A stretch of DNA of 64,000 nucleotides, taken from IMG/VR virus record IMGVR_UViG_3300038465_000091, positions 1 through 64,000 of that record. The stretch is one strand, 5' to 3'. The stretch is from a virus. A model generated the notes under the pieces. It worked only from the letters and a program-made list of their open reading frames with translations. It had not been told where the DNA came from and did no database searches. This document shows positions 1 through 64,000 of this stretch, piece by piece (within the stretch, counting starts at the first letter, position 1; each line of letters opens with the position of its first letter). The position numbers and the translations under genes are program-made.

Positions 1-138
1 TTTAGCGACGGCGTTCTTGAGGTATTTTCCTGACCCGAGGTAGGCGTCGTTCGGATCATCGGTTTTGTGGCAACCGATGTAGAATTTACTGTTCTGGAGG
101 TTCGTCGTCTTGTAAACGGTATGGAACATTGTGTGCAT
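1..138 (-). CDS. GIY-YIG homing endonuclease, cut by window edge
   Basis: Only the N-terminal 46 codons are present; the gene runs off the left edge. The sequence reads FYIGCHKTDDPNDAYLGSG, the beta-hairpin and following loop typical of free-standing GIY-YIG (Seg-like) phage nucleases. The start is either ATG at 138 or ATG at 129, with a GGTAGGGA ribosome-binding sequence just upstream. It is probably a selfish DNA element like the HNH genes elsewhere in the window. Confidence 0.75.
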   Translation of the reverse strand, partial: MHTMFHTVYKTTNLQNSKFYIGCHKTDDPNDAYLGSGKYLKNAVAK

Positions 139-474
139 TCCCTACCAATAGTTTAGAAGTTGTTTTACCTCATCGCGGATGATGGAGGCAAAATACGGCG
201 TAAAGTCCGTATTTTCAAGATTGTGTGTCGAGTGTGGTAAGCAAGTCGGTTGATCCCCTACCTAATACGGAGAAAAGCCGATTCTTTCTTTACATAGACG
301 GGCACTCGTCTTCTCAACTTGAAGTTGGGTAGGGACGAAAAATTTCAAGTGATGCGACTCGCGTTACGTACATATATACAACAAAATAAAGGATTTAATT
401 GGCTAAACTTCTTCAAGTAAATAAATTTGAAATTTCCTAGCAAAAACGCCCGTCTTTTTGGTAGAATAGGTTCC
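139..474. other. Divergent intergenic region
   Basis: 336 bases between the minus-strand GIY-YIG gene and the plus-strand operon. A minus-strand TATTAG box lies near 268. A minus-strand frame reading ...ASIIRDEVKQLLNYW ends just before the GIY-YIG start but has no usable start codon. I see no convincing gene here. Confidence 0.4.
462..467 (+). promoter_or_regulatory. Extended -10 box TGGTAGAAT for plus-strand operon
   Basis: TAGAAT preceded by TGG lies 7 nt before the ATG at 475. The predicted transcript start would fall at or next to the start codon, so the mRNA would be leaderless or nearly so. Confidence 0.5.
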
Positions 475-1089
475 ATGAGGCGCAACGGCGGAAAATACGA
501 ATGCGAGCAGAAGCAACAAGAGGCTCGGATTCCTATCTGGAAAATCCTGCTCGAAACGTATCGCGGCGGCGACGTTCTCATCCTTCCCGAAAAGAATCGC
601 AAAGAACTTGATGTCCTCCTCTCCTCGGGTGTACAACCCCGCAGCGTGTACACCGTTGATAAATCTCCCGCCGTCATCGCAACCTTTACCCGCACGTTGT
701 CCGCACCCGAACGCGACGGTATTCATCGCCGTGGTGCCTTGGTGTCCGTTGCTTGCACGACGTGGGCAAAAGAGGGAGTCCAACTTGAAGCCGCCCATTT
801 CGATCTTTGCGGGAACGTGCAGGGATATCGGGATGGGTCAGTAAGGCAGGAACTTGAAAACATCGCCCGCTGTGGAATTATTGATAACGCCCGCATAGCC
901 GTAACGGTGGAAAAGGGTCGAGAGAAATCCAAGCTTATCGAAAGGTTTGATCGTATTGCGCTGCTCGCTGCTGCGCTTAACAATGGCTTGCGGGGACGTT
1001 CTACCGTAAAGGTGATTACTTCTCGCACATACCAAAACGGCCCCAGCCCCATGCTGTGGGTCGCATTCCAACTAGGGGGAAAATTATGA
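475..1089 (+). CDS. Hypothetical protein, possible Rossmann-type methyltransferase-like fold
   Basis: 204 residues. The pattern GGDVLILP, then VYTVDKS, then AHFDLCGN resembles the nucleotide-binding strands of class I methyltransferases, but no catalytic motif is clear, so function is uncertain. ATG 475 is preferred because a -10 box sits 7 nt upstream; an upstream ATG at 427 would precede that promoter. The stop overlaps the next start (ATGA), indicating coupling with the ParB-like gene. Confidence 0.6.
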   Translation: MRRNGGKYECEQKQQEARIPIWKILLETYRGGDVLILPEKNRKELDVLLSSGVQPRSVYTVDKSPAVIATFTRTLSAPERDGIHRRGALVSVACTTWAKEGVQLEAAHFDLCGNVQGYRDGSVRQELENIARCGIIDNARIAVTVEKGREKSKLIERFDRIALLAAALNNGLRGRSTVKVITSRTYQNGPSPMLWVAFQLGGKL

Positions 1090-2042
1090 AGATCGACCAT
1101 GAACTTGAAGTACCGTTAGACAAGATAGTCAAGGACTGGGACGTGCGCGTCGAAGCTGGGGCTGAAGACCCTGAGAGGGTAGTGCTTCTTCAGGGGCTCT
1201 ATGTTGATGGCAAAAACATCGACCTGATAAAGGTTGCACCCGTCACCCCGCAGTTAGCAGAAAAGCTGCACCTTCCGAACGGGGGTAAAGACTACTATCG
1301 CCTCATCGAAGGACGCACACGATACGCCGCTTTGACCGCGAACAGCATCGACTCTGAGTTGAAACGCGAAGTAAGAAGTCATTTCAAGAAAATCCGCGTT
1401 GCGGTGCTGGCTCCAGCAACCGAAGCTGAATATCTGCTGTACGCCTATAAAGCCAACTGTACGGGGCCTAAACCCCCGAAATTTGAGGACTTGAAACAGA
1501 CGGTTGAACTGCTGATTCAGAGTGGCATGAAGGAAAAAGCCATTATCAACAGTTCGCTCAACCAAGTTGAGAGCATGAAAAACCTCAAGTTGGCGTGCGA
1601 TCAGGTACGTTCCAACCTCCACAAGACGGGCGTTCGCGAGGCGAAGAACATCCTCCTGAAAAACCTTGAACCCGTTCGCTCAATTACGGATCAAAAAGAA
1701 CGGGAGAAAGCGGCTGCCGATTATTGTGGCATCCCAGTTAAGACCCTCAGGAAGGCGATAAATCATGAACCGGGGCGGAAACCACAAGCCCTGTTGAGTG
1801 AACTCAAAAAAGACCTTGGTGGTATGCACAACCGTCGTTCTCAGTTTGTGCGGGACTGGACAAGCAAACTGAACGGGCACTATGACAACGGTTATCCGAC
1901 TGACCAAGTTCTTGATGTATTCGACCACATCATTAAGCAACTTCAAAAAAACGTGGACACGATGGTAACAGCCCGCGAACGCTTTGAAATTCGCATCAGC
2001 GGCGGTATGGTGAAGGGAAAAGCAGCCGCAGCCGGGAACTAA
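1086..2042 (+). CDS. ParB/Srx-like N-terminal domain protein
   Basis: 318 residues. Residues about 10-110 resemble the ParB nuclease/CTPase-like fold: VPLDKI near the N-terminus, then IEGRTRYAAL matching the GxxRxxA signature of ParB/sulfiredoxin-type domains. A helical region follows (CGIPVKTLRKAI looks like a helix-turn-helix). It could serve in DNA partition, transcription control or DNA processing. GGGGGA precedes the ATG. It overlaps the preceding gene by 4 bases and is followed by a small helix-turn-helix gene on the same transcript. Confidence 0.65.
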   Translation: MKIDHELEVPLDKIVKDWDVRVEAGAEDPERVVLLQGLYVDGKNIDLIKVAPVTPQLAEKLHLPNGGKDYYRLIEGRTRYAALTANSIDSELKREVRSHFKKIRVAVLAPATEAEYLLYAYKANCTGPKPPKFEDLKQTVELLIQSGMKEKAIINSSLNQVESMKNLKLACDQVRSNLHKTGVREAKNILLKNLEPVRSITDQKEREKAAADYCGIPVKTLRKAINHEPGRKPQALLSELKKDLGGMHNRRSQFVRDWTSKLNGHYDNGYPTDQVLDVFDHIIKQLQKNVDTMVTARERFEIRISGGMVKGKAAAAGN

Positions 2043-2083
2043 TCTGTGTTGTGTAGTCAAAATATCAAAGGAAGGAGACCAGC

Positions 2084-2227
2084 ATGAGAAAGAGCCAGCT
2101 ATCCGACAGCGAAAAGCGGAAGATGATTCGCGGCCATGAGGACGGAAGCACCGTCTATGAACTTGCGAAGAAGTACGGCATCAAGCCAGCATCGGTCGCA
2201 GCATACGTCGCCAACGCCCACCGTTAA
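2084..2227 (+). CDS. Small helix-turn-helix protein
   Basis: 47 residues with TVYELAKKYGIKPASVAAYV, a clear helix-turn-helix of the resolvase/Hin type. AAGGAAGGAG precedes the ATG. It closes the three-gene plus-strand operon and overlaps the end of the convergent methyltransferase gene by 4 bases. Likely a DNA-binding regulator. Confidence 0.7.
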   Translation: MRKSQLSDSEKRKMIRGHEDGSTVYELAKKYGIKPASVAAYVANAHR

Positions 2228-3072
2228 ACCAAGACGGGTTGGGATGAACACCAGTGTTCGATTCGTTGCTTAGCCAGTTCAACGTGATCGGATTCAAGTT
2301 CAATCCCTACAATTTCATCCCAACCCGCCTGAAACCCACCTATCAACTCACTGCCGCTACCGCTGAAAGGCACCAGCAGCTTAGTATCGCCTGTGGGCTT
2401 AATGAGCGTTGCCAGCCATTTGCACAGATCAAGGGGCTTCACGGTGGGGTGGATGTTGCCGTTGAGACACCCCGCGTCCTTCTCTTTTTTAGACGCCTTC
2501 GAGCAAAAGAAGTAGTTACCCAGACGATCATCCTCTTGGAAGAGGAGGTTTCCGGGCCAACGCCCAATCACTTGTTTACCCGATTGCTTGCCTCCAGTGT
2601 ACTGTGGGCGCATTCCCCACCCCGAATCCTTGATGTTGTTGGCGGTCTTATTCCACCGCTTCTCATTTCCGATTCGACAGGCGTCAATGTTCAAAGGCAC
2701 CACCTTTTTACCGCGTTTGCAGGCCAAAATAACGGGCTCCCAAGAAGGTTTTAAGCAGGATTTTGCTTTGGGAAAGCCACTGGTGTAGCACCACATGAAA
2801 ACATCCCTCAACTCAAACCCAGCGTCCTCCATAGCAACCATCAGACGGTGGTGAGTACGTGGGAATCCGAACGCCAGCACATACGCTCCCGGCGTCAAGA
2901 CGCGGTAGATTTCTTGCCACATAGGGACGCTGAAAGCAATGCCAGACTTGTCCCAGTCCCTACCCATAAAGCCAAGCTCGTAGGGCGGGTCGGTGAGGCA
3001 CCCATTGAATGTATTGTCTGGGTAACGTGGTAGGGCCTTTAGAACGTCGTCGCATTGAATGTCGAAACCCAT
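2224..3072 (-). CDS. DNA (adenine-N6 or cytosine-N4) methyltransferase
   Basis: 282 residues. Catalytic motif DPPY at residues 28-31 comes before the SAM-binding motif (PFSGSGSE near residue 242), the beta-class order. HPTVKPLDLCKWL near residue 221 is the conserved segment before motif I. The product would modify the phage genome against host restriction; no cognate restriction gene is nearby. GAGGGTGAC precedes the ATG. Target base and recognition sequence cannot be read from the sequence. Confidence 0.9.
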   Translation of the reverse strand: MGFDIQCDDVLKALPRYPDNTFNGCLTDPPYELGFMGRDWDKSGIAFSVPMWQEIYRVLTPGAYVLAFGFPRTHHRLMVAMEDAGFELRDVFMWCYTSGFPKAKSCLKPSWEPVILACKRGKKVVPLNIDACRIGNEKRWNKTANNIKDSGWGMRPQYTGGKQSGKQVIGRWPGNLLFQEDDRLGNYFFCSKASKKEKDAGCLNGNIHPTVKPLDLCKWLATLIKPTGDTKLLVPFSGSGSELIGGFQAGWDEIVGIELESDHVELAKQRIEHWCSSQPVLV

Positions 3073-3110
3073 GTCACCCTCTAAAGGACGGGGTGAGTAG
3101 TTCCAACATT

Positions 3111-3749
3111 CTAAATCACTGTTTTGGCGCTCTTGGCAATCCTGTGGCGGTAGATCGCCGCAATCAACCGTAGAAATTCGTCACGGGACTTGTCGGACTT
3201 CATCTCGTTGCATGGCTGGCAACACGGGACTACGTTTCCTTCAACGTACCCCTTGTCGCTGTCGATACGGTCGATGCCGTTGTAACGAAAAGACTCGTAA
3301 CTGGAATGCCGCATTTGACTAGGGGACATCGGTCGTGACGGCGGCTCGCCACAGTAATCGCACGGTTGGGAAATGATGAAAGCGAGTTGTTCCAATGTGA
3401 GCGTAAATGATAGGTCTCGACGCTTCGCCGAGCCGCGATAATTGAACCAGACGTATTTGTATGGCGGAACTCGCTGGTTTCGTCTTACACCCATACCACA
3501 ACGGCAGGATTCTGTCCTACCAGCGGCTAAGTTTTCAGCGGATACGACAGTGTGGTTGCCGCACTCGCAATCACAATTCCAGCGGACTCTTCCACACTTT
3601 CCGTTATTGGCTTGGCTACGGACAACTAATTTCCCGAACGTTCTACCCGTCAAGTCAACGAAGCCGCCAATGGATTTGCCTTGTGCCTTGGCGCAAAGCA
3701 TTCCGTCTTTGACTTTTTGTGAGAATTCTTCAGATTGGCGATAGTTCAT
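3111..3749 (-). CDS. HNH homing endonuclease
   Basis: 212 residues. A Cys-rich N-terminal DNA-binding part (CDCECG, then CRCG) precedes the HNH core: CDYCG, NGIDRIDS and CCQPCN. It sits alone between methyltransferase and portal genes with its own TATAAT box, as expected for an inserted mobile endonuclease. Confidence 0.9.
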   Translation of the reverse strand: MNYRQSEEFSQKVKDGMLCAKAQGKSIGGFVDLTGRTFGKLVVRSQANNGKCGRVRWNCDCECGNHTVVSAENLAAGRTESCRCGMGVRRNQRVPPYKYVWFNYRGSAKRRDLSFTLTLEQLAFIISQPCDYCGEPPSRPMSPSQMRHSSYESFRYNGIDRIDSDKGYVEGNVVPCCQPCNEMKSDKSRDEFLRLIAAIYRHRIAKSAKTVI

Positions 3750-3754
3750 ACTCT

Positions 3755-3763
3755 ATTATACCA
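3755..3763 (-). promoter_or_regulatory. Extended -10 box TGGTATAAT
   Basis: The box ends 5 nt before the ATG of the HNH gene at 3749. It lies in the gap just past the portal stop codon. No ribosome-binding sequence fits between box and ATG, so the mRNA should be leaderless. Confidence 0.65.
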
Positions 3764-3766
3764 CGG

Positions 3767-6394
3767 TTATCCCATACCCTCGCCGCTACCTTCTGGACCT
3801 TCGTCATCCATTTCGGCCTCAATCGCGTTCAGGTCGAGACCCTTCGTGATGCGCTTGCCGAGATCGGTGTTGGTCATGAGCCAGTCACCCACGGAGTTGT
3901 AGATGTTGCTCAAAAGCTCGTTAAACTTCGAGTCCTTGACGGTGAACATCGCGTCTTCTAGTTCTCGCTTCGCATCCTCTGGATCGATATCTAAGAACTC
4001 GTAGATAATATCCACTGGCAACGATCCCTTACTATATAAATTGAAAAGCATATCGTAAATATCGCCTTGATCGCGAAGCGCCATGCGACTAAAGGAGATT
4101 TTGGGATATATCCAGCGGGGACGGCCATACTTGTCCATCTCGTAATATCCGCGTTTTTGGCTGTAAGGTTTGAAAATCTGCTCCTCGATAACGTATGTCA
4201 AGAGATCACGGAACTGGGCATAGGACGTTTCCATCAATTGCAGTTGCACGTGGTTGCCTGAGTACATGCCCTCACCAATGAGGATTTCAGGCGACAGGCC
4301 AAGACCGATTGCCAAGTCGGAGTTCGTGTGCTGCCACTCAGCGTCGAGCGAGAGCAGACGACCTTCGGAACCAATCTCATCCCATCTACATTCGTAATTG
4401 ACCACGACGGAATAATCGGGATCGGCGATAGCTTCGTCGATGTGGGCGCGTAAGGCAATAACTTCATTCGCTGGAATGTCAGGGGCTACAATCAAACGCT
4501 TTGGCGTCATGTTACGGGATGCCAACGTGCTCTGCACCTGACGCAGCTTCTCGCGGTAGATAACCGTGCGGATGCAGCGTTGCAGGATCGAGCGGCCATG
4601 CAGTTCGTAGCCGCTCTTCTTGCGGGCGAAGTGGATGACGTAAGAGCCTTGGAACGGGTCGTTGTTCAGCGGAATCTTGCCTTCCGTCTGAATCACGTCC
4701 TTCACTTGGTTCGGGACATCAGGATCATCCATGTAGGCTTGCTTCTGAGCCTCGGGTGGTTTGTAGTAGATCGTCGGACCATCCACCATCGTGCCCTCGT
4801 TGGTGATCTCGATCTGCTCAGGCGGAAGAATCTGAATGCGATCAGGTCCCTCGTAATCCTTATTCTCGATGTGGCTGAAGAGTTCCAGTTCTTCGCGCTT
4901 CTTCTCACGAATTTCCTTCAATTCTTCGAGCAGTTCTTTCTTCTTTTCGAGCAACTTGAGGAGGTGCTTCATTTCCATCAACTCACGCTGTGCCGAAATC
5001 GTGGCACCCATGGCGATAGCGTCCTTCACGCCCCCAGCGGCATCAGCGGGAGTAATCGGACCACCTCCACCGCCGCCTCCACCACCCATTGGGGCACCGC
5101 CGCCCATACCTTCAACGTCGCCAAGACCGCCCTCACCTAACGGGGCACCTTCGCCGCCTGCCGCTGGGTCACCAGCAGCGGGGTCGCCCGCAGGGGCGTC
5201 TGCGCCCGGAGGCGTACCGCCCCCAGCATCACCCGTAGGTGGTGCCGCAGCGGGTGCGGCCGGAGCGGGTGGTTGAGCAACTTTGGACATTTCGGCTAAG
5301 ATTTGAAGCGGGTAAGTATCGTCACCTTTTTCGTTACGGATAAGCTTCGCCAGCTTGTCGTTAGTCTCCGAAGCCAAAATCATCTTGGCGAGTTTCTTCG
5401 GGGCAATGCCTATGACCTTGGCAAACTTACGAGCACCCTTGTTGAGTTCTTTACGGGTCGCCTCGATCTTAACCGCGACTTTGGCAAGGTCTTTGATAAT
5501 GCTGTCGGCCCCGAAATCGAAATCAATGCCCGCAGCCTTGAGTTCATCAAACACTGAAGCGCGTTTCTTGATCCACGAAGAACGCTTCTCAGGTTGGAGG
5601 TATTCCAAAATCTTATCCGCCGTACCGCCTTCGGGTGGGTGGAAAGCTCCATCTCTGCTACCCGCTTCGGTGCTGTCGCCGCCACGTTTGCCTTCCTTTT
5701 CAAGAATTTCCTTGGCTGCCGAGCATGGTTCAATGTCTTCGGGGTCTTCGATGAATAGGAAGGTCTCTCCAATGCACCAGTACTCTCTGGCCGCATCGAT
5801 GATGACTTGAAACAGGCGGGTGCGGTTCATAAACCGCTGGAAATCGTCGTACACATAATCGGCGTACTCTTCGGACGAGCACTTCGGTTTCTCTGCCGTC
5901 ATCTTACTGACGGGGAGTTCCGTGTGCATATCGATTGCGCGACCGACGATTGGGTCACGATCATACGCCAGACGATAGAAACGAAGTTCTTCTGCACGGG
6001 ACGCAGGAAGCTCAAGGGCATCAACTGGAAACTCGTAAGAGTAGTAGCCGATGTTATTCGAGTCTTGGATATCGGCAGCGCCCAAACCGCCGTCACTGAA
6101 AAGACCAGCAGCCGTTTTAGCCGCCTCGTACATGCCCCAGCCAGAGTTTGGGTTGGTGCTTACGGTGCCGCTACGTGCCGCGCCTTGGATAATACGGAGC
6201 TTGTTCATCGCCGAATCTTCGACGATCTCGCCCTTATTGTTCATCTGCGTGTACTTGCCAGCCGATGCGAATTCCTTGTTGCCTACTTTGGCAACCTTCC
6301 GCTTTACCATGGACGGTGAGATGCGCGTATTTGCGCCTCGCTGACGGGTAGTAACCCGCTTACCTTGACCGTCGTCTGCTGTCTTATTTGCCAT
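3767..6394 (-). CDS. Portal protein
   Basis: 875 residues. The segment RAEELRFYRLAYDRDPIVG, the following Asp/Glu-rich region and the C-terminal half with GRSILQRCIRTVIYREKLR, ASRNMTPKRLIVAPD and GNHVQLQLMETSYAQFRDLL are typical of large myovirus-type portals, the dodecameric ring through which DNA enters the capsid. An unusual Pro/Ala/Gly-rich low-complexity insert lies around residues 370-450, followed by a Glu/Lys coiled coil. The gene is preceded by a TGTATTTAGAG promoter-like motif and a GAGAGG site. Confidence 0.8.
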   Translation of the reverse strand: MANKTADDGQGKRVTTRQRGANTRISPSMVKRKVAKVGNKEFASAGKYTQMNNKGEIVEDSAMNKLRIIQGAARSGTVSTNPNSGWGMYEAAKTAAGLFSDGGLGAADIQDSNNIGYYSYEFPVDALELPASRAEELRFYRLAYDRDPIVGRAIDMHTELPVSKMTAEKPKCSSEEYADYVYDDFQRFMNRTRLFQVIIDAAREYWCIGETFLFIEDPEDIEPCSAAKEILEKEGKRGGDSTEAGSRDGAFHPPEGGTADKILEYLQPEKRSSWIKKRASVFDELKAAGIDFDFGADSIIKDLAKVAVKIEATRKELNKGARKFAKVIGIAPKKLAKMILASETNDKLAKLIRNEKGDDTYPLQILAEMSKVAQPPAPAAPAAAPPTGDAGGGTPPGADAPAGDPAAGDPAAGGEGAPLGEGGLGDVEGMGGGAPMGGGGGGGGGPITPADAAGGVKDAIAMGATISAQRELMEMKHLLKLLEKKKELLEELKEIREKKREELELFSHIENKDYEGPDRIQILPPEQIEITNEGTMVDGPTIYYKPPEAQKQAYMDDPDVPNQVKDVIQTEGKIPLNNDPFQGSYVIHFARKKSGYELHGRSILQRCIRTVIYREKLRQVQSTLASRNMTPKRLIVAPDIPANEVIALRAHIDEAIADPDYSVVVNYECRWDEIGSEGRLLSLDAEWQHTNSDLAIGLGLSPEILIGEGMYSGNHVQLQLMETSYAQFRDLLTYVIEEQIFKPYSQKRGYYEMDKYGRPRWIYPKISFSRMALRDQGDIYDMLFNLYSKGSLPVDIIYEFLDIDPEDAKRELEDAMFTVKDSKFNELLSNIYNSVGDWLMTNTDLGKRITKGLDLNAIEAEMDDEGPEGSGEGMG

Positions 6395-6402
6395 TACGGT
6401 GC

Positions 6403-6416
6403 CTCTCTAAATACAA
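6403..6416 (-). promoter_or_regulatory. TGTATTTAGAG motif upstream of portal gene
   Basis: On the minus strand the sequence reads TTGTTGTATTTAGAGAGG before the portal start. The same core recurs at about 33475 and 49196, and a variant, TGTAAATAGAG, near 63395. It may be a late promoter class distinct from the TGGTATAAT boxes. Confidence 0.4.
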
Positions 6417-6423
6417 CAAAAAG

Positions 6424-7212
6424 CTAGTTTTCTTGTTCTTCCGCGTCCTTTTGGAACTTCTTGGTCCGCTGGGCAAGCTGGATTTTGACTTGCTCCATAA
6501 GCTCTTCGGGATCAAGGTCTACCAAATCAACGGTTTCAAAACCCTCCGAATCCGCCCCGGGGGTAGTTAATTTCGTCGCTTTCTTGATCGCTGCACTGAT
6601 TACATCTTTGGCTGACCGAACTGTGCGAGCTTTCCGTTTTTCTCGCAACAGAGCCTCTTCCATTTGAGCCGCCAGATTTACTTTCTTGGAACTCAGTTCG
6701 GCCAACCCCATCAACCCTTGCTTCAGCAGTTCGGCGGTAGGAGCGAATGATTCACGCTCAGGCTCATCCAAGAACCCCCATAAATTAGAGAGGCATATTA
6801 GAACCTTCTTCTGAGTTTGGTAGGCACGCATCGCTAAGCCCATCTGGTTGTATACCTTGCGGGCGTCAAGTCGCATCAAAGAACGCTTTCGAACAATCTC
6901 CGTGTCGTCGTCGCCGTCGTTTATCTCCCAGTGTTTGAACATCGGTGAGTCGTGTTTCTTAGTGCCGACAGGTTTGGCTTTTTTGCCAACTATTTCTTCT
7001 TTCTCACGTTCAAGGGCGGCCTCACGTTCGCCGACGAGTGTGGGCTCTTCGCGACCCTCTTGTTCCGCTTCTAGTTTCTCAGCCTCGGTGAGTGCTGGAG
7101 TCCATGGGCGTCCACAAGTGCGGCAGGTGTTGAAATAATCAATCGGCCCGAAGCACTTAGGGCAAGAGTGGAACTTGTCTTCTTTTGTGAGTGCTACTTT
7201 TTTCTTCGCCAT
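6424..7212 (-). CDS. Zinc-ribbon protein of unknown function next to portal
   Basis: 262 residues. The N-terminal CPKC...CRTCG is a zinc ribbon; the rest is charged and helical, with a long acidic stretch around residues 40-80. Its position directly before the portal gene suggests a packaging or virion role, but I do not recognise the family. Its start codon overlaps the stop of the preceding endonuclease gene (TAATG). Confidence 0.6.
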   Translation of the reverse strand: MAKKKVALTKEDKFHSCPKCFGPIDYFNTCRTCGRPWTPALTEAEKLEAEQEGREEPTLVGEREAALEREKEEIVGKKAKPVGTKKHDSPMFKHWEINDGDDDTEIVRKRSLMRLDARKVYNQMGLAMRAYQTQKKVLICLSNLWGFLDEPERESFAPTAELLKQGLMGLAELSSKKVNLAAQMEEALLREKRKARTVRSAKDVISAAIKKATKLTTPGADSEGFETVDLVDLDPEELMEQVKIQLAQRTKKFQKDAEEQEN

Positions 7213-7634
7213 TAGTCGTTAAATTCCTTTAAGTACACAATCGCTTTTTGGAGGAGCACCAAGCTGTCTTCGAATTGACCCAACCCACGATTGCATTTGT
7301 GGCATAGCAACCCACGAACTTTGCCTGTCTCATGGTCGTGGTCTATCGGTGCATCCTGCAAAATTGGGATGGAGCAAATCGCACATTTTCTTTCTTGTCG
7401 TTCCCACAACTCGACCAACTGCTCTTTCGTAAAATCGTAACGGCGTAACCGCATGTACTCGTTGTAGGCGAGCCTCGCATCATCCGCACTTCGAATTTCC
7501 GCGTTCAACTTAGCGTGCTTACGTCTATAGTCGGGATGGTTTCTCCAGTAAGCTTTCTTTCCGCAAGAACGGCTACAAAACTTTTGATTCCGCCCCGTCT
7601 TCTTGAACGGTTTTTCACAAAATCCGCAATCCAT
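7212..7634 (-). CDS. Recombination endonuclease VII-like protein
   Basis: 140 residues. N-terminal CxxC...C...C zinc finger (CGFCEKPF, FCSRSCG), then the endonuclease VII core CAICSIPI...IDHDHETGKVRGLLCHKCN. T4 gp49 relatives cleave branched DNA; short phage versions often act as mobile endonucleases. The second in-frame ATG is chosen because GTGAGG precedes it. Inserted between two structural-region genes. Confidence 0.85.
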   Translation of the reverse strand: MDCGFCEKPFKKTGRNQKFCSRSCGKKAYWRNHPDYRRKHAKLNAEIRSADDARLAYNEYMRLRRYDFTKEQLVELWERQERKCAICSIPILQDAPIDHDHETGKVRGLLCHKCNRGLGQFEDSLVLLQKAIVYLKEFND

Positions 7635-7684
7635 AGATGACCTCACTATAAAAGACTGTGGTAGTCAAAATAGTGATGCCTCTT

Positions 7685-8098
7685 TTACTTTCCGAACTCC
7701 CGTATCACTCGGCCCTCAGCATCGAAATACTTGATGTAATAATTCGGATGACAGTTGAGGATTAGTCCTTTGTGAGGACCTTCAAGAAAAAGCACGTCCA
7801 AGTTGGCCGATGAGTTTTTTCCCGCGATTTCCCCCTTGAGTCCGCCGATTTCAACAAGCATTCCAATTCTCGCGAATGGGACACACCTATAGGTTGCGGT
7901 ACGTAGGAATTCGTCGAAGACATTCTTGTTCGGATGATCGGAACCTCTGCAAACCGTTATCTGCGTATACTTTACGTCAGGCCAAGACTCAGTGACATCG
8001 CGCCAAAATTTGTACTTCGCTTTTCCAGCGGTGATGTGGTAGATGGTTGTTGGGGGGAATGTACTCCCCTTGACATTGCAATCGAAAGCTTTTAGCAT
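7685..8098 (-). CDS. Conserved phage protein, unknown function
   Basis: 137 residues, no recognised motif. The C-terminal part is beta-rich (GMLVEIGGLKGEIAG, VLFLEGPHKGLILNC). CTGGAGATAAG places the start at ATG 8098. It lies between polymerase and structural genes. Confidence 0.6.
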   Translation of the reverse strand: MLKAFDCNVKGSTFPPTTIYHITAGKAKYKFWRDVTESWPDVKYTQITVCRGSDHPNKNVFDEFLRTATYRCVPFARIGMLVEIGGLKGEIAGKNSSANLDVLFLEGPHKGLILNCHPNYYIKYFDAEGRVIREFGK

Positions 8099-8135
8099 CT
8101 TATCTCCAGTCCGACGCCCACGAAATCGCCTTATA

Positions 8136-8222
8136 TCAGTCCTTGAACGTGACGTGGGTATCACCACGCGGTGAAACAGCCGTCCATTTCCCGTTGATTT
8201 TTCTGACCCACCATTTACGCAA
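8136..8222 (-). CDS. Small basic ORF after DNA polymerase
   Basis: 28 residues from a TTG start overlapping the polymerase stop, with AGGTGA just upstream. The composition (WWVRKINGKWTAVSPRG) looks coding, but the length makes it tentative. Confidence 0.35.
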   Translation of the reverse strand: MRKWWVRKINGKWTAVSPRGDTHVTFKD

Positions 8223-11200
8223 GGGTCACCTGCTTCAGGAATTCCTCCGGCACGTGGTCGAGCTTCTTTCCCGTCACAGTCACGACCTTACCGCCGATCT
8301 TGATATTGACGGTGTTCGGCCCCCTGCCTAGAGCTTCCTTGAGTTGCCGCTGAAGTTCCGCGTTGGTCTGCACCTCATCGATCAATTCGTAGATGGGCTC
8401 GGTCCCGTGTAACTCTGCCAAAATCTTCGGTAGGTTAGCGACAGCCTCAGCGTGCTTTTCAGCTTCAGCTTTGTCCTTGGCGGCACGCTCGGATTCCATC
8501 TCCCGCATGGTCTCCGCATTCATTCTATGAGCAACCTCGGCGATGGCAGCCTGATCTATCGTTGCGGGGATCGTAGCAGTGATCTCATTCTCCGATACAG
8601 TGATGAGCGGAAGCTCGGCTTGGACTTCTTCACCGAGGATGAGCAGCGTCGGACGGATAACCTTCGCATCCAACGGAATCGCCCCTGAGTATCCGAACGA
8701 CGGCATCATGCCGCGATCTTTCGCAGTAAGGCCGACACGTTGCTCGTACTGTTCCAACGTTTCCATCGTGGCATCCTGTCCATCAGGCACGTGGTCAATC
8801 GTCCAGTATTCATGCAACTGAAGAATGGCGATCAGAATGCGCTGGGTTTCCTTGGGGTTCTTCGCCTTATCGAGAGCGTTGATCGTTTCGTACACGTCCG
8901 TATCGTGCACGCGACCGACAGCCCGTGGATGCAGGTTCTCTATCATCCAAGCCTTGACTTTTCCAACTTTGATCGGATCGCCCGATGTCAGGGAGTTGAG
9001 CATAGCCTTGACAGACTTGGAGTCAAACAGGTCGGGCAGGTATCTCTCCATGCCTTCGACGTGCGTCCAAGCGTAGGCTTTCTTCGGGTCCGTAGCGTTC
9101 CAGTCAACATCCCAGCTATGCCCGTATTCCGCATCGCACTCAATCGGCACGGGCCACTTCATCTGCTCGTGGTACTTGCGGAGCTTCATGAGGCGGGTGA
9201 CACGCGGCAGAATGAACGGGACGTACTCGTTCTTCACCGAGAAATCAACTTCGTCGTGCACCGACGTATGCAGACGGAACACCGACTGTATCAACGGGTC
9301 GCTTTCCACCCACTTACGGAGGCGGTTCAATGCAATACGCATGAAGTCTCCGCAGATGCCTTGAATGGGAGCGTTGACGGCGATACGTTGGACCTTGCCG
9401 ATGAACTTGTTGTACTCCATCGCGTTGCGGACGCCCGAATCAGGGTCTTTCCACAGGCGGTCGGCGCGACCTTTATACTTCTGGTAATCCGCGTCGTTCC
9501 CCGCCTTCTTTGCCTGCTCCGCTTCGCGGTTGTTTCCATAGTATTCGTAAAGGTTATGACGTTCTTCGTCAAACGGCTTGTGCAGGTGCAGGGCTTCCAA
9601 TGCCGAGTTGAAGTTGATGACGCGACCCGTCGAGGTTTCGCAAATCATCTCGGTCTTCGCCTTCGTCTGTTTCATCTGCACGAACTCGGCAAACTTAGGC
9701 ACGCCTTCCCAATATTTATCCACCATCTTCTTGCAATCTTCCTTGGTGATATTGGGGTCTTTTTCCTTCATGTTGAGGTAGATGGCGTGCTCAGTGCCGC
9801 CATACAGGAGGGCGAAGTTGATGATCTTAGCGATATCGCGGAAGCCCTTCTTCTTGTCGGCTGAAGTGTTCGGGTCGTTGAATTCGGGGAAGACGTTGGA
9901 CGCAGTTAGGGTGTGGAAATCGCCCTTGCCCTTAAGGAATTCGTCAATGAACTTTGGCTCACCGCTCATGTTGGCGGCGGCTCGCATCTCGATGTTCGAA
10001 TAGTCAACGGAGAACCACGTCCAGCCCGGGGGCGAACACATCAGCACACGCAGGTTGACGACTTCGTTGGCATCCATCTGCGTATCTTTGATGAGGATGC
10101 CGTATTTCTCCGCGCAAGACGTACACTTCGGGACAAGACAGATTGCGTATCCCGTGTACTGCCCGATGTGGTTCTTGATGATGCCTTTGGCTTTCTTGAT
10201 GACACCTTTCTCAAGATGGAAACAGGACGGGTCCAAGTCGGCTTCGGTGTACTCCTCCATCTCATCGAATGGAATTTCATCGGGCGACAGTACGTTGCCG
10301 TGCACACGCCACTGCTTTTCGGGCTCGACCTTCTTGACGCCCTGCGGGTTCATACCGAAGCCGCCGTCTTCCTCGAAGTCCCCGCCTGATGCCGATAGAC
10401 GACCGCCAGCTACCGTGCTCTGTCGCAAGTGAATACGGGCGGACAAGTCCTTCGGGTCATACCGCAGGTTGGCTGGGTGGAGTGCTCCGTACTTCTTGAA
10501 CTCCATAAGGGTCTTAAGGAATTCATCATCTGGATGGTCTTTCACCAAGTCGTCGATGGCATCGCTATCGCAGGACGGGGCTCCAGCCTTCTTTGTCCAG
10601 TGCTCGATCTCGTACCCCTTGACCCCGTATAGAAGCTTCTGCAACTGCGGGCCGCTGCCGGGGTTGAACTTGTCATCCTCGTTGACCTTGCCCTCTTCAT
10701 CAGCGGGCTCCTTAAACCCAGCCTCAAGAGCTAGATTGCGGAGCTTGTTGTACAGACTGTCGAGCAGCCCTTGGTGCCACTTGGCGGTTCGCCCGTGACG
10801 CTCGGTGTCGATCAGGAACCGTTGACGCTCAACGAAGATGATGCTGTCCACCAACTCGTGGTCGATGCGGTGCGGCAGGCGACGGCTACGTGCCAAATCC
10901 TTCATCTTCTGCCACAGGAGCCACGTGCAGATGGCATCACCTGCGGCATACCAAAGAGCAATGTCCGTGGGAACCCATGTGAACGGGGCGTACACGTTCT
11001 TCTTGCCGTGCTTTTTATCCTGTTGGGACAGGGCCTTTATCTCTTCTTCCGTGCAATTGCAGAGAGGCTTCTTGGTCAGCGGGCACACCACGGCTTTGAC
11101 TACGGAGATTTCTTCTATCTCGATCTGCTCGATACCCAGCACGGTCTTGGACAACGCCTTCAAACCACCAGCGGAGCCCGTGTACTTCTGCTTTTTATCA

Positions 11201-11826
11201 CCCAGATCGGCCTTGGGGTCATTGATGTACGCGAGGGACTGCACGTCTTCGAAGTGCGGATAACCGCGTAGATTGATGCCCAGACACAGACGTATGACTT
11301 CGCGGTCAAATTTCGCGTTGTAGAAAATCAGATGGCAGCGGTCGAAGAGGTATTGGAGGATGCGACGTGCGGCTTCACGGGGGACGTTCTTGCCCCTCTC
11401 GTGATTGATCGGAACATAGATGCCCTCAACACCGTCCGCGCTCAAGCAGACACCAGCGATCTCAACCTTGACTTCGTAGGTCAACTCATACGAGCCGTCT
11501 GGTTGCTCCTGCATGTCGATCAGGATTCGAGTATCGAGACCATTGCCTTCGGTGTCTACCGCGAGAGCGGGGGACGTTTCTTTGCCGTATGTGTGGTGAC
11601 GAGACTTGTCCGCGAGCAGATTGTCTACCCACGCTTGAAGGGCTTCTTCCGTATCCAGCAGTTTGAAGGCTTTCTCAGCCATCCACGGCTTCTTGATCTT
11701 CTCAATGTCTAGCTCGCGAAGACGAGCCCGATACATGGAACGGAGATCGGACGGCGGCTTTGGTTTCTTGACCTTCTTGGTCCGCTTGAGCTTGACCTCG
11801 CCCGTGTCCTGTTGAATCTTTGCCAT
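8215..11826 (-). CDS. DNA polymerase family A with 3'-5' exonuclease
   Basis: 1203 residues. The DEDD exonuclease motif is VDTEGNGLD at residues 90-98, with FYNAKFDREV and AGDAICTWLLW further on. Polymerase motif A is WFSVDYSNIEMR, motif B RDIAKIINFALLYGG and motif C HTSVHDEVDF, all intact. A C-terminal extension of about 250 residues after motif C, with an Ala/Glu-rich helix, is unlike bacterial Pol I. There is no 5'-3' exonuclease domain. This is the likely replicative polymerase, with the primase upstream on the same strand. Two small genes overlap its start. Confidence 0.97.
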   Translation of the reverse strand: MAKIQQDTGEVKLKRTKKVKKPKPPSDLRSMYRARLRELDIEKIKKPWMAEKAFKLLDTEEALQAWVDNLLADKSRHHTYGKETSPALAVDTEGNGLDTRILIDMQEQPDGSYELTYEVKVEIAGVCLSADGVEGIYVPINHERGKNVPREAARRILQYLFDRCHLIFYNAKFDREVIRLCLGINLRGYPHFEDVQSLAYINDPKADLGDKKQKYTGSAGGLKALSKTVLGIEQIEIEEISVVKAVVCPLTKKPLCNCTEEEIKALSQQDKKHGKKNVYAPFTWVPTDIALWYAAGDAICTWLLWQKMKDLARSRRLPHRIDHELVDSIIFVERQRFLIDTERHGRTAKWHQGLLDSLYNKLRNLALEAGFKEPADEEGKVNEDDKFNPGSGPQLQKLLYGVKGYEIEHWTKKAGAPSCDSDAIDDLVKDHPDDEFLKTLMEFKKYGALHPANLRYDPKDLSARIHLRQSTVAGGRLSASGGDFEEDGGFGMNPQGVKKVEPEKQWRVHGNVLSPDEIPFDEMEEYTEADLDPSCFHLEKGVIKKAKGIIKNHIGQYTGYAICLVPKCTSCAEKYGILIKDTQMDANEVVNLRVLMCSPPGWTWFSVDYSNIEMRAAANMSGEPKFIDEFLKGKGDFHTLTASNVFPEFNDPNTSADKKKGFRDIAKIINFALLYGGTEHAIYLNMKEKDPNITKEDCKKMVDKYWEGVPKFAEFVQMKQTKAKTEMICETSTGRVINFNSALEALHLHKPFDEERHNLYEYYGNNREAEQAKKAGNDADYQKYKGRADRLWKDPDSGVRNAMEYNKFIGKVQRIAVNAPIQGICGDFMRIALNRLRKWVESDPLIQSVFRLHTSVHDEVDFSVKNEYVPFILPRVTRLMKLRKYHEQMKWPVPIECDAEYGHSWDVDWNATDPKKAYAWTHVEGMERYLPDLFDSKSVKAMLNSLTSGDPIKVGKVKAWMIENLHPRAVGRVHDTDVYETINALDKAKNPKETQRILIAILQLHEYWTIDHVPDGQDATMETLEQYEQRVGLTAKDRGMMPSFGYSGAIPLDAKVIRPTLLILGEEVQAELPLITVSENEITATIPATIDQAAIAEVAHRMNAETMREMESERAAKDKAEAEKHAEAVANLPKILAELHGTEPIYELIDEVQTNAELQRQLKEALGRGPNTVNIKIGGKVVTVTGKKLDHVPEEFLKQVTLA

Positions 11827-12023
11827 TATTCCTCTAACTCGTACAAGGCGTTGAGGAAATCCAGAAGATAGTCGTCAACTGGTTCATCAATTTGCAAGTT
11901 TTGAACATGGAGCAATCCGCCTTCTTGATCCGCTCGACAGTGTAAACAAACACAGCCTTCATACACAAAATCGGTATGTCGGCATGGAGCACCAGTGATG
12001 GGGTCGGAGCACTTGACTGCCAT
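11826..12023 (-). CDS. Small Cys-rich protein, unknown
   Basis: 65 residues, with Cys pairs (CRH, CVCLHC) that may bind zinc and an acidic C-terminus. It is translationally coupled to the polymerase (stop/start overlap at 11826) and to the gene upstream. Confidence 0.65.
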   Translation of the reverse strand: MAVKCSDPITGAPCRHTDFVYEGCVCLHCRADQEGGLLHVQNLQIDEPVDDYLLDFLNALYELEE

Positions 12024-12289
12024 TAGAACCTCCTTAACGCCAGCCCACTCATGCCCGGACGCTTGACTTCAGTCAACACGCCGTCCTTCAATTCAACGTC
12101 GGCGTATAGCTCGAACATCGCCCGCGCCTGACCCTTGAAACACCGCTTGATGCAATTGAATCCAACGGGTTTTTGGATGATCCTCGTACCGCCGTTGGCA
12201 CCTGTGGCGGCTATGGGCTTGGTGATGGTGTCGTACTTCTCTTTGTCGGCGAAAATCTTACCGCAGTAGATGCAGCGTGGTTTTAGCAT
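12023..12289 (-). CDS. Small zinc-finger-like protein, unknown
   Basis: 88 residues. CIYCGKIF at the N-terminus and CIKRC midway could form a zinc site. It overlaps the next gene by one base, so it belongs to the primase-polymerase operon. Confidence 0.6.
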   Translation of the reverse strand: MLKPRCIYCGKIFADKEKYDTITKPIAATGANGGTRIIQKPVGFNCIKRCFKGQARAMFELYADVELKDGVLTEVKRPGMSGLALRRF

Positions 12290-12294
12290 TTGGG

Positions 12295-12975
12295 TTATTC
12301 CTTGTCGTCCAGAATTCGATTTACCGCCTCTTGTCCTAATACTCTCGCCAGACGCATTGCGGCTTTGAAATGTAGCTTTGTCGCTTCTTCGGGTTCGCGG
12401 GCCTTCTTAGCCTCGTCCGCCCCCTTCTCGAAATCGAGAGCACCGAAGTAAACGTGGATGTACTCCACGGCTAACTCGTAATCTTTCGATGTTCTAACAT
12501 CTTTGACAGCGCGAACGAGGAATGGTTCAGACAGATCACTGAAGGTGACCTCTGTTGTGATCTCTTCGTCCTCGTCTTGCTCGATGAGAACATCTGGAAG
12601 TGCGGGGAGTTCGAATTCCTTTTCGATCCATTTGAGGGCCTGCACCCACGTGCATCCGAGGGATTCTTTTACAAAGCGGATGTGATCGTAATAGCCCTTA
12701 CCTGCGGGGCAACCAAAACAGAAGCCATCGTTGGAGCCGCGATAGACCTGAAAAGACGGCGTGGAGTCAGTGCCGTGGAAAGGGCAACTGATTTTATCTC
12801 CCACGTTGCGGACGAAGTGGGCAACTACGTCATCGAACCGAACGTCTTCGCGGATTCGTTCAATTCGCCGGGGATTGATGCCCCGTATGACTCCCGCCCG
12901 ATAAAGTTTATCAGCCGTGCGCTTCTGGAAATCTACATCTTGAACGTCGGGTGCTTCGGTGTATTTGTCTGGCAC
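12295..12975 (-). CDS. DNA primase, CHC2 zinc-finger part only
   Basis: 226 residues. C64-x2-H67, then C86-x2-C89 (CPFHGTDSTPSF, CFGCPAG) is the DnaG-type CHC2 zinc finger that reads template DNA. No TOPRIM catalytic domain follows; the C-terminal half is acidic and helical, so the catalytic part must be encoded elsewhere. GTG 12975 is chosen because GAGGG lies just upstream and a TATTAG box lies at about 12985; a longer TTG start would include that box. Confidence 0.85.
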   Translation of the reverse strand: MPDKYTEAPDVQDVDFQKRTADKLYRAGVIRGINPRRIERIREDVRFDDVVAHFVRNVGDKISCPFHGTDSTPSFQVYRGSNDGFCFGCPAGKGYYDHIRFVKESLGCTWVQALKWIEKEFELPALPDVLIEQDEDEEITTEVTFSDLSEPFLVRAVKDVRTSKDYELAVEYIHVYFGALDFEKGADEAKKAREPEEATKLHFKAAMRLARVLGQEAVNRILDDKE

Positions 12976-12984
12976 GCTGCCCTC

Positions 12985-13017
12985 TGTGTCTAATACCAAA
13001 ATTTTGAGAATAGTCAA
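12985..13017 (-). promoter_or_regulatory. Promoter TTGACT-16-TATTAG
   Basis: TTGACT is followed, 16 nt later, by TATTAG preceded by TGG on the minus strand: a near-consensus sigma-70 promoter with an extended -10. It would drive the primase-polymerase operon. This is one of the few boxes here with a well-placed -35. Confidence 0.65.
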
Positions 13018-13235
13018 CCAAAATAAAGGGCTGTGGCGGCACTACTTAAAAATGCAACAGTGCCGTTGTGTTTCGCAACATTGGAAAAATGCACAGAACA
13101 CAGGGGTTACACCGAGATCGGGTTTTATCTGTTGCGAATCGCAACAAAATAATTCCGTCGTGTAAATGTAAGATACTGAGGGGTAAGGACTTAGAGTTTG
13201 GCTGTTTAATTGCTATAGTAACAGTGGAGGTTATC

Positions 13236-13871
13236 ATGACAGTCATTCTGGTTCTGCTCACGTTCATTCTCTTCCTGCTGATCGATTACTTCAAGAGTCG
13301 CGGCAAGGTTCCTGTTCCCGCCACAGCCTATCAGGTGTCGCGACCGCTCACACCCGCGCTCGTAAACGGCTTCAGTGTGCCGACGAATCTCCTCTACCAC
13401 CCCGCCCACACGTGGGCTCTCAAAGAATCCCCCTCGCTCGTGCGCGTAGGCATGGACGACTTCGCATCCAAGCTGATCGGCAAGATCGATTCGATCACGC
13501 TACCGCAGCGTAACACATGGGTACGACAGGGACAACGGTTCGCCACGGTCACCCGTGATGGTCGCACCGTTGATCTGATTTCGCCGATTGAGGGTATCGT
13601 GACCGATGTCAACTCTGACGCCATTCGCGACCCCGAGGCCGCACGCAAGGACGCCTATAGCGGCTGGCTCATGACTGTGGACTCGCCCGACCAGAAGACA
13701 TGCCTCCGCAACCTGTTCAACGGCAGCATGGCACGATTGTGGATCGAAGAGGCCGTAGATCGCCTGCACCCCGCCATGGCACAGGACGGCGGCGAAGCGT
13801 GCAACGACTTCCTGACAGGGATGGGGAGCAGGGATTGGGAGGCAACTACTCGGGAATTCTTGCTCAACTAA
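13236..13871 (+). CDS. Membrane-anchored GcvH-like protein without lipoyl lysine
   Basis: 211 residues. The N-terminal membrane helix is residues 2-17. Residues 54-150 match the glycine cleavage H-protein fold: HPAHTW (58-60), VGMDDFASKLIGKID, then the turn where lipoyl-lysine normally sits (VTRDGRT, 105-111), SPIEGIVTDVN, and SGWLMTV. The attachment lysine is replaced by Gly-Arg, so it cannot carry lipoate there. It stands alone on the plus strand with its own GGAGG site and terminator, like acquired cargo. Function unknown; similar membrane-linked H-like proteins occur in bacteria. Confidence 0.8.
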   Translation: MTVILVLLTFILFLLIDYFKSRGKVPVPATAYQVSRPLTPALVNGFSVPTNLLYHPAHTWALKESPSLVRVGMDDFASKLIGKIDSITLPQRNTWVRQGQRFATVTRDGRTVDLISPIEGIVTDVNSDAIRDPEAARKDAYSGWLMTVDSPDQKTCLRNLFNGSMARLWIEEAVDRLHPAMAQDGGEACNDFLTGMGSRDWEATTREFLLN

Positions 13872-13889
13872 AGATTTTTTCGACCAACC

Positions 13890-13927
13890 GAGCCTCCTAC
13901 CCCCCAATATATAGGTAGGAGGCTTTT
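13890..13927 (+). terminator. Rho-independent terminator after GcvH-like gene
   Basis: An 11-bp stem (13891-13901 with 13914-13924) is followed by TTTT. Its 3' arm contains the GGAGG that is the only ribosome-binding site of the next small gene, so the hairpin would hide that site. Confidence 0.8.
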
Positions 13928-13930
13928 CTC

Positions 13931-14059
13931 ATGGCAAACGACAGCGGTCTGTGGAAACTTGTGGTGTACCCCTTTGTGGCGGGAATTGTGTTCACGGGAG
14001 CGGTGTACGGCGGGGTGCGCTGGTTAATCTATTTCGCGCATCACATTGCTTGGAAATAA
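13931..14059 (+). CDS. Small single-helix membrane protein
   Basis: 42 residues with one membrane helix (WKLVVYPFVAGIVFTGAVYG). ATG lies 7 nt after GGAGG, which is inside the terminator hairpin of the preceding gene. It may be made only when the hairpin is opened by readthrough or on a shorter transcript. Confidence 0.6.
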   Translation: MANDSGLWKLVVYPFVAGIVFTGAVYGGVRWLIYFAHHIAWK

Positions 14060-14135
14060 TGGTGGGAAGGGGGAGAATCGAACTCCCATCTCCTGTTTTT
14101 CAGACAGGCGCTAAGTCCACATCAGCTACCGACCC
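14060..14135 (-). tRNA. tRNA-Phe (GAA), first copy
   Basis: Anticodon loop CTGAAAA on a CCTGT/ACAGG stem; T-loop TTCGATT; encoded CCA. The acceptor GGGTCGG/CCTTCCC has two internal mismatches (4-69 and 5-68), shared with the neighbouring Phe tRNA. Confidence 0.8.
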
Positions 14136-14154
14136 ATTATGATAGGTGGAATTT

Positions 14155-14231
14155 TGGTGGGAAGGGAGGGATTTGAACCCCCGACGCCAGCCTCTTCAGG
14201 GCTGCGCTCTACCGGGCTGAGCTACCGACCC
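14155..14231 (-). tRNA. tRNA-Phe (GAA), second copy
   Basis: Anticodon loop CTGAAGA (G37) on CAGCC/GGCTG; regular D-arm; encoded CCA. Same mismatched acceptor as the copy at 14060, which suggests tandem duplication. Confidence 0.85.
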
Positions 14232-14237
14232 ACATGA

Positions 14238-14303
14238 TTACAGGCCCCCGCCCATGACGGCGGGGATGGTAAACAAGTCGAGGATGCGGTAGATGCGGTT
14301 CAT
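14238..14303 (-). CDS. 21-residue ORF upstream of tRNA-Phe pair
   Basis: ATG with AGTAGG upstream, ending 6 nt before the second tRNA-Phe. It has one Phe codon and a CCCCGCC...GGGCGGGG hairpin inside. It could be a leader peptide, as proposed for other tRNA operons here, but the support is weak. Confidence 0.3.
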   Translation of the reverse strand: MNRIYRILDLFTIPAVMGGGL

Positions 14304-14394
14304 AGTTTTAACCTACTGAGTAATCGAAGGACGGGCGGTCAACCGTAGTCAACCCCCGTCCCTCGCGGTAATGCCAGCCTGAAGCCAAAAGGCT

Positions 14395-14575
14395 CCAGTT
14401 TCCCCTGACAGGGCGAGCGATTCGTAACCGTGAGGTGTCAGCCTCAGAGGTCTTTATCGCCCCTTGTAACTGGCAATTAGAAAAAACCAGCGTCGGGTGG
14501 GACCTCCTAGCTGGCGCAGTCGATGCTTTGTCCCACGGTACTTGAGGAAGGCGTTCTAAACCTGTGCCATTGTCT
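14395..14575 (-). ncRNA. Candidate structured RNA with H-type pseudoknot
   Basis: In the 300-base gap 14304-14605, CCAGC (14487) can pair with GCTGG (14510) while GTGGGAC (14497) pairs with GTCCCAC (14530), an interleaved pseudoknot. CTGACA/TGTCAG closes another stem near 14415-14450. No ORF fits. It lies in the tRNA-Phe transcript region. The coding strand is inferred from neighbouring genes. Confidence 0.35.
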
Positions 14576-14605
14576 CGGCTCGGTCATTCTGGCCCCTCCC
14601 CAAAC

Positions 14606-14854
14606 TTAAAATCTTTTCTTTGCTAATTGAACCTTGCGGTTCCGAATCTGCCGCACGCCCTCGGCGCACTGGCAAGCTTTCTGCAAGGCTAAACACGTTC
14701 CACAAAAGGATTCGGAAATCAAAATACTGCTGTTGATTCCCTCTTTGAAGTACGGATTGCAGCTATACTCCATGTTGCACGGTTCCAACTTAGTGCCTTT
14801 CTGATCCGCGTGGTTTTTCACGTTGTTCAGAAAAATACAAGTATCACAACCCAT
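14606..14854 (-). CDS. Cys-rich small protein
   Basis: 82 residues with eight Cys (CDTC, PCNMEYSC, CGTC, CQC), probably metal binding. Unknown family. The ATG follows AAGAGAGAAAAG. It is transcribed toward the structured RNA at 14395. Confidence 0.55.
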   Translation of the reverse strand: MGCDTCIFLNNVKNHADQKGTKLEPCNMEYSCNPYFKEGINSSILISESFCGTCLALQKACQCAEGVRQIRNRKVQLAKKRF

Positions 14855-14910
14855 CTTTTCTCTCTTTCAAAGCGTCGGCGGGGCTTTCGCCCCGCCGTTG
14901 GTCGGGGCCA

Positions 14911-14981
14911 CTTGGTTTACGTCCAAGAACGGGGGCGAGACGGCGAACCGTTTACCCTCCACCACTCGGTTTACGTCCGAG
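14911..14981 (-). repeat. Two covarying hairpins with identical loops
   Basis: CTTGG-TTTACGT-CCAAG at 14911-14927 and CTCGG-TTTACGT-CCGAG at 14965-14981. The single stem difference is compensated on the other side; loop and 3' flank (AGAACG) are identical. This is evidence for selected RNA structure in the gap 14855-14990, which also holds a GGCGGGG/CCCCGCC hairpin at 14877-14897. Confidence 0.6.
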
Positions 14982-14990
14982 AACGTGAAC

Positions 14991-15290
14991 TTATCCGCAG
15001 ATTTCAGGCCCGCAGCTTTCGGCGTTACCCGTGCTCTCGTTGGGCTCGTACACTTTAGCTGCGTAAACGTACTCACCTTCGGCGAAAGGTCCTGCCGAAG
15101 CATTGACCAGCATGTACCCCAGTTTAGCCAATGTGTCGGCGTTTGTCAAGAGGCGCATTTTATTGGTCGTCTGACCGTAATGCGAAGCTTCAACTTCCAA
15201 CACTGGGCGACCCTTTGTATCTGTCGTAACGGCGAATTGCACTCCACCGCCCCCGATCTCCAAAAACACTTCATTCAAAGTCTCGCCCAT
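14991..15290 (-). CDS. Hypothetical protein downstream of large structured RNA
   Basis: 99 residues, beta-rich (VQFAVTTDTKGRPVLEVEASH). AAAGGATCGT precedes ATG 15290. Its upstream region is the roughly 960-nt structured RNA, so it may be on the same transcript. Family not recognised. Confidence 0.6.
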   Translation of the reverse strand: MGETLNEVFLEIGGGGVQFAVTTDTKGRPVLEVEASHYGQTTNKMRLLTNADTLAKLGYMLVNASAGPFAEGEYVYAAKVYEPNESTGNAESCGPEICG

Positions 15291-15295
15291 ACGAT

Positions 15296-16258
15296 CCTTT
15301 CAAAATGCTATTGGGACCTAGCTGCGACTGGCTACGCAGGGTCGTCGGCTCCCGCCGAAGGTCTTGCCTATCAAGCGTCCCAACAGCAATCTTCGCCCCC
15401 ACTGTTCTCGCGGTATTACCGTCCGATTGGATACGGAAGCGTTGCCCCAATTCTTGGGTTACCCGTTCAGGGGGAGCACCCACCCATCAATCTCAAAACT
15501 ATGCGGGCACGAGCTTGGTTAGGCTCCGACCTTCTGCCGTAGTTGCAACGGCCTCCCGATCTTGCTTAGTCGCCGCACAAACTTTCCCAGTCGGCAGGGA
15601 CTCCCGATTCTCCACCCTGCATGACCCCAGTCCCATTTAAGGGACACAGTTGAGCCTGTGCTCGAAGACTGTGCTGACCGCTTGGGTCTCCACGTTCGGA
15701 ATCCCGTCGCAGCGGGAACCCCTTCCAAACGCTTTAGCGTCTCTATTTCTGGATCGTGTCTATTTCCGCCACGACTGGAAAAACGATTGTGGCGGGGGAT
15801 AGCAGCCGTAAAACACGGCCCCACTAGGCTCACGCCCACGTTCTTTTGGTAAATCTCCCTTGAAGAACGATTGCTCATATCTCGTATCGTAGCTCGAACA
15901 GGAGCAGGACACAGAGACACCGCCACAAAATTACTACTCCCATCCGAGGCAGTTCGAACTGCTTGTCGGCGTCGGCTGTAACCAGCGAACGAGCGATTTG
16001 AGCTTACCTTTCGGCAGAGGCTTGCGGAGTTCGTTAAAAGCGGCCTGAGAAGCGATTTCACAGGTTTCACGCCGCACGCTTTTACGTTATGGCGGTTCCC
16101 CGAACAATGACTCCACTCAGGCACAAAGTCAAAGTCCAATGAGGACCTGCTAATCACAGCCGCTATTACGCGGCAACCTTACTTGTTGTCAGGCGGCTGT
16201 CGGCTTTGGCCCTGAGGATTTACACAGGAGCGACTCACCTATCATGACCTGACAACAA
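15296..16258 (-). ncRNA. Large (about 960 nt) structured non-coding RNA, GOLLD/ROOL-like candidate
   Basis: No gene fits on either strand, yet the minus strand is dense with helices: an 11-bp stem 16183-16193/16248-16258 at its 5' end, then hairpins at 15766-15795 (CCGCCAC/GTGGCGG), 15729-15740 (ACGC-TAAA-GCGT), 15703-15716, 15645-15660 and 15631-15644. Purine-rich unpaired segments are on the minus strand. It starts 2 nt after the CCA of tRNA-Met. Size and tRNA linkage match the giant ornate RNAs GOLLD and ROOL of phages; I cannot assign the family by eye. Confidence 0.6.
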
Positions 16259-16260
16259 AA

Positions 16261-16339
16261 TGGTTGCAGAGGCTTGGAGTCGCACCAAGTACACCGTTCG
16301 GCTTATGAGGCCGATGAGCCGCAGTTGCTCGATCCCTGC
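16261..16339 (-). tRNA. tRNA-Met (CAU), overlaps HNH gene
   Basis: Anticodon loop CTCATAA on TCGGC/GCCGA; T-arm CTTGG-TGCGACT-CCAAG (TGC instead of TTC); encoded CCA. The 5' half is also the last 12 codons of the HNH gene, whose stop TAA lies in the anticodon loop. Could be elongator Met or, if lysidine-modified, Ile. Confidence 0.7.
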
Positions 16340-16686
16340 TTCAAACTTAACAATCCCGCGTGAACCTTGCGATGACAATTCTCACACAGAACCACGCACT
16401 TTGCAATCTCAGCTAAGACTCGTTCTCGACTGAATTGCCTTGCGATTGCGTATGCTATCGTAAATTCTTTCTTGTCCTTGTCCACGTGATGAAATGAAAG
16501 GCAGCAATAAGCCGTTTCAGGACACAACTTGCAGGACAATTTCAAAGACTGGAAGAGCTTTCGTATCTCCTCCTTGTACCGTTTCTTTCGCTGGCTAACC
16601 AGCCGCTTGTGCTCCGCTCTGTACACGGGATCGTTGTTGTAACGATCTCGAAGGTACTTTGCGTGTTTTGCAGGGGTAGTAGGCAC
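16303..16686 (-). CDS. HNH endonuclease ending inside tRNA-Met
   Basis: 127 residues from GTG 16686. The HNH core is CKLCPETAYCCLSFHHVDKDKKEF...CVVLCENCHRKVH. The last codons run through the 5' half of the tRNA-Met gene and stop in its anticodon loop. TATACT preceded by TGG lies 6 nt upstream of the GTG, predicting a leaderless mRNA. A partial tRNA 5' half is displaced just upstream (16703-16719). Confidence 0.85.
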   Translation of the reverse strand: MPTTPAKHAKYLRDRYNNDPVYRAEHKRLVSQRKKRYKEEIRKLFQSLKLSCKLCPETAYCCLSFHHVDKDKKEFTIAYAIARQFSRERVLAEIAKCVVLCENCHRKVHAGLLSLKQGSSNCGSSAS

Positions 16687-16692
16687 CCTACA

Positions 16693-16701
16693 AGTATACC
16701 A
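16693..16701 (-). promoter_or_regulatory. Extended -10 box TGGTATACT
   Basis: 6 nt before the GTG start of the HNH gene, at the junction with a displaced tRNA fragment. Confidence 0.5.
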
Positions 16702-16702
16702 C

Positions 16703-16719
16703 AGCCGCAACTCGATCCC
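16703..16719 (-). pseudogene. Displaced 5' fragment of tRNA-Met
   Basis: GGGATCGAG and TGCGGCT, separated by one base, match the 5' half of the intact tRNA-Met at 16261-16339 (same two blocks separated by four bases). It sits immediately upstream of the HNH gene, as if the gene had inserted into the tRNA and supplied a new 5' half. Confidence 0.55.
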
Positions 16720-16776
16720 CGGGAGACGCTAGGCGACTCCACTTGCAAGGCGCGTGCGCCTCACTGGGGAAACCTT

Positions 16777-16853
<77 letters not shown>

Positions 16854-16858
16854 TCAAA

Positions 16859-16864
16859 ATTATA
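16859..16864 (-). promoter_or_regulatory. TATAAT box of tRNA-fMet
   Basis: TATAAT lies 5 nt before C1 of the initiator tRNA, so transcription would begin at or next to the mature 5' end. Confidence 0.55.
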
Positions 16865-17162
16865 CAGCGGCCTGAGCCCACATCCACCTTCTACGGGGCT
16901 AACCCCCTCGGGCGACTGCGATGCATCCCGAACCCAAGCCGACTTCCCTACCGAGGCAATGGATGAATGCCCCTTCACTAAAATGGGCTGAACGAATGGT
17001 CAGGGTTTTTTACTGTTTAAGGTCGCCCGCCAGCCCGCTGTTGGCCGACCCCCTTTACTGCCATTTACACAGCAAGGGTAGCCTGTCCTCCGTGGTCTAC
17101 CAGCGTACCACGATACTCGACAAGGTACAACTATCTGGGAATCCTTGTCAATCGCCGTGCTA
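16865..17162. other. Non-coding stretch between fMet and small gene
   Basis: 298 bases with no convincing ORF. Minus-strand short helices are visible (CTGGTAGACCACGG region) but no defined boundaries. Possibly spacer RNA of the tRNA transcript. Confidence 0.3.
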
Positions 17163-17357
17163 CTAAACTTCTCGCAACATGCTCTGCAATTGCTCGGCCA
17201 ACTCTTTCGCCTGATCGCGGCTCACATAAACCGTGCCCGAATCCCCGCAATCCATGCGGATGCCGATCACGTTGGGCTCGTCGCCATCAGCCATCAACCA
17301 AATGTGGTCGGTTGCGTTGCCGTTCAAGCGCAATGTCTTATCCAGTGCAATAGCCAT
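17163..17357 (-). CDS. Small hypothetical protein
   Basis: 64 residues, beta then helix (GTVYVSRDQAKELAEQLQSM). The start ATG 17357 has CTGGAGG upstream. A long structured leader (17372-17636) precedes it. Confidence 0.6.
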   Translation of the reverse strand: MAIALDKTLRLNGNATDHIWLMADGDEPNVIGIRMDCGDSGTVYVSRDQAKELAEQLQSMLREV

Positions 17358-17371
17358 ACGGCCTCCAGAAA

Positions 17372-17636
17372 GAAAAAACCTCGGCAAGTGCACTCCCCCG
17401 TTTCGACCCGCTGGGTACTTATTCCCCAGAAGGGAGAGGCACGACGACCAAACAGAGTCGGGCACCACGTCGGCTGTCATCCGGGAGTCGGGCATATCCG
17501 CAAAGCCCCAACTCCCTTGAACCTGCTTGTTAGCGTCCCGCAGCGGAGCGGGTGCCGAGGCACATCAGGGCATGGTCGCAACTGTCGCCAAATTGAGCCG
17601 CCTGTAATTGCCGGCGGCACCCTCATTACAATAATA
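17372..17636 (-). ncRNA. Structured 5' leader
   Basis: A TATTAT box at 17631-17636 is followed by about 265 untranslated bases containing hairpins GCCGCC/GGCGGC (about 17600), GTGCC/GGCAC and CCCGC/GCGGG (about 17540), ending near the GGAGG of the small gene. It could regulate that gene or be a separate RNA. Confidence 0.4.
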
Positions 17637-17652
17637 CGCTAGTTTCAAAAGA

Positions 17653-17967
17653 TTATCTACCTTCAACTTTATCGCGCCGACGAAATTCAGCTTGCGTCCA
17701 CGATTGGCGAAGCGCCTTACGGCGTTTATGAGCACAAGAAAAATACTTTGCCGAGTGGCACTGACGACAGCCGCAGTTGAGGTTGAACTTTGCGTAGCGA
17801 CCCCACTCCGTGGGTGTGTACCACCCCATTTGCTGCTGGTAAAACGGAGAACCCTCGTGCGGCTCCTCGTTGTAGTGGGTCCAAATTTTCGTCGCGATGA
17901 ACTTGCGACGGGCGATTACACGTTCGCGCTGGTGACGACGTTCGTCACGAGACGTTGGATGAGACAT
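17653..17967 (-). CDS. Conserved small phage protein with CxCxxC motif
   Basis: 104 residues, basic N-terminus (RRHQRERVIARRKF) and a Cys cluster (NLNCGCRQCHSAKYF) before a basic tail. Proteins of this plan are common in large phages; role unknown. GGGGAG precedes the ATG. A 12-codon ORF with a strong ribosome site lies just upstream. Confidence 0.65.
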   Translation of the reverse strand: MSHPTSRDERRHQRERVIARRKFIATKIWTHYNEEPHEGSPFYQQQMGWYTPTEWGRYAKFNLNCGCRQCHSAKYFSCAHKRRKALRQSWTQAEFRRRDKVEGR

Positions 17968-17994
17968 GGCTTTCACTCCCCGACCGCTCACACC

Positions 17995-18033
17995 TTATGC
18001 GGTATGTGCGGTCTTGCTAGGGTTAGTAGCCAT
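17995..18033 (-). CDS. 12-residue leader ORF
   Basis: ATG 18033 preceded by ACAGGAGGACGAGCAG, the best ribosome site in the region, but only 12 codons (three Thr, three Ala) before TAA. It sits between a structured leader and the 17653 gene, so it may couple or control its translation. Confidence 0.4.
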   Translation of the reverse strand: MATNPSKTAHTA

Positions 18034-18305
18034 CTGCTCGTCCTCCTGTGAATTGAATTGTCGGGTATCCGATACTGTGTTTGGGCAGTTAGTAGCCAGA
18101 TGCTTTTGGCCCTATAGCCTCGGAAGGGTCCGCAGACTCCCGACTTCCCTAAATTTCGGCGGCGTTTCAGCCGCCAGCACTGCATAACCAAAACCGAGCG
18201 CGGTGCACCGCCTCGGCTGGATATTCAAAGAACGGGTGCGTCTGTTCTGCACAAACTTGTGGGGCTTTCCCCATCCGGCTCGAAGCCTACGGGTCTTAAA
18301 CCTAC
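18034..18305 (-). ncRNA. Structured leader downstream of tRNA-Gln
   Basis: About 270 bases without an ORF, with hairpins GGCGGC-TGAAAC-GCCGCC near 18165, GCGGTGCACCGC near 18205 and a GGGG/CCCC stem near 18270. Probably an untranslated leader or independent RNA. Confidence 0.35.
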
Positions 18306-18308
18306 GCT

Positions 18309-18380
18309 TTAGCGTGGTGGGATTCGAACCCACGTCCTTCCCCGTCAATAGGGGTTGCCGATCCGCTGGGCGTCACGCTA
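18309..18380 (-). tRNA. tRNA-Gln (UUG), unusual loop
   Basis: U1-A72 pair and GCCCAGCGGATCGGC D-arm as in Gln tRNAs; T-arm GTGGG-TTCGAAT-CCCAC. Anticodon loop TATTGAC has A33 where U33 is nearly universal. CCA is not encoded. Confidence 0.65.
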
Positions 18381-18387
18381 AAGAACC

Positions 18388-18508
18388 TTTGGTGGATGGT
18401 TCGCTTGGGTCGCTTTCGCGTCTTTCCGCCTTTTGGCTCCCAACATCCCCGCCCCTGCTGTTAACACGACTGTACGTGACTGCTTACGCTATCAGGGCAT
18501 CCACCAAA
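18388..18508 (-). ncRNA. 121-nt RNA closed by 11-bp stem
   Basis: TTTGGTGGATG at 18388-18398 pairs with CATCCACCAAA at 18498-18508. The interior (minus strand) has GCGGAAAGACGCGAAAGCG-type short stems and no ORF. It lies between tRNA-Gln and tRNA-Met, separated from the latter by 3 nt. Confidence 0.5.
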
Positions 18509-18511
18509 AAT

Positions 18512-18589
18512 TGGTGCCGGATGCTGGGATCGAACCAGCGGCCTTCGGCTTATGAGACCGACGCTCTGAGCCAACTGAGCTAATCCGGC
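18512..18589 (-). tRNA. tRNA-Met or tRNA-Ile2 (CAU)
   Basis: Perfect acceptor GCCGGAT/ATCCGGC, regular D-arm, loop CTCATAA, encoded CCA. A third CAU tRNA in the window; one of the two non-initiators may be lysidine-modified Ile. Confidence 0.9.
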
Positions 18590-18597
18590 TAAACGTC

Positions 18598-18621
18598 GGG
18601 GAATCGGTGACCGACTCCCCA
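18598..18621 (-). other. GC-rich hairpin between small gene and tRNA
   Basis: GGGGAGTCGG pairs with CCGATTCCCC (loop TCA). No T-run follows, so it is more likely a processing or stability hairpin than a terminator. Confidence 0.5.
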
Positions 18622-18648
18622 GTTCCTCCCACACGTGGTGGGTGAATC

Positions 18649-18816
18649 TTAAAAATTCAACTTACTCGCCAGAATCTCAGGTCGAATTACAACTTTCGAC
18701 CAATCTGGTTGTTCGAACCATTCGGGGTGCTCGTAATAGTTACGGAGATGACTATGGATTGGAAGACCTTCATTATCTAGTATGCCAAATCCCGTCTCAT
18801 CAGTATCTTGCGGCAT
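18649..18816 (-). CDS. Small hypothetical protein
   Basis: 55 residues, aromatic-rich (NYYEHPEWFEQPDW). AAGGAG precedes ATG 18816. Lies 9 nt after the stop of the 18826 gene, so probably co-transcribed. Unknown function. Confidence 0.65.
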   Translation of the reverse strand: MPQDTDETGFGILDNEGLPIHSHLRNYYEHPEWFEQPDWSKVVIRPEILASKLNF

Positions 18817-18825
18817 TCAATCTCC

Positions 18826-19176
18826 TTAAAAGTCTGGAAAGAACGCGGTTGCTTTCTTTGCTTTGGGTGCCGCCTCAGCGGTATCTTCCGAAAGCTCGAT
18901 CTGCCCCTGTTCTCTCACGACTTCATCATACGGCTTACTGTTAATCTGAGCAAGCTCTGTTTCAAAACCACTATACAAGTTGCTGCCCGATGCCAGCTTG
19001 GTGAGGTGAGCGACCTCGCGTTCAGCGTCGGCCTTCTCTTCCAAAGTCACTGGGCTCTCGGCCAACCACACGTCGATGAACGATAGCTCGCCCTTCTCAG
19101 CGGCTTTCTTCCACGGGTCATAGGTCTTTACGTCAACCTTCTCGTGACCCTCTACGCCTACACGAATCTTTGACAT
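18826..19176 (-). CDS. Hypothetical protein
   Basis: 116 residues, charged, with Ala/Lys-rich C-terminus. ATG 19176 is preferred: AGAGGA lies upstream and a TATTAG box lies at about 19190; an upstream start would begin before that box. Unknown family. Confidence 0.6.
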   Translation of the reverse strand: MSKIRVGVEGHEKVDVKTYDPWKKAAEKGELSFIDVWLAESPVTLEEKADAEREVAHLTKLASGSNLYSGFETELAQINSKPYDEVVREQGQIELSEDTAEAAPKAKKATAFFPDF

Positions 19177-19279
19177 GGCGGTCCTCTGTCTAATAGGTTT
19201 GATATTCACCAAGTGCCTATAGGACGATACTGCTTTCGTTGGAAAAGAGCCGCGAGTTTTCGCAAAAACCACATAAATT

Positions 19280-19354
19280 TGGTCGGGGAGGCGAGATTCG
19301 AACTCGCGATCCCATGCTCCCGAAGCATGTGCGTTACCGCTACGCTACTCCCCG
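19280..19354 (-). tRNA. tRNA-Pro (CGG)
   Basis: C1-G72 start typical of Pro, loop TTCGGGA on CATGC/GCATG, perfect CGGGGAG/CTCCCCG acceptor, encoded CCA. Confidence 0.9.
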
Positions 19355-19358
19355 AAAT

Positions 19359-19531
19359 TGGTTGCAGGGCTGGGAGTCGAATTGAACCCAGCATCTCTCG
19401 GATCGCTGCTCAGCGTCTTGCGTCAACGTTGCTCGTCTATTTCCTTGCGGATCACCGTCTCACATCAACTTGCCAGCGCAACGACCCCGCGCACTTTCGT
19501 GCGGGATGTTCTGCCATTTGAACTACCTGCA
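19359..19531 (-). ncRNA. tRNA-like RNA with expanded interior
   Basis: 173 nt. Acceptor TGCAGGT/CCCTGCA with encoded CCA and a normal D-arm (GTTC/GAAC), but the anticodon position is a hairpin with a GNRA-type tip (GCAC-GAAA-GTGC). A roughly 95-nt variable region with CGTTGC/GCAACG pairing follows, and the T-loop is 5 nt too long. It cannot decode a codon. Confidence 0.55.
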
Positions 19532-19565
19532 AACTCTTGCCGCCAGTCTTGCTACACGTGGCGGG

Positions 19566-19769
19566 TTACCCCACCTTACTCGAAAAACTTTTCTTGAACT
19601 CTTCAACGACGACTTCGAGGCTATGTCTTGCTTCCGCCTCATCCGCGCCATAACCTACGAGTTCTGCACCGTTGTGGTGCCCGAACTCGTTGAAGAAGAA
19701 AGGAAGTTCAACCCTCGCTTCATAGCTGTCGTGCTTCTCTTTGCCATCGTTGATGATTTTTGCATCCAT
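19566..19769 (-). CDS. Small hypothetical protein
   Basis: 67 residues, strand-rich then a helix (ADEAEARHSLEVVVEEFKKSF), resembling a dsRBD/ferredoxin-size fold but not recognised. Lies between tRNA-like and tRNA-Pro genes. Confidence 0.5.
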   Translation of the reverse strand: MDAKIINDGKEKHDSYEARVELPFFFNEFGHHNGAELVGYGADEAEARHSLEVVVEEFKKSFSSKVG

Positions 19770-20026
19770 AAAATTCCGATGGCGTATGAAGTGAGCATTG
19801 ATCCTTGGCTGAGCACCATCAACACCGTTTGCAAAATCTTGGGGCGACCTAAGCTGGCACTGGTACTTGCGTGGTCTCCAGCCATCGACGTATTATGCAC
19901 AGCCTGCGACCGAGTACCCGGCGACCTCGCAGACCGCTCCACCCCGTTCTTCGATACCTGCCTGATCCCACGTTGCAGACTTTCGTCTGTGCGAGTCAGC
20001 CCTCGGGCGGGGCACTTTCAAAACTT
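19770..20026. other. Gap without gene
   Basis: 257 bases between a small gene and tRNA-Pro. Short minus-strand helices (CAGACGAAAGTCTG near 19985) but no ORF I trust. Confidence 0.3.
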
Positions 20027-20116
20027 TGGTCAGGATGAGAGGATTTGAACCTCCAAGGTCATAAAGACACCTGCATCCGAGGCAGGACGGCTGCCAAGTT
20101 ACCGTTCTACACCCTG
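20027..20116 (-). tRNA. tRNA-Pro (CGG), long variable region
   Basis: C1-G72 acceptor, D-arm ACGG/CCGT, anticodon loop CTCGGAT on CCTGC/GCAGG, encoded CCA. The 14-nt variable region can form GTC-TTTAT-GAC, as in class II tRNAs, unusual for Pro. Confidence 0.7.
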
Positions 20117-20129
20117 ACATTGTAAAATT

Positions 20130-20216
20130 TGGTCGGGGTGGGGAGATTCGAACTCCCAGTGATCTTATCTCCCGCTTCCAAAGCGGGTCGGCTCCCAACT
20201 ACCGATTTACACCCCG
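20130..20216 (-). tRNA. tRNA-Pro (UGG), long variable region
   Basis: Acceptor CGGGGTG/CACCCCG, D-arm TCGG/CCGA, loop TTTGGAA on CCCGC/GCGGG, encoded CCA. Variable region about 13 nt, like its neighbour at 20027. Confidence 0.75.
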
Positions 20217-20342
20217 ATTATGCGTTTTTCCGCCTAAAAGCGTTTTATACGGAAAACCGCCTAAAGCACAAAATCGAGGCAAATGTCTTGGAATTCAGTT
20301 GCTTACAGCGCCCCGATGCCTAGCAGCACGGGGTTGAGGCTC

Positions 20343-20414
20343 TTAGAGCACTTCACCCCCGCGCACGGTAGGCGTGCACGGTCGAAACATCGGGGTTGGT
20401 CGCATTGTGTTCAT
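20343..20414 (-). CDS. Pro-rich leader peptide ORF
   Basis: 23 codons including four Pro codons (CCA, CCG, CCG, CCT) upstream of the Pro tRNA genes. The CCCCGATG inside it (20388-20395) can pair with CATCGGGG at 20311-20318, which can instead pair with CCCCG at 20329-20333: two exclusive structures. Weak ribosome site. Proposed regulatory leader. Confidence 0.45.
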   Translation of the reverse strand: MNTMRPTPMFRPCTPTVRGGEVL

Positions 20415-20534
20415 AAAGTCGTCCCGATTCGTGCCCAGAGCCGTAGCTAAACTACAGATGCTCACGAATCGTAAGATTGGTGTGGGGCACGAGTTTCCAC
20501 CGTTCTGTAATCTGCGCCCTTCCCAATCTCTACT
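20415..20534 (-). promoter_or_regulatory. Structured 5' leader of Pro tRNA operon
   Basis: Between a TGGTATTAT box and the Pro-rich ORF, TCGTGCCC (20485-20492) pairs with GGGCACGA (20429-20436), an 8-bp stem. Confidence 0.45.
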
Positions 20535-20543
20535 ATAATACCA
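20535..20543 (-). promoter_or_regulatory. Extended -10 box TGGTATTAT
   Basis: Upstream of the Pro-rich leader ORF and the Pro tRNA genes; no gene begins at it directly, so it probably drives the tRNA operon. Confidence 0.6.
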
Positions 20544-20606
20544 TGGAAGTTTGAATTTTAGTTAGGAAAATCGAAATTTATTTCCAAGGCACGGGGTCAT
20601 GGGCGT

Positions 20607-20762
20607 TCAGTTGTTCGCGGCGGTCCATAAGCTCCTGCCTTCGCGGTTCGTGTATTTCGGCTGCACGCCATCTACGATCAGCGGCTCCCGCGTGCCCTCC
20701 ACAACGACGTTCTTCCGACCCGTCCAAACTCTAGTCTTGGCGGATTTCTTCACGGCTTTCAC
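20607..20762 (-). CDS. Small basic protein coupled to NADAR gene
   Basis: 51 residues from GTG 20762, overlapping the NADAR stop (GTGA), with GTGGAGG 7 nt upstream. A second overlapping 16-codon ORF (20578-20628, ATG after AGGAG) could be a further micro-gene. Unknown function. Confidence 0.5.
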   Translation of the reverse strand: MKAVKKSAKTRVWTGRKNVVVEGTREPLIVDGVQPKYTNREGRSLWTAANN

Positions 20763-21325
20763 AGTTCATCCTCCACGATTTGCGGCGAGGCGTTGTCAAA
20801 ACCGCCAGCACACGACTCACATTCCTGCCGCTTGGTCTTGCCGTGCTTGCACATCGGTTCAGCAGTTCCCAGTCCGTAAAACTGCCGTACTTCCATCAGC
20901 AGCCTACCGAGCCAATTCTCGCCGAGGGGTGCATGAGGAAAATCACACTTGCCCATGCACACGCCCCAGAACGTGTCGTGCCAGTGATTGCCTTCGATCA
21001 ACTCGGCTTGAAACGTGGAGATCAGCTTGCGCTTGGGAATGCTCGGCCTGAACTTCTGCATGAGCAGATCGCGCATGATACCGATCTTGACTTCTTCCCA
21101 GTCGGGACGTAGCTTCAAGGACCGTCCCATCCTCTTTGCTCTCGCGGACGTTACGCCGAGGTAACGGAACTTCTCACGTTGCGCTGCATCGAGCGTCTTT
21201 GCCGCTTGGTATGCATGTTCAACCGAGGTATACACCTCAACCATGGCGTCGGGCATCTCATGGGCGTAAATCATCCCATCGGTGGTGACCCATAGCCGAA
21301 CTTCGCCGAGTGCGAAGTTAGACAA
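20759..21325 (-). CDS. NADAR (YbiA-like) domain protein
   Basis: 188 residues from TTG 21325. Matches the NADAR family: VEHAYQAAKTLD, ARAKRMGRSLKLRPDWEEVK, IMRDLLMQKF, EGNHWHDTFWGVC, GENWLGRLLMEVR. Family members remove ADP-ribose from guanine bases or act on riboflavin intermediates; phage copies may counter DarT-type defence (inference). A Cys/His tail (CKHGKTKRQECESC) may bind zinc. The conserved F-x-G-x-W-x-FLSNF strand begins upstream of the TTG in frame, without an ATG, so the true start may be non-canonical. Confidence 0.85.
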   Translation of the reverse strand: MSNFALGEVRLWVTTDGMIYAHEMPDAMVEVYTSVEHAYQAAKTLDAAQREKFRYLGVTSARAKRMGRSLKLRPDWEEVKIGIMRDLLMQKFRPSIPKRKLISTFQAELIEGNHWHDTFWGVCMGKCDFPHAPLGENWLGRLLMEVRQFYGLGTAEPMCKHGKTKRQECESCAGGFDNASPQIVEDEL

Positions 21326-21369
21326 GAAAGCCCAAGCTCCGGTAAAACTATCGATTTTGGTTGGGAGTT

Positions 21370-21573
21370 TTATGTGCCCTCTGATCTGGAACTTCGGATT
21401 ATGGTTTTAGCAATGACTCTCGCTGCCAATGTTCGTTCGAGAGCTTCTGCAAACGCCATGCGGGTGCACTCTTCGCAACCGGCGGGGAACGATACGGGTG
21501 CGATCATGAGGGTAACCTTGGTGTCGTGTGGTCCGCAAACGTAACCATTTGTAGTTTCAGCTATTCTCAACAT
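21370..21573 (-). CDS. Small Cys-containing protein
   Basis: 67 residues with CGPHDT and CEEC. ATG 21573 has TTGAGGACG upstream. Member of a chain of overlapping small genes from 22159 down to here. Unknown function. Confidence 0.55.
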   Translation of the reverse strand: MLRIAETTNGYVCGPHDTKVTLMIAPVSFPAGCEECTRMAFAEALERTLAARVIAKTIIRSSRSEGT

Positions 21574-21581
21574 CTTCGTCC

Positions 21582-21764
21582 TCAATCATGACAGCCGCAT
21601 TTCTTCGGGCATTGAAAGATCAGTGGGCCTGTGGCGAATCCGTTGTACACCCCGCCAAGAGCACAACAGTCGCACTCGGCACGTCCAGCAGTCAGGATCG
21701 CCTGCCGCAGGTCGGCAATGTCAAAAGTAGGTGTCGGGTCAATCCCGTGCCATCCCTCAAGCAT
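21582..21764 (-). CDS. Small Cys-rich protein
   Basis: 60 residues ending CPKKCGCHD, with CDCC in the middle; probably metal binding. Starts inside the end of the upstream gene (8-base overlap). Confidence 0.55.
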   Translation of the reverse strand: MLEGWHGIDPTPTFDIADLRQAILTAGRAECDCCALGGVYNGFATGPLIFQCPKKCGCHD

Positions 21765-21906
21765 ACTCACTGTCCGCTGCTTCGTCGCTGGAGATCACGC
21801 GGCAGTTGTCAGGACGGCATTCCGTCGCCGCCACGCACTCAGCTTCCAGTTCACACTCGGCTTCAATCTCCACCGTACCGCTGTATTCAACCTGATATTT
21901 CGGCAT
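21757..21906 (-). CDS. Small acidic protein
   Basis: 49 residues with alternating Glu/Cys strand (VEIEAECELEAECVAATEC). ATG 21906 sits 7 nt after GGAGG inside the preceding gene's end. Unknown. Confidence 0.55.
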   Translation of the reverse strand: MPKYQVEYSGTVEIEAECELEAECVAATECRPDNCRVISSDEAADSEYA

Positions 21907-22159
21907 CATCATCCTCCATCGACAGTGGCAACTCTGCCGCACATTCGAGCCAATCCTTTTGAGTGGGCTCGTCCATAAGCTCCCAGTGCTCGTACATGTA
22001 GTCCAGCGACGAGGCGATCATCGCGTTCTTTTGCCTCACCAACTGGTTGTACGCTTCATTGTCACCACGGGCGAATGCCAGCATCACTGCCTTGACGACG
22101 ATCAGCAATTCCATGTGCCTCTTGGCACAGTTGTTACAGAATGTTTGAACGTCGTCCAT
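21887..22159 (-). CDS. Small helical protein
   Basis: 90 residues, CNNC near the N-terminus, acidic C-terminus. TATTAC lies 5 nt before the ATG, again predicting a leaderless message. First gene of a small-gene run. Confidence 0.55.
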   Translation of the reverse strand: MDDVQTFCNNCAKRHMELLIVVKAVMLAFARGDNEAYNQLVRQKNAMIASSLDYMYEHWELMDEPTQKDWLECAAELPLSMEDDDAEISG

Positions 22160-22174
22160 ATCGGGTAATACTGA

Positions 22175-22504
22175 CTATTCGATTGTTCCGTCTTTGTGAA
22201 CCATCAGGATTTCTTCGCTGATGCGGTACGCCATGACCACTTCCTGATCGTAATACTTAGCGGTCATCCAGCAAATCTCCTCGATCTGGCGTCTGGTGCC
22301 GCTGATCTTGACGGGGATCATCCGCTCGGCGAACACGTTCTTGCTGACGGGGTGAACCCACTGACCTTTCTCTACGGGACGAATGGTCAAGCCGCCCGTG
22401 ATGGCACGGACGCGGGTATCCCACTTCTTGTGGAAGCCCTTGACATATTCGGTCTGGGTCCGATCAATCGTCGGCACCAAGATTTCCCAGAGTTCGTGCA
22501 TCAT
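22175..22504 (-). CDS. Hypothetical protein
   Basis: 109 residues; mixed fold (RMIPVKISGTRRQIEEICW). Start overlaps the upstream stop (ATGATG), GGGGAAC upstream. Possibly early host-takeover gene; not recognised. Confidence 0.6.
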   Translation of the reverse strand: MMHELWEILVPTIDRTQTEYVKGFHKKWDTRVRAITGGLTIRPVEKGQWVHPVSKNVFAERMIPVKISGTRRQIEEICWMTAKYYDQEVVMAYRISEEILMVHKDGTIE

Positions 22505-22749
22505 AAGTTCCCCTTCTTCAACATCTGGCGGACTTGATCGGGCGAAAACATAACTGGCACCCTGCCCACGCAAACCTTGGGGTGCTGCGCCTTAAGCCTC
22601 TCAATAACTTCCTCGATCCCCTGACGGTTTATGCCCGCGTCCATGATGATATTCAGGAGCTTTTCCAGCCCCTTCATCTCGCTTACCCGCATGAACCCGA
22701 TGTTCAACGGGTATTCCGTCCCGTCAGGGAGAATCGCGTACATCCCCAT
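22501..22749 (-). CDS. Hypothetical protein
   Basis: 82 residues. ATG 22749 chosen because AAGGGA lies 7 nt upstream. Helical middle (EKLLNIIMDAGINRQGIEEVIERLKAQ). Coupled to the 22175 gene. Confidence 0.55.
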   Translation of the reverse strand: MGMYAILPDGTEYPLNIGFMRVSEMKGLEKLLNIIMDAGINRQGIEEVIERLKAQHPKVCVGRVPVMFSPDQVRQMLKKGNL

Positions 22750-22828
22750 CGGTCGGTCCCTTGCCGTGCAAAATGGTGAGCGATCTCTATCGTGCCTCTG
22801 CCCATCATCGTACTCGACTCGGATCGAA

Positions 22829-23062
22829 TTAGACTGGCTCGGCAATGTCGCTCTCTTTGAGAAGCTGGTACGTCATCTGGTACGGCAGGCGGTGCGAGCC
22901 CTCGGCGACATCCGCAACGGCGTTGTAGGTGTCAACCACCTTCTTGAGTTCGACGGTGGTTAGCGGGCGTACCAGAAGATCAATCTCTTCGCCAATCACG
23001 TTAGTCACTACGATAGCGGCGAGAGTGCCGTCACGGTCTACTGCAAGTCTTGAGAGTCCCAT
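22829..23062 (-). CDS. Hypothetical protein
   Basis: 77 residues, beta hairpin then helices (TVELKKVVDTYNAVADVAEG). AGGAGAAGAC before ATG. Overlaps the 44-residue gene upstream by 25 bases. Confidence 0.6.
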   Translation of the reverse strand: MGLSRLAVDRDGTLAAIVVTNVIGEEIDLLVRPLTTVELKKVVDTYNAVADVAEGSHRLPYQMTYQLLKESDIAEPV

Positions 23063-23172
23063 GTCTTCTCCTGAATTTTCTTAAGTGTCAACCAAACAGC
23101 TATTCGACGTACTAAGGGCTCCAATCTACTCGGCCCGAATACGGGCGTTTTACCGTCCGTGAGCAGCTTCAT
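23038..23172 (-). CDS. Small basic protein
   Basis: 44 residues; start overlaps the upstream stop (ATGA). Basic helix RRIAVWLTLKKIQEKTW. Its 3' end overlaps the next gene in another frame. Confidence 0.45.
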   Translation of the reverse strand: MKLLTDGKTPVFGPSRLEPLVRRIAVWLTLKKIQEKTWDSQDLQ

Positions 23173-23306
23173 TTATTTTTCTCCAGTTTGGCAATCTCAG
23201 CATACATGTCCATGATGGGCTGAGGGGTGCGACTCACATGCCAGTTGTTCTCTTCCCAGTGCCGCACCTTCTCTTTCAGCAGTCGAAGATAGATTTGGTT
23301 ATCCAT
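23169..23306 (-). CDS. Small helical protein
   Basis: 45 residues; start overlaps upstream stop (TGATG) with GGGGG 8 nt before. Rich in charged helix (LRLLKEKVRHWEENNW). Unknown. Confidence 0.55.
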   Translation of the reverse strand: MDNQIYLRLLKEKVRHWEENNWHVSRTPQPIMDMYAEIAKLEKNK

Positions 23307-23506
23307 CAATCTAGCCCCCATTTGTTCAGCCAAATTTTGAACATTGTCCAACGAAGAAGCTCCGGGTTGCTGATCGGATGCCAGCCCTGAGCCGTGTCAT
23401 CGAGAGAGGTTAACCCGCGTTCGTCTTGAATGATGCACAGGTCCACTGGACAATCTGATGTGGCGGGAATCCACCAACACTCGTACCTGCCTGTTGTTGT
23501 GTACAC
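23306..23506 (-). CDS. Hypothetical protein, leaderless GTG start
   Basis: 66 residues with YECWWIPATSDCPVDLC. GTG 23506 lies 6 nt after TAGAAT preceded by TGG; no ribosome site is present. Confidence 0.6.
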   Translation of the reverse strand: MYTTTGRYECWWIPATSDCPVDLCIIQDERGLTSLDDTAQGWHPISNPELLRWTMFKIWLNKWGLD

Positions 23507-23636
23507 GTGGTTATTCTACCATGAAGGGAGAGGATTTGGTTAGGAAATCGTGGTAAGTAACCGTTTTTGTTTACAATACGTTGGAGTCTGGGAATGACAG
23601 TTCGGACAATACTAAATGGTTTGGAAGTTCAAATTT

Positions 23637-23722
23637 TGGTGTCCGAAGGGGGACTTGAACCCCCACGACCTTGCGGTCACTGGCTCCTAAGGCCAGCGCG
23701 TCTGCCATTCCACCACTCGGAC
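23637..23722 (-). tRNA. tRNA-Leu (UAG)
   Basis: Class II tRNA, loop CTTAGGA on CTGGC/GCCAG, A73, encoded CCA. Last gene of the Leu/Tyr operon. Confidence 0.95.
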
Positions 23723-23727
23723 AAATT

Positions 23728-23812
23728 TGGTGCGGCTAAGAGGAGTCGAACCTCCACGGGGTTGCCCCACTAGGGCTTGAGCCTAGCGCGTCTGCCATTC
23801 CGCCATAACCGC
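23728..23812 (-). tRNA. tRNA-Leu (CAA)
   Basis: Class II, loop CTCAAGC on CTAGG/CCTAG, variable stem GGGG/CCCC, encoded CCA. Confidence 0.95.
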
Positions 23813-23921
23813 ATAATCAGCACCTTTGTACCGATTAAGCCTGTAAACCGTTGTAAGCGGCATATTTCCACTCCCGTCGCCATTTTGCGCTGAACAGTGA
23901 ATATAGCCTTTCGAGTAAATA

Positions 23922-24007
23922 TGGTGCCGCCGACAGGGATCGAACCTGCATGGCTGTAAACCACTGGATTCTGAGTCCAGCCTGTCTGCCAATTCCAGCA
24001 CGGCGGC
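23922..24007 (-). tRNA. tRNA-Leu (CAG)
   Basis: Class II, loop CTCAGAA on CTGGA/TCCAG, encoded CCA. Confidence 0.95.
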
Positions 24008-24014
24008 AAAATTT

Positions 24015-24099
24015 TGGTGTGGCCGGAGGGACTTGAACCCTCACACCTTTCGGCATCACCCCCTCAAGATGACGTGTCTGCCAATTCCACCACGGCCAC
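24015..24099 (-). tRNA. tRNA-Leu (GAG), first copy
   Basis: Class II, loop TTGAGGG on TCATC/GGTGA, encoded CCA. Confidence 0.9.
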
Positions 24100-24149
24100 A
24101 TACCGTTTCACCATCCGATGAAACCCCTCGAAACAGTGAAACTCGCGAT

Positions 24150-24194
24150 ATGCTTTATTGCATCAAACCGCCGACCTGATGTAATAAAGCACAT
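24150..24194 (-). other. Long AT-rich hairpin between Leu tRNAs
   Basis: ATGCTTTATTGCATC pairs with the matching segment ending at 24194 over about 14 bp with a 13-nt loop. Probably a processing or stability element. Confidence 0.45.
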
Positions 24195-24200
24195 CAAATT

Positions 24201-24290
24201 TGGTGTGCCTAAGAGGACTTGAACCTCCACGGGGGTATCAGCCCCAACGGACTCTCAGCCCGCCGCGTCTGCCAGTTTCGCCATAGACAC
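24201..24290 (-). tRNA. tRNA-Leu (GAG), second copy
   Basis: Class II, loop CTGAGAG on GCGGG/TCCGT (weak stem), A73, encoded CCA. Confidence 0.85.
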
Positions 24291-24295
24291 AAATC

Positions 24296-24383
24296 TGGTG
24301 CCGGGAGCAGGATTCGAACCTGCGAACCTCCTAAGAGGGACTGCTTTACAGGCAGTTGGTTTTAACCGCTCACCCATCCCGGC
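24296..24383 (-). tRNA. tRNA-Tyr (GUA)
   Basis: Class II with GAGCGG D-arm, loop CTGTAAA on ACTGC/GCAGT, perfect acceptor GCCGGGA/TCCCGGC, encoded CCA. First gene after the attenuator terminator. Confidence 0.95.
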
Positions 24384-24394
24384 ATATTCTCCAC

Positions 24395-24425
24395 AAAAAT
24401 CAAAAGCCGCCTTTTCAGGCGGCTT
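24395..24425 (-). terminator. Terminator/attenuator before Leu/Tyr tRNA operon
   Basis: AAGCCGCC (24418-24425) pairs with GGCGGCTT (24404-24411), followed on the minus strand by TTTTGATTTTT. It lies between the leader ORF and the first tRNA, so transcripts from the promoter must read through it to reach the tRNAs. Confidence 0.85.
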
Positions 24426-24448
24426 GTTCAAATTCGGGTGTAATAACG

Positions 24449-24532
24449 TTACCCTTTGAACACACCGCCCCGACGATAGCTAAGGTACAAGCTATACAGT
24501 CGCAGTGACGGTGATAGGGTTACGTGGGTCAT
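24449..24532 (-). CDS. Leu/Tyr-rich leader peptide
   Basis: 27 codons from ATG 24532 to TAA. It contains five Leu codons (CTA, CTG, CTG, TTG, CTT) and three Tyr codons (TAT, TAC, TAT) within codons 6-19. These are exactly the codon families read by the downstream tRNAs Leu(UAG, CAG, CAA, GAG) and Tyr. Downstream, GGGGCGG (24465-24471) can pair with CCGCC of the terminator stem around a TGTTCAAA/TTTGAACA hairpin, a possible antiterminator. The ribosome site (GAAGTG) is weak. Confidence 0.6.
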   Translation of the reverse strand: MTHVTLSPSLRLYSLYLSYRRGGVFKG

Positions 24533-24547
24533 AATGTTCACTTCTAC

Positions 24548-24556
24548 ATAATACCA
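24548..24556 (-). promoter_or_regulatory. Extended -10 box TGGTATTAT of Leu/Tyr tRNA operon
   Basis: Start of transcription would be about 24541, 9 nt before the leader ATG. TTGACTACC precedes it directly, too close to act as a standard -35. Confidence 0.6.
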
Positions 24557-24606
24557 CGGTAGTCAAGATTTTCGCTAGGAAAATCAAAAATTATTTTTCG
24601 GCAATC

Positions 24607-24909
24607 TCAATAATCCCGATTATCTCCGGCTGAGGCGGGCGGCGGGATGGTCTTCCGCTCCTCGGGAATCGCGGGCGTGTCGATGGGTATCTGCAAGATG
24701 GTGTTGATCTTGGCGATGCAGCGGTTGCACAGGTCTTTCTTCATCCCGAAAATGTTCGTGCCCTGAGTCACTTTGATACGGGGTAGTGGGGCGTGACTCG
24801 CCGTGGGTGCGCCCATGTATACTGTACGGCTGCCGCTGGTGTCCTTACTGGGGTCGTCAACGCTGTCGTCCTGAGCGTGACAGCCGTCGCAATGCAATAT
24901 GTGTGCCAT
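24607..24909 (-). CDS. Zinc-binding small protein
   Basis: 100 residues. CDGC near the N-terminus and CNRC at about residue 62 form a likely zinc site. GGAGAACTGAA precedes the ATG. Coupled to the upstream Cys-rich gene. Confidence 0.65.
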   Translation of the reverse strand: MAHILHCDGCHAQDDSVDDPSKDTSGSRTVYMGAPTASHAPLPRIKVTQGTNIFGMKKDLCNRCIAKINTILQIPIDTPAIPEERKTIPPPASAGDNRDY

Positions 24910-24910
24910 T

Positions 24911-25552
24911 TCAGTTCTCCTTGGTTTCTCGTGGGAGCCCGTTGGTCTGAATGTAGGCGTATCCCCAAGGCGCTAATAGCATCCGTTCCATGAATTGAGC
25001 ACCAGTCTCCGATGCCCTTCCGCCGATGGCTTTCTTCTTGTCGGACGAGAAACACAGCACTTCTACGAAGGTGCGGTATTTGTAATTCAGGTTGCTGGGG
25101 TCGCACATGAGGTATTGCAGCACTTCCTTTTCCCAGTCGTACACGCCTTCTTTTTTGAACTTCTCCCGATCTCGCCGCTTCAACTCAGCTTGCCACAGGG
25201 CCTTGCGTGTTTTGCTGGTGCGTTTTTCTTCCGCCTGTTCAGCGATGTGGCAGCGACAATCACAATCCATACAACAGCCGACTGGGGAATCCCACGGGCC
25301 GTCGAGTTCCACCACGGCGCACAAGCACTTCGGCTTACGGAGTTTGGTGTGGCACTCGCAGTCGCACTTGGATAAATCGCAAGGAACGTTGCCTACGACT
25401 CTCTCCTCGCAGTTATTCGAGCCTTGAGGTTTGCTGGGATCGTAGTTTGGGTTGGGTTCAAACGTCCACTCATCACAATGAACGCACCATGCCTTGTCCC
25501 CTGCGGGACATATTTTATTGCCGATAGTTTTACGATATTTGCGACCAGCCAT
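24911..25552 (-). CDS. Cys-rich protein, unknown
   Basis: 213 residues from ATG 25552, which overlaps the stop of a 19-residue ORF (TAATG). At least 16 Cys in clusters (CVHC, CDLSKCDCEC, CCMDCDCRC) suggest several metal sites; the C-terminal half is basic-helical. Family not recognised. Confidence 0.65.
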   Translation of the reverse strand: MAGRKYRKTIGNKICPAGDKAWCVHCDEWTFEPNPNYDPSKPQGSNNCEERVVGNVPCDLSKCDCECHTKLRKPKCLCAVVELDGPWDSPVGCCMDCDCRCHIAEQAEEKRTSKTRKALWQAELKRRDREKFKKEGVYDWEKEVLQYLMCDPSNLNYKYRTFVEVLCFSSDKKKAIGGRASETGAQFMERMLLAPWGYAYIQTNGLPRETKEN

Positions 25553-25611
25553 TAGATCACCAACCTTACGAACTTCTGCCGTTCCGCAATTAGTTTTTCC
25601 GTTGCGTTCAT
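25552..25611 (-). CDS. 19-residue coupling ORF
   Basis: Begins in the stop of the 59-residue gene (TATGA) and ends in the start of the Cys-rich gene (TAATG). Likely translated by coupling; may only pass ribosomes along. Confidence 0.4.
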   Translation of the reverse strand: MNATEKLIAERQKFVRLVI

Positions 25612-25787
25612 AGAAACTCCTCACCCTTCGGCAACTTTTCAACTGTGCTCCACTTGAGCAGGGATTCGGGGATGTCTCCCATAATTTCACGCAAGTATTC
25701 GCCCGCGCTTGCTTTGTCCACAGCTTGGATGTAGAGGGTGTCGCCTTCAGCGACTACTTTGAAAATTTTGCCCTTCTTGGTCTTCAT
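25608..25787 (-). CDS. Small hypothetical protein
   Basis: 59 residues; beta strands then helix (AVDKASAGEYLREIMGDIPESLL). Starts ATG 25787. Probably an early phage protein; unknown. Confidence 0.65.
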   Translation of the reverse strand: MKTKKGKIFKVVAEGDTLYIQAVDKASAGEYLREIMGDIPESLLKWSTVEKLPKGEEFL

Positions 25788-25802
25788 GCCATTTGCCTTT
25801 CG

Positions 25803-26111
25803 TCATTTTGCCCAACTCGGGTCTATCAATTTGAAATTCGTCCACAACGGTAAATCAAGTGTTGGCTTGAAAGGTTTCTTGCCGTCGCAACACCGTTCGC
25901 AGACTTGAGCATTGCCTATTTCTGTGAAGAAAAGGTGCTTCTCACAAAAATAGAGGCCGCAACCGTTGTCCCCACCGTAAAGGTCACCGCCGCAAACGTA
26001 CGACAATCCACGGTCAATTCTTTTCCCGCACTTGGGGTGGTCGCAAATGGAGGGAACCCCATACCCAATATCCCGCTTCCAGCGTTCATCGTAGCCAACT
26101 GCCCAGCCCAT
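25803..26111 (-). CDS. Zinc-finger-like conserved phage protein
   Basis: 102 residues with CDHPKCGKRI, CGLYFCEKHLFF and CERCC, the pattern of small phage proteins with a RING/treble-clef-like zinc site. Overlaps the upstream gene by one base. Confidence 0.65.
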   Translation of the reverse strand: MGWAVGYDERWKRDIGYGVPSICDHPKCGKRIDRGLSYVCGGDLYGGDNGCGLYFCEKHLFFTEIGNAQVCERCCDGKKPFKPTLDLPLWTNFKLIDPSWAK

Positions 26112-27157
26112 TAAACCGCCCCCACTTCATCTGTTAGTTCCTTAATTCTAGCACCTTCGTACAATTCAAGCATAGGGTAAACCGCTTTGAGACGCTCGAA
26201 AGTCTTCTTGATGTGGTCCCCGTTCACCGCTGTCACCACCAGTACGGAGTTCATGCGGGGAATCATGATGCACGTTTCCTTGGTGATATCGAAGTCACGG
26301 AAGACCTCGTACATGATCTTGCGGGAGAACAGAACCTCGTTGAGGATGTCCCCGCCCGATTTAGATCGGAAATTGTACGGAATATCCTTAGCTGTCAGAA
26401 TGGTTTCCGGGCCCTGCGCGAACACTGTCTCGGCAAGGCGCGGTGTCGTCCCCGGCTGCCAAGCGATGTAGAACGGTTTGAGGTTAGGGAACACCCGTAA
26501 GTATTTGTCGCCGCCAACTCCGATCATGCTGAGGTTGCGGCTGTCCGCGAAGGCTGGCGTGCTGCCTTTGGGACTCACCCTGAAGCTCACCTGTCCGTCG
26601 AACTGAGCGATCAGGTTGACCGCCCGCACCCTGCTGATGAGGTTGTTGAACTTCTGCTCATCTGTGGTCTTAGCTTCCTTGATTTTTTTGGCTTTGGGTG
26701 CAAATGGGTCGAGTTTTGGGTGCTTCCAGCTACCCTTGATACCCGCTAGTTCCTTCTGGGCATCCCCAACGGCATACTGCATCCCTGTGTAACCCTGAAG
26801 GTTCAGAAGCACCTGCGTAAAGAGGTTGTAATCCAGCAGGGGGTGGGCGAGCTTGAGGATCATCAGCTTGTCGTAGCCCGTGGGAGTGGACTTAACTTCA
26901 GGCCCAGCTTCCAGCCACGCAGCTTCGAGAATCTTCCAGATGATAGCCGCCCAGTGGTTAGTACGGCTGAATTCTACACCCTCGGGGGCTTTCTGAAGCT
27001 GTGCGGCAACGCCTTTGAAAAGGTCTTCGGATGGAATCTCGGGCGCTGGGATGGCAAAGAATCGCTTGAACGCGGCTTCGAGTGAAGTCTCAGACTCAAA
27101 TGTCGAATTGATCTTAGCCGTGAAAAGCTCGGCTACACGCTGGTAGATTTCTTGCAT
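26111..27157 (-). CDS. Hypothetical protein, 348 residues
   Basis: Begins MQEIYQRVAELFTAKIN at ATG 27157 after GAGAAGG. Helical N-terminal half, then strands (NSVLVVTAVNGDHIKKTF). No motif recognised. Its start lies inside the end of an HNH gene, so the endonuclease has inserted at or near its 5' end. Confidence 0.6.
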   Translation of the reverse strand: MQEIYQRVAELFTAKINSTFESETSLEAAFKRFFAIPAPEIPSEDLFKGVAAQLQKAPEGVEFSRTNHWAAIIWKILEAAWLEAGPEVKSTPTGYDKLMILKLAHPLLDYNLFTQVLLNLQGYTGMQYAVGDAQKELAGIKGSWKHPKLDPFAPKAKKIKEAKTTDEQKFNNLISRVRAVNLIAQFDGQVSFRVSPKGSTPAFADSRNLSMIGVGGDKYLRVFPNLKPFYIAWQPGTTPRLAETVFAQGPETILTAKDIPYNFRSKSGGDILNEVLFSRKIMYEVFRDFDITKETCIMIPRMNSVLVVTAVNGDHIKKTFERLKAVYPMLELYEGARIKELTDEVGAV

Positions 27158-27765
27158 ACTTTTTGAACCTTCTCTCGTGGACAATACCCGTACATTCCTC
27201 TGGAACAGTTGCAATTCCAACACAGCAGACGAAACTCATCCTTGGGAAATCCACGTTTACGCAGCCACGAATAAAATGGCGCACCACTACTGGGGCATTT
27301 AGCTTCTGTTCGTTGCTTTCTACCCCCACCCTTTATATGATCGACGTTCAAGAACTCGGGCTCATTAACCATACACCCACACGGGCAACTGCATTTACCG
27401 CCATAAACTTGTAACGTTTCATGGCGTAATGCCTTAAGCCATTCTTTAATGCGTAACGCGCATTGTTCGCATTTTGAACCGTGTGCTGGCGGTTTGCCAC
27501 AATGACACAAACCCAACTTTCTGTTCTTTCTTGCAGCCGCGTTCACCCGATTTGCGTGTACCGAACACTGTTTTTTACCTGACACGACAGCTTTTCCACA
27601 GTGGCAAAGCCCCTTCAAACGATTCGCTGCCGCCCAGTCTTTCATTTGCTGGCCGCAACATATTTTGCAGACTTGACGCCTCCCACCCCTGCTTGGCGTG
27701 TGTAAGGCAAATTCACCAATGGGTTTTGGTGTATCACACTTCTTACAAGTTCGTTCCTTTTCCAT
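27133..27765 (-). CDS. HNH homing endonuclease
   Basis: 210 residues. N-terminal zinc ribbon (CKKCDTPKPIGEF, CKICC), two CHCG knuckles, then the HNH core: CSCPCGC...FLNVDHIKGGGRKQR...LLCWNCNCSRG. Overlaps the downstream gene by 25 bases and the upstream gene by 23. Confidence 0.85.
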   Translation of the reverse strand: MEKERTCKKCDTPKPIGEFALHTPSRGGRRQVCKICCGQQMKDWAAANRLKGLCHCGKAVVSGKKQCSVHANRVNAAARKNRKLGLCHCGKPPAHGSKCEQCALRIKEWLKALRHETLQVYGGKCSCPCGCMVNEPEFLNVDHIKGGGRKQRTEAKCPSSGAPFYSWLRKRGFPKDEFRLLCWNCNCSRGMYGYCPREKVQKVCKKSTSV

Positions 27766-28201
27766 TCATGATCCCCTGAACATCTACGGCTAGGGATACG
27801 CCACGGTCAAAAAGGTCTTGACACCCTTCCCGTCCCTCCACAACTCCCTGCATAGAATAATTCAGAAAGTCTAAAATCTCTTGATAAGCGTCCATGGCGG
27901 CATCTCGACCATTGAATGCCTTGAGGCGAGTGCCGTACTTTCGTTCACCAAGGCGAATGCGGGCCTCAATGTCTTCTGCGATCTCGTAAAGACCTAACGC
28001 TTTGAGCCGCTCAGCGGCAACGACAGCGACATCAATACCATCGCCAACGGGTGTGGGCTGTGGGGCAGCCGCGTCATAATGTTTGGACTTACCAAAAACA
28101 GCGTCAGCAAAGCTCTTTGGGTCGCGCAGCGGGGTCGATGTTATATCGTCAGAATAATTGTTTGGTTCGGAAGTTATGCCCATGGGGAGAATCCTCTCCA
28201 T
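27743..28201 (-). CDS. MazG-like all-alpha phage protein
   Basis: 152 residues. The C-terminal half has ARIRLGERKYGTRLKAFNGR followed by DAYQEILDFLNY, the pattern of phage all-alpha NTP pyrophosphohydrolase-like proteins. Acidic metal-binding residues are partly present. A TATTAG box lies 2 nt before the ATG. Nucleotide-pool role is inferred. Confidence 0.55.
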   Translation of the reverse strand: MERILPMGITSEPNNYSDDITSTPLRDPKSFADAVFGKSKHYDAAAPQPTPVGDGIDVAVVAAERLKALGLYEIAEDIEARIRLGERKYGTRLKAFNGRDAAMDAYQEILDFLNYSMQGVVEGREGCQDLFDRGVSLAVDVQGIMNGKGTNL

Positions 28202-28216
28202 GTCTAATACCCGATT

Positions 28217-28468
28217 TTAGATGTCTCCATGGAGGACAAAGGGTTTAATCTCTTCATAAATCATACGAGGTATAGGGCTATGTCGCTTGACGAGATCGAA
28301 TTGATTGACACTTTCCAAGGGCCACCCCTTGGCTTCAACGCTACCCGCCTTTTCGCAAATACTTTCGGCTTGTTCCTTGCTGGTCACATATCCAATAATT
28401 TCATAGCCAAACGCTTGATCGAGGCTGTTTTCTAATCTATCCGTCCACATCTTTTTAATGAGATACAT
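28217..28468 (-). CDS. Small hypothetical protein
   Basis: 83 residues; ATG 28468 overlaps the phosphoesterase stop (TAATG). Contains YEIIGYVTSKEQAESICEKAG, a short alpha/beta unit seen in phage proteins. Unknown. Confidence 0.6.
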   Translation of the reverse strand: MYLIKKMWTDRLENSLDQAFGYEIIGYVTSKEQAESICEKAGSVEAKGWPLESVNQFDLVKRHSPIPRMIYEEIKPFVLHGDI

Positions 28469-29274
28469 TAAAAATCCATCTCCTCTTTGAGGCCCGCACG
28501 CCATGCTTTCCAAAGTTCGACCTTTGGCTTCATCTTCTCCACTATCTGCTCAAGGGAAGGAGGATAGAAGTCCCAGCAATCCACGCCCACGTCGAACGAG
28601 AGCATGTTGCCCAGTACCCTGTCCTTCCAACCCTCCAGTTGGTTGTGGGAATGCCCATACAGCGACCAGACGCCTTTGTTGGAGCCGTGCCACGTAAGAT
28701 GAGCGTAATGGCTCAGCATAATCTTGTGCTTGGTCTGGCCTGCGTCCATGATGCCCGAGGGAATCACGACATCAATGCGCTTCCTGTCCTTGACCCAAAT
28801 CCATGCTCCGTGCTTCGCCATCTGCACGGCGATGCTGTCATGGTTGCCTTCGAGCAGGAAGTTCTGTCCGATGAGGCGCTTTTGGATAGCCAAAGCCTGT
28901 TCCAGTGTGCAGTTCAGGAAAACGTCACCCAGATTGTAGACGCGGGAACTCTTCTTGACCACGGAGTTACGCCGCTCGATAATCGCCTCGTTCATCTCGG
29001 CGAGCCCAATGGCCTCCAACGCTTTCAGGTCGTGCTTCAGGGCGGCTTCATCGTCCGCAAAAACCTTCACCGATTCCTCGCTAACCTCTCCAGTCTTCAG
29101 GAGGGCCTTGGCAACGTTCAGATGGTTCTCGGCGGCGGACCACTTCCTACCCAATTCCATGAGTTGGGCTTGCGGACCAAACGGGCGTCCCTTCCCGAGC
29201 CACAGGATTTTGCCGTGGTTGAAGTGGTAATCGCTGGTAAAAAACACGTCAGACGTTTGCGTTAAAATGGTCAT
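28468..29274 (-). CDS. Metallophosphoesterase (calcineurin-like)
   Basis: 268 residues. Motifs in order: FTSDYHFNHG (residues 12-21), YNLGDVF, LLEGNHD, MLSHYAHLTW, SLYGHSHN, the five metal-binding blocks of calcineurin-type phosphoesterases. A helical insert of about 70 residues follows the first motif. Substrate unknown; such phage enzymes may act on nucleotides or RNA ends. Confidence 0.85.
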   Translation of the reverse strand: MTILTQTSDVFFTSDYHFNHGKILWLGKGRPFGPQAQLMELGRKWSAAENHLNVAKALLKTGEVSEESVKVFADDEAALKHDLKALEAIGLAEMNEAIIERRNSVVKKSSRVYNLGDVFLNCTLEQALAIQKRLIGQNFLLEGNHDSIAVQMAKHGAWIWVKDRKRIDVVIPSGIMDAGQTKHKIMLSHYAHLTWHGSNKGVWSLYGHSHNQLEGWKDRVLGNMLSFDVGVDCWDFYPPSLEQIVEKMKPKVELWKAWRAGLKEEMDF

Positions 29275-29413
29275 AAAGCCTTACAATCCATTCACGAAAT
29301 TCCTGCACCGTTCGAACATCTTTAGCACGATTACAGATTGAACAACAGGGAACGATATTACTTCGTGTGTACCCCTTTGTATTATCTTCCCTGTCAACAA
29401 TATGGCAAAACAA
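29249..29413 (-). pseudogene. HNH endonuclease remnant
   Basis: 54 codons encode only the C-terminal part of an HNH enzyme: VDREDNTKGYTRSNIVPCCSICNRAKD. The N-terminal zinc pair is gone and no proper start exists. It overlaps the starts and ends of its neighbours, consistent with decay after insertion. Confidence 0.6.
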
Positions 29414-29417
29414 TATT

Positions 29418-29585
29418 TTATTCCTCAATGGATTTCTTCGCCACTATCATACCACAGTAGTCAAGCTGCACCTTGTCAAGGCACTCTTTGCCGCAGACCA
29501 ACGCTTTGCTCAGGGGTTCCCGCCACGCCCGCTGGTATGACATCGGCCTAGCACAGCCCGCACAGAAAAGTTCGAAGTCTCGCAT
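29418..29585 (-). CDS. Small zinc-binding protein
   Basis: 55 residues, CAGC and VCGKEC probably bind zinc. Overlaps the release-factor-like gene stop. A TGGTATGAT sequence lies inside its coding region. Confidence 0.6.
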   Translation of the reverse strand: MRDFELFCAGCARPMSYQRAWREPLSKALVCGKECLDKVQLDYCGMIVAKKSIEE

Positions 29586-29959
29586 TAGAATTCCTCGACC
29601 TTCAAGTTACTGGGGTGCATCATCTTGTCCACGGACTCGATTACCGAATCCTCCATCTCATCGTTAAGAACACTGATCTCAAAATCCTCGTTGATCTCCC
29701 TGAGTCTGCGGGCGACCTCGGCCTTGTGCCACTTCAGGAATACGTCGTTCCTCGCCAGTTTTATGAACGCCGCCTCTCGGTTCTTGGCCTGATCCCGTCC
29801 GTCGCGGTGCTCTGCCCGTGCCCCCGAAGCCTTGTGAATGATTCGGACGCCGTTCTGTTTCGCGTTTCTATGCTGTCCGCCCGCTCCACCCGTACAGAAA
29901 GTTTGAACCAGAAAGTCTTTCTTGGTCAGGCTGAACAGCAATTTCATTTCTTTTGCCAT
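29585..29959 (-). CDS. ArfB-like peptide release factor (RF-1 domain, GGQ)
   Basis: 124 residues. GGAGGQHRN (GGQ at 27-29) followed by SGARAEHRDGRDQAKNREAA is the catalytic domain of class I release factors. The codon-recognition domains are absent, as in ArfB/YaeJ and phage RF-like proteins that free peptides from stalled ribosomes. It fits the phage's own tRNAs and RNase P RNA. Coupled to both neighbours. Confidence 0.88.
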   Translation of the reverse strand: MAKEMKLLFSLTKKDFLVQTFCTGGAGGQHRNAKQNGVRIIHKASGARAEHRDGRDQAKNREAAFIKLARNDVFLKWHKAEVARRLREINEDFEISVLNDEMEDSVIESVDKMMHPSNLKVEEF

Positions 29960-30267
29960 TATTTTCCACCAAAATCGTCGTAGTCTTCGGGATCATTCCT
30001 GCTGGGAACGTATGGGTCACAATCCCCGATGAGAGCATCCCACTCAGGGGTGCACCGATAGACGATCTCATCGCGGTCGGTTGCCTCGAATGCTTTGATG
30101 CATCGACGCAATGCGGAGGCATACGGGGTCTGATCGTTCATTATGAATGCCTTGGATGCCAGCAGTGTGTAAAGCATGGGCGGCTGCATGTTGTACGCAA
30201 TGTCGGCCATCCCAAAATGGGCAAACAACTTCAGTTCCTTTTCGGAATAGGTCGCATCTCCAAGCAT
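29959..30267 (-). CDS. Hypothetical protein
   Basis: 102 residues, acidic C-terminus (DPEDYDDFGG). AGGAG upstream of ATG, TATTAG box 16 nt before it. Overlaps release factor start (ATAATG). Unknown. Confidence 0.6.
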   Translation of the reverse strand: MLGDATYSEKELKLFAHFGMADIAYNMQPPMLYTLLASKAFIMNDQTPYASALRRCIKAFEATDRDEIVYRCTPEWDALIGDCDPYVPSRNDPEDYDDFGGK

Positions 30268-30306
30268 TGGGAACTCCTATACTCTAATACCATCATTTAC
30301 GGGATT

Positions 30307-30531
30307 TTACTTGTCGCCGCTTACACGGTAGAGTATGCGTTGAAACAGGGTGGGGGTGTCGAGTGCATCGCATATCGCTGCGTCCGCATGAAAAGCGATT
30401 AGGCCGCAGGCAAGGACTTTGGAGACTTTAGTCTTGTGATTTCTTAGTTCATATACGCCAACTGTGGCTATCATCACATGCCAAAGTGATTTGATGGCGC
30501 GTGACCGATAGCCTTCTGATTCGGAAGTCAT
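30307..30531 (-). CDS. Hypothetical protein
   Basis: 74 residues; start overlaps the upstream stop (ATGA). A hydrophobic stretch (VLACGLIAFHADAAICDAL) may be a membrane or core helix. Unknown. Confidence 0.5.
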   Translation of the reverse strand: MTSESEGYRSRAIKSLWHVMIATVGVYELRNHKTKVSKVLACGLIAFHADAAICDALDTPTLFQRILYRVSGDK

Positions 30532-30773
30532 TTCTCTCTCTTTGGAGTCGGCAATAAATACGATGCCAACTTTACGAGCCATGCGGGTAATTTTTTCGGT
30601 TCATTCCACTTGGGCAGATGAGGCCAGACACCTAGCGGATATTCCAACCGAACTTGCTGGTACACCCGAATCTCTCTGGAGTGCCGTGACATCTTGTAAC
30701 CAGCCCACGCAGCCCCTACAATTGAGACGGTTCCTAGCGTCACCATCGCCACATCGTACAAAGTGATGTGCAT
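30528..30773 (-). CDS. Single-helix membrane protein
   Basis: 81 residues; membrane helix about residues 8-26 (AMVTLGTVSIVGAAWAGY) followed by basic segment. Unknown role. Confidence 0.6.
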   Translation of the reverse strand: MHITLYDVAMVTLGTVSIVGAAWAGYKMSRHSREIRVYQQVRLEYPLGVWPHLPKWNEPKKLPAWLVKLASYLLPTPKREK

Positions 30774-30785
30774 AAATTGACTCTA

Positions 30786-31787
30786 TCATGAGAGATTGCA
30801 TAGTTCAAGAAATAGTTGAAGTACTTTTGGATCGTCACAAAGTTGTTTCGCGATCTCACGAGGTTCGGACGTTTCCATCCCGTCAACCACTTCATCCATC
30901 TGCGAGAAGAAGTCCAAAACGTTGCCCGATTTTGCCGCCCTCTCGACGCCCTTATCGGCGTGCACGAAGATCACTTCTAGCGGCTTGACTGGGATGTCTT
31001 TCTCTTTGTAACGGATGCCATCCTGAGCAAAGGAGAGAATAGCCGCGACCACGGGGCGATCTTTCTCGTCGTAGGAGAACGCCGCCCGAGCCATTGACCC
31101 CAAATTTACGTGGGCGACGTTGCCGACAGTCTCGGTCTCCTTGCGGCTATGATCGTGACCCCAGAGCAGGAAATCGAAATCTAGATGAGCCACTTGGTTG
31201 TAACCGATCTTGGGCTCTCCGTACAGGGTGCCGCCGTTCCCGGGCTCGCCGTAAGCGTGAACAACGCCCACCCGATACTTGGCTTCGGGATGACGCGGCG
31301 GGGCCGATAGCAGGGCTTGAAGGGTCTTGTCCCCCGTGGCGTAAGGAAAGGTCTCGACGCTCACCTTAACGCTATCGTCGGCATTGGAGAACAGGACGGG
31401 CTCACGGTTCAGGTCGCGGTAGACGCCAGCAGCGATCAGCAACCCTAGCGGCTGAGAAAGGAGAGAATCCATGCGGTCGTAGGATAGATCGTGATTGCCA
31501 ATAGACCCGTAGACGCAGCCCGTAGGAAAGCCCCGAAATGCATGGAGCAGACCGACAATAAGGCTGAAACTGTTAGCAGGATGTTTTGGCTTCTTTTCAT
31601 GGAATACGTCCCCACCGCAAATACCAACTCCGTTGAGCTTCTTTGTAAGATCGGAAACGAAGTTTAGTTTTGCGAAAAGAGCGGCTTTGTAGTCGTCGCC
31701 ACGACGACCGGGAGGAATTTCACTGAAATGCCAGTCGGTGCTCCAGACCAAATTGATCTTATCGTGCGGTAGTTGAACTCGAATCAC
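30786..31787 (-). CDS. sbcD: SbcD/Mre11-like nuclease subunit
   Basis: 333 residues. STDWHFSE (D18, H20), GGDVFHEKKP (58-67), GSIGNHDLS (NHD 98-100), VVHAYGEPG and LLWGHDHSRK are the metal-binding motifs of Mre11/SbcD. It pairs with the SbcC-like ATPase at 33999, as in T4 gp46/gp47, to process DNA ends in recombination-dependent replication. Several small genes lie between the two subunits. Confidence 0.9.
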   Translation of the reverse strand: MIRVQLPHDKINLVWSTDWHFSEIPPGRRGDDYKAALFAKLNFVSDLTKKLNGVGICGGDVFHEKKPKHPANSFSLIVGLLHAFRGFPTGCVYGSIGNHDLSYDRMDSLLSQPLGLLIAAGVYRDLNREPVLFSNADDSVKVSVETFPYATGDKTLQALLSAPPRHPEAKYRVGVVHAYGEPGNGGTLYGEPKIGYNQVAHLDFDFLLWGHDHSRKETETVGNVAHVNLGSMARAAFSYDEKDRPVVAAILSFAQDGIRYKEKDIPVKPLEVIFVHADKGVERAAKSGNVLDFFSQMDEVVDGMETSEPREIAKQLCDDPKVLQLFLELCNLS

Positions 31788-32203
31788 TATTTACCCCAAC
31801 GTTGCTGGCGTAGACCGTTCGGAGGAAAAGGACCCTCCAGTGTGGACATGGCGGGGACGCCTTTCCAGTAGTCTTCGAGTAGGCATTGCTGGGCGGCGGC
31901 GATGATGAGACCGAGCGCGTTGCTGCCATCGACCCCTTCTTGTGGAGTTTGCGACCAGCAATGACCCATGCGAATGTGGTGCCCACGGATCGTGACGGTG
32001 TACTCCGTGTTGCCGTAGGCGAACTGGTAATCCCAGCAGCCGTTGGGACATTCGGAGTAGGATTCGCAGAGGGTGCCCTCAGAAATGTAATCGCGGTAGC
32101 CGTCCTTGAGGCGACTACCGCAGATGGGGCATTGAGCATAGCCGAACCGCAGGGGTGCGGACAAGCCATACGGGAAACCGAAACTAACTGGAGCTAAAGC
32201 CAA
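31787..32203 (-). CDS. Zinc-ribbon hypothetical protein
   Basis: 138 residues with CPICG, CESYSECPNGC and HCWSQ. One-base overlap with sbcD. Possibly a metal-binding accessory protein; family not recognised. Confidence 0.6.
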   Translation of the reverse strand: MALAPVSFGFPYGLSAPLRFGYAQCPICGSRLKDGYRDYISEGTLCESYSECPNGCWDYQFAYGNTEYTVTIRGHHIRMGHCWSQTPQEGVDGSNALGLIIAAAQQCLLEDYWKGVPAMSTLEGPFPPNGLRQQRWGK

Positions 32204-32384
32204 GGCAGTCTCCCCTCATCCAGTCGGCGTAGCACTCGGCACACAGTCGGCAATCACTTGATGAGCCGGGTCTGTTGAATGGCGCTGGCTTGTAGCAGCA
32301 CCAATCAGGAGACGGCGGGATCATCATGCCGAACTTCCCTTCCCTGATGGACCCAAGGGTGCGTGTGCAATGATACTCCGTCAT
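32184..32384 (-). CDS. Small Cys-rich protein
   Basis: 66 residues with CC, C and CRLCAECY. Overlaps the next gene by 20 bases. Unknown. Confidence 0.5.
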   Translation of the reverse strand: MTEYHCTRTLGSIREGKFGMMIPPSPDWCCYKPAPFNRPGSSSDCRLCAECYADWMRGDCLGFSSS

Positions 32385-32388
32385 TTTC

Positions 32389-32871
32389 TTAACGGGCTGT
32401 AACTGACTCACTGGAAGCCTCACGCTTATTCAACAGAATGATTTCTGTAATCTTGAGGGCGTCATCCAGATTGTCCACGCGGAACTGGGCGATCTCTCGC
32501 ACCATCGGATAGTCATGTGGGTTGCCTTCTTTTTCGATAACCAAAACCGAAGGCACCCGAGCAGCGTCACACCAGCCCATTTCGACCATTGTACCGATGG
32601 AAATCCGTTGTGCACCCAATAAGTAGAATACCACCAAGTCGGCTCCCGTGCAATCATAGCGATCTCTAGAGGTCAGACCCTTATCTGTGGACATGGGGAA
32701 TTCGCTATACGAGCCTTCGAGCGGTCCCAGATTGGCTAGGTAATCCTTACCGCGAAGCGGAGAATAAGCGGCGATGCGGGGGTCTACGCGGCGAGAGAAT
32801 TCGTTCCGCCACTCTTGTGCCTCGGCGAACGTGCTTCCAGCTATAGGGCCAGCCAAATAGACTTTGAACAT
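32389..32871 (-). CDS. Nucleoside 2-deoxyribosyltransferase-like protein
   Basis: 160 residues. VYLAGPI at the N-terminus, RDRYDCTGADLVVFYLLG and SIGTMVEMGWC match the nucleoside deoxyribosyltransferase fold (active-site Asp/Glu region). Phage members act in nucleotide salvage or in making modified nucleotides. A second relative lies at 47448. Confidence 0.75.
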   Translation of the reverse strand: MFKVYLAGPIAGSTFAEAQEWRNEFSRRVDPRIAAYSPLRGKDYLANLGPLEGSYSEFPMSTDKGLTSRDRYDCTGADLVVFYLLGAQRISIGTMVEMGWCDAARVPSVLVIEKEGNPHDYPMVREIAQFRVDNLDDALKITEIILLNKREASSESVTAR

Positions 32872-33107
32872 TATTTGAACTCCGGCGCTTCGTGCACATC
32901 AAAATAGTAATACTTCCCGAGCGTGAACTGCTTCAATGCTTCGGGGTTGTTGCAGGTCATCTCGAATGACCCACTGGGAGTAGAGCTATAAAACCTCTGA
33001 TGCTCCTCTATACGGCTATCGTAGGTCGCCGAGAAGTAGAGAATTTCGACGGCTGGGTTATAGCAGGTCTTTTTTACCGCCTGAAACTGGAACAATGCTC
33101 TGACCAT
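32871..33107 (-). CDS. Hypothetical protein
   Basis: 78 residues, Phe/Tyr-rich strands (VEILYFSATYDSRIEEHQRFY). GAGGG precedes ATG 33107. Unknown. Confidence 0.55.
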   Translation of the reverse strand: MVRALFQFQAVKKTCYNPAVEILYFSATYDSRIEEHQRFYSSTPSGSFEMTCNNPEALKQFTLGKYYYFDVHEAPEFK

Positions 33108-33146
33108 GGTTAGTCCCTCACTTCTCATCAATACTGAGTTTTTAGA

Positions 33147-33446
33147 TTATCCCTGTTGAAGTTCTCGGTATTGCTCCATGAGGTCCTCACCCTGCGCCAA
33201 TTGGGTGTTCAGGGTTTCAAGCTGCTCGGCGAGATTGGCTTCCAAGCTAGTTGCGAGGGCTTGCAACTCTTTGGCTGTCATGGCTTCGGGGTTCTCAATT
33301 CCGAGTTCCCGCAGCTTCCGATAAGCTTCTTCCAGCTTGCCCTGTTCGAGACCCTTCTGTTGGTTGATCTGATCCCGCCCGCTCTGAAGGGTGGTCACCC
33401 GGGCTTTAAGCTGCTTCAATCGTTCCTGTGTCTGTTCGAGTTCCAT
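33147..33446 (-). CDS. Coiled-coil protein
   Basis: 99 residues, almost entirely heptad-patterned (LEQTQERLKQLKARVTTLQ). A TGTATTTAGAG promoter motif lies about 30 nt upstream within the HNH gene's 3' end. It may work with or derive from the SbcC coiled coil. Confidence 0.6.
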   Translation of the reverse strand: MELEQTQERLKQLKARVTTLQSGRDQINQQKGLEQGKLEEAYRKLRELGIENPEAMTAKELQALATSLEANLAEQLETLNTQLAQGEDLMEQYRELQQG

Positions 33447-33987
33447 TTGCTTTCTCCATCTGAAATCTTACTACCCTCTCTAAATACAACATAAACTCAG
33501 CGTATCTCATGTCTCTTTTAGAGAGGTTGCACGTCTTGCAGCAGGGTAAACAGTTTTCTGGCACGTAGCCAACGACATTATCTTTTCTGTCAATACCGTT
33601 GCAGTCCCAGCCGCCGTTGTACCGTTGCTCTCGCTGCCGCTTGCTTGAATGATAAACATAGTCCCGTTCGGTCGGTGGAGCACCGCAATAGTGACAGTTC
33701 TGTTTAGCTATGACAACGAACTGTTCAACCGTCAACTCCCAGACCAATCCGCGTTGCTTTGCGGCGTGTCTGTATCGAGAGATTATCATATTTCGAGTAG
33801 CGATTCCTTTAGGCTGAAATCTCTGGTCAACCACCACTCGGTTTGCGTGAACAGCACACATTGTCTTCCCTTGCCTAGCTGGATTTGGACAACGAATACA
33901 TTCACCATCCTTGATTTTTTGCGCTCTCCTCGCCTTAGTGTTCTTTCTTTGATTAGCGTTCTTTTCCTTGATGTCCTTATACGGCAT
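33406..33987 (-). CDS. HNH homing endonuclease
   Basis: 193 residues. N-terminal CIRCPNPARQGKTMCAVH, then HNH core: CHYCG, CNGIDRKDNVVGYVPENC, CCKTCNLSKRDM. Inserted between SbcC-like and coiled-coil genes; its last 13 codons overlap the coiled-coil start. GGGGGTTAACC precedes the ATG. Confidence 0.88.
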   Translation of the reverse strand: MPYKDIKEKNANQRKNTKARRAQKIKDGECIRCPNPARQGKTMCAVHANRVVVDQRFQPKGIATRNMIISRYRHAAKQRGLVWELTVEQFVVIAKQNCHYCGAPPTERDYVYHSSKRQREQRYNGGWDCNGIDRKDNVVGYVPENCLPCCKTCNLSKRDMRYAEFMLYLERVVRFQMEKANGTRTDTGTIEAA

Positions 33988-33998
33988 TGGTTAACCCC

Positions 33999-35177
33999 CT
34001 ACTGGGGGATTGCTAGTCGCTTTCCGCAATTAGGACACATCCCATCAAAGCCGCACTTCGGGCAAAGCCCCTTCTTCAAGTCTTCCTGAGCTTGAGTCAA
34101 CTCTGAGTCGATTTGAGTCAATTCCGCTGTCTTGGCCTTCAGGCTGCGGCGAAGCTCGATCACCTGCCCTATCGTTCTAATACTGGAATATAAACCGACC
34201 AGTGCCGAGTATTGCGCCCCCGTGTCCTCGATGTTTGGGAACTCGCGGCGGCTGACGATCAGGTCTCGGAGGGTCTCCACAGCGACCAGCTTCCGCCAAA
34301 CCGCCAGCAGCGCAGCCCATGGCTCCGAAGTACCATCTATGGCCGTAGTCACTTTGCCGAGCCATTTGCTCAGGATGCGGGATTCACTCGCCTGTGTGAG
34401 GTAGGCGACTTGCTGGGCTAGTTGCTCGGCGGCAACCGTATTTGGCACCGCCAGAGCGTTCTGGAGCCTTTCTAGGGGCTTCAGACGGGTTAGGCGGCTC
34501 GTAGCCTCACCAACCCACACCGACTTGGCATCCAGCAGCCTGACGCGAAGTTCAAGCTCGTGAAGGGTGCTGATAACGCAACCCCCATTTGCGCTCAGGA
34601 CCATGAGTTTATTCTTCCGCTCCTCAGCTTCACGAATCTCCGCAGCTAAGGTTTTAGCTTCACCATTCTTGTCACTTACCCGTGACCCGGCCTCTTTCTT
34701 GCCAGCTTCCAACTTCTCCGTGCCGCCGAAAGCACCGAGGATAGCATTCAGGTCGGCGGGCTTGTAGGCCCGTTTGTCCAGCAGGAATTGAGGATCGTTC
34801 TGCACCCCGAAGATCGGGTCAAAGTCAAAGTCCCCGATAGTGATCTCTCCGCAGAGTAGGTCTTTGACGGGCGGCGGGACATGACCGTCCAGACTGGTGT
34901 AGGCGTTCTTCTCGTCACCGTTGAGGACGTACTTGACCTTCCCCGCCTTGTTGCGGGTTGCCTTGATCGTTATCCCGTTGATTTCGAGGGTGAGTTCGAG
35001 GGGTTCTTTCTTGGGATCACGGATAAAAGCGGCGTCAAGCTCGTTGCGGAGGATACCACGCAGGGCACGGGACAGGCTGGACTTTCCCTTGTTGGATGGG
35101 CCTGTGAGGACGGTGAGCCCGCCGATTTCAAGCTCGAAGTCCGCCCATGGTTGGAAATTTTTGCCTGAGAGTCTCAC
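33999..35177 (-). CDS. SbcC/Rad50-like ATPase, N-terminal lobe
   Basis: 392 residues from GTG 35177. RLSGKNFQPWADFELEIGG with Walker A GPSNKGKSS (26-34) is a typical SbcC start. Coiled-coil regions follow, and it ends in a zinc-ribbon (CPKCGFDGMCPNCG). No C-terminal ATPase lobe with signature motif and Walker B is seen, so it is short for the family or split. TATTAG lies 5 nt before the GTG. Partner of sbcD. Confidence 0.8.
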   Translation of the reverse strand: MRLSGKNFQPWADFELEIGGLTVLTGPSNKGKSSLSRALRGILRNELDAAFIRDPKKEPLELTLEINGITIKATRNKAGKVKYVLNGDEKNAYTSLDGHVPPPVKDLLCGEITIGDFDFDPIFGVQNDPQFLLDKRAYKPADLNAILGAFGGTEKLEAGKKEAGSRVSDKNGEAKTLAAEIREAEERKNKLMVLSANGGCVISTLHELELRVRLLDAKSVWVGEATSRLTRLKPLERLQNALAVPNTVAAEQLAQQVAYLTQASESRILSKWLGKVTTAIDGTSEPWAALLAVWRKLVAVETLRDLIVSRREFPNIEDTGAQYSALVGLYSSIRTIGQVIELRRSLKAKTAELTQIDSELTQAQEDLKKGLCPKCGFDGMCPNCGKRLAIPQ

Positions 35178-35182
35178 CCTAT

Positions 35183-35188
35183 CTAATA
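35183..35188 (-). promoter_or_regulatory. TATTAG box before SbcC-like gene
   Basis: Ends 5 nt before GTG 35177, the same geometry as the other leaderless-type starts. No ribosome site fits in the gap. Confidence 0.5.
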
Positions 35189-35208
35189 CTGTGATTACGG
35201 TGCTTCTC

Positions 35209-35664
35209 TTATACAACGGCTAGGGGGCTAGGGGTCTTCGGTGTTTGCTGAAACGCGAACGGGGGGACAGCGGGGGTCGGAAATATTACGCGAAGTTCGG
35301 GCGTCGGCACCACTGCGTCTGGGTACAACAGATGTTTCGCGGCTTCGATTGAGAGTGGGGCAGTTAAAACGACAAACACGACCACGGACGCAAGGGTGAT
35401 TCCGATCAGCCACTTCGTCAGCGTTTCAAGTTTGATTGTGCGGGAGATCAGACGTTCGGTTTGATCCAATCCCACTCGTGCGATCACTGCCTGTTGTTGG
35501 TCAATACCAAAAGTGAATGCCGCTAACATTTCACGACCGTCAGCCGCCGAGGTTGGCTCTGGGCTACGCGCTCGCACGAGGGCTTCCCCATGAAAGAAAT
35601 GCGCCTCTGACTCAGTAATGAAGCCCTTTTGGATGTTGACTAAGGCTTTGGGATCGTAGATCAT
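35209..35664 (-). CDS. Membrane protein, unknown
   Basis: 151 residues with one strong membrane helix (WLIGITLASVVVFVVLTAPL, about 85-105) and a Pro-rich tail. Unknown role. Confidence 0.6.
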   Translation of the reverse strand: MIYDPKALVNIQKGFITESEAHFFHGEALVRARSPEPTSAADGREMLAAFTFGIDQQQAVIARVGLDQTERLISRTIKLETLTKWLIGITLASVVVFVVLTAPLSIEAAKHLLYPDAVVPTPELRVIFPTPAVPPFAFQQTPKTPSPLAVV

Positions 35665-35682
35665 TTGATTGTCTCCCCGTTT

Positions 35683-36465
35683 TTATTTGTTGCAAGCCCA
35701 ACCATAGGACTTGATGAATTTTTCGGCGTAGGCCAAGTTCCCAAATGTCCCGATTGCGGCGTCCTGCGTCCTATTGCCGCCCTGAGCGAAACCGCGTTCT
35801 GACACGGTGACTTCGCCGTTACCGTTCAAAGACCACCAACCAGTTTTGAGTCCGTCAGAATCACAGAGGATATCGACTGTTTGATGCTTCTTGGGTGTAT
35901 TGAAGTGAACTGGTGTTGGCTCAGAGGGCTTCGGGGAAGCGTAGCGAGAGTAGCAAGCCTGCATGATACCTTCGGCTTCAACGACGGTGATTCCAACGGT
36001 AAGGTTACGCCACACGCCTTCACACGCGGTTTTCTGCTCCTCTGTTGGCGTAACCCATGACGCGGGTACGGACGCGGGTGAAGTCCCCCAGATTCGTTGT
36101 TGTTCGTAGTCCGCCCGCTGAACGCACTTTGCGTAAAGGTTTTGAGCAAGTTCCCGTACCGCCGCTGATGGGTCGTTGACGCCGAGTGGGGTGCACAGGT
36201 CTCGGTAAGACGGCATAGGCACGGAGGTCGTTGGTCCTTCTTGACAAGGACGAGCCGTGGTCAAACCGTCCTTGTTCACGTAGGTTCCGCAACCCACGTT
36301 GGCGCTCGTAGAACCCGCACCCAACCATTGAGTGACGCCGCCGTGGTGAGAACACGTACCTGAATGGTGTCTGCTGTAGCTCGTGGCTCCATCCGCGCAA
36401 GTCGCGGTCTGAGCATGGCTAAAAGCGGCTGTCAGAACGATCAGGGCAAGTACGATTGTTCTCAT
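35683..36465 (-). CDS. Exported DUF3761-type protein
   Basis: 260 residues. Signal peptide MRTIVLALIVLTAAFSHAQ, then CADGATSYSRHHSGTCSHHG and GGVTQWL, the DUF3761 signature. Several Cys suggest disulfides in the periplasm. TATAAT preceded by TGG lies 5 nt before the ATG. Role in infection unknown; such domains are common in bacterial secreted proteins, so acquisition from a host is likely. Confidence 0.75.
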   Translation of the reverse strand: MRTIVLALIVLTAAFSHAQTATCADGATSYSRHHSGTCSHHGGVTQWLGAGSTSANVGCGTYVNKDGLTTARPCQEGPTTSVPMPSYRDLCTPLGVNDPSAAVRELAQNLYAKCVQRADYEQQRIWGTSPASVPASWVTPTEEQKTACEGVWRNLTVGITVVEAEGIMQACYSRYASPKPSEPTPVHFNTPKKHQTVDILCDSDGLKTGWWSLNGNGEVTVSERGFAQGGNRTQDAAIGTFGNLAYAEKFIKSYGWACNK

Positions 36466-36470
36466 ACCCC

Positions 36471-36479
36471 ATTATACCA
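36471..36479 (-). promoter_or_regulatory. Extended -10 box TGGTATAAT
   Basis: 5 nt before the start codon of the DUF3761-type gene; predicted leaderless transcript. A perfect consensus hexamer. Confidence 0.65.
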
Positions 36480-36606
36480 ATTTGGGGCTCGGAATCGCTA
36501 GTTTTTGGAGTATCTTTGGTAACCATAGCGGAGAATTCCCTGTTCTCCTGCGACGTTGAGGACAAGGACTTTACGAGGACTACGGTATCACCAAAACGGT
36601 ATCAGG

Positions 36607-37056
36607 TTACTGAGAAGGTAACCCGAGTTCGGTACGGGTCTTTCCACAGGTCTTGCATTTATGCCAGTTGGCACGACAGTCAGCGTCACACTGCTGTTCA
36701 TCATCGTGCGGAGGCGGGACGAATTCATGCAGGTGGAGACTGGCGGCGTGGGCGGGGCGGACGCAAGCCCAACTACCTTCCTCGTCGTAACAGATAGCGC
36801 AATCAGGTTCCTTTTTTCCGAGAACCTTGCGTATGGCGTCCAGCCGCTCTTCATCGAACTCGGGCTCATGATGGCGTGGGCCGATAGGCATATTCTGCCA
36901 CTCGATCTGCTGAAGCCGACCCTCAAGATCGGCGACCTTGAACAACAGGTGCTTGATGCAGTCGTCATAGGTGACGAGCGTCGTCGCGGGGTTGAACATG
37001 TCCGCACAAAGAGGACATGTTTGCGGGGTGTGCTGCCACTCCCATCCGTTTTCCAC
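36607..37056 (-). CDS. Cys/His-rich protein downstream of RecA
   Basis: 149 residues. CPLCADMF, CAICYDEEGSWAC, CDADCRANWHKCKTCG suggest two zinc modules. GTG 37056 overlaps the RecA stop with GGAGGAC upstream, so it is co-translated with recA. Unknown function. Confidence 0.65.
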   Translation of the reverse strand: MENGWEWQHTPQTCPLCADMFNPATTLVTYDDCIKHLLFKVADLEGRLQQIEWQNMPIGPRHHEPEFDEERLDAIRKVLGKKEPDCAICYDEEGSWACVRPAHAASLHLHEFVPPPHDDEQQCDADCRANWHKCKTCGKTRTELGLPSQ

Positions 37057-38337
37057 TTAGTCCTCCTCGACCTCAAACGCCGCACGTGCGGGCAGTTCAA
37101 CGTTATCGTCGTCCAAGCCCGTCATATAGCGTTCGGTGCTCTCATCGACTTCCATCAGATGGCGTCCCGTTTCATCGTTGCGGACAGCTTCTTTGACCAG
37201 TACTCGCAGCTTGGCAAGCACTTCGGGATTCTGCTTGATGACGAGATCGTCTATGGCCGCGTCCTGATCGGGGTAGCCTGCAATGGCTTCCTCAGCCGAT
37301 TTGCCGACGAACCACTTCTTGCCGACGTTGCTGATGAAACCGTAGTCGCGAGCAAGGTCACGGACAGTAACGTTGTCGTCAAAGCCGACGCCCTTACGTA
37401 GGTACATCGAGCCTTCGCGGTAGCCGCCGCCATTGGTCTTGTTCTTCAAGATGCGAACCTTGATACGGGTCGCGGCAAAGTCCTGCAAATCACCCTTCAC
37501 ACCAGTGCCGGGTTCGAGCAGGAATGCATCCTCCTGTTCGCTGCCCGCACGGATGGCTTTGTGGGTCATCGTCTCAATCATCACGCTGGGCGTGAAGCGG
37601 CAGGTCTTGCCGCCCGGGAGGATGTAGGGCAAGTTGGTGAAGGATGGGTACTTGATGGCGTACTGGGCGTCCTTCGTGGATTCAATACGTGCGCGGGGCT
37701 GGTTGACCATCAGGAACACGCAATCGTAGCGAGCCGCTGGGGTCAACATATTTTTGAAGAAACATTCCATCGCACGAGCATGTTCACCCGGCGTGGTCTT
37801 GTGGGATTTCTTGACATCCATCACGATCTTGCGTTCCACTTCCTCACGCATACGGACGATGGAGTCGAAAACGAACAGGCGGACGCCGCTCTCCATGAAT
37901 TCAAGGGTGCGCTTTTCCGCGTCCTGAATACTATCGGGCATGATGAGTTCGCAACCGCTGTCATCGACGCCGATCTTGTGAAGGTAGTTCCAGTCGCCCG
38001 TGCGCTCAAAGTCAAAAATGACGGCGGGCTCACCAGTGAATCTCTGGTAAGCACTGACGATGCCGTAGGTCAATGTGGACTTACCGCTGTGCTCGTTCCC
38101 GTGGATTTCAATGACGCGCCCACGGCGAGGCATACCGTCCAAGCCGCACACGTCGTCGAGGGTGACGAATCCATACGGAATGCGCTCTTCCGCCACGTTG
38201 GGGTCAACGACCCGATAATCTTTCTTGTTGCCCGCACGAGCCTTGGCGAACAGGTCTTGCCGCTGCTTCGAGTTTAGCGACCTTACCGCTTGAAAATCTA
38301 CTCCCTTTACTGCCTCTGCTTTTGATTTCTTTGGCAC
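37057..38337 (-). CDS. RecA/UvsX-type recombinase
   Basis: 426 residues. Walker A GNEHSGKST (80-88), Walker B region LFVFDSI, and VNQPRAR in the L1 area fit phage RecA proteins, though sequence is diverged from bacterial RecA. Long acidic C-terminus. It acts with SbcCD, SSB and the RuvC-like nuclease in recombination-dependent replication and repair. Four overlapping or adjacent genes make a recombination operon. Confidence 0.9.
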   Translation of the reverse strand: MPKKSKAEAVKGVDFQAVRSLNSKQRQDLFAKARAGNKKDYRVVDPNVAEERIPYGFVTLDDVCGLDGMPRRGRVIEIHGNEHSGKSTLTYGIVSAYQRFTGEPAVIFDFERTGDWNYLHKIGVDDSGCELIMPDSIQDAEKRTLEFMESGVRLFVFDSIVRMREEVERKIVMDVKKSHKTTPGEHARAMECFFKNMLTPAARYDCVFLMVNQPRARIESTKDAQYAIKYPSFTNLPYILPGGKTCRFTPSVMIETMTHKAIRAGSEQEDAFLLEPGTGVKGDLQDFAATRIKVRILKNKTNGGGYREGSMYLRKGVGFDDNVTVRDLARDYGFISNVGKKWFVGKSAEEAIAGYPDQDAAIDDLVIKQNPEVLAKLRVLVKEAVRNDETGRHLMEVDESTERYMTGLDDDNVELPARAAFEVEED

Positions 38338-38345
38338 GTTTCCTC

Positions 38346-39197
38346 CTACAACTCAAATCTGATGCGGGTGAGAGATTTCTTGGGGTTGGACGCATCCTTG
38401 ACGCAGGCGTCATACCCCTGCCGCTTGTACATATACCAATACTCAATTCGGTGCAAAAGTCCTTTGGTTACGACGTGGGCATTACGTCCCTTGCCCTTGA
38501 TTTCCTGTGTTGCGTTGCAGAGCGAATTCAGGAAGTTCTGGGGAACCTCGGAAACACACCCCATAATGATCGACGCCGCGTGGCGGGCCATCATACTCAG
38601 GAGAACGGCGTCACAGGAGTCGGTGTCCAACTCTGGATAATCCGTTCTGCCGATAAAATCGTAGGCTCTGATGATGTTCTCGGCCTTGTTCTTGGCACCC
38701 CTTGACGTAAGCCCCATGAGGGACCGCAGCGTGGCGGCGTTCGTGTACATGATGCGGACCTGCCCGAACTGAACGGGGCTGTTATTGGCTGTCCCATTCT
38801 CGAAGAACACCAGATGGATGATTCTGTTCAGGGCAACGAGGTAGTCGTTCATCGGCGTGGGGAATTCCATGCTGATGATGAGTCCCGTGCGCTTCAAGAT
38901 GTCGGGCGAATAGCTCGCAACCAGAGCCTCAAGTAAGCTGCGGAGGTAGAGGGCCATCAACTTCGCCCTAAGCCAGATCGTGTTGCGCGGGTGCATCCCG
39001 TTTTCAATAGAGCAGGCTTTGACGGAGCCCGCCAGAATCCATTTAGCCACGGTCGCTGCGCTGGTATCGGTCGATGGAAAAACGTCCAGCATGGCGTACC
39101 CGGTGCGGCTCATGGACGGGTCTAGCCCAAGAATGACCCAGCGGTCAATCTCTTCAACCTTGGGCGGGATGATGAGAGGAATTTCTTTCTTCGGCAT
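38346..39197 (-). CDS. RuvC-like Holliday junction resolvase
   Basis: 283 residues. ILGLDPSMSRTGYAML (catalytic Asp), ISMEFP (Glu) and LDTDSCDAVLLSMMARHAA (Asp pair) match the RNase H-fold RuvC family. ATG 39197 lies 5 nt after TATTAA, and a terminator of the upstream gene lies just before, which supports this start. Directly upstream of recA. Confidence 0.85.
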   Translation of the reverse strand: MPKKEIPLIIPPKVEEIDRWVILGLDPSMSRTGYAMLDVFPSTDTSAATVAKWILAGSVKACSIENGMHPRNTIWLRAKLMALYLRSLLEALVASYSPDILKRTGLIISMEFPTPMNDYLVALNRIIHLVFFENGTANNSPVQFGQVRIMYTNAATLRSLMGLTSRGAKNKAENIIRAYDFIGRTDYPELDTDSCDAVLLSMMARHAASIIMGCVSEVPQNFLNSLCNATQEIKGKGRNAHVVTKGLLHRIEYWYMYKRQGYDACVKDASNPKKSLTRIRFEL

Positions 39198-39214
39198 AAT
39201 ACTTAATACCGCAA

Positions 39215-39250
39215 AAAGAAAACCCTTCGGCGTTAACCGAAGGGTTTTGC
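39215..39250 (-). terminator. Terminator after lipoprotein gene
   Basis: AACCCTTCGG (39221-39230) pairs with CCGAAGGGTT (39237-39246), followed by TTCTTTTT on the minus strand. Confidence 0.9.
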
Positions 39251-39267
39251 GTGCATTTGCTTTAAAA

Positions 39268-40944
39268 TTATTGGTTGCTGTTGGGGGGAGCTTGCTGCGC
39301 CTCCCGTTGAATCTTAACCACAGGTTTACGACCCATACCCATTCCGCCGCCGTCATCCGTCTTCGCGGAACCGCGCTGTGCCTCTTCCATTTCCGAGTCG
39401 TCGTACTCGCCTGTACGTTCCTTGGGTGGGGATGCCTGCTTACGTTTATCGAACTTGCTACCATCCGACGACTGAATCCACCACCGTTTGGAGCCCTCGG
39501 TGTAGGAAATAGCGTAAGGTTTGTCTTCGATGAATTTATTCGAGCCTGAGGGTACGACGCCGACTACTTCATCGCCGTCCTCAAATTCGAACGAAAGTTT
39601 CTTGGTGCTATCTTCCTCCAGCACCTTCACTTGCACTTTCGTGGCGAACAGTCCCTTTGGATGATAGTACTCAATCACCTGCCCCGGAGAAGCTTCGTAA
39701 CGCTCGCCAGCCTTGGTATATTCCTTGGCGATGTACTCGACTTCCATGAACATGCTATGCTCATGATCGCCATTCGGGTAACCGGGGTTGCTTGGGTCAA
39801 TTTTCTGATGCTTGAATTTGATGCGGACGTTGTAGTTGTCGCCCATCATGGTCACGTACTTGAAGGGTACGATCCAACCATTCGGATCAGTAGATTTCTC
39901 CCACTGATCGACTGGCTGATCCACCTTGCTGATCTCGATCTTGAACAAGTTGTGGGGCGGCAGAACTCGCTTCTCGCTCTTCTTCTCTTGGAAAAGAGTC
40001 GCCAGCAAAGTGCCGTCGTTAATGACATCCTTCACGTTCTCTATGTCAGAGGCGACCTGAAGAATATCTGGAACGCCGAACCCTGCTTCACCTTCGCGGT
40101 CGGTGTCAACCAAAACGACTGCGCCTTCCCCGCCTGATGGGAAGAAAATTTTAAGTGTCGGCTTAGACTCTTGTTTGCCGTCGATTACGCGGTAGCCTTC
40201 AATGTAGTTACCCTTGTTGTCCTGCGGCTTATCCTCGGTGACGATCTTGTAGTTCGTCAGACGGATGCTCATCTTGGCGGGCTTCCAGACGAATTCATTC
40301 TCATCATTGGGGTGCTTCGGATCGCTCGCTTTATGATCGTAGGGAGTGGTGTATTCCAACTCCAAGGATTCGATTTCCTTCAAAGAGCCATCGGCCTTCG
40401 CGCCTTCAATCTGACTAGCCTTGAAAGGAAACGCTTCCGATACATCTTTCGTCAAGAAAATCTTGCGGATATTGTACCCGCCGCCCATTTGTGCTTCTGG
40501 GCCGTATTCGGGACGATCACCCATCTTCTGCTCGAACTGGTTTTCCAGATCGGCAGCATGAACACGGGCGTACTGCGCCTTGGTGATCTGCTCCTCATGC
40601 GTCAAGTCCGCACGCAGTTTGAAGGTGTCGAGATACTGCACCATTTCGGCGTTATTCGGGTCGAGGGATTCGTCCAAGTCTCTCAGGACGGTTTCAATCT
40701 GCGAGGCGACCTTGGTGGTCGGCACCTTGCCGTAGATGATGACGTACTGGTTGCTGCCCTCTTGAACTTCACGAGCCCACCAAATGCGGTCGGCGTAGGC
40801 AAAGGCGGCAAGGGTCTGCTTCTTTGTCCAGTGCTTATCTTTCCCAGCGTTGTCGAATTCCGCACGGTACGGCGAAACGCATCCCGCCAGCAGGAAAACA
40901 AACATCAAAGCAATCGCGGTGGTTAGGGAACGGAGCAATTTCAT
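39268..40944 (-). CDS. Large lipoprotein
   Basis: 558 residues. Signal peptide with lipobox LAGC, lipidated Cys22. Long mixed body, Gly-rich and Pro/Gln-rich C-terminus (GGGMGMGRKP). No family recognised. Start overlaps the stop of the metallopeptidase gene (4 bases), so the two are a translational pair exported to the envelope. Confidence 0.8.
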   Translation of the reverse strand: MKLLRSLTTAIALMFVFLLAGCVSPYRAEFDNAGKDKHWTKKQTLAAFAYADRIWWAREVQEGSNQYVIIYGKVPTTKVASQIETVLRDLDESLDPNNAEMVQYLDTFKLRADLTHEEQITKAQYARVHAADLENQFEQKMGDRPEYGPEAQMGGGYNIRKIFLTKDVSEAFPFKASQIEGAKADGSLKEIESLELEYTTPYDHKASDPKHPNDENEFVWKPAKMSIRLTNYKIVTEDKPQDNKGNYIEGYRVIDGKQESKPTLKIFFPSGGEGAVVLVDTDREGEAGFGVPDILQVASDIENVKDVINDGTLLATLFQEKKSEKRVLPPHNLFKIEISKVDQPVDQWEKSTDPNGWIVPFKYVTMMGDNYNVRIKFKHQKIDPSNPGYPNGDHEHSMFMEVEYIAKEYTKAGERYEASPGQVIEYYHPKGLFATKVQVKVLEEDSTKKLSFEFEDGDEVVGVVPSGSNKFIEDKPYAISYTEGSKRWWIQSSDGSKFDKRKQASPPKERTGEYDDSEMEEAQRGSAKTDDGGGMGMGRKPVVKIQREAQQAPPNSNQ

Positions 40945-42407
40945 TGCGTCACCTTCTTGGAAGTCTTGAACGTGCCGAGGAATTGAAGTGCATCCGCTGG
41001 AGACATCTTCTGGATTTCAGCCAGCTTCTCGGGGTGGTTGGTAAAATATGCCTCGATGTTCTTGCGTTCATCGGCGGTGAATGCGCGGGTGTACTGATCC
41101 ACCAAGTAGGGCGGGGCACCCATCACCATGCCGCCCTTGTTGCCCGTCAACCCCTTCTGGAAGGCTTGCTGAGCAATTTCCTTGATCTCTTCGCTGTGAG
41201 CGTTGAGCCACTCCATCGTCGGCTTTCCACCGCCGAGGAGCGTCGGGTTGTAGTGCAGGGCGTAGGTCATGCGGAAGACCGAGTTGTTGTCACCACGAAT
41301 GTTGTTCACCGCCGACCACCACATCGGGTCCGAATAGAATTCGGGAATGGTGACGTTCATGAAGAATGTGAGCATGTCGGCTTTGATCGTCTCGATCTGC
41401 TTGTGGTAGTACAGGAAGTTCGAGTCATCAATCGACAGGTTGCCTGCGTAGTTGAACCTGATCGTATCCTTCTCGTACTGATCCCAATCGAATCCGTAAT
41501 AAATTTCGGCCAACTCGCGAAGGTCCTTCGTGTACCCGTGAGACGGCAGGTCCGTCGTATCTTCGGGGGACAACACGCTTGGCATATCGGCCATTAGTTC
41601 CACGTCAAACGCTTCTGACATCGGGAACTTCTCGAAATTGATGTTGCCGTGCACCATTTCATGCTGCATGATGTATGGAATAGTGTGGACGTAATCCGTC
41701 ATCCAAGCTTCGGGGTTGTAATAGATCACGCCAGTGTTGAGCCACGTGACGCCGAGGATGCCGCCAAGGGGCGGGTTGTAACCAAGGTGTAGCTCGCGTG
41801 GAACGAAGTCGCTAGCCTTGCTGGGTTTCGGCAGGCGGTGCAACTCGCGGAAGGTAATGTCGTAACCCGGAACTTGCTCGTTAAGCTGGGTGATTAGCTT
41901 TTCTTTCTTGATTCCGAGCTTCGCGGCTCGAACCTCGATGGAACGCTCAGCAACCCTCTGGTAAAACGCATTGTCGCGCTCGGAAGCAACAACGACGAGC
42001 TTCGTGAGGGTATCCACGAGAAGCTTCATCTGGGCTTCACTGACAAAGAACTGATCGCAAAGGGATGTGTAGCGATATGTGCCGTCAGCCTGCTTGTAGG
42101 CGTGGTCGATGATGATCTTCAACTTGGCGGGATTCTCGGTGACACTGCTTGTGCTCACCACGTCCGTCACGACGGAATAGCTGTCCGAGCCCGGATCGAG
42201 AGTCTTCATTCCCGAGCCGCCCTGATTGCAAGCCCAAGTCGCTTGGAAAAGATGCTCGTACTCTTGGTGCTGTTTGAGTGGGTCGGTAGCGTACTGTTGG
42301 ATGCCCTTCGGGAAGAAGAAAGGCTGTTCGGTCGGTGTGTTTTGGCCGAAGGCTGACACGGCCAGCAGAAGAAACGGTACAAGTTGAAGAACTTTGTGAA
42401 ACTTCAT
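40941..42407 (-). CDS. Exported HExxH metallopeptidase-like protein
   Basis: 488 residues. Signal peptide ending AVSAFGQ. Zinc motif HEMVH at 249-253 with a downstream Glu in EAFDVELMAD, the pattern of gluzincin-type metallopeptidases; no other domain recognised. Coupled to the lipoprotein gene. May cleave or remodel envelope proteins; substrate unknown. Confidence 0.75.
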   Translation of the reverse strand: MKFHKVLQLVPFLLLAVSAFGQNTPTEQPFFFPKGIQQYATDPLKQHQEYEHLFQATWACNQGGSGMKTLDPGSDSYSVVTDVVSTSSVTENPAKLKIIIDHAYKQADGTYRYTSLCDQFFVSEAQMKLLVDTLTKLVVVASERDNAFYQRVAERSIEVRAAKLGIKKEKLITQLNEQVPGYDITFRELHRLPKPSKASDFVPRELHLGYNPPLGGILGVTWLNTGVIYYNPEAWMTDYVHTIPYIMQHEMVHGNINFEKFPMSEAFDVELMADMPSVLSPEDTTDLPSHGYTKDLRELAEIYYGFDWDQYEKDTIRFNYAGNLSIDDSNFLYYHKQIETIKADMLTFFMNVTIPEFYSDPMWWSAVNNIRGDNNSVFRMTYALHYNPTLLGGGKPTMEWLNAHSEEIKEIAQQAFQKGLTGNKGGMVMGAPPYLVDQYTRAFTADERKNIEAYFTNHPEKLAEIQKMSPADALQFLGTFKTSKKVTQ

Positions 42408-42501
42408 TGATCCCCCGCAAACCTGTGACGTGGGTCACACATACTACAATACTGAAGTTAATAGAATCTGTAAACAAAATTGCGGATGATTTTGCCACTA
42501 T

Positions 42502-43224
42502 TTATTTGATTACTTCAATCGAAAAACCAGCTACCAAACATTCTTCCCGCTCTTGTTCGACGAAAAGTTCCTTCATTTCCCTATACCACATCACAAACTT
42601 ACCATCTTTGTATTCAGCGTGATAGCCACGTTTCTTCGCCAGTTCATTGTTGTGAAAACTCACCAGAGCCTTGACTATAACCATCGGGCTTCGAGCCAGT
42701 TCCAGTACTTTGTCCAACGGGTATTGGTCGAGCATCTGCATCATGCTAACCGCATCAAACGCCGCTCGATGAGGAAACGGGTTTGGCAGCATCCCATGAT
42801 CCACTGGCATGTAGGCAAGCTTACGGGTGTACCAGCGGGGCATGGGAAGATCGGTTAGGGTGTCAATCCAAAGCTTGCTCGGGTCAGATTCGAAGTTATA
42901 GCGATCCGCCCATGCCTGCACAAAGCCCCTGTCGAACTTGTTGCCGTTGTGGGCGCACACGGTGTCGGCGGCTTGATACCTGAGGAAGAACTGCTTGGCA
43001 GCCTTGAGGTCATCGATGCCGTATTTCGAACACAACTCGGGCATCTTGGGGTATCGTTCGAGGATTTCAGGTTCCCACGGGGCATCCCCCGGGTTGACCA
43101 GATAGCCCATGATTTTTGTGGGTTGGCGCAGGCCGGTGCACCACGTCACCATCCCAACCTCGGTGATGCGGTGGATTGCGGGGTCGCCGCCACAAGTTTC
43201 AAAATCGAGCCCGAGGATAAGCAT
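42502..43224 (-). CDS. DnaQ-like 3'-5' exonuclease
   Basis: 240 residues. LGLDFETCGG (Asp-x-Glu), AHNGNKFDRGFV and HRAAFDAVSM are the Exo I, II and III motifs of DEDDh exonucleases. The polymerase already has its own exonuclease, so this may serve repair, ssDNA degradation or nucleotide recycling. Confidence 0.88.
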   Translation of the reverse strand: MLILGLDFETCGGDPAIHRITEVGMVTWCTGLRQPTKIMGYLVNPGDAPWEPEILERYPKMPELCSKYGIDDLKAAKQFFLRYQAADTVCAHNGNKFDRGFVQAWADRYNFESDPSKLWIDTLTDLPMPRWYTRKLAYMPVDHGMLPNPFPHRAAFDAVSMMQMLDQYPLDKVLELARSPMVIVKALVSFHNNELAKKRGYHAEYKDGKFVMWYREMKELFVEQEREECLVAGFSIEVIK

Positions 43225-43239
43225 TCGTATTTCCCTCCC

Positions 43240-43491
43240 CTACCATCCTCTTCCGCTGAAACATCGCTTAGATTGCCAAGGCCCCCACCATCCACCATCC
43301 CGGTAGGTGGCTAACGATGGAGTCGCATCCCCGCGAGTGCGATAGCCAAGGCGTCGGTGCCCAACAATTAAAGCGAATAACCATCGCTGATCGCATTGAA
43401 GAGAGTGGTACATGAGCAGGAGCGTGAATGGTCCAAACTTACAACGCCACCCCCCGAAAACACTGCTGGGAACAACTATTTCAAACCCCAT
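43240..43491 (-). CDS. Small Trp/Arg-rich protein
   Basis: 83 residues from ATG 43491 after AGGAGAACAAA. Ends WWGPWQSKRCFSGRGW. Unknown. Confidence 0.5.
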   Translation of the reverse strand: MGFEIVVPSSVFGGWRCKFGPFTLLLMYHSLQCDQRWLFALIVGHRRLGYRTRGDATPSLATYRDGGWWGPWQSKRCFSGRGW

Positions 43492-43529
43492 TTTGTTCTC
43501 CTGTCCCTCGCGGGGGTTAAATATAATTC

Positions 43530-43569
43530 CCAAAAGAAAAGGTAGAAACGAGATTCATTCGTTTCTACC
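43530..43569 (-). terminator. Terminator after SSB gene
   Basis: GGTAGAAACGA (43541-43551) pairs with TCGTTTCTACC (43559-43569), then TTTTCTTTT on the minus strand. Confidence 0.9.
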
Positions 43570-43590
43570 TAAGTAATTGAAAACAAAGGG

Positions 43591-44553
43591 TCATAAATCT
43601 TCTACGTCGTCGAGGCGAGCTTCTTCGGCACCAGCCGCCACGCCAGACAGCAGGGCTTTCCACTCTTGGAGAGTCAGCTTCTTGCCGAGACGCCCCTTGA
43701 GAATCTTGCCGTCGTCTTTGGTGAACTTCTCAGCGGCCAGCTTGACTTCTTCGACCAACTGAGGGTTCTGCTTCCAACGAGCCTTTTGAGAGATACGTTG
43801 GAACTGGTAGCCGAACGCACGATCTGGATCGTGTTTCATCACGATGTCGATGTCGTACACACTGACGTTCGGGTTGTCTTCAACCATCTCGTCAATCAAG
43901 TGTGAGACCGCACGGTAGTTGCTGCGGGTCAGGTCAACGTACTGAACTTCCCACTCGATTACCGCACCTTTTTCGTAGCCGCCCGTCTTGGAGTCCGCGT
44001 TGGTGTAGCGGATAACGAGAGACGCAACGTGTAACTCGCCGTCCTCGCCCAGCTTGGCGCAGCAATAACCTGCGTCAGGCGAATTGGCGGGGGTCAAACA
44101 ACGGGCGGTCAGCTTCTTGCCCGGGAGTTCGACGAAGTGATTCTTCGCACTCTTCGGCTTGATGAATGGAAGCAACGCGAAACGCACGGCCTTGCCCTTT
44201 TCGGAGGGACGGCAGCGATTCAGCATGTTCGGACGTGTGGCGAGCTTATCGTCGCCGAACTCCACGTCTAAATCGTCCTCGTCGGCTGCGGGAGCGTTAC
44301 CCTTGGTGCCTTTGTGTCCACCTGCGGCGGCAGCCTTCGGAGTTGGCTCGTCGAGTTCGTCTTCAGTTGGTTTTGTCTTTGCGGTCGCAGTTGCGGTCGC
44401 GGCTTGTGGTTGTGCTACGGGTGTCGCTGGTACGGCAGCTTCGGCGTCAGCGAGTGCTTTCGCGGCGGCGGCGGCAGCGGCACGGGCCTTTGCAACGGCG
44501 TCGGATACAACAGGCTTTACATCTGCTAGTTCGTCTTCGGTAAATTGATTCAC
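43591..44553 (-). CDS. Single-stranded DNA-binding protein
   Basis: 320 residues. Ala/Pro-rich linker (residues about 20-100), then a beta-rich core beginning KGKAVRFALLPF with CLTPANSPDAGYCC, which resembles gp32/OB-type phage SSB with a small zinc-like site. It ends acidic (RLDDVEDL), as SSB C-termini that recruit partner proteins do. Own terminator; stands between exonuclease and HU genes. Confidence 0.7.
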   Translation of the reverse strand: MNQFTEDELADVKPVVSDAVAKARAAAAAAAKALADAEAAVPATPVAQPQAATATATAKTKPTEDELDEPTPKAAAAGGHKGTKGNAPAADEDDLDVEFGDDKLATRPNMLNRCRPSEKGKAVRFALLPFIKPKSAKNHFVELPGKKLTARCLTPANSPDAGYCCAKLGEDGELHVASLVIRYTNADSKTGGYEKGAVIEWEVQYVDLTRSNYRAVSHLIDEMVEDNPNVSVYDIDIVMKHDPDRAFGYQFQRISQKARWKQNPQLVEEVKLAAEKFTKDDGKILKGRLGKKLTLQEWKALLSGVAAGAEEARLDDVEDL

Positions 44554-44593
44554 GTGTTTGTTCCTCTCAGGTCGATTTTTATTTGTTTGTTTT

Positions 44594-44911
44594 TTACTTT
44601 ACGACTTCGTTCTTCCGAAGTTCTCCGAGCGTAATGAACTTGACCTTGCGTTTCGCGTTGGTCATTTTCACTTCACCCGTAAAAGGTATCTTTCGTCTAA
44701 TACCAGATTTGTGGCGAACGGAGAACTTACCAAAAGAATTTAATTTCAATTGGAATCCGTTCACGGTGAGATTATTCAACAGGGTGTGCTCCAGTTGAGC
44801 AACCACCACATTGATAATGTGCTCAGCTTCTTTCTTCGTTGGAAGGTTCAACTCCCGTTGAACCCTTGATGTCAACTCGTCGCGGCCTGCTTTTGATTTG
44901 CCTGTAGACAT
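44594..44911 (-). CDS. HU/IHF family DNA-bending protein
   Basis: 105 residues. KKEAEHIINVVVAQLEHTLL, GFQLKLNSFGKFSVRHKSGI and KITL-type end fit HU, with the beta-arm NSFGKF...RRKIPFTGEV. Preceded by a TATTAG box and AAGAGG. It may compact or organise phage DNA. Confidence 0.85.
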   Translation of the reverse strand: MSTGKSKAGRDELTSRVQRELNLPTKKEAEHIINVVVAQLEHTLLNNLTVNGFQLKLNSFGKFSVRHKSGIRRKIPFTGEVKMTNAKRKVKFITLGELRKNEVVK

Positions 44912-44990
44912 GCGGTATTCCTCTTCATGTCTCTAATACTGGATTTTTAGGGTTTTATTGGGAAAAAGAAAAGCCTAGAAAAACTTGGGC

Positions 44991-45050
44991 TCATACCGCA
45001 GTTTGAGTTTCGGGATTGACTTGGGACAACACGTGGACTTGCTTGCTCAT
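44991..45050 (-). CDS. 19-residue leaderless ORF
   Basis: ATG 45050 lies 6 nt after TATTAA (45057-45062). It is flanked by a terminator upstream and a T-rich hairpin downstream (about 44950-44990), so it would be a stand-alone transcript. Could be a small peptide or a regulatory RNA. Confidence 0.35.
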   Translation of the reverse strand: MSKQVHVLSQVNPETQTAV

Positions 45051-45061
45051 ACTAGCTTAAT

Positions 45062-45102
45062 ACCAAAAATAAAAGAGAGTCAGTTTTGGAAACTGACTCT
45101 CT
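45062..45102 (-). terminator. Terminator after beta-barrel gene
   Basis: AGAGAGTCAGTTT pairs with AAACTGACTCTCT (loop CCA), then TTTATTTTT on the minus strand. Confidence 0.9.
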
Positions 45103-45125
45103 GACTTACGGGATCGAGCGATCCT

Positions 45126-45635
45126 TTAGAACCTAACTACGATACCAGCGATTGGGCGGATACCGTTTGCGGAAGCGTACTGAGCCGCTGAATCAGCGTG
45201 GAAGTAGTCCAGCCCGCCGCGCACAGCGAAGTGCTTGGAGAGGGACAGGTCAAGACCAGCACCTGCCTGTTGTGAGAACGCATTTACGGAACCGCCAGTT
45301 GTGTACTTGGTATCGCCGAACAGGACGTTCACGTAAGGACGCAATTTGCCCGTGCGGTTGAACTGGTACTGAAGACCGCCCGCGCCAGTGTTGACGGCAG
45401 CCTTCGATGCCGAGTTGAAGTCGGTGCCCGTCCATTCAGTCACGACGGCGAAAGGGCTCTTGCCGAGGTAATAGGCTGCGCTGGCTTGCCAGCCGGGGTT
45501 GGCGGTGTTGGACGTGCCGTAGGAAAAGACCGTTGAGGATTGATAAGCACCACTCAATTCAACTTTGTCTTGGGCGAATGCGGAACCGACCATTAGGACG
45601 AGAGCCGCAAGAACTAACAGAAAGGACTTCTTCAT
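45126..45635 (-). CDS. Outer-membrane beta-barrel protein
   Basis: 169 residues. Signal peptide ends GSAFAQ; alternating strands follow, and the C-terminal residue is Phe (GIVVRF), the outer-membrane assembly signal. It resembles small OmpA/OmpX-type barrels. TTGCCA-17-TAGTAT promoter upstream and own terminator, so an independent moron-like gene that could alter host surface. Confidence 0.8.
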   Translation of the reverse strand: MKKSFLLVLAALVLMVGSAFAQDKVELSGAYQSSTVFSYGTSNTANPGWQASAAYYLGKSPFAVVTEWTGTDFNSASKAAVNTGAGGLQYQFNRTGKLRPYVNVLFGDTKYTTGGSVNAFSQQAGAGLDLSLSKHFAVRGGLDYFHADSAAQYASANGIRPIAGIVVRF

Positions 45636-45755
45636 GTTTTTACTTCTCCTTGGAGGAATATATCCCCACATTCACTATACTACTGCGTTTCCCAGACTTT
45701 GGCAACTATTTTTAGCTAATCCATACTATCGCCTTTATTATGAGTATTATATACC

Positions 45756-46262
45756 ATGGGACGTTCCCTTGAAAAATATGGGATTTCTACGGAAGAGGCC
45801 CGAGCGCGGCGGGCGGCGGGGTTCCTGTGGTGTGGCACGTGCAAACGATTCCGCAAGAAGGGGGGATTTTACGGTCCCCGAAATACCAGTGCGTGTAAGG
45901 TCTGTAGAAAAACACTGAAGTTTCGAAAATACAATCGTGACCTGTACCTAAAAAACGCCTACCATCATTGGACCAGCCGCCTTCAATCTCAATTTAACAT
46001 AAGCGAAGAGTGGTACAACATCCAATTATCTGAACAAGGCGACGTGTGCGCGACTTGCAAAAAGCCCAATTCCAACGGGCGTAGATTGGCCGTAGACCAT
46101 GACCGTAGGTGTTGCCCCGGACGAAAATCGTGTGGAAAATGTGTTCGCGGTCTGCTGTGCCACCCATGTAACATCGCTCTTGAGCGTCTCGAATCAACCC
46201 CAACGTGGGTATCAAACGCTCAACAATACCTACGTGCCCACACTACTGAGACCAAATCTTAG
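45756..46262 (+). CDS. Endonuclease VII-like homing protein
   Basis: 168 residues on the opposite strand to its neighbours. CGTCKRFR zinc finger, then CATCKKPN...LAVDHDRRCCPGRKSCGKCVRGLLCHPCN, the endonuclease VII fold. TATTAT lies 5 nt before the ATG. Convergent with and overlapping the 46243 gene by 20 bases. Confidence 0.85.
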   Translation: MGRSLEKYGISTEEARARRAAGFLWCGTCKRFRKKGGFYGPRNTSACKVCRKTLKFRKYNRDLYLKNAYHHWTSRLQSQFNISEEWYNIQLSEQGDVCATCKKPNSNGRRLAVDHDRRCCPGRKSCGKCVRGLLCHPCNIALERLESTPTWVSNAQQYLRAHTTETKS

Positions 46263-47097
46263 ATATCTTGAGGGCGCAAATATACGGGTCACCCTTATGC
46301 ATTCGATATCGGGAAAGTTCCACGATGCTGTCAAAAACGCACCCTATGGGAAGCCGCAATTTTTTCAACATGTTGAATTCACGGGGCTTAAACTTGCCTA
46401 TTTTCCGAGCCGCATATTCATCCCCCTCCCGAGCAAAGACATAAACCACCAGTTCTTTGTACAGGGAATTGAGACGGAGGCTGGGGTTCATTCCACGAGG
46501 AAACCACGTCAAATGGTTGTTCCATGGGTGCGACCAAAACTTGAACGGCGGCGGTTCGGGACCAGTCAACAACCATGCGGCAGCCCAGATCGCCGCGAAC
46601 ACGTCGTCCACTTCCTTGTGGACGCTCAAGTCGCTCATCATTTTGACCATCGCTTCGCCGAACTTCTCCACCGAGGCACGAGCGGGCCGCTCCAGCCGAA
46701 GCAATTCGGCGGCATAGCGAACGATGGCGTTAGCCCCGTCGCTGCCTTTGGTGATCGGGGCGAGAGCCCAAATACCCACGTTCGCTTTTACCTTGGAAGA
46801 CAGATCAATGTCGCGGGAACGCTCGACTCGAAGTAGGGAAGGCTCGTCCTTGCCCAACACCATCTCGTCTTGGACGGTTTCGACCTCAACGCATTTGAGC
46901 TTGAAATGATTCTCTTCCTCGCAACCCTCGGTACAGAAATGTGCGTGGGATAAATAACGCTCCGCGAAGCGGATTTGTGCCGGATCGTCCCCGACAAGAA
47001 TGTTGTGCTGTTTGGGGGTCGGCTTTTCGAGGAGCAGGGGTGTCGAAGGATCGCCCGACACCCGCACCCCGGTTCTCAGTTTTCCTTGTGTGGGCAC
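46243..47097 (-). CDS. Hypothetical protein, leaderless GTG
   Basis: 284 residues. HFCTEGCEEENHF gives a possible metal site; mostly helical middle. GTG 47097 lies 6 nt after TATCAT preceded by TGG. Family not recognised. Confidence 0.6.
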   Translation of the reverse strand: MPTQGKLRTGVRVSGDPSTPLLLEKPTPKQHNILVGDDPAQIRFAERYLSHAHFCTEGCEEENHFKLKCVEVETVQDEMVLGKDEPSLLRVERSRDIDLSSKVKANVGIWALAPITKGSDGANAIVRYAAELLRLERPARASVEKFGEAMVKMMSDLSVHKEVDDVFAAIWAAAWLLTGPEPPPFKFWSHPWNNHLTWFPRGMNPSLRLNSLYKELVVYVFAREGDEYAARKIGKFKPREFNMLKKLRLPIGCVFDSIVELSRYRMHKGDPYICALKISKIWSQ

Positions 47098-47115
47098 AAG
47101 GGTATGATACCACAG

Positions 47116-47304
47116 TTACAGCTTTTTGACTGCGGCGGCGGCGTCGGCTGCGACTTTCTTTGCATCGGCCTCGGCTGCTGCCAGCTTTGCCTTGAGCCAC
47201 AAGTAAGCCTTGTGACCTGCGACACCGATTGCAGCGGCGGCGACAGAGTACCAAGTGGCGAAGTCTTTCGCGATCTTTGAGAGTTCTGCTAAGTTGATGG
47301 ACAT
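47116..47304 (-). CDS. Small Ala-rich single-helix protein
   Basis: 62 residues; hydrophobic stretch WYSVAAAAIGVAGHKAYLWL then Ala/Lys amphipathic helix. Size and plan would suit a small membrane peptide; a holin role is possible but unproven. Confidence 0.5.
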   Translation of the reverse strand: MSINLAELSKIAKDFATWYSVAAAAIGVAGHKAYLWLKAKLAAAEADAKKVAADAAAAVKKL

Positions 47305-47330
47305 GGGTTAAGTCCCTCCTAAAATAGGGA

Positions 47331-47432
47331 TTAGGAAGTCCGTTTTGTGGAGGGATCGGGGTAGTTCCAGTACCTATGGACGAGCAGCAAAACCACTGCT
47401 GTTGCAATGGTTTGAGTCACATACCAACCCAC
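47331..47432 (-). CDS. Small membrane ORF
   Basis: 33 residues from GTG 47432 with a membrane helix (TIATAVVLLLVHRYW). No good ribosome site. Lies between a deoxyribosyltransferase-like gene and the Ala-rich protein. Confidence 0.3.
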   Translation of the reverse strand: MGWYVTQTIATAVVLLLVHRYWNYPDPSTKRTS

Positions 47433-47447
47433 GAGGAATGGGGCGTC

Positions 47448-47966
47448 TTATCCGAGAATCCCGAAGGTAGAATCCCTATCAATGTACTCTCCACGTGCGA
47501 CCAGCGTGCCAATGAATTCGTCCCATGTATTGTAGTGCTGGATCGGTTTTATTCCCTCTTGCCGCAGGTCGGGGGGTAGGTCCCTAAGAAACACGAAGAT
47601 CGTATCGAGATTCGAGCGGAGTGCGGGGTCCTCGGGGCCGATCACTATGCACTGGCGTCCCGAGAACAACGCACCACCGAACTCGGCTAAACGGGTGTTA
47701 CGGATGATCGCGGTGCCCGCGCTGAACAGGACTAGAGTGTCGGCGGCTAGGATGTCTCGAATGTCGCGGATAGCGCAACCAAACGCGAATAGCTCACGGC
47801 TCAGATCAGTTGAACCGTCTCTGTTGGTGAGGTTTGTGGAGCCCGTAGAGGACTGCTCGTCATGCCAGCGGGACGTGACGGTCTTGCCGATAGCGCGTAG
47901 TTCTTTGGCGTGTTCTCGGATACGGTCGATCCAGTCAAACGTCGCGGCTAGGTAAATTCTCTGCAA
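47448..47966 (-). CDS. Nucleoside 2-deoxyribosyltransferase-like protein
   Basis: 172 residues. IYLAATFDWIDRIREHAKEL, RDIRDILAADTLVLFS and NTRLAEFGGALFSG match the family's substrate and active-site segments. Second copy after 32389; may shape nucleotide pools or DNA modification. Confidence 0.7.
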   Translation of the reverse strand: MQRIYLAATFDWIDRIREHAKELRAIGKTVTSRWHDEQSSTGSTNLTNRDGSTDLSRELFAFGCAIRDIRDILAADTLVLFSAGTAIIRNTRLAEFGGALFSGRQCIVIGPEDPALRSNLDTIFVFLRDLPPDLRQEGIKPIQHYNTWDEFIGTLVARGEYIDRDSTFGILG

Positions 47967-48023
47967 AAAGAAACTCCATGAGGAAGGTCCCCATGGAGTA
48001 CTGATACTGGATTTCTGGGAAAT

Positions 48024-48398
48024 TTAGGAATGGGCGGCATTGTACGCGGCGAATGCCATTCCGCCGAGAAGCGTTACAACCGTCCAAGAATAAACGAGTA
48101 TCGCCATAGTAGCGTGCGACACGCCTTGGTTGGTGGTGCCGTCATGGGAAACCACTACGACGAGCATGATAGCCATCGCTATAACAAATGCCACGACTCC
48201 AGCGAGCATAATGCCGCTGATAAATCCGATGCCCACGGCGCGTGCCTTGGACATGGTGTCGTTGTTATTCCAAACATTGACATTGGGTTCGACGGACAAA
48301 ACCTGCGATCCCGGTACTCCAGAGCCGTCAGTGTATGTCCTAACCCTGAATTTGCCGCCTTGGGCGAGTAGCGTTTGCATTTCAGTTGTGGGTTCCAT
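48024..48398 (-). CDS. Two-helix membrane protein
   Basis: 124 residues with helices at about 58-83 (FISGIMLAGVVAFVIAMAIM) and 99-120. TATAAT lies 6 nt before the ATG. Possibly lysis-related or envelope; unknown. Confidence 0.6.
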   Translation of the reverse strand: MEPTTEMQTLLAQGGKFRVRTYTDGSGVPGSQVLSVEPNVNVWNNNDTMSKARAVGIGFISGIMLAGVVAFVIAMAIMLVVVVSHDGTTNQGVSHATMAILVYSWTVVTLLGGMAFAAYNAAHS

Positions 48399-48477
48399 AC
48401 CCCTATTATACCCAAAACGAAGGCGAAATCTATAGTAATTTTTGACTTATATTTGTTTTGTTTTCAATAGGTTACGT

Positions 48478-49188
48478 TCATGACATACTGAGCTTGGGTT
48501 TGGCATTTTGGAAGCGGGTGTGAGCCTTGCCCATCTCCGAAACGAACCTCTGGGCGTCTACCATGTGCAGGAAAACCCGCTTGCCGAGGGGCGTCAGGGC
48601 GATGGTGGGGCGCTTCGTACCATAGTAGTCCGCCTCTTTCATCACGCTGACGATGCCGTACTGCTTGCCGACCGCGATGATGGCATCCGCCAGATCGGTG
48701 CAGACCTGTCGTTTGATCGCCTGCTCTTTCCCGGGAGCGGCCTTGGACGTTATCGTCAAACTTTTCTCCATTGGCTCCACAAGATATTTGTGACGCGGGT
48801 GATTGAGTTCGTCGAGCAGGAGCAGAAGCATGTGTCGCAGCACGGGTTCGAGATGCGGCTGCATTCGTTTAAGTTCTTCGACGATGAGTCCACCGACGAG
48901 AATCGCAACGCCGAAAGTCGCTCCCCATTTTGTGCCGTTCATCAGGGCATCGGGCTCCGCACTCATCTCCGACATGGTTGGGTAGTTGGCGTACTTCGTG
49001 AGAAGCTTGCGCTCCTCGGCGACGAACACGGGTGCGGCTTTCGGGTTACCCATGCCATCCGTGGCGATGGAAAGCATTTCGTTCTTCGCTCGGTCGGTCA
49101 CGGTCTTTTGGATGAAAAGAATTTTCTTGAGATCATCTATACTGCTAATCGGCACTAGCGGTCTGTCGGATTGGATTCTGCTGTCCAT
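48478..49188 (-). CDS. Hypothetical protein, 236 residues
   Basis: Helical, with one hydrophobic segment (GATFGVAILVGGLIVEEL) and a winged-helix-like C-terminus (TPLGKRVFLHMVDAQRFV). A TGTATTTAGAG motif precedes the ATG. Structural or late role inferred only from that motif. Confidence 0.55.
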   Translation of the reverse strand: MDSRIQSDRPLVPISSIDDLKKILFIQKTVTDRAKNEMLSIATDGMGNPKAAPVFVAEERKLLTKYANYPTMSEMSAEPDALMNGTKWGATFGVAILVGGLIVEELKRMQPHLEPVLRHMLLLLLDELNHPRHKYLVEPMEKSLTITSKAAPGKEQAIKRQVCTDLADAIIAVGKQYGIVSVMKEADYYGTKRPTIALTPLGKRVFLHMVDAQRFVSEMGKAHTRFQNAKPKLSMS

Positions 49189-49192
49189 GTTT

Positions 49193-49205
49193 TGTCCTCT
49201 AAATA
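49193..49205 (-). promoter_or_regulatory. TGTATTTAGAG motif
   Basis: Minus-strand TTCTGTATTTAGAGGAC just before the 48478 gene. Same core as upstream of the portal gene. Confidence 0.4.
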
Positions 49206-49283
49206 CAGAATACGATAATTACGCGAACTTTGCCCTACCTAACCCTCTTATGAATGACCATCTAAAAAACACGAGGTAACGCC

Positions 49284-49400
49284 ATGACAGACTTGAGGAT
49301 GCAGTTTTGGATCATTTTGTACCGTCTGTTCGGCAAGGCAGGAAATTTCTGTCTTGGAATGGCGATCCGTATCAAACTAAGCTCTCAACATCCGTCGTAA
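49284..49400 (+). CDS. Small plus-strand membrane-associated ORF
   Basis: 38 residues, ATG after GAGGTAACGCC. Aromatic hydrophobic segment QFWIILYRLFG. Its end overlaps the convergent 49377 gene by 24 bases. Tentative. Confidence 0.4.
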   Translation: MTDLRMQFWIILYRLFGKAGNFCLGMAIRIKLSSQHPS

Positions 49401-49661
49401 ATAATTCACAGTTGATGGAATAGACTTACAAATTTCAGGTGAGCGGTCCCCGACTGTGATGACGAAGTGCGCTCCCGCGTACACGTCCACAAACCATGTA
49501 AGTCCCTGAGTCTGGCTTTGCAGCCGATAGTTCGGTACGTTGTTCGTCGAGTACCGCCATCCCTCCTGAATATCCGAATCCATGGGGATCGTGTTCGTCA
49601 ACACGGTCTTGACTAGGCCGAGGTCACGAGGGTGGGGGAATCGGGGGCGTCCTTTCCTCAC
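49377..49661 (-). CDS. Hypothetical protein
   Basis: 94 residues from GTG 49661 overlapping the upstream stop (GTGA). Strands LTWFVDVYAGAHFVITV. Unknown. Confidence 0.55.
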   Translation of the reverse strand: MRKGRPRFPHPRDLGLVKTVLTNTIPMDSDIQEGWRYSTNNVPNYRLQSQTQGLTWFVDVYAGAHFVITVGDRSPEICKSIPSTVNYLRRMLRA

Positions 49662-49861
49662 GGATTACGCTCCGAATACGTGCAGGGGTCGGGATAAAAT
49701 TCTTTGCGCCCACCCGGCCAAATGGCGAACTTCCCGCGATACATCGGCAGGCGAACCCACAGCTTACGTCCTGAGTCCTTGCAGAAGGCGACTGCCGCTT
49801 CTGCGGTCAGCATTGAACGGGGGCTCTTGCGGCTACCGTATTTCTTCTCGTCGGGGGTCAT
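49658..49861 (-). CDS. Small basic protein
   Basis: 67 residues; ATG lies 5 nt after TATTAT, no ribosome site. Strands KLWVRLPMYRGKFAIWPGG. Coupled to 49377 gene. Confidence 0.55.
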   Translation of the reverse strand: MTPDEKKYGSRKSPRSMLTAEAAVAFCKDSGRKLWVRLPMYRGKFAIWPGGRKEFYPDPCTYSERNP

Positions 49862-49873
49862 ACCAGATAATAC

Positions 49874-50263
49874 CTAATATTTGACGTAATTGACCAATGC
49901 GGGATCAAGATCATCGATACCCACGGTGTCACGAGCCTGCTTTGGCGGGGTGTAGATCAACGGGAACGGAGCCTTGCCGTTATACTGGCGTGCCGTCCAG
50001 TCGATGACCACACCTTCGACGTAGTTCACGCAGTGCCCCTCGAAAACAATATTCGGATACCACTCAGGGCAGAAGTAGCGGTCGTGCATTTCATCCAGCA
50101 CAATATCCCACGTGCTGCACTTGAGACCGTCCTCAATCGCCAGCCTGCGAAAAGCGTAGCTGGCGTCCGTGCAGCACCCCTTAGCCGACTCGTGCTTCGA
50201 CAACTCGGGGTTACCCTGCTTGAAGTTCTCGATGAGTCGCTGGAGCCGCTTACTGAGTTTCAT
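49874..50263 (-). CDS. Papain-like-fold hypothetical protein
   Basis: 129 residues from ATG 50263 overlapping the upstream stop (TAATG). CCTDASYAF, then GHCVNYVEGVVIDWTARQY gives the Cys, His and Asp spacing of papain/transglutaminase-like folds (inference). Could be a protease, deamidase or inactive relative. Confidence 0.5.
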   Translation of the reverse strand: MKLSKRLQRLIENFKQGNPELSKHESAKGCCTDASYAFRRLAIEDGLKCSTWDIVLDEMHDRYFCPEWYPNIVFEGHCVNYVEGVVIDWTARQYNGKAPFPLIYTPPKQARDTVGIDDLDPALVNYVKY

Positions 50264-50415
50264 TAGGCAGCCGCCGCCATCGCCTTTGGCTTCTCTTCGC
50301 GGGGCAGACCCATGCACTCTGGGTCGTGCTTTCGCAGGACGTTGTACGTAATAGTCGTGCATTGGTCGATAAATCCGAAACGCTCTCTTGATCGGCGATC
50401 ACCTGTCGGCGGCAT
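50263..50415 (-). CDS. Small hypothetical protein
   Basis: 50 residues, basic N-terminus and Ala-rich end. GGAGAATATT before ATG. Coupled to the papain-like gene. Confidence 0.5.
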   Translation of the reverse strand: MPPTGDRRSRERFGFIDQCTTITYNVLRKHDPECMGLPREEKPKAMAAAA

Positions 50416-50453
50416 AATATTCTCCTCAGTTTAAAATGCGGGGAGGAATCTTG

Positions 50454-52175
50454 TTAAAAGCTGGATGCAAAATCAGGTGCTTCCATTCCGATGATTGAAT
50501 CTGTCCACCATTTCGACAATTGGATGCTGGTCGAAGTCGTGCACTGATTCTTGTTGTAGAAATCGCGAAACCCTTCGTCCAGAATGTAGGTGTGAGCCTT
50601 GTCCGTCATGCTGCGGACTACGCGACCCGTCGCCTGCTCCAGAACCAGAGCCGTCAGCCATTGATACCATGCGGGGTCGCGATCCATGCGAGCCTTCACG
50701 TAGGGGTCCATGAACGGGTACGGCACCTTCGTGACGACGCAGAACCGAGCCAAGTCTTCTTTCAAGTCCAGACCTTCCGTCATACTTGGAGAGAAGAGGA
50801 CGGTCGGTTCTGGACTTGAAATGTGCTCCACCACTGCGCGATCACGCGAACCCTTCGAATTGTCGTGGGTGATGATACGATACCCAAATTCAGCTTTCAG
50901 GAAATCCACAAAATAGCGGTTGTTCTCGTAGCTGTGTGTGTGGATGATGCCTTTCTTGGTCGCATACTTCCGAAGAATTTTCGCCATGAAATCCGCCATC
51001 TTCGGCATGGTGTTCTTCTTGAAGCGGAAGCCCATGTTACCGCAGGGCTTGAAGAAAATCGGACGATGCTCCAGTGGGAATTCACTGTCAACCGCGAGGC
51101 ACTCAGCCTGCGCGGGATCGATACCCAGATTCCGCATGAAGGTCGGGAAGTCCAGAATCGTCGCGCTCATCAGCAGGACTTTGGCAGCCTTGCTGAATAG
51201 GATATCGTTAGCGAACAGGGTAGCGGTCAACGGCTTGATGGCGAGGTCGGTCGTGCCCTTGCGCTTTTCCGCGTCCCAATCGCTCCATGCCAGCCAGTCG
51301 CGGCGATCTTCGGAGTTCAGGAAGAAATTGATCTTGCCCATGAAACGCTCAGCCGCCTGCACTTTCTTGAGCAGCTTTACGGCGAGTTCTTTATCGCCAG
51401 TCTCTTTGGCAACGCTGATCTGCGACTTGAGATTGCGCTTGTGAGTCTCGTAGGCGGGCACGAAATCGGCGTGCAGCCAGTTCGCCACATCTTCGTTGTA
51501 GCCCGCTTCGAAGATCGGCAAACCGCCGACCACACCGTATTCCTCGCACCGACGCTTGTCGATGACGGTATCCGTGAAGCCCAGAATCTTGCCTTCGGCG
51601 TTGTGCGCTTCGTCGAGCACCAGCATGTTGCGGTTCTTCAACTGCCCCGCGTGCATGGTCTCGTTCAAGTAGTAGTCGAAGTTGGTGACGCCCATCGGGG
51701 TCGATTGGAAGATGCGCTTCGCGGGCTTGTAGCCAGTGCAAGTCTCGGCGTTGTGCTCTTCTTCGTAGAGCATCGCTGCGGTTTCGCAATCGATTTCCAT
51801 ACCAGCCTGCTCAGTGAAGCCGTGGCAGGTGTAGTTCGCCTGACCCCTAAGCTCCACGAGGCCGTTGTTGGCGAAGTCATCCACATACTGCTTGGTCAGG
51901 ACTTTCTGCGGGGAGAGGATGTAGCCGCCCTTCTCGTAAACTTCGCTGTCGTGGGTGTTCAAGGTCTTAGCCCAAGAGCAAGCGGCGATGCCGATGCCTG
52001 ATTTTCCGACGCCCGTAGGACATTCCGCAATATAGAACTTTTTGTTGTTGTCGCGGAAAGCGGACTGGAGACCCGTCATGGCTTGGGTCTGATTTTTCCG
52101 TTGGGTTGGGAATGGAAAGTGGGCGGTGATGTCCGTCGAAAATTCGTGGTTCAGGTTTTTATCTACGGTTGGCAT
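50454..52175 (-). CDS. DinG/XPD-family helicase
   Basis: 573 residues. Walker A CPTGVGKSG (52-60), DEAH box (188-191), SATILDF, HTHSYENNRYF, MTEGLDLKEDLARF and QATGRVVRS are superfamily 2 helicase motifs in order. Cys117, 130 and 146 lie between the first two motifs where XPD/DinG proteins hold an Fe-S cluster (only three clear Cys). Preceded by a TATAAT box and GGAG. Unwinds DNA in replication or repair. Confidence 0.85.
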   Translation of the reverse strand: MPTVDKNLNHEFSTDITAHFPFPTQRKNQTQAMTGLQSAFRDNNKKFYIAECPTGVGKSGIGIAACSWAKTLNTHDSEVYEKGGYILSPQKVLTKQYVDDFANNGLVELRGQANYTCHGFTEQAGMEIDCETAAMLYEEEHNAETCTGYKPAKRIFQSTPMGVTNFDYYLNETMHAGQLKNRNMLVLDEAHNAEGKILGFTDTVIDKRRCEEYGVVGGLPIFEAGYNEDVANWLHADFVPAYETHKRNLKSQISVAKETGDKELAVKLLKKVQAAERFMGKINFFLNSEDRRDWLAWSDWDAEKRKGTTDLAIKPLTATLFANDILFSKAAKVLLMSATILDFPTFMRNLGIDPAQAECLAVDSEFPLEHRPIFFKPCGNMGFRFKKNTMPKMADFMAKILRKYATKKGIIHTHSYENNRYFVDFLKAEFGYRIITHDNSKGSRDRAVVEHISSPEPTVLFSPSMTEGLDLKEDLARFCVVTKVPYPFMDPYVKARMDRDPAWYQWLTALVLEQATGRVVRSMTDKAHTYILDEGFRDFYNKNQCTTSTSIQLSKWWTDSIIGMEAPDFASSF

Positions 52176-52256
52176 CTTCTCTCCACCCCTATTATACCCA
52201 AAAGGGAGTCAAAACCGATAGGAATTTCAAACTTTATTATGTTTATTATCAATAAC

Positions 52257-52922
52257 TTACGGTAGGAAAATGCGAAAACAATCGGACGTACACTGATAAT
52301 TGGCGATCTGTCCATTGTCACACACGCCCCGCTCATCGTCGGTCAGGAAGTCGCGGATATTGTCGCGGGTATCTTCGATTTGTGTCCTGAAAAAATCATC
52401 GGAAACCTGTCCGGGGTAGGTAGCCATGAGCCCCTTAAGTCTGAATAAATAGTGTTGGCACACGTCCGTTGGCAAGTGACTAGTGGTCGAGCATTTACGC
52501 AGGAGTAACAACGCCTCGCCCATGCGTTGCTGCGGATCGTCCAAATGATTGTACAGGCAACCGAGTTTGGCCCACAACTTCTGGGGGTCGGATAATTCTT
52601 CCCATCGCGGAGCGAGTTTTGAACCGATCACCAGAATCACGTCCTCGTACATCTCTTCGGCCCGCAGGTACCGCTCACAGGCTTTGAACTCTTCCGCGTC
52701 CATGGCAAGGAATCGCTCGCGACGGCGAGCCTTTTCCTGTTGAACAACAGTAACTTGACAGGCGGCATCCCCTGCGTTACCCATTGCTGCGAGGTGGAGT
52801 TGGTGGTAGGGGAGAAGACGGAGGGATGTCTCGTCAAATCTTTTGTCCTGTTCGATCAGGTCGATGCGGAGATCGTAGAAATCCCGCCGCGCACCCCCGT
52901 ATGATTCGACATCAACCTTCAT
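52257..52922 (-). CDS. Helical hypothetical protein
   Basis: 221 residues of repeated helices (FKACERYLRAEEMYEDVILV, WAKLGCLYNHLDDPQQRMGE) resembling TPR-like repeats, Cys-rich end. TATTAT lies 5 nt before the ATG. Unknown. Confidence 0.55.
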   Translation of the reverse strand: MKVDVESYGGARRDFYDLRIDLIEQDKRFDETSLRLLPYHQLHLAAMGNAGDAACQVTVVQQEKARRRERFLAMDAEEFKACERYLRAEEMYEDVILVIGSKLAPRWEELSDPQKLWAKLGCLYNHLDDPQQRMGEALLLLRKCSTTSHLPTDVCQHYLFRLKGLMATYPGQVSDDFFRTQIEDTRDNIRDFLTDDERGVCDNGQIANYQCTSDCFRIFLP

Positions 52923-53037
52923 ACAGGATAATACTGAATTACGAGACGGTGTAGAATGTGCTTGGCGAAGACTGATTGTTGTACTCCGCAGTTTCGATCT
53001 GAACTAATACGGGAAACGTGGCAAAAGTGTCTATTTA

Positions 53038-56000
53038 TTACACCTGTCCAATCACGACATAATTGAAAATTACGTTAGCTAAGGGAGCGGTGCCAACATT
53101 AACGGTGAAACCCGTCCACGCATTCGTTGCGCCTTGGTATGTAATCCAAATCGGATTCGCCGCGCCCAGATTTGATGTCGGAGTCACAACCAATATAGGC
53201 TGTCCCGCGCCTGTGTAATTGTTTACAAAACTGTACACAACGGTCGTGTTGCCTGAAAGCAGCGTCACCTGACCTGCGAAGTCCGTGTTGGCCGCTGGCG
53301 AATCCGCTTCGATAACGTTGTTTGGGCTAGTGTACCCATACGGAGTGTGACGAATAGCCTGAAGGCGACTGCCCACATCCACAGCACCGAGAACGTTCTG
53401 CTCTTGCGGGTTGACCTCATAAATAGCAAACCGCTTCGTTGCGCTGCCAACGTTCTGTCTCTGAATATAGATGTTGAACGAGTTGGTAATCGTACCCGAT
53501 GGGTCGCCGTTAGAAGTCAAAAATATACCATAGGCGTTGTCCATGTGGCTTCCACTGACAGACTGACCGATGTCCAGAACAAGTGCGGCGGCATTCGGTA
53601 CAGACGCGCCGTGGAAGTTGTTGACACTGATCGCCGCGCCAACGAGCCCGTACCACGGGCTTGATCCCGGTGAAGTTATGTTACCCGTGTTTTCATGATT
53701 TGTTCTGACGCGCAATCCAGTGACGCCTTGCGGAAACACCTGTGCTCCACTCACAGTAATTCCCGTTGATTGAATTGCCTGTACAACATCGAGGCCAGAA
53801 ATAAACTGATTGCCTGTGAACGGATTGCACTGCGAGAGGATACTGGCGCTATTGACTACCGAGTAACTGATTCCAGACCCGGAGTCCGCTGTCGGCCCGT
53901 AATCCGCATGAGTAAATGCTGCTTCGAACTGCGTACCTGACAGTCCTGTGGGAAGCACTACCACTGTGTGACGGTTCAAAAAGGTTGCCGCAGACAAGCC
54001 TGCAAACAGGCCAATTTCAACTCTATCTCCAGCGGACAGTGTGTTGACTGCTTGGAATGTCGCGATGTTGCTGGTAATCTGAATGCTCGTGATGCTCACA
54101 AACTGCGACGGCAGCGAATTTGTGGTGACAAACCTGTACCCAGAATAGGCTTGATAGGTGGCTAACTCTGAAAGCGTTGTCGGATCGAGTTGGTAGTCGG
54201 GCTTGCCTCCAAGTATCACCCCGCTTGTTTCGCCGACACCTAGAACGGTGAGAGCAGCGACGGCACCACCAGCTAAAGGCGTAATGTTCACGTCACCAAA
54301 GCTGTCTACCGAAACTACGGGGGTGCTGGGGGTTCCGTTTGAAAACCAATCTTGAATATCGCTTGCTGAGGCGTCACCCGTAACAGACAATGTTACGAAC
54401 GTGCCCGCTCCTCCACCACCCCCTGCGGGAATAGGAGCCGCTGAGAATAACCCCGTGCTCGCGTTATAACCAGTGAGGTACTCGTATTCTGGAGGTGAAC
54501 CCGCCAGAGTTGGGGCGAACGTTTGAGCTAAAACAAGGGCGACCCACTGAGTTCCCGTTACCGTGGAGCTAAGTACTTGTCCGCTGGTTCCGACCGAACT
54601 CGTGCTGTCCTTCAACGTGCCAGTCAAAGCTATGTTTGCGACAGCCAACGTACCACTTGCATCATTGCTCTGCCCGATAGACAGCGTGCCGGTGGGGTTC
54701 TCATAAATAGTGGTTCCAGTCGTGAGCTTTAGAGAGCGTTGGGAAGCAAAGTACGTTTGGCTCGGAGTGATGTCCAAAGCTATTGCTCCGTTGACGACCA
54801 GTGCTAACCCCCCGGCACCGTTGTTCACTCCCATTCCGTAATTTGTTTTACCAGCAACGGTAAAAGAGAACGCTGGGTTGGTAAGCGTTCCCGCTGTGGA
54901 TGCTTCAAACGTTGAAGCCTGTACTATTCCGCTTGCGTTTATCGCCGCAGCGGTCGCAGTACCAGTGAAAGCTGGACTGGCAAGTGTGGTGATAACGCCG
55001 GTGCTGCCGTATACGGATGTAACGCCTCCTCCGCCGCCTCCTGTCGCGGGCTGCCATACGGGTAGCCCAGCAACTACAGTCAATACCTGACCCGTTGTAC
55101 CGATGGGCAAACGCAGTGGGCCAAGCACTGGGGGAGAACCCGCCAGCCCTTCGTAAATCATATCCCCATCAGCGGTCATAGGATTAACGAAGGTGCCGCT
55201 AAGTATGCCCTCCAAGGAGACGCCCGAATCCTGTGTGTTACCAAGTTCATCGAATGTGACAATATCGCCAGCAGTGATGGCACCAGACCCAGATGGGACC
55301 GTGACGGCGGTAGCGGCTGAAATAGAGACTGCCCCATTGCCCCCACCCACGGCAAGAGCGCGACCTGTCAGGATGCCGCCGCCCAACGTGATCGAGGCAT
55401 ACGCCAAAATGTTTCCAACCATAGTGCTTGTGGCAACCGATGTGAATGAGCTTCCGACGCACCAAACTACGTTGGCTGCTTGAGCACCGTTGACCAAAAG
55501 AATTGACGCCCCGCTTTCGAGCGTGACGGTGGAGGCTGCGATAAACACAAAGATCGCGTTCGGATCGCCCTGAGCGTCAAGGGTGATCGTAGTCGGGATG
55601 TCCAATGCTCCACCAGAGAACACGCCCGCGTGATACACGCCGACGCCGCCCCCACCATCGTTCGTGGATAGGTTGGCGAGGCCCGTCTGAGTCGGGGTCA
55701 GTCCGCTGTAGTAGGTATACGCCGCCTGACCCGCAGTACGTGCCGCAGGAGCGTCGGTGTTGTCCACCGTAGCGGTAGGTGGGTTGAACCCCGTAATACT
55801 CATGGTCGGGGCAGAACCAATCTTGCCGCCTGTTATTGAAGTCGCGGGCGCTGCGTTTGTGATCCCGCTGTACGCCAGCAAAGCGTAGTTCGCGGACGAG
55901 CCGAGTTGCGTAGTGACTGGGGACGGAGGCGGTGCACCACTCGTCAACTGAACAAAAGCACCTGTGCCCTGCACGCTGCAAATCTGGGACGTTGCGAGAC

Positions 56001-56238
56001 AGCCCGAGATTTGAGTGAAATTAGTGCTGCCCACAAACAGTGACGAATCGATGACGCCACTAGGGTTGAGAACCACGGGAACGCCCGCTGATGCGGCCCC
56101 TAGCGACTGTACTGTAACACCATCGACAGCCGTAACGATATCAATCAGGTTTGATCCTGTTTGATTCGGCACAATCGGTGCTGCCACATCCTGATTAGGG
56201 TTTATGTTAAAGACGCAGATTCGCGTAGGACCATTCAT
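53038..56238 (-). CDS. Tail fibre protein with DUF3494 ice-binding-like domain
   Basis: 1066 residues. Residues about 110-325 carry the DUF3494 beta-solenoid: SSANYALLAYSGITNAAP, TITLDAQGDPNAIFVF, LLVNGAQAANVVWCVGSSF, VGNILAYASITLG, LTGRALAVGGG. The rest is Gly/Ser/Thr-rich repeats (GSPPVLGPLRLPIGTTGQ) typical of fibres. The N-terminus would attach to the tail; the solenoid may bind a surface glycan. Followed by an HNH gene. Confidence 0.85.
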   Translation of the reverse strand: MNGPTRICVFNINPNQDVAAPIVPNQTGSNLIDIVTAVDGVTVQSLGAASAGVPVVLNPSGVIDSSLFVGSTNFTQISGCLATSQICSVQGTGAFVQLTSGAPPPSPVTTQLGSSANYALLAYSGITNAAPATSITGGKIGSAPTMSITGFNPPTATVDNTDAPAARTAGQAAYTYYSGLTPTQTGLANLSTNDGGGGVGVYHAGVFSGGALDIPTTITLDAQGDPNAIFVFIAASTVTLESGASILLVNGAQAANVVWCVGSSFTSVATSTMVGNILAYASITLGGGILTGRALAVGGGNGAVSISAATAVTVPSGSGAITAGDIVTFDELGNTQDSGVSLEGILSGTFVNPMTADGDMIYEGLAGSPPVLGPLRLPIGTTGQVLTVVAGLPVWQPATGGGGGGVTSVYGSTGVITTLASPAFTGTATAAAINASGIVQASTFEASTAGTLTNPAFSFTVAGKTNYGMGVNNGAGGLALVVNGAIALDITPSQTYFASQRSLKLTTGTTIYENPTGTLSIGQSNDASGTLAVANIALTGTLKDSTSSVGTSGQVLSSTVTGTQWVALVLAQTFAPTLAGSPPEYEYLTGYNASTGLFSAAPIPAGGGGGAGTFVTLSVTGDASASDIQDWFSNGTPSTPVVSVDSFGDVNITPLAGGAVAALTVLGVGETSGVILGGKPDYQLDPTTLSELATYQAYSGYRFVTTNSLPSQFVSITSIQITSNIATFQAVNTLSAGDRVEIGLFAGLSAATFLNRHTVVVLPTGLSGTQFEAAFTHADYGPTADSGSGISYSVVNSASILSQCNPFTGNQFISGLDVVQAIQSTGITVSGAQVFPQGVTGLRVRTNHENTGNITSPGSSPWYGLVGAAISVNNFHGASVPNAAALVLDIGQSVSGSHMDNAYGIFLTSNGDPSGTITNSFNIYIQRQNVGSATKRFAIYEVNPQEQNVLGAVDVGSRLQAIRHTPYGYTSPNNVIEADSPAANTDFAGQVTLLSGNTTVVYSFVNNYTGAGQPILVVTPTSNLGAANPIWITYQGATNAWTGFTVNVGTAPLANVIFNYVVIGQV

Positions 56239-56810
56239 TATCTAGCCACTCCTGTACGAGCTAATCGATTTTCTCTAAACTGCCGCAACGCCGCCGTCAT
56301 ACATACCCACTCTTCATAGGTGTAGCGGTGTGCTTTACCGTGGTTACAAACCCCACAGCAAACGACAAGGTTGCTTTTGACGTATTCCAAACCATTGTCC
56401 TTACGGTCGAGATAGTACCTTCCATAGGTTTGCCTGTCGCTATAAGGCATCCATGTGATGTGAGCCCCGCAATAATGACATTCGTTGATTTTCGTGAATT
56501 CTAAAAATTCCCCGAACGATAAATCAACGACTCTGACTTTTCTGCGTGTGCGATGAACAAGAGCGTTGTAAGCGTGCTCAAATGGAAGGAATTCACTTCG
56601 CTTGGCTTCCGAAGTACGCTCCCGTTGCAAACAGCCGCAACTTTCAGTGTTGGGTCGTGCCCCCTTCCTTCCCAAATTAGTCCCAAAAACTTCTGTCAAG
56701 TTGCCGCAGACGCACTCACACGAATACTTGGCGGGCTTCCCCTTGTCCGATACCCGAGCAAGTACCTTCAGTCTACCGAACGGCTTTCCGATCTTGGTGT
56801 CTATTTTCAT
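56238..56810 (-). CDS. HNH homing endonuclease
   Basis: 190 residues. CECVCG and SCGCLQRE zinc part, then CHYCGAHITW, YYLDRKDNGLEY, CCGVCNHGK. Start overlaps the 56807 stop (ATGA). Inserted between the fibre gene and its neighbour. Confidence 0.88.
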   Translation of the reverse strand: MKIDTKIGKPFGRLKVLARVSDKGKPAKYSCECVCGNLTEVFGTNLGRKGARPNTESCGCLQRERTSEAKRSEFLPFEHAYNALVHRTRRKVRVVDLSFGEFLEFTKINECHYCGAHITWMPYSDRQTYGRYYLDRKDNGLEYVKSNLVVCCGVCNHGKAHRYTYEEWVCMTAALRQFRENRLARTGVAR

Positions 56811-57472
56811 CTGTTCCTCGCAGGCCACTCGACCCGTTTATGCTTGATCGCCGCTAATTCAGGAAATTCTTCTTCCGCTTCGAAATCTTGTGCCACGGCA
56901 ACGGGGTTCGGTGGTGTGTGTTCAAATTTGGGGTTGTTCCCCAGATCGTCCTGTGCTCGATCATTCCCACTGGTGCCGCCCTCTTCGTGGACTTCCCCTG
57001 ATGTATCATAACCATAAGCTAGTTTGTTTCTTGACCCACGCTTCTTATTGGCATCCCGAGTCAGTGTATCCAACACGCGATGTAGCTTCATCATAGCGTA
57101 GCTCTGATACACGGTCGCCATACCGTAATCACCCGCCTTACCGTAGGAGCTTGCGATGTCAAAATCGTGGTGGGAGTTCGTTACGTCGCGGGCGATGTCC
57201 CTGCGGGTGCTAAGTTCTTTGGAAACGTCTTCCAGCCCCAGCACAAGCTCCCGAAGATGAGTTTCGGTCTGGGTGTAAAGCTCTTGATCCTGTTCGGGAG
57301 CCTTCAGGCGATCCCAAACGGCGTAGATTTCCATGTAGGTGTCGCGGAGATAGTTCACGTCCTGCGGCCAAGAGGCCCCAGATTGCAGCAAAGCACTGGA
57401 AAATTGCGGGGTTGTCTGAAGAGGGGCAACCGCCGAGGCAGCTAATTTGGTGATGGGAAGACGGACAGGCAT
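56807..57472 (-). CDS. Hypothetical protein near tail fibre
   Basis: 221 residues: helical centre (YTQTETHLRELVLGLEDVSK) and acidic C-terminus. Probably structural by position; not recognised. Confidence 0.55.
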   Translation of the reverse strand: MPVRLPITKLAASAVAPLQTTPQFSSALLQSGASWPQDVNYLRDTYMEIYAVWDRLKAPEQDQELYTQTETHLRELVLGLEDVSKELSTRRDIARDVTNSHHDFDIASSYGKAGDYGMATVYQSYAMMKLHRVLDTLTRDANKKRGSRNKLAYGYDTSGEVHEEGGTSGNDRAQDDLGNNPKFEHTPPNPVAVAQDFEAEEEFPELAAIKHKRVEWPARNR

Positions 57473-57499
57473 CTGGGCTCCTGTCTAAGAGCCAGAAAG

Positions 57500-58084
57500 T
57501 CAGATTCGATAGGACTGCCAAACCTCGGTGTCGAGTTCGCGGACGGTCTTGCCCCGCTTTTTGGCTTCGGCGATAAAGGCTTGCTCTAGTTCAAGATACC
57601 GCCTGCCTGCCTGAGGGGTGCTTTTGGGGGCGTTGTACCCCTGAAGCTTCAACCATTTGAGGATGTGAGTATCCAGCGGGACGCAGTTGGCCTCGGGCTC
57701 GTAGTACAGGATGGTCATGCGAGCGGTTTTGGGGCCGATACCCGGAATTTTCTCCAGCGATTCGATACTGACATGAGCGAGGTCGATGTTGACGGCGGCG
57801 GGGAACGCCTTGCGGTAGAGCTTGTACTTGCCGAGTTTGTGTTTGCGAAGGTAATAGTTAAGGGTGTTGTAATAGATGGCGTGCTTGACGATCTCGAACG
57901 GCGAGACCCCCTCATAACCCGGCATGGTGCTGCGGATGTCATCCAGAAAGGCGCGGAGCTTTTTCTCCGTACCCTTCGCACTCTTGCCCGCCACGCAGAT
58001 GCCGAAGAGAATCCACCACTCAAGCTGGAGTTTGGTCATCCGTTTTGGCAAGTTGGTTGGGTCCACCGCTGCTGTCGCTACCAT
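57500..58084 (-). CDS. HhH-GPD DNA glycosylase-like protein
   Basis: 194 residues from ATG 58084 (GAGG/AAGGAAG upstream). LEKIPGIGPKTARM is the helix-hairpin-helix and VPLDTHILKWL carries the catalytic Asp of endonuclease III-type glycosylases. No Fe-S Cys cluster. Overlaps the upstream gene by 65 bases. Base-excision role inferred. Confidence 0.8.
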   Translation of the reverse strand: MVATAAVDPTNLPKRMTKLQLEWWILFGICVAGKSAKGTEKKLRAFLDDIRSTMPGYEGVSPFEIVKHAIYYNTLNYYLRKHKLGKYKLYRKAFPAAVNIDLAHVSIESLEKIPGIGPKTARMTILYYEPEANCVPLDTHILKWLKLQGYNAPKSTPQAGRRYLELEQAFIAEAKKRGKTVRELDTEVWQSYRI

Positions 58085-58301
58085 CTTCCTTAACCTCACT
58101 CCACGTTCCGTCAACGATCTGGTTGACAAAAACTTTGAACTTGAAACCCTTGCGTTGCCAATCAGGTTCCACTTGAATCTGGGCGTTCGGACCCAATTCC
58201 TGAATCACACCCTCAGGAATGAAGACTTCCCAGCCGCCATCGATCCTATAACCGAACTTGCGGATGAGCAGCCCTAATGCAGCTAGGGGGTCTTGTTGCA
58301 T
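58020..58301 (-). CDS. Hypothetical protein
   Basis: 93 residues from ATG 58301 (TGATG overlap). Strands GWEVFIPEGVIQEL, KGFKFKVFVN. Unknown. Confidence 0.55.
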   Translation of the reverse strand: MQQDPLAALGLLIRKFGYRIDGGWEVFIPEGVIQELGPNAQIQVEPDWQRKGFKFKVFVNQIVDGTWSEVKEDGSDSSGGPNQLAKTDDQTPA

Positions 58302-58462
58302 CAGTGACCGAACTCCTCGACGATGCCGAGAACCTCGGCGAGGATCAAAAGCGTTGCCGCCACGTAAATCACGGGGTGGTGATCCACGGCGTAGAGGAAA
58401 AGGTATCCGCCAATGCGGAAGAAACTCTTGATGTAGCTGATTTTTGCGTGTTCGCTCGCCAT
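58301..58462 (-). CDS. Small membrane protein
   Basis: 53 residues with hydrophobic helix VIYVAATLLILAEVLGIV. Overlaps both neighbours (TAATG, TGATG). Confidence 0.55.
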   Translation of the reverse strand: MASEHAKISYIKSFFRIGGYLFLYAVDHHPVIYVAATLLILAEVLGIVEEFGH

Positions 58463-58668
58463 TATCGCACCAACCCCCGACCGTGGGCGTTGGATTCGGT
58501 CGAGCCCTGCGACAGGATGACATCCACAGCCACACGAGCGTGGAAGCGAGCCGCCGCTGGGCTCATGTTCGCCGCACGCATTACCTTGATCTGCTCGTTC
58601 AACAGCTTGTGACGAAACTTCCGACGTGCGGCCTTGCGTGCACCATCACCACGATGTTCTCCTGTCAT
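58462..58668 (-). CDS. Small basic helical protein
   Basis: 68 residues, Arg/Lys-rich (RKAARRKFRHKLLNEQIKVM). Preceded by a TGGTATTAT box with a normal 20-nt leader. Possibly nucleic-acid binding. Confidence 0.55.
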   Translation of the reverse strand: MTGEHRGDGARKAARRKFRHKLLNEQIKVMRAANMSPAAARFHARVAVDVILSQGSTESNAHGRGLVR

Positions 58669-58708
58669 ATTTCGAAGACCCTCGCTTTGTATAATACCAC
58701 AAAATCGC

Positions 58709-59449
58709 TCATAGTTCGACGATTACTGGCGGATACGGCGGATACCCATGTGCCGCCCGCTCGTTAGGATACCCGTATGGGCGACAAATCACTTCCGTCT
58801 CACCGAGCAAATAGTTGCAATCGGAATGCGTGTGCCCGTGAAACCAGTATCTCGGCTGCTTGACCTCGATCAAAGATGTCTCATCTGACAGAAAGAAGCG
58901 ATTGAGTGAATTACCGAGAAATTGCTGGGGCGTGCTTCGTGGGTGGGGTAGATGATGGCTCAGCACCACGGTCTGAGGCGTCACCAGCCGCATTGCAGCC
59001 TCACGGAAAGCCGTATTCTCCGCGTACACCCACTTACGAAAGTCCTTAATCACAACGAAGTCCGACATCGTGCTCTCGTACAACTGATTCAAAGGTTGGT
59101 CGGGAAACCACATCGTGCCGCCAAAGAAATGCACGCCGTCGAGGGTCACGTCGCTGTTTTGTAGCCAGACGAAGTTCCTCGGCATGTAGGACTTGAGAAT
59201 AACCTCGGCCTGTTCGCGAGTGCCGCCGTAGTATTCATGGTTGCCCGTGGTGTAAATGACGTGCCGCGCCTTTGTGCTGAGGAAGGCCAACACCTGCTGG
59301 ACAATCTTCCCGTTCTGGCGGCAGGGGACAACGATGTCTCCGGGCAGGGCGAGGAAATCCAGATCGGGGGCGAAGTCCAGCCGATTGAGAACGGACAGCG
59401 GCATGTCATAGAACTCAAGATGCAAGTCCGAAACAATCTGGAGCTTCAT
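58709..59449 (-). CDS. Metallophosphoesterase
   Basis: 246 residues. SDLHLEF, LPGDIVVP, TTGNHEYY, VLSHHLPHP, FHGHTHSDCN are calcineurin-type motifs. TATAAT lies 5 nt before the ATG. Related in fold, not in sequence, to 28468. Confidence 0.88.
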   Translation of the reverse strand: MKLQIVSDLHLEFYDMPLSVLNRLDFAPDLDFLALPGDIVVPCRQNGKIVQQVLAFLSTKARHVIYTTGNHEYYGGTREQAEVILKSYMPRNFVWLQNSDVTLDGVHFFGGTMWFPDQPLNQLYESTMSDFVVIKDFRKWVYAENTAFREAAMRLVTPQTVVLSHHLPHPRSTPQQFLGNSLNRFFLSDETSLIEVKQPRYWFHGHTHSDCNYLLGETEVICRPYGYPNERAAHGYPPYPPVIVEL

Positions 59450-59514
59450 ACTTTATTATACCGCAAAATGCAAGGATTTACCTCACTCATCCGTTTATAT
59501 AAGTGGAGGCAACC

Positions 59515-59724
59515 ATGTGCGACTGTGGATGTAAGGAAGGGAATCTGTGCAACCTGCACCAATTCATCTGGGAAACTCGAATGAAGGCTCAGCAAGTGCT
59601 AGACAACATGCCGCCTCCTACGCGATGGCAGCGATTCAAGCAGTGGGGGACGACGGGCGGTTCGGATTTCGATTGGGTAACGTTCTTGGTGGTGCTGGTG
59701 TTGTTGAAAGCAATCTTTGGATAA
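59515..59724 (+). CDS. Small membrane protein with CDCGC motif
   Basis: 69 residues; N-terminal CDCGCKEGNLC and C-terminal membrane helix (VTFLVVLVLLKAIFG). AAGTGGAGG precedes ATG. Plus strand. Confidence 0.6.
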   Translation: MCDCGCKEGNLCNLHQFIWETRMKAQQVLDNMPPPTRWQRFKQWGTTGGSDFDWVTFLVVLVLLKAIFG

Positions 59725-59726
59725 AT

Positions 59727-59765
59727 TGGAGGCGTTTACGGGAGTCGAACCCGTCATTTTTAGTT
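59727..59765 (-). pseudogene. Displaced 3' half of a tRNA-Glu
   Basis: From the anticodon loop (TTTCAA) through T-arm ACGGG-TTCGACT-CCCGT to acceptor AAACGCC and CCA. The 5' half is missing: the HNH gene starts instead. Confidence 0.65.
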
Positions 59766-59785
59766 GAAAGTCAGTATTGTAGTAC

Positions 59786-60283
59786 ATGGAAACCCAAACC
59801 TGTACTAAATGCCGCGACCCCAAATCTGTAGATGAGTTCGCCTTCAAAAGTAAGGCGGCGGGCAAGCGCAACTCGTGGTGCAAGTCATGCCAAAAGCCCT
59901 ACAAAGACCAGCATTACCAAAACCACAAACAAGTGTACATCAAGAAAGCTCACGAGTATCGAGCGGATTACAAAGCGCGGATTTATGCTCTCCTCGCCGA
60001 ATACTACAAGCAACACCCGTGTGTCGATTGCGGGGCGGATGACTTCATTGTTTGTCAATCTGACCACGTGAGGGGCAAGAAGTTTGAGGGTATCTCAAGG
60101 CTTATTCAACAGGATGCTTCGTGGGAAAGAATACTAGAAGAACTTAAGAAGTGTGAGACTCGATGCGCTAATTGCCACATGCGAAAAACAGCCAAGCAAT
60201 TTGGTTGGTACAAAGATTTGGTAGCGTACAGGGGAATCGAACCCCTCATCATTCGCTTGAAAGGCGAAGGTCCAAACCGATAG
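59786..60283 (+). CDS. HNH endonuclease inserted in tRNA-Glu
   Basis: 165 residues. CTKCRDPKSVDEFAFK, CKSCQKPYKDQ zinc ribbon, then PCVDCGADD...CQSDHVRGKKFEG, CANCHMRK. TATTGT lies 5 nt before the ATG. The last 21 codons run antisense through the 3' half of the intact tRNA-Glu at 60219. A displaced tRNA-Glu 3' half lies upstream. Confidence 0.88.
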   Translation: METQTCTKCRDPKSVDEFAFKSKAAGKRNSWCKSCQKPYKDQHYQNHKQVYIKKAHEYRADYKARIYALLAEYYKQHPCVDCGADDFIVCQSDHVRGKKFEGISRLIQQDASWERILEELKKCETRCANCHMRKTAKQFGWYKDLVAYRGIEPLIIRLKGEGPNR

Positions 60284-60294
60284 ACGGGTACGCC
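60219..60294 (-). tRNA. tRNA-Glu (UUC)
   Basis: Loop CTTTCAA on TTCGC/GCGAA; acceptor GGCGTAC/GTACGCT; encoded CCA. Its 3' half overlaps the convergent HNH gene end. Confidence 0.92.
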
Positions 60295-60310
60295 ATTGGA
60301 CTTCTAAAAT

Positions 60311-60385
60311 TGGTGCGCCGTGAGGGATTCGAACCCCCGATCTTTTGCGTGTCATGCAAACGATTTGCCACTAATCTAACAGCGC
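60311..60385 (-). tRNA. tRNA-Val (GAC)
   Basis: Loop ATGACAC on TTTGC/GCAAA; acceptor GCGCTGT/ACGGCGC; encoded CCA. Confidence 0.9.
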
Positions 60386-60386
60386 G

Positions 60387-60484
60387 TGTACCCGAGAGGG
60401 ATCGAACCTCCGACCTGCCTCCAGCAACCCATGCCGAAGCATAAAAGCTGATGGAGACCGCTCTGCCGGTTGAGCTACAGGCAC
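60387..60484 (-). ncRNA. tRNA-like RNA with 23-nt insert in anticodon loop
   Basis: Acceptor GTGCCTG/CGGGTAC and normal D- and T-arms, but the anticodon loop is 30 nt and contains ATGC-TTCG-GCAT. Either an intron-containing tRNA or a non-decoding tRNA-like RNA. CCA not encoded; it abuts tRNA-Val. Confidence 0.55.
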
Positions 60485-60494
60485 AAACAAAAAC

Positions 60495-60555
60495 TGGTGG
60501 AAAGGAAATCCCGGCAAGGATTTTACATTGCTACATGTCTGCAACAACCCACCCA
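60495..60555 (-). ncRNA. Miniature tRNA-like RNA, 61 nt
   Basis: Acceptor-like TGGGTGGG/CCTTTCCA with encoded CCA, one internal hairpin TTGC/GCAA and a T-arm-like hairpin AAATCC/GGATTT. No D-arm or anticodon arm. Confidence 0.4.
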
Positions 60556-60562
60556 TAAAAAT

Positions 60563-60638
60563 TGGTGCGGCTTGGACTGAATTTCACGTCCGACCCCTCC
60601 CCCGTTATAGGAGTGCTCTGTTCCTGAGCTAAAGCCAA
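60563..60638 (-). tRNA. Degenerate tRNA, AAC or UAA anticodon
   Basis: Regular D-arm and CCA, anticodon stem CTCC/GGGG with loop read as ATAACGG or TATAACG, but the T-loop (TGAAATT) lacks the TTC motif and the acceptor end is mismatched. Identity uncertain. Confidence 0.45.
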
Positions 60639-60642
60639 CATC

Positions 60643-60718
60643 TGGTGGACCTAGTGGGATTCGAACCCACGACCTCCGCAGTGCGAGCGCAGCGTTCTCC
60701 CAACTGAACTACAGGCCC
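60643..60718 (-). tRNA. tRNA-Ala (CGC)
   Basis: Loop CTCGCAC; G3-U70 pair, the alanine identity element; encoded CCA. Confidence 0.93.
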
Positions 60719-60724
60719 AAAACT

Positions 60725-60801
60725 TTAGACGGTGAGATTCGATACTCACATAAGCGCATCGACTAGCGATATAGCCGATCTCATCATTCAATGAGCTTAG
60801 G
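60725..60801 (-). pseudogene. Degenerate tRNA-like sequence
   Basis: T-arm GTGAG...CTCAC with an 8-nt loop and a D-arm-like stem remain, but acceptor and anticodon arms do not pair well. It lies in the gap between Ala and Val tRNAs. Confidence 0.35.
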
Positions 60802-60852
60802 ACGCTATTTATTTTTCGCCCTCTCTACGGGCGCTTAACTTACGTCTAAACT

Positions 60853-60928
60853 TGGTGCACCTTGAGGGATTCGAACTCTCGACTCCCACCGTGTGAAAGT
60901 GGTACTCTGGCCGCTGAGTTAAAGGTGC
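60853..60928 (-). tRNA. tRNA-Val (CAC)
   Basis: Loop TTCACAC on CCACT/GGTGG; acceptor GCACCTT/AAGGTGC; encoded CCA. Confidence 0.93.
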
Positions 60929-60932
60929 AAAA

Positions 60933-60989
60933 TGGTGGAGGCACGTTAAGGGCTTTCTTGCTCGCCCACCCTTACGGTCGTTCACCCCC
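60933..60989 (-). ncRNA. Miniature tRNA-like RNA, 57 nt
   Basis: GGGGGT/GCCTCC acceptor-like stem ending ACCA and an internal GGGC/GCCC hairpin; no anticodon arm. Confidence 0.35.
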
Positions 60990-60996
60990 GTAAACT

Positions 60997-61073
60997 TGGT
61001 AGCGCCTGCGGGAGTCGAACCCGCCGTCATTCGAGTGAGAGTCGAAGGTCCAAAGCCGATAGACGGAGACGCC
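60997..61073 (-). tRNA. tRNA-Glu (CUC)
   Basis: Loop CTCTCAC on TTCGA/TCGAA; acceptor GGCGTCT/AGGCGCT; encoded CCA. Confidence 0.93.
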
Positions 61074-61143
61074 ACAATCATATAATTGGCCTCTACAGTG
61101 AAATTCTTCACGATTTTGGCCGTTTTATACGACGTAATAAAAT

Positions 61144-61219
61144 TGGTGGACCTAAGGGGGCTCGAACCCCTGACCTCTCGAATGCCATTCGAACGCTCTC
61201 CCAACTGAGCTACAGGCCC
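61144..61219 (-). tRNA. tRNA-Ala (GGC)
   Basis: Loop ATGGCAT on TTCGA/TCGAG; G3-U70; encoded CCA. Confidence 0.93.
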
Positions 61220-61230
61220 AACGACAGTGA

Positions 61231-61296
61231 CGCAGTGTATCGGATTTGAACCGATGTTTCCCGCAGGCGTCCTCAACCAGCCTAGACGAACACCTA
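61231..61296 (-). ncRNA. tRNA-like RNA with shortened anticodon arm
   Basis: T-arm ATCGG-TTCAAAT-CCGAT intact and partial acceptor pairing, but only about 10 nt (CGCCTGCGGG) where an anticodon arm should be. Not able to decode. Confidence 0.4.
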
Positions 61297-61338
61297 TCAC
61301 CATCTGTGCGCGTGTACATCGCGCAGTCTTTCAAAACT

Positions 61339-61413
61339 TGGAGCGGAACACGGGGCTCGAACCCGCGACCTGTTCGTTGGCAACGAACCGCTCTACCACT
61401 GAGCTAGTTCCGC
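61339..61413 (-). tRNA. tRNA-Gly (GCC)
   Basis: Loop TTGCCAA on GTTCG/CGAAC; U73; acceptor GCGGAAC/GTTCCGC; encoded CCA. Confidence 0.95.
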
Positions 61414-61434
61414 AAACTTTCAAAAGCAAAAGCA

Positions 61435-61591
61435 TGTGTGTCCCAGTCGGTCGATAGGATTACCAGCCCCTACCACAAGCGGTTCGGGCTTTCGCCGCAA
61501 CCGCCGAACCTCAATCTGAGGTCGTCGAGTCTCGCAGCCGAAGCTACGACGTTTTTCTACCCACTTAAGGGAGTCCACGCGGATACACACA
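61435..61591 (-). ncRNA. 157-nt RNA closed by terminal stem
   Basis: TGTGTGTATCC and GGGACACACA pair at the two ends (one bulge). Inside, GGTTCGG/CCGAACC and CCTCA/TGAGG hairpins. No ORF. Between Gly tRNAs in the GNN operon. Confidence 0.5.
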
Positions 61592-61598
61592 ACTCATT

Positions 61599-61654
61599 TG
61601 GGGAGGATGGGTGTTAATCCAGTTTTGACCTCGTGCCAACACACGAGCCTCCCC
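61599..61654 (-). ncRNA. Miniature tRNA-like RNA, 56 nt
   Basis: Perfect 7-bp acceptor GGGGAGG/CCTCCCC with A discriminator, hairpin CTCGTG/CACGAG and a short second hairpin. Confidence 0.4.
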
Positions 61655-61659
61655 CGATC

Positions 61660-61734
61660 TGGAGCGAGCAACGGGAATCGAACCCGTCTCATCGGCTTGG
61701 AGGGCCGGGGCACCGCCAGTTATACCTTACTCGC
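61660..61734 (-). tRNA. tRNA-Gly (UCC)
   Basis: Loop CCTCCAA (C33 instead of U33) on CGGC/GCCG; U73; acceptor GCGAGTA; encoded CCA. Confidence 0.88.
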
Positions 61735-61745
61735 TTAAAATATTC

Positions 61746-62085
61746 GTGTTGAACCTGTAGCCGGGATTTTGTCCGCCAGCTTACGCCAGTTGGACGACCA
61801 TTCCTCTAGGCGTTGCATCGCTACAACGCTCAAGCACCCTACCCGCTGATTACCCGCCTCTTGCGAAGCGAACGGATCGAACACAATCCTGCTCAGCCTA
61901 TTTGGGCTTGCTGCACGTGGAGATTGCTCGTTTCACCCGAACTGAATCGGCTCGTCTCTGTAGCTCTAATCGTCAACACCCTTGCGGGTGCCGCCCAGCC
62001 GTTAGCTGGCACGCTGTTCTTTGCAGTCCCGAACTTCCTCCCCTGCGCTCAACGCCGGACTTGGTTGGGTATTTCACATCAACAC
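61746..62085 (-). ncRNA. rnpB: RNase P RNA (bacterial type)
   Basis: About 340 nt. P1 is GTGTTGA/TCAACAC at the two ends. Conserved regions appear in order: GGAGGAAGTTCGGGAC (CR-I), ACAGAGACGAGCCG (CR-II/III), GCAAGCCCAAATAGGC (CR-IV), GGGTAGGGTGCTTGAG (CR-V), and ACAAAATCCCGGCTACAGG near the 3' end. It is encoded inside the GNN tRNA operon between Gly and Cys tRNAs. The RNA subunit would mature tRNA 5' ends; no protein subunit gene is in the window. Confidence 0.93.
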
Positions 62086-62234
62086 TGCCGATGCGAATCT
62101 TACACGCTTCCAAGCACAGGACGTATATCTACGCAGCAGCGGTCGTCCAATTCAACACAAATTTTCAAAGACCTAATAGACGATGCAAAAGCTTTGTTCT
62201 GCACTCAATCACCCGATAAACTGGGCGATGATTT

Positions 62235-62309
62235 TGGAGCACCCGGTCGGTGTCGAGCCGACTCATAATGGTTTTGCAGACCATTGCGTTCCCGTTTCGC
62301 CACGGATGC
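62235..62309 (-). tRNA. tRNA-Cys (GCA)
   Basis: Loop CTGCAAA on ATGGT/ACCAT; acceptor GCATCCG/CGGGTGC; U73; encoded CCA. Confidence 0.92.
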
Positions 62310-62313
62310 AAAT

Positions 62314-62694
62314 TTAAATGCGTTTCAATACCTGTGCTTCTTCAAAAGTCGCTAGGCGGTGATGATTAGCACAAAGCACATCACACTTTGCGGCTTCTCG
62401 CTTCACTCGTACAAGGGACCAACCCTTCTTACGGGTTTCAGATAAATTCAGTTCTTTTGTCGCCCTATCGCGATGGGCAAAATCTAAACAGACTGGATGT
62501 TCCCGCCATCCGCAAACTTTACAACCCATCTCCATTTTGTAAGCGTCCAGCCATTGACAAATAACGGCTATCCGCTTTTTATCATTCTTCCGCACCGCTT
62601 TCAAGTGTCGTGCCTTCCGAACTGGATCGGCGTAATACCGCTTCCAGTACCCAGCACGATATTCCTTGCGCTTCTTGCAATCCTTCAACGGCAT
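62314..62694 (-). CDS. HNH endonuclease between tRNA-Asp and tRNA-Cys
   Basis: 126 residues, basic N-terminus, then CKVCGWREHPVCLDFAHRDRATKELNLSE...CDVLCANHHR. ATG lies 5 nt after the tRNA-Asp CCA and the stop lies 4 nt before tRNA-Cys, without a ribosome site, so tRNA processing would release a leaderless message. Confidence 0.85.
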   Translation of the reverse strand: MPLKDCKKRKEYRAGYWKRYYADPVRKARHLKAVRKNDKKRIAVICQWLDAYKMEMGCKVCGWREHPVCLDFAHRDRATKELNLSETRKKGWSLVRVKREAAKCDVLCANHHRLATFEEAQVLKRI

Positions 62695-62699
62695 AAATT

Positions 62700-62773
62700 T
62701 GGCGGGGATACGGAGAATTGAACTCCGATTTTATGATAGACAGTCAAATGTCCTACCCTTGAACGATATCCCC
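62700..62773 (-). tRNA. tRNA-Asp (GUC)
   Basis: Loop CTGTCTA; acceptor GGGGATA/TATCCCC; G73, an Asp identity base; encoded CCA. Confidence 0.93.
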
Positions 62774-62785
62774 GTTCTTAAATTT

Positions 62786-62860
62786 TGGTGGACACGGGGG
62801 GATTTGAACCCCTTCTTTCACTTTGCAAGAGTGACGCATTCCCAGTTATGCTACCGGCCC
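62786..62860 (-). tRNA. tRNA-Ala (UGC), first copy
   Basis: Loop CTTGCAA on TCACT/AGTGA; G3-U70; two acceptor mismatches; encoded CCA. Its 5' end overlaps the stop of the 62851 gene. Confidence 0.88.
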
Positions 62861-63075
62861 ATTTTTGCTGGTTTCGCGACACTCTTCGTGCCGTGTACCA
62901 GATCAAACTCTAATTGCCGAACCACCATCAGGTCCATCTTGAACAGGGCTTCATCCTCGGTGTCGGCAGATGCGACTAGGCCGAGGGTGGGGTGAACCAC
63001 TTTGAATCCCCAATCATACCTCTCGACCTCCACGGTCGTTACCAGCTTGACGATGCGTTGTCTGTCGCGTTTCAT
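62851..63075 (-). CDS. Small hypothetical protein overlapping tRNA-Ala
   Basis: 74 residues from ATG 63075 (GGAGAGAAG upstream). Strands (WGFKVVHPTLGLVASADTE) then helix. The last four codons and stop lie in the 5' end of the tRNA-Ala gene, so processing would cut the message. Confidence 0.7.
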   Translation of the reverse strand: MKRDRQRIVKLVTTVEVERYDWGFKVVHPTLGLVASADTEDEALFKMDLMVVRQLEFDLVHGTKSVAKPAKMGR

Positions 63076-63090
63076 CTTCTCTCCGAATCT

Positions 63091-63169
63091 TGGTACGCCG
63101 AGAGGGACTCGAACCCCCGATAATACTTGCTTGTAGGGCAAGTGGTTTCGCCGCTCACGCCATCGGCGT
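63091..63169 (-). tRNA. tRNA-Val (UAC), tentative
   Basis: Loop CCTACAA (C33) on CTTGC/GCAAG; acceptor ACGCCGA/TCGGCGT; encoded CCA; Tyr-like D-arm. Anticodon by position is UAC. Confidence 0.65.
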
Positions 63170-63179
63170 AAATTTACCG

Positions 63180-63213
63180 CAAAAACAAAAAGGACGCCTT
63201 TTTAGGGGCGTCC
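63180..63213 (-). terminator. Terminator between Val-rich leader and GNN tRNA operon
   Basis: GGACGCC and GGCGTCC form a 7-bp stem followed on the minus strand by TTTTTGTTTTTG. It lies 11 nt before tRNA-Val and 26 nt after the leader ORF stop. Confidence 0.88.
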
Positions 63214-63238
63214 TCGGAATTCGTTGGTTTTAGGCTAT

Positions 63239-63385
63239 TTAGCCACCCCAACCATCCAAGGACACCATATCTCCTACCGGCGCCGCGTCAGCGGCGACAG
63301 TACCGCGTTCGGCTGTACAAGCCGACAGGACCACGCCTGCACAGACGACCGTCACGACAACACCGTCTTGGAGAATGGAGTTCAT
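63239..63385 (-). CDS. Val-rich small lipoprotein or leader peptide
   Basis: 48 residues. A run of Val codons (VVVTVVCAGVVL) leads to lipobox LSAC (Cys23), so it may be a small lipoprotein. It also has ten Val, seven Ala and seven Gly codons before a terminator and the Val/Ala/Gly tRNA operon, so it could be a regulatory leader. TATTGT box upstream. Confidence 0.5.
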   Translation of the reverse strand: MNSILQDGVVVTVVCAGVVLSACTAERGTVAADAAPVGDMVSLDGWGG

Positions 63386-63438
63386 AAGCGTCTCTATTTA
63401 CAATACTCGGTATTCAGGAAACTTGCAACAACTATTTT

Positions 63439-63633
63439 TCAGAAAAGTTTGAGGGCGCAACCACGGACGAACCGTGTGATCTTCTGTCTTGCTACGGCTA
63501 TCAGCCGCCTTCCGAACTGCGCCCCGATGAAAATACATCGGCTACAGTAACCCTGCACGTTGAACTGGTGCCAGCTAGAGTTCGGGACCGTTGCCACCGT
63601 TGCACCTGAGGTACACCGGATTATGCGGGTCAT
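63439..63633 (-). CDS. Small basic ORF
   Basis: 64 residues from ATG 63633 after ACGGGAG. Arg/Ile-rich end (RRLIAVARQKITRFVRG). Tentative. Confidence 0.35.
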   Translation of the reverse strand: MTRIIRCTSGATVATVPNSSWHQFNVQGYCSRCIFIGAQFGRRLIAVARQKITRFVRGCALKLF

Positions 63634-63700
63634 GACTCCCGTGACAGTGGGTTTTAGCCCTAGCCAGCCGTGCACAGTATGCAGCCGAATCTCAAAATTT

Positions 63701-63775
63701 TGGTGGACCTAGAGGGAATTGAACCCCCGACATCAGCCTTGCAAAGGCTGCGTTCTCCCGCTGAACTATAGGCCC
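63701..63775 (-). tRNA. tRNA-Ala (UGC), second copy
   Basis: Loop TTTGCAA on CAGCC/GGCTG; G3-U70; perfect stems; encoded CCA. Confidence 0.95.
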
Positions 63776-64000
63776 AACCCCTTTCGGACGCGGTACACGT
63801 GCTACCCGTCGTCCTTAGGGCTCCCCCTCGTGCGATCCTCATGCCCGTGACAGGGTGATTGAAGACGGGGGCTGCGGTGCATACTCTAGAACTGTCACGT
63901 CCTATTGCCTTTTACGGCAGAGCAGGGGCAGAACGCAGGCTCACATTAAGATAATACCGTAGTCTGGGGATTCTTACAAGCGGGTCGTGACTTCTTTGTA
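63776..64000. other. Region upstream of tRNA-Ala to window edge
   Basis: A TATTAT box at about 63951 is followed 6 nt later by a GTG opening a 10-codon ORF, then a long leader to tRNA-Ala. No larger gene visible. Confidence 0.35.

Follow-up and report, generated by a model that had tools for sequence, protein, structure and literature searches.

Separable structured RNA domains, two of them apparently new families, beside a tRNA-Met gene in a clade of jumbo phages

What does a phage keep in a gap of ~970 nt between a tRNA gene and the next likely protein-coding gene, and is the answer one RNA or several? The question is raised by the window analysed here, the first 64 kb of a 223.5-kb virus record, which encodes a phage DNA polymerase (8215-11826), a portal, a helicase and a UvsX-like recombinase, as well as 27 tRNAs. 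Directly 3' of the CCA end of tRNA-Met, and up to a likely gene that starts at 15290 on the minus strand, the stretch 15291-16264 is non-coding and, on the minus strand, densely structured, in agreement with a preliminary description of this DNA that had noted a structured minus-strand region of ~960 nt. The minus strand of this 974-nt stretch is predicted to fold more stably than 20 of 20 shuffled sequences (z-score -2.6). The plus strand also folds better than its shuffles (z-score -3.4), so the folding energy alone cannot identify the strand. In the covarying helices described below, G-U pairs occupy 14 cells and A-C mismatches only 2; this imbalance indicates that the RNA corresponds to the minus strand, like the neighbouring tRNAs and most likely genes nearby.

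A DNA similarity search of named phages and plasmids returned no match to the region, and the copy from locus L013 matched the same sequences only over short tRNA-like stretches. Relatives were found among the IMG/VR viral contigs, scanned with the polymerase protein and then with a polymerase alignment; these scans revealed further jumbo-phage loci at 49-94% polymerase identity, some of them near-duplicates. Many relatives possess, like the window, a non-coding stretch between the tRNA-Met and tRNA-Phe genes, and these stretches have short conserved blocks in common with the window. Domain A or an S-like stem is likewise preceded by a tRNA-Met in L004 (by eye), L005 and L007 (domains are listed in the table). 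Among named phages, the closest by polymerase (45% identity) is Tunturiibacter phage Tunturi_5, a jumbo phage with a 309-kb genome that infects Acidobacteriota (PMC11924767); an acidobacterial host is therefore plausible for the window phage. Tunturi_5 lacks domain A, and its best match to domain B is at noise level (E-value 4.75, a rough figure, like all E-values from our short-calibrated covariance models). Later pattern scans of the viral contigs gained no additional phages, and a pattern search for the hairpin of domain B across bacterial and archaeal genomes yielded two matches, both unrelated coding sequence by eye. Several open reading frames in or beside these loci resemble endonuclease genes. 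In the window, an HNH endonuclease frame recognized by PHROGs (16303-16710, minus strand) overlaps tRNA-Met; L006 shows weak LAGLIDADG and HNH matches at 6883-7257 and 7828-8136, together with a tRNA that looks truncated by eye; and in L008 a frame at 1684-2091 has no family match.

The first of the two best-supported domains, A, was aligned from six phages, some of which are close kin. Its helix H1, GCAGGU/ACCUGU in the window, becomes GCAAGU/ACUUGU in L007 and CAGGC/GCCUG in L026, and in the H3 hairpin four pairs have changes on both sides. The loop of H3, GCCUGAG, pairs with the downstream strand CUCAGGC to form the pseudoknot H2, which is preserved as GUCUGAG/CUCAGAC in L007 and as GCCGGAG/CCCCGGC in L026. 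Altogether 94.7% of the cells pair and 8 of the 19 pairs are altered on both sides, a number that none of 500 shuffles of the six-phage alignment reached; the covariation score is 0.379, compared to 0.152 in the shuffles (0/500 as high) and at most 0.091 when the structure is slid along the alignment. A covariance model (R2) detects the domain once per record in seven records. To judge from these alignments, A is a previously uncatalogued, pseudoknotted RNA family whose pairs are kept by compensatory change. Its identity to the L004 and L006 copies is 94-99%, vs 88-89% for the polymerase gene.

Domain B, likewise aligned from six phages including close kin, is closed by the pairing of its ends (UUUCCAGU/ACUGGGAA in the window, with the variants CCGGU/ACCGG and CGGGU/ACCCG). 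Its long-range helix reads GACCC/GGGUC in the window, GACUC/GAGUC in three phages, GAUUC/GAAUC in L008 and GGCUC/GAGCC in L026. In the terminal hairpin the stem varies freely around a near-invariant loop, GUGGAGAAUCGGGA, which is one base shorter in L026 and carries two single-base changes in L008. Changes on both sides affect 11 of 29 pairs, a number reached by 2 of 500 shuffles, and none of the 500 attained the covariation score. Eight records contain a match to the covariance model of B (R1); G000 and G014 among them represent the same phage, and the L004 contig has a partial copy in addition to the complete one. On the basis of base pairs kept by matching mutations, B is, like A, a previously uncatalogued RNA family. 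Thus far, compensatory changes in both domains exceed shuffled and slid controls, and both are best filed as new RNA families of a known kind, the structured phage RNA in a tRNA island.

The remaining parts of the array are represented by fewer sequences. The long stem that follows 2 nt after the tRNA CCA is domain S: it is formed by UUGUUGUCAGG...CCUGACAACAA, and its z-score is -4.3, with none of 200 shuffles equally stable. S has a counterpart in L006 (7309-7384), while L005 (4885-4961) and L007 (6821-6909) possess equally long stems of other sequence in the same place. The segment that separates A from M in the window is reduced to a distance of only 7-8 nt in L004, L005 and L007. Domain M (z-score -3.3) has the same layout in L004 (6882-7061) and L005 (5180-5330), an M-like element occurs in L007, and in L005 the closing stem of M carries a compensatory change from U-A to C-G. 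The hairpins described earlier at 15631-15795 are real and belong to domain B and to the 3' end of M. For segment Y, BLAST recovered only the 3' border. Domain C occurs in three phages, the others being L004 (7390-7458) and L006 (7720-7793); its 15 pairs form in each of them, and both sides have changed at five positions. With three sequences each, M and C are less certain, their support being thinner than that of A and B. Covariation among phage homologues is thus seen in A, B and C, and the suggestion of a new class is supported for A and B, with thinner evidence for the further domains. In L005, ~340 nt between M and B (5340-5675) seem by eye to contain three more helix-closed domains; with this insert, the length of the array varies between phages.

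Table. Coordinates of the tRNA gene, RNA domains and segments of the window, and of YrlA-like RNAs and TROVE/Ro60 genes in three related records.
Feature	Coordinates	Strand	Basis and remarks
tRNA-Met (CAU)	16265..16339	-	ARAGORN; immediately upstream of the RNA domains
Domain S	16182..16258	-	Long closing stem with irregular interior; 2 nt after the tRNA CCA
Domain A	16036..16177	-	Six-phage alignment; ~140 nt; helices H1 and H3, pseudoknot H2
Segment between A and M	15929..16035	-	Coordinate comparison; ~107 nt
Domain M	15787..15928	-	Multi-branched; 9-bp closing stem UUGUGGCGG/CCGCCACAA
Domain B	15582..15783	-	Six-phage alignment; ~200 nt; closing helix, long-range helix, hairpin
Segment Y	15384..15581	-	Resembles L006 7540-7719 by eye
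Domain C	15311..15383	-	Three-way junction; last hairpin CUGCGUAGCCAGUCGCAG
YrlA-like RNA and TROVE/Ro60, L010 record	G003:79027-79139 and 127158-127928		
YrlA-like RNA and TROVE/Ro60, L025 record	G005:72864-72977 and 19952-20647		
YrlA-like RNA and TROVE/Ro60, L013 record	G008:72728-72841 and 19816-20511		

The comparison of domain content between phages bears directly on the number of RNAs. The window phage arranges its elements as tRNA-Met, S, A, M, B, Y, C. M and B are absent from L006, where S, A, (Y) and C are present, and L007 combines an S-like stem, A and an M-like domain, with B absent. L008, L013 and L025, two of which are near-identical records, contain B in the absence of A, with a YrlA-like RNA, a separate bacterial Y RNA, in the place upstream of B. 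In L004, A and M are followed by a truncated B, part of another gene and then C, and a second, complete B is found ~4 kb away near a tRNA-Leu cluster. Thus, among these virus records, which may be fragments, the domains are not inherited as one unit: two phages have A but not B, three records have B but not A, B is duplicated in L004 and C is displaced, and the domains are therefore separable in evolution. They are closed by helices and joined by linkers of 2-8 nt, and tRNAs and RNase P RNA, which are undoubtedly separate RNAs, share the same arrays. We propose, with a probability that we put at about one half, that the region represents several separable structured RNAs grouped in an island, which would be transcribed together with tRNAs and freed by tRNA processing. 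That these are several RNAs rather than one is a leaning, not a proof, since the short linkers and the A-M-B order, constant wherever all three domains occur, fit a single RNA as well. Some of the presence and absence of domains may result from decay or recombination rather than from independent function. It is possible that the homing-endonuclease-like genes in or beside the locus caused the shuffling of domains, and they may also explain why A is 99% identical to its L006 counterpart when the polymerase genes are 89% identical.

The main rival, to which we assign a lower though still considerable probability, is a single large ornate RNA of ~950 nt here and of variable length elsewhere, built of exchangeable domains, set free behind tRNA-Met and working as one GOLLD- or ROOL-like assembly, perhaps an RNA-only multimer. 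GOLLD resembles the region in being a large RNA of several hundred nt with an elaborate fold, phage-borne and encoded near tRNAs; a variable 5' part is found in GOLLD too, and GOLLD env-38 is located downstream of a Met-tRNA, which recalls the size, phage origin and place of the present array (PMC12286853). ROOL is likewise a large structured RNA of phages and prophages, with pseudoknots, and both ROOL and GOLLD occur near tRNA islands (PMC12286853). The comparison made in the preliminary description was thus apt as regards phage origin and tRNA context, but membership is not borne out by the models: no Rfam family matches 15291-16264 at the gathering or permissive (E-value ≤5) thresholds. In particular, the GOLLD model (RF02032) finds nothing at E-value ≤5 in the region or at ≤10 in seven records, and the ROOL model (RF03087) matched neither in the Rfam searches nor in a specific search, the latter being weak on its own since its control genomes held no ROOL. 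The region, known from sequence alone, also differs from GOLLD in that its domains are inherited separately: A and B each occur without the other, B is duplicated elsewhere and C moves. The single RNA of ~960 nt envisaged earlier is therefore probably not indivisible, its domains having been gained, lost and moved separately among related phages.

Other explanations appear far less probable. It is unlikely that the array is a cis-regulatory leader of the small downstream genes (14991-15290 and 14606-14854): domain C does end ~20 nt before the start codon of a 99-aa gene, and in L005 B shortly precedes a relative of an 82-aa gene, but the downstream gene varies (in L008 B is followed by another frame with HNH-like features, L026 has no clear downstream gene, and the 99-aa gene is located elsewhere in L005 and L004) and much of the array has no start codon in its vicinity. 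Less probable still is the idea that B represents a group I intron, degenerate or diverged, whose homing partners are the adjoining endonuclease genes. Endonuclease-like genes are indeed close by, the long-range helix of B is P7-like and the hairpin that follows it is P9-like; however, the group I model (RF00028) has no match at E-value ≤10 in seven records, although it did give matches in control genomes, the candidate for the expected P3 helix pairs in only 61% of cells and has one pair changed on both sides, and the ends of B pair with each other, with neither exons nor an interrupted gene found. Finally, the region could be read as a protein-coding gene, as its longest internal frame, of 212 aa with a GTG start, covers 15519-16157. 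This is the least credible of the alternatives: the G+C content by codon position of this frame is flat (0.53/0.57/0.53), while real genes of the window have ~0.35-0.45 at the second position and ~0.55-0.72 at the third; a PHROGs search matched no family; the homologous stretches of L004, L005 and L006 have stop codons in all frames; and conservation tracks helices and loops. The comparison with relatives contradicts a coding role.

The mechanism that we favour for an island of separable RNAs builds on the structure, strand, conservation, modular inheritance and phage and tRNA context of the domains, as read from sequence comparison. According to this scenario, tRNA-Met and the RNA domains would be transcribed jointly from the minus strand, and the transcript would be cleaved at the 3' end of the tRNA and within the short linkers that join the helix-closed domains by tRNA-processing enzymes of both phage and host, the clade having its own RNase P RNA. 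This would yield S, A, M, B and C as folded RNAs, each of which could function independently, most probably by forming the core of a ribonucleoprotein with putative protein partners during infection; B would act through its near-invariant unpaired strands and A through its pseudoknot. It is tempting, if rather doubtful, to go further and regard A and B as novel functional classes of phage RNA, which could be ribozymes or RNA scaffolds and which this clade would maintain in its tRNA arrays together with an RNase P RNA of its own and, in a subset of the phages, a Ro60-Y RNA system, the whole forming a phage-borne RNA-processing kit. As two covariation-backed families without an Rfam match, A and B extend the short list of large structured RNAs that phages encode by tRNA islands, and they illustrate that such regions can be built from exchangeable domains, for which reason function should be sought domain by domain rather than in one giant RNA.

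The phages of this clade carry further RNA equipment. A class A RNase P RNA is encoded in the window at 61741-62086 (minus strand), above the Rfam cut-off, and such an RNA scores above the cut-off in all seven clade records longer than 155 kb (those of the window, L005, L007, L010, L021, L025 and L026); the search of Tunturi_5 found none. Thus, the phages of the clade appear to have their own ribozyme for 5' processing of tRNAs. The strongest YrlA-like matches, all below the Rfam cut-off, occur in exactly the three records that encode TROVE/Ro60 (see the table), and records without TROVE/Ro60 lack strong matches, except for the 54-kb fragment of L008; this distribution suggests a phage-borne system of Ro and Y RNA. 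In the window phage record the YrlA model (RF02553) has no match at E-value ≤5 within 15291-16264 and one weak, distant match at 129424-129495 (E-value 0.009). The tRNA-like part of YrlA has a layout like that of a permuted intron in a tRNA, and the idea that a permuted group I intron interrupts a tRNA in L008, L010 and L013 was dropped when Rfam matched the element to YrlA. The RNase P RNA, the Y RNA with Ro60 and the dozens of tRNAs suggest that these phages supply their own RNA-maturation equipment. Among minor observations, a wcaG RNA (RF01761) in L021 (7526-7621) scores 42.2 bits against a cut-off of 42, and similar hairpins are present in the window (14886-14990), L004 (7466-7545), L008 (2173-2204) and L010 (8685-8714); those of the window, repeated GUUCUCGGACGUAAACCGAGUGG hairpins before a small gene, are wcaG-like in look, with a sub-threshold score. 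The window also encodes, on the minus strand, a NADAR-domain protein (20759-21325) and a small protein with an RF-1 domain (29585-29959), which may act as a factor in ribosome rescue.

What the first reader, a model, noticed from the sequence alone, without database searches (positions are those of the whole stretch)
24201..24556. Leader peptide plus attenuator controlling a phage Leu/Tyr tRNA operon
Seen: a TGGTATTAT promoter, then a 27-codon ORF (24449-24532) whose codons 6-19 hold CTA, CTG, CTG, TTG, CTT (Leu) and TAT, TAC, TAT (Tyr). A possible antiterminator (GGGGCGG at 24465-24471 with CCGCC of the terminator) and a rho-independent terminator (24395-24425) follow, then tRNA-Tyr and five tRNA-Leu. 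Each leader Leu/Tyr codon is read by a tRNA of the operon. Known: leader-peptide attenuation controls amino-acid biosynthesis operons such as trp and leu. Inference: the phage measures charged Leu/Tyr tRNA supply by ribosome stalling and makes more tRNA only when it is short.
Basis: partly seen in the sequence, partly recalled or inferred. Interest (0 to 1): 0.92.

Follow-up and report, generated by a model that had tools for sequence, protein, structure and literature searches.

The report
Codon-sensing attenuators control phage tRNA operons
Several unrelated giant phages place, before clusters of their own tRNA genes, a tiny gene full of exactly the codons those tRNAs read plus an RNA switch, so the phage probably makes more tRNA only when ribosomes run short of it; this resembles bacterial trp-type attenuation, but the regulated genes are tRNAs.

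Summary
Related phages keep all three, with codon content conserved even where DNA and peptide have diverged. The window holds two more leaders: Pro before tRNA-Pro, and Val/Ala/Gly/Asp/Glu/Cys before the tRNAs for those amino acids. The architecture recurs in Tunturiibacter phage Tunturi_5, Bacillus phage G, Agrobacterium phage Atu_ph07, Salicola phage SCTP-2 and the Caulobacter phiCbK group. A composition-blind rule picked leader/terminator pairs; in 21 operons their codons match their own operon far beyond permutation (sum log10 p -72.0; best of 50,000 permutations -42.5). After the control codons, the ORFs carry a segment complementary to the terminator's 5' arm (mean z -2.6 versus +0.2 in 37 controls; p=1.8e-8), and this pairing covaries in phiCbK relatives. 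Best explanation: ribosome-mediated transcription attenuation sensing shortage of charged tRNA and controlling tRNA genes. Architecture is shown; function and direction of control are inferred. I found no published description. T4, T5, PAK_P1, 121Q, FelixO1, XacN1 and GAP32 showed no convincing leader.

The parts
24548..24556 (-). Extended -10 promoter element TGGTATTAT of the Tyr/Leu tRNA operon, preceded by an AATAATTTT..TTCCTAGCGAAAAT block
   Evidence: Read directly; the block recurs before the Pro and Ile/Thr/Gln tRNA operons, and in part before the tmRNA, of the same record; -10 and AT-rich block largely kept in relatives
24449..24532 (-). Leader ORF MTHVTLSPSLRLYSLYLSYRRGGVFKG
   Evidence: homologous leaders MTRLTLSSLRLYSYLSGFSGGVFEGLN, MNRVFLASLRLYSYLSGGFGERVRWRGW and MTRVTLSLSLLYTLLSGVGGGVFEG in relatives
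24476..24517 (-). Control codons CTA, CTG, CTG, TAT, TTG, TAC, CTT, TAT (Leu/Tyr)
   Evidence: cognate codons lie before the antiterminator: 8/19 before, 0/7 after
24457..24474 (-). Antiterminator strand inside the leader ORF (GTCGGGGCGGTGTGTTCA)
   Evidence: Complementary to the terminator 5' arm, -20.6 kcal/mol, z -3.4 to -3.9
24414..24429 (-). Partner of the antiterminator: terminator 5' arm plus part of its loop
24395..24425 (-). Intrinsic terminator, 23 nt after the leader stop codon, U-tract ending about 12 nt before tRNA-Tyr
   Evidence: conserved in relatives
24296..24383 (-). tRNA-Tyr(GUA)
24201..24290 (-). tRNA-Leu(GAG)
24015..24099 (-). tRNA-Leu(GAG)
23922..24007 (-). tRNA-Leu(CAG)
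23728..23812 (-). tRNA-Leu(CAA)
23637..23722 (-). tRNA-Leu(UAG)
20535..20543 (-). Promoter of the same class before the Pro leader
20343..20414 (-). Pro leader ORF MNTMRPTPMFRPCTPTVRGGEVL (CCA, CCG, CCG, CCT); no U-tract terminator found after it
   Evidence: conserved in two relatives
20130..20216 (-). tRNA-Pro(UGG), first gene after the Pro leader
19280..19354 (-). tRNA-Pro(CGG)
63239..63385 (-). Leader ORF MNSILQDGVVVTVVCAGVVLSACTAERGTVAADAAPVGDMVSLDGWGG, rich in Val/Ala/Gly/Asp/Glu/Cys
   Evidence: Picked without regard to composition; 31/47 cognate, log10 p -6.5, 0 of 37 controls as good; counterpart in the 455-kb relative G003
63190..63215 (-). Intrinsic terminator between that leader and tRNA-Val(UAC)
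60219..63169 (-). tRNA operon Val, Ala, Asp, Cys, Gly, Gly, Ala, Glu, Val, Ala, Val, Glu, with an RNase P RNA gene inside (61741-62086)

Best explanation
Each leader is a ribosome-mediated transcription attenuator that controls tRNA genes. RNA polymerase starts at the upstream promoter, and a ribosome translates a short ORF dense in codons for the amino acids whose tRNAs follow. If charged cognate tRNA is plentiful, the ribosome runs to the stop codon and covers the antiterminator segment at the end of the ORF; the terminator forms and the tRNA genes are not transcribed. If a cognate tRNA is short, the ribosome slows on the control codons, the free antiterminator pairs with the terminator's 5' arm, and polymerase reads into the tRNA operon. 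The phage thus sets each group of tRNAs by its own supply. Shown here: leader, matching codons, terminator, antiterminator complementarity and its covariation, order and spacing of parts. Inferred: translation, stalling, read-through, and the polarity of the response (from the order of parts, as in trp/his/leu).
For: (1) Composition-blind rule (ATG ORF ending 15-45 nt before a strong terminator upstream of tRNAs): 24 pairs; in the 21 operons with at most 12 amino acids, matching to the own operon sums to log10 p -72.0 versus permutation mean -14.5, sd 5.35, best of 50,000 -42.5; 37 control ORF-terminator pairs average -8.9. A cruder test over 56 tRNA clusters including negatives agrees: -112.1 versus -69.9, sd 5.4. 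(2) Examples: SSSSSSS before Ser tRNAs, KSSRKHQRRNNR before Gln/His/Arg/Asn/Lys, QTRTTTQQITIT before Ile/Thr/Gln, YQLQQLPLVLYPY before Leu/Pro/Tyr/Gln, LCLSSYCLSSSLSLS before Leu/Cys/Tyr/Ser. (3) Match of the codon box where boxes are split: Arg 13/14, Leu 6/7, Ser 5/7; the relative G003 puts TTA in the Ser+Leu(UAA) leader and CTN/TTG in the Tyr/Leu leader. (4) Antiterminator complementarity: mean z -2.58 in 24 pairs versus +0.16 in 37 controls, p=1.8e-8. (5) Cognate codons precede it: 61% before versus 29% in or after it, p=4.5e-15. (6) Modelled stall at mid-control codons pairs the terminator 5' arm 0.56-1.0; a ribosome at the stop gives 0.04-0.54 and terminator probability 1.00. (7) In 13 phiCbK relatives the antiterminator helix keeps 98.6% pairs with two pairs changed on both sides; slid controls reach at most 54.5%. 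(8) The stop-to-terminator gap is 18-36 nt in the leaders that match their operon.
Against: No expression data. At equilibrium the terminator still wins in several modelled stalled states, so kinetics must help. A stall at the last control codon would mask the antiterminator in many leaders. The Pro leader, and about six leaders in the metagenomic phage LR745208, have no recognisable U-tract terminator. Some tRNAs of the same genomes (Met, Phe) have no leader. Relatives within a phage group are not independent samples.
Confidence: 0.88

Rival explanations
1. The leader acts by translation, but on RNA processing or stability rather than termination: a stalled or terminating ribosome changes folding or cleavage of the pre-tRNA transcript.
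For: Pro leaders and the LR745208 leaders have matching codons but no U-tract terminator; in relative G002 the post-stop strand can pair with the 5' end of tRNA-Pro.
Against: About 20 other leaders have strong intrinsic terminators at a narrow distance and a matching antiterminator.
Confidence: 0.08
2. The ORFs are not regulatory: codon composition and terminators are coincidence, or the terminators only end upstream transcripts.
For: The window leader alone is only modestly enriched (p about 0.006); three of the 24 pairs picked blindly are not convincing (KVP40, a GAP32 tRNA-Met candidate, the first Atu_ph07 pair).
Against: Permutation and control tests, antiterminator test, covariation; for the window leader the promoter lies upstream of the terminator.
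Confidence: 0.02
3. The leader peptide itself acts (nascent-chain arrest, or a small protein).
For: LRLYSYLS and RPTPxFRPCTPTVRGG are conserved among close relatives.
Against: Between relatives the peptide changes while cognate composition stays (G004 Tyr/Leu leader; G000 versus G003 Val/Ala leaders; Bajun versus phiCbK); peptides of different operons share no evident motif beyond cognate content.
Confidence: 0.02

Closest known systems
Ribosome-mediated transcription attenuation of amino acid operons (trp, his, leu, thr, phe, ilv leaders; e.g. PMC1183508, PMC1262725)
   Same: Leader ORF with regulatory codons, antiterminator overlapping the end of the ORF, intrinsic terminator after the stop codon, same order of parts
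   Different: The controlled genes are the tRNAs that read the control codons, not enzymes; one leader lists up to about nine amino acids; found in phages; several independent attenuators per genome
T-box riboswitches
   Same: Sense tRNA charging and control transcription antitermination
   Different: T-boxes bind uncharged tRNA directly without translation (own knowledge); no T-box match at Rfam gathering threshold, and here a translated ORF carries the information
Phage-encoded tRNA arrays (e.g. Tunturi_5 with 43 tRNAs, PMC11924767)
   Same: Same tRNA genes
   Different: The main text of that paper mentions neither leaders nor attenuation. In CcrSwift and CcrKarma the terminator is annotated only as 'predicted rho-independent terminator'; in phage G the leader is annotated as gp86 and in RBC57 as a hypothetical protein, without function

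Membership tests
Ribosome-mediated transcription attenuator | Short leader ORF rich in codons related to the regulated product | tested here: met
Ribosome-mediated transcription attenuator | Intrinsic terminator between leader ORF and first regulated gene | tested here: met
   (not met for the Pro leader and for LR745208)
Ribosome-mediated transcription attenuator | Antiterminator in or just after the ORF that excludes the terminator | tested here: met
   By computation only:
Ribosome-mediated transcription attenuator | Regulated genes make or import the sensed amino acid or charge its tRNA (true of the classical members, not of the mechanism as such) | tested here: not met
   The regulated genes are the tRNAs themselves
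Ribosome-mediated transcription attenuator | Stalling at the control codons raises read-through | not testable with these tools
   Needs reporter or infection data
T-box riboswitch | Match to the T-box covariance model in the leader | tested here: not met
   No match at gathering threshold in the window or in leader-bearing loci
Known Rfam amino acid leader families | Match to a leader covariance model | tested here: not met
   Only tRNA, RNase P RNA and tmRNA families matched

The most novel reading that the evidence does not exclude
Large phages divide their tRNA genes into amino-acid-specific regulons, each with its own attenuator, forming a homeostat that keeps every tRNA supplied while the host pool is degraded or cleaved by defence nucleases. 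In one operon type RNase P RNA sits under the same switch. The attenuators evolve by rewriting the leader codon list as the tRNA content of the operon changes.
Probability: 0.4. Interest if true: 0.96.

Novelty: new variant of a known kind. Interest (0 to 1): 0.93.

Why it matters
Why phages carry tRNAs, and when they are made, is an open question, usually argued from codon usage. These leaders state in sequence which shortage each tRNA operon answers to, so the supply-on-demand idea becomes testable in laboratory systems such as phiCbK/Caulobacter, phage G/Bacillus or Tunturi_5/Tunturiibacter. They also extend ribosome-mediated attenuation from metabolism to the translation machinery itself, and give a simple sequence rule (cognate-codon ORF + antiterminator + terminator + tRNAs) for finding more.

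Tried and rejected
DNA pattern scan for the Tyr/Leu leader found only the three relatives already known. KVP40: an ORF with 19 different amino acids precedes the 27-tRNA array, but composition cannot be tested there and its antiterminator z is +0.66; not claimed. CcrBL9 second candidate MPSRLTAWGAGGSSSGPP: gap outside the rule; not claimed. A 45-aa ORF before the Pro/Lys/Leu operon of CcrSwift and phiCbK is left open. No convincing leader-terminator pair in T4, T5, PAK_P1, 121Q, FelixO1, XacN1 or GAP32; only tRNA regions of these were read. Amber recoding from the CUA tRNAs: TAG still ends 20 of 108 long frames in the record, so general reassignment was not pursued. Literature: ten full-text searches of the open-access library found no description of attenuation of phage tRNA genes; most subscription papers and all bioRxiv preprints are not held.

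Full report
The window is the first 64 kb of a 223.5-kb IMG/VR phage record. The promoter lies upstream of the terminator and only about 12 nt separate the U-tract from tRNA-Tyr, so transcripts from this promoter must pass the terminator to reach the tRNAs.

Conservation. Three relatives (contigs of 41, 455 and 26 kb) carry a homologous leader, a terminator and Tyr/Leu tRNAs in the same place; a fourth contig is near identical to the window. Two share the LRLYSYLS motif. The third, MTRVTLSLSLLYTLLSGVGGGVFEG, has diverged in sequence but is again dense in CTA, CTG, TTG, CTT and TAT.

Generalisation. A repeat search with the promoter led to a second leader before tRNA-Pro (MNTMRPTPMFRPCTPTVRGGEVL, window 20414-20343 minus) and to one in the same record, outside the window, before Ile/Ile/Thr/Thr/Thr/Gln/Gln (MKQTLQTRTTTQQITITCVRVGVSGTQGE). 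The 455-kb relative adds leaders for Ser+Leu(UAA) (HALSSSSSSSRSGS), Gln/His/Arg/Asn/Lys (KSSRKHQRRNNR) and Ile/Thr/Gln; a 114-kb relative adds one for Val/Gly/Ala/Asp/Glu/Cys/Ile(UAU), with ATA codons for that Ile tRNA. Named phages show the same: Tunturi_5 (three operons), phage G (Cys, Asp, Phe, Tyr, Glu, Thr, Ser and Trp; leader KCSWFEFDTDFTDVFYCEYTFYS), Atu_ph07 (EIIAIERNVFVRAEAAMFWYPI), SCTP-2 (four operons), and CcrBL9 with about 35 further records of the phiCbK group (YRQFVRQIQVVRNIR in phiCbK before Phe, Val, Ile, Ile, Val, Gln, Gln). The Brevundimonas phage Bajun, whose operon is Tyr, Val, Ile, Val, Gln, Asn, Arg, Arg, reads SYRQNVQNIRVVRFNR.

Statistics. To avoid choosing ORFs by eye, a positional rule was applied to all sequence in hand: ATG ORF of 12-60 codons, stop 15-45 nt before a strong intrinsic terminator, tRNA within 1 kb downstream. 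It returned 24 pairs, including a third leader in the window (63385-63239 minus) not noticed before. In the 21 operons with at most 12 amino acids, the sum of log10 binomial p for the own operon is -72.0; permuting operons gives mean -14.5, sd 5.35 and a best of -42.5 in 50,000 trials; 37 control ORF-terminator pairs elsewhere give -8.9, sd 2.5. A cruder test over 56 tRNA clusters, including phages without leaders, gives -112.1 versus -69.9, sd 5.4. Operons from related phages are not independent, but leaders of unrelated phages (Tunturi_5, phage G, CcrBL9, SCTP-2) each pass on their own; Atu_ph07 passes on the antiterminator but its long chain of tRNAs makes the composition test weak there.

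Switch anatomy. After the control codons the ORF carries a segment complementary to the terminator's 5' arm, in effect a copy of its 3' arm: TCGGACGGGCC in CcrBL9, GGGCGGCTT in G003, GGAAGGG in SCTP-2. Its pairing energy is mean z -2.58 against shuffles, versus +0.16 in controls (Mann-Whitney p=1.8e-8). Cognate codons lie before it (61%) rather than in or after it (29%; p=4.5e-15). Folding with a ribosome parked at mid-control codons leaves the terminator's 5' arm paired with 0.56-1.0 probability before the 3' arm exists; parked at the stop codon, 0.04-0.54, and the terminator then forms with probability 1.00. In 13 phiCbK relatives the antiterminator helix is 98.6% paired with two pairs changed on both sides; sliding the partner by one column drops it to 52-55%, and the terminator helix behaves likewise. 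In Bajun the 5' arm keeps a U that pairs A in the leader but only G in its own 3' arm, which suggests selection on the antiterminator itself.

Mechanism. The order of parts is that of trp/his/leu attenuators, so the likely logic is: plentiful charged tRNA, ribosome reaches the stop, terminator forms, little tRNA made; shortage of a listed tRNA, ribosome slows, antiterminator forms, operon transcribed. Translation, stalling and read-through were not observed. Exceptions: Pro leaders and about six leaders of LR745208 (for example MNQHLHHHCY before Tyr/Cys/His) have matching codons but no U-tract terminator, so they may use another step. Phe and Met tRNAs show no leader. Seven other tRNA-bearing phages showed no convincing leader.

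Known or new. Ribosome-mediated attenuation is classical, but every case I know controls amino acid biosynthesis, transport or charging, or responds to antibiotics and ions (own knowledge; PMC1183508, PMC1262725). Ten full-text searches found no report of it on phage tRNA genes, though most subscription papers and all preprints were not searchable. No T-box or known leader family matched at Rfam gathering threshold. I file it as a new variant of a known kind.

Noticed in passing
window 61741-62086 (-): RNase P RNA gene (Rfam RF00010, 139 bits) inside the Val/Ala/Gly/Asp/Glu/Cys tRNA operon; also in relatives G003 (L037:12128-12502, 167 bits) and G005 (L060:12277-12583, 203 bits).
   Followed up: partly
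L014:3104-3446 (record G000 position about 123104) and L060:11464-11821: Phage-encoded tmRNA; the copy in the window's record matches the permuted tmRNA model, the one in G005 the standard model.
   Followed up: no
L014:9385-9460 and 9464-9543; G003 25852-26052: tRNAs with CUA (amber) anticodon, one predicted with a four-base anticodon CUAG. TAG still ends about a fifth of long frames, so general recoding is unlikely.
   Followed up: partly
window 20028-20116 (-): By eye a tRNA-Pro-like sequence with anticodon loop CTCGGAT that ARAGORN did not report in the window scan.
   Followed up: no
G003 270580-270925: An HNH-like ORF (MECQYHRCGKELIG..., by eye) sits between the Ser leader's terminator and the first tRNA-Ser, as if inserted into the operon.
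   Followed up: no
window 20535-20583, 24548-24600 (-); record positions 123106, 131649: A shared promoter class (AATAATTTT, TTCCTAnCnAAAAT, extended -10 TGGTATTAT or similar) precedes tRNA operons and the tmRNA.
   Followed up: partly
LR745208.1 tRNA operons (L073-L075): About six short ORFs with matching codons (e.g. MNQHLHHHCY before Tyr/Cys/His, MNSYTTSERERESDSERT before Glu/Asp) stand 6-50 nt before tRNAs without a U-tract terminator, hinting at a different readout.
   Followed up: partly

Follow-up and report, generated by a model that had tools for sequence, protein, structure and literature searches.

Anatomy of the tRNA-Glu locus

Towards the right end of the window, by which we mean the whole 64,000-nucleotide stretch of viral DNA analysed here, an HNH endonuclease gene (59786–60283, plus strand; 165 aa, PHROG 2255) separates a fragment of one tRNA-Glu(ttc) gene from a complete copy of another. 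Read along the minus strand, tRNA-Val(gac) (60311–60385; ARAGORN) is followed after 16 nt by the complete tRNA-Glu(ttc) (60219–60294; ARAGORN, and 45.8 bits with the cmscan tRNA model), taken here as the rescue or replacement copy, then by the HNH gene in antisense orientation, 12 nt, and a 47-nt remnant of the resident tRNA-Glu(ttc) gene (59727–59773). The remnant, recognized from its sequence and its alignment to the tRNA-Glu(ttc) of a related locus, L011, corresponds to tRNA positions 29–76. It comprises TGA (the end of the 5′ anticodon strand), the anticodon loop CTTTCAA (59764–59770, minus; TTGAAAG on the plus strand), the T-arm, the acceptor strand AAACGCC, and CCA, with the break point in the 5′ strand of the anticodon stem. 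A preliminary description of this DNA had reported a 3′ half at 59727–59765 that stops at the anticodon loop; the remnant is real, but it is slightly longer and reaches into the 5′ anticodon strand. It is not called as a tRNA by cmscan, as expected for a half gene. A further TTGAAAG occurs at 59704–59710, about 60 nt to the left of the copy in the remnant, and may be there by chance.

Two other elements of that description were borne out. The HNH gene does end within the complete tRNA-Glu: the part conserved in the HNH family spans 59786–60214, and the reading frame stays open, antisense, into the tRNA. The 3′ half of the complete tRNA is also unlike the displaced one, with acceptor strand GTACGCT versus AAACGCC and anticodon strand GCGAA versus TCACA (the latter in L011), while the loop CTTTCAA recurs (60257–60263, minus; TTGAAAG on the plus strand). 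The match between the remnant and the adjoining tRNA exceeds chance, and its z-score of 9.3 is the highest in a scan of 44 loci, followed by L043 (Gly(tcc)), L099 (Gln(ttg)) and L020. The complete tRNA-Glu(ttc) was located once in the 223-kb record, where its next-best place is tRNA-Glu(ctc) at 80%, and a 28-mer taken from the remnant likewise has a single hit when up to 3 mismatches are allowed. The element had been described as carrying only a nuclease, and the HNH gene is indeed the sole open reading frame of more than 100 aa within the inserted stretch.

An intact tRNA-Glu gene in a relative

The preliminary description proposed a search for relatives with an empty tRNA-Glu site equal to the displaced 3′ half. 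Such a search, with the neighbouring metallophosphoesterase gene as query, returned five loci, of which L011 was the useful one (79% protein identity to the window at this gene). There, an uninterrupted tRNA-Glu(ttc) follows tRNA-Val(gac), syntenic to the window site with the tRNA-Val as anchor, and no HNH gene is present. A 27-base remnant pattern containing one Y matches a single stretch in viral_contigs, which lies in the contig of L011; neither an exact 31-mer of the remnant nor the exact pattern of the complete (new) tRNA has a match in viral_contigs, the window's own record being excluded from these scans. The acceptor strand of the remnant pairs 7/7 with the 5′ strand of L011, compared with 5/7 for the 5′ strand of the complete tRNA in the window. 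The intact L011 gene therefore matches the remnant, and the claim that an element entered a tRNA-Glu gene at the anticodon is supported, with the anticodon arm as the place of entry. The complete tRNA-Glu(ttc) replaces the broken gene, in keeping with the earlier view that tRNA function was preserved.

Origin of the complete tRNA-Glu

In the preliminary description, the element brought its own 3′ half and thereby rebuilt the tRNA. Entry of a unit stands, and a unit limited to a 3′ half is less supported. The stems of the complete tRNA are self-consistent, with an acceptor stem of GGCGTAC/GTACGCT (7/7) and an anticodon stem of TTCGC/GCGAA; the corresponding stems of L011 are GGCGTTT/AAACGCC and TGTGA/TCACA, and both differ from those of the complete tRNA on both strands. 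An L011-like 5′ acceptor strand would pair 6/7 with the new 3′ strand, and an L011-like anticodon strand TGTGA would pair 3/5 with GCGAA (counted by hand). Because the stems of the complete tRNA pair better together than with the old gene, arrival of a whole tRNA, accompanied by loss of the host 5′ half, is favoured over a chimera.

A chimera is nevertheless the main rival to the whole-tRNA reading. It supposes that the element consists of the HNH gene and a tRNA 3′ half only, and that the complete tRNA is a host 5′ half joined to the element 3′ half and later adjusted by mutation. Such a gene would need host-side changes in both stems, and the 5′ half of the complete tRNA is not closest to the L011 gene, matching its Glu(ttc) at 25/31 positions and the phage's own Glu(ctc) at 28/31 (a count made with one D-loop base removed). 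Moreover, the units in L018, L020, L042, L149 and L273, discussed below, carry a whole tRNA. On the other hand, the window has only a 3′ remnant; the 5′ remnant predicted by whole-tRNA arrival is missing, and none is found in the 16 nt between the complete tRNA-Glu and tRNA-Val. The 5′ remnant of L099 has the acceptor strand of its complete tRNA, and that of L068 nearly so (both by eye), and fungal mobile ORFs act in this manner on protein genes, according to the part of PMC3630166 that treats them. A displaced native part is present, as a working hybrid gene would leave behind, and stem pairing does not favour a hybrid origin. We regard the chimera as the less likely reading, at about one in four, although the 6/7 pairing leaves more room for it and therefore lowers the odds of the rescue-tRNA reading a little.

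The HNH protein and its relatives

The window protein matches PHROG 2255 (HNH endonuclease; E 9.2e-28), as do 35 members of the family alignment, and a Cys4 zinc ribbon and the HNH residues are invariant or at least 90% conserved among 30 aligned members, consistent with an intact homing-type nuclease domain. Its AlphaFold2 model is confident (mean pLDDT 94.6, pTM 0.74). Matches were to HNH families only, and the GIY-YIG class of SegB is not represented. No significant HNH match was obtained for the window protein in Pfam, and as a single query it matched nothing in viral_contigs or in a PDB sequence search. An HNH profile gave only weak PDB matches (Hpy99I, E 0.027), and Foldseek returned 23 PDB matches to the model up to E 10, none at 0.001 or better. 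The gene is flanked by the tRNA parts rather than housed in an intron or intein; for 59480–60420, cmscan reported no intron family with E up to 10.

We gathered HNH relatives from IMG/VR and bacterial genomes, keeping the best 80 per scan with no requirement for a tRNA, and removal of near-duplicates left 267 of 320 loci (187 viral and 80 bacterial). Within this best-80 sample, a tRNA lies within 60 nt of the HNH gene in 75/187 viral and 55/80 bacterial loci, while 112/187 viral and 25/80 bacterial loci are tRNA-free over that distance, which counts against the rescue reading. The right-hand tRNA is on the strand of the HNH gene in 95/102 loci, and the window belongs to the antisense minority. 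Among the best 80 bacterial loci (L189–L268), the right-adjoining tRNA is Arg(tcg) in 25 of 48 cases, 17 of which we take to be from Patescibacteria.

Several of these bacterial loci have CTTCGGA-like inverted repeats before the HNH start codon (by eye). Likewise, an inverted repeat of the anticodon loop precedes the HNH start in L020, L043, L273 and several bacterial loci (by eye); in L273, at about 1958–2000, the repeat AACTTTTAACT ... AGTTAAAAGTT resembles the Lys(ttt) anticodon loop (by eye). None was seen by eye before the HNH start in the window. Our guess is that such a repeat might be an operator resembling the homing site, by analogy with I-TevI as treated in the relevant part of PMC2988022.

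The phage encodes further HNH genes. HNH2 (window 62314–62694, minus), of the same PHROG, sits tightly between tRNA-Asp(gtc) and tRNA-Cys(gca), and a search for a half-tRNA footprint at this locus found none. HNH3 (window 16303–16710, minus) ends at the 5′ end of tRNA-Met(cat) (16265–16339), and the ~17 nt before it weakly resemble the 5′ half of that tRNA (z 2.7). HNH4 (G000 133182–133478, plus; locus L015 1471–1803) lies between two tRNA-Gln(ttg) genes with its stop codon inside the second, and showed no footprint in the 44-locus scan. The weak or absent footprints at these three loci count against the rescue reading.

Split tRNA genes in relatives

The arrangement in the window is part of a repeated pattern. 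A 5′ half, the HNH gene, a complete tRNA and a 3′ half follow one another in L018, L020, L042 and L149, and the split and complete genes share an anticodon (acg, ccg, ttt and gca, respectively). Each of the four has a fully paired (7/7) acceptor stem between its separated host halves, whereas the host 5′ strand pairs with the 3′ acceptor strand of the complete tRNA at 5, 0, 5 and 4 of 7 positions, in the same order. L273 has the four-part order too, with Lys(ttt). At least five HNH relatives therefore carry this footprint, cut near the anticodon and accompanied by a complete tRNA of the same anticodon. In L019, a complete tRNA precedes the HNH gene.

As a broader survey, the HNH gene and its tRNA were removed in silico, the flanks were joined, and ARAGORN was run on the product alongside control joins. 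A tRNA was rebuilt in 6/64 loci versus 0/128 controls (16 further loci were too short), and, with redrawn gene ends and more loci, in 12/245 versus 0/735 controls (39 more too short), although several of the 12 are doubtful. Four of them, L018, L019, L020 and L273, seem genuine and restore the same anticodon as the adjoining tRNA has. Calls were mixed for L042 and L274; in the latter the halves can be paired by eye, and the split gene's anticodon is unreadable. Also among the 12 are L272 and L083, taken up below. L149 joined in the first test and not after gene ends were redrawn. For L019, L120 and L135 in the first test, the 5′ part comes from a complete tRNA at left; a separate 5′ half of L019 also joins in the redrawn-ends test. 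Inspection by eye led us to distrust the joins of L189, L069, L293 and L297 (redrawn ends) and of L135 (first test).

A library search for half-tRNAs, with complete tRNAs masked, also covered 157 loci and 316 controls, at scores of 30 and 26. At a score of at least 30, sense 5′ halves before the HNH gene were found in 13/157 loci versus 5/316 controls and antisense 3′ halves in 5/157 versus 1/316, while the two kinds that were not predicted gave 8/157 versus 9/316 and none versus none. The 13 sense hits include L084 and L087, seemingly copies of one locus. At a score of 26, the sense 5′ enrichment shrank (24/157 versus 29/316) and the antisense 3′ enrichment was gone (16/157 versus 32/316), with 27/157 versus 45/316 and 9/157 versus 20/316 for the kinds not predicted. 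Because the enrichment fades at the lower score, the half-tRNA signal sits in the strong matches.

These footprints bear on the alternative that the HNH protein does not target the tRNA. The HNH gene would then simply have settled in a tRNA array, the remnant would be a decayed duplicate of tRNA-Glu, and the complete tRNA would have arrived by ordinary recombination. Although tRNA arrays do recombine, and many family members are not beside tRNAs, such an account sits poorly with a remnant that ends in the anticodon arm with the HNH gene starting 12 nt further, with halves and adjoining tRNAs that repeatedly share an anticodon, and with the failure of every control join to rebuild a tRNA. We consider it improbable, even with the HNH-free tRNA replacements between near relatives described below.

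Anticodon specificity and position of the break

The 7-base anticodon loop of the right-adjoining tRNA recurs, in either orientation, within 130 nt before the HNH gene in 14/58 viral or window loci and 16/48 bacterial loci, compared with about 1.1 and 0.9 expected from loops of other anticodons; the bacterial loci are related to one another, so nominal probabilities for this match come out too low. Inspection by eye turned up two discordant loci: in L084 the half is Met-like and the tRNA next to it is called Thr(cgt), and in L057 a CAT-like loop adjoins Ile(tat). In addition, tRNA genes of L272 and L083 are apparently split by an HNH gene with no rescue tRNA beside them. All four count against the rescue reading.

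In sense insertions, the 5′ parts end at approximately positions 38–44 (by eye), and the antisense part in the window begins at 29; within the anticodon arm, these positions nearly mirror each other. Split and complete genes have the loop in common, and the stems differ in most pairs read, the exception being L043, where the two anticodon arms are the same, contrary to the rescue reading. A shared loop with differing stems suggests, from comparison of the sequences, how a rescue tRNA could escape cutting.

tRNA alleles in near relatives

Presence or absence of the HNH gene was compared in four pairs of phages (PegLeg/LilhomieP, Shifa/JustHall, Anedea/Riptide and Myrna/Phabba), with tRNAs paired in order by anticodon. 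PegLeg, which we take to be a cluster M phage, carries members of this HNH family and is listed as one species with LilhomieP. At the tRNA-Met site, PegLeg has the HNH gene and one tRNA allele, while LilhomieP has no HNH gene and another allele; at the tRNA-Pro site the situation is reversed, with the HNH gene in LilhomieP and absent from PegLeg. Fourteen further records (13 phages, including LilhomieP), with flanks 99.7–99.9% identical, match the PegLeg Met site in two pieces and cover 773 rather than 1251 bases, as would follow if they lacked the HNH gene; among these, the LilhomieP sequence was read.

Across the four pairs, seven presence/absence events were found, and in six the adjoining tRNA is only 0.50–0.80 identical between the phages (Tyr; Pro; Met; Pro and Trp; Leu; Asn). 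At the seventh, the Shifa Thr site, the adjoining tRNA is 0.99–1.00 identical. Expressed per tRNA, 7/13 near a presence/absence HNH gene are at or below 0.80 identity, compared with 6/59 below 0.8 among tRNAs without an HNH gene, and where the HNH gene is in both phages all four tRNAs (4/4) are identical. The six HNH-free, strongly changed tRNAs occur in L352/L353 (Gly, Val) and L358/L359 (Pyl-like, Glu(ctc), His, Ala), and could reflect either past HNH visits or another route. Presence or absence of the HNH gene with replaced flanking sequence is thus seen among relatives; for the window itself, L011 is the one empty-site relative, and it is more distant than the members of these pairs. Two further cases are less easily accommodated by rescue: phage Bmoc has an HNH-linked tRNA-Leu allele without an HNH gene, and crAss001 has a unit of tRNA-Gly(gcc) and HNH gene that is absent from the two HNH-free relatives compared, with the downstream tRNA-Gly(tcc) the same in all. 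The unchanged Shifa site and the HNH-free replacements weigh against rescue as well.

Discussion

Together with the intact site in L011, the four-part footprints in relatives and the altered alleles of tRNAs adjoining HNH genes in close relatives, the anatomy of the window points to a free-standing HNH homing endonuclease that targets tRNA anticodon arms and is inherited with a rescue tRNA that has the same anticodon but a diverged sequence; we put the probability of this reading at roughly two in three. The HNH protein would cut a tRNA gene in or beside the anticodon arm, and in a phage with an empty allele it would break the resident gene. Repair by homing, from the HNH-bearing copy, would then install the HNH gene and its own tRNA, an immediate substitute for the broken one. 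The rescue tRNA would keep the loop, which is needed for decoding, while its other stems may spare it from the nuclease. Such a course of cutting, insertion and rescue would fit the anatomy. In the window, the resident tRNA-Glu(TTC) would have been left as the 3′ remnant, with loss of the host 5′ half, and the complete tRNA-Glu(TTC) beside the HNH gene would be the rescue copy. A wider proposition is that HNH proteins each tuned to one anticodon arm have spread through phages and some bacteria as a natural home-and-rescue system, supplying cut-resistant tRNAs of the same anticodon and driving part of the turnover of phage tRNA arrays; we hold the case for it to be evenly balanced.

Group I introns and integrase-driven elements both use tRNA genes. 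That the locus is one of these, with the HNH gene as passenger, is very improbable, as the HNH gene stands 12 nt from one tRNA part and a few nt from the other, too little space for an intron core, no intron families reached the gathering score in 12 relatives, and the insert encodes no integrase, its sole open reading frame above 100 aa being the HNH gene.

Several known systems share parts of this arrangement. According to the relevant sections of PMC13096335 and PMC2988022, SegB drives both the spread and the amplification of T-even tRNA genes and has homologs located close to tRNAs. Like the HNH protein as interpreted here, SegB of phages T4 and T6 is a free-standing homing endonuclease in a phage tRNA region and is linked to tRNA genes. 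However, it is a GIY-YIG enzyme with an intergenic target, inserted between tRNA-Arg and tRNA-Ile, and those sections describe no anticodon-arm footprint or same-anticodon rescue tRNA (PMC13096335, PMC2988022). Mobile ORFs of fungal mitochondria carry replacement gene ends, as in Allomyces atp6 and Glomus atp6, atp9, cox2 and nad3, and similarly place an endonuclease ORF and a foreign replacement part in a conserved gene, with the native end left behind (PMC3630166, in its account of these ORFs). They differ in encoding LAGLIDADG or GIY-YIG enzymes and in replacing only the carboxy end of protein genes, (PMC3630166, same account); here the enzyme is HNH, the gene is a tRNA gene, and the units of relatives bring an entire replacement gene. 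HNH genes in mycobacteriophage tRNA arrays have been called implicated in tRNA diversity (passages in PMC5966550 and PMC6409571, citing a 2014 cluster M paper), with no mention in these passages of insertion into anticodon arms or of allele replacement. Part of PMC10448857 deals with phage nuclease genes located at exchange boundaries. A further parallel is with synthetic home-and-rescue and Cleave-and-Rescue drives, as outlined in portions of PMC7968924 and PMC7951863, in which an essential gene is disrupted by a nuclease and its loss made good by a linked, recoded copy; those drives are engineered, use programmable nucleases and operate in insects, whereas the present system would be natural, with a tRNA as the rescued gene. 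Our search of open-licence papers found none describing HNH insertion into an anticodon arm with a same-anticodon rescue tRNA.

If the proposed reading is true, engineered rescue drives would have a natural counterpart, and the target of a nuclease in this family could be guessed from the anticodon of the neighbouring tRNA. At the bacterial Arg(tcg) loci, the element may depend on the rescue gene if that gene is the only copy. For phages, the proposed reading would represent a mechanism for fast tRNA allele replacement in tRNA arrays.
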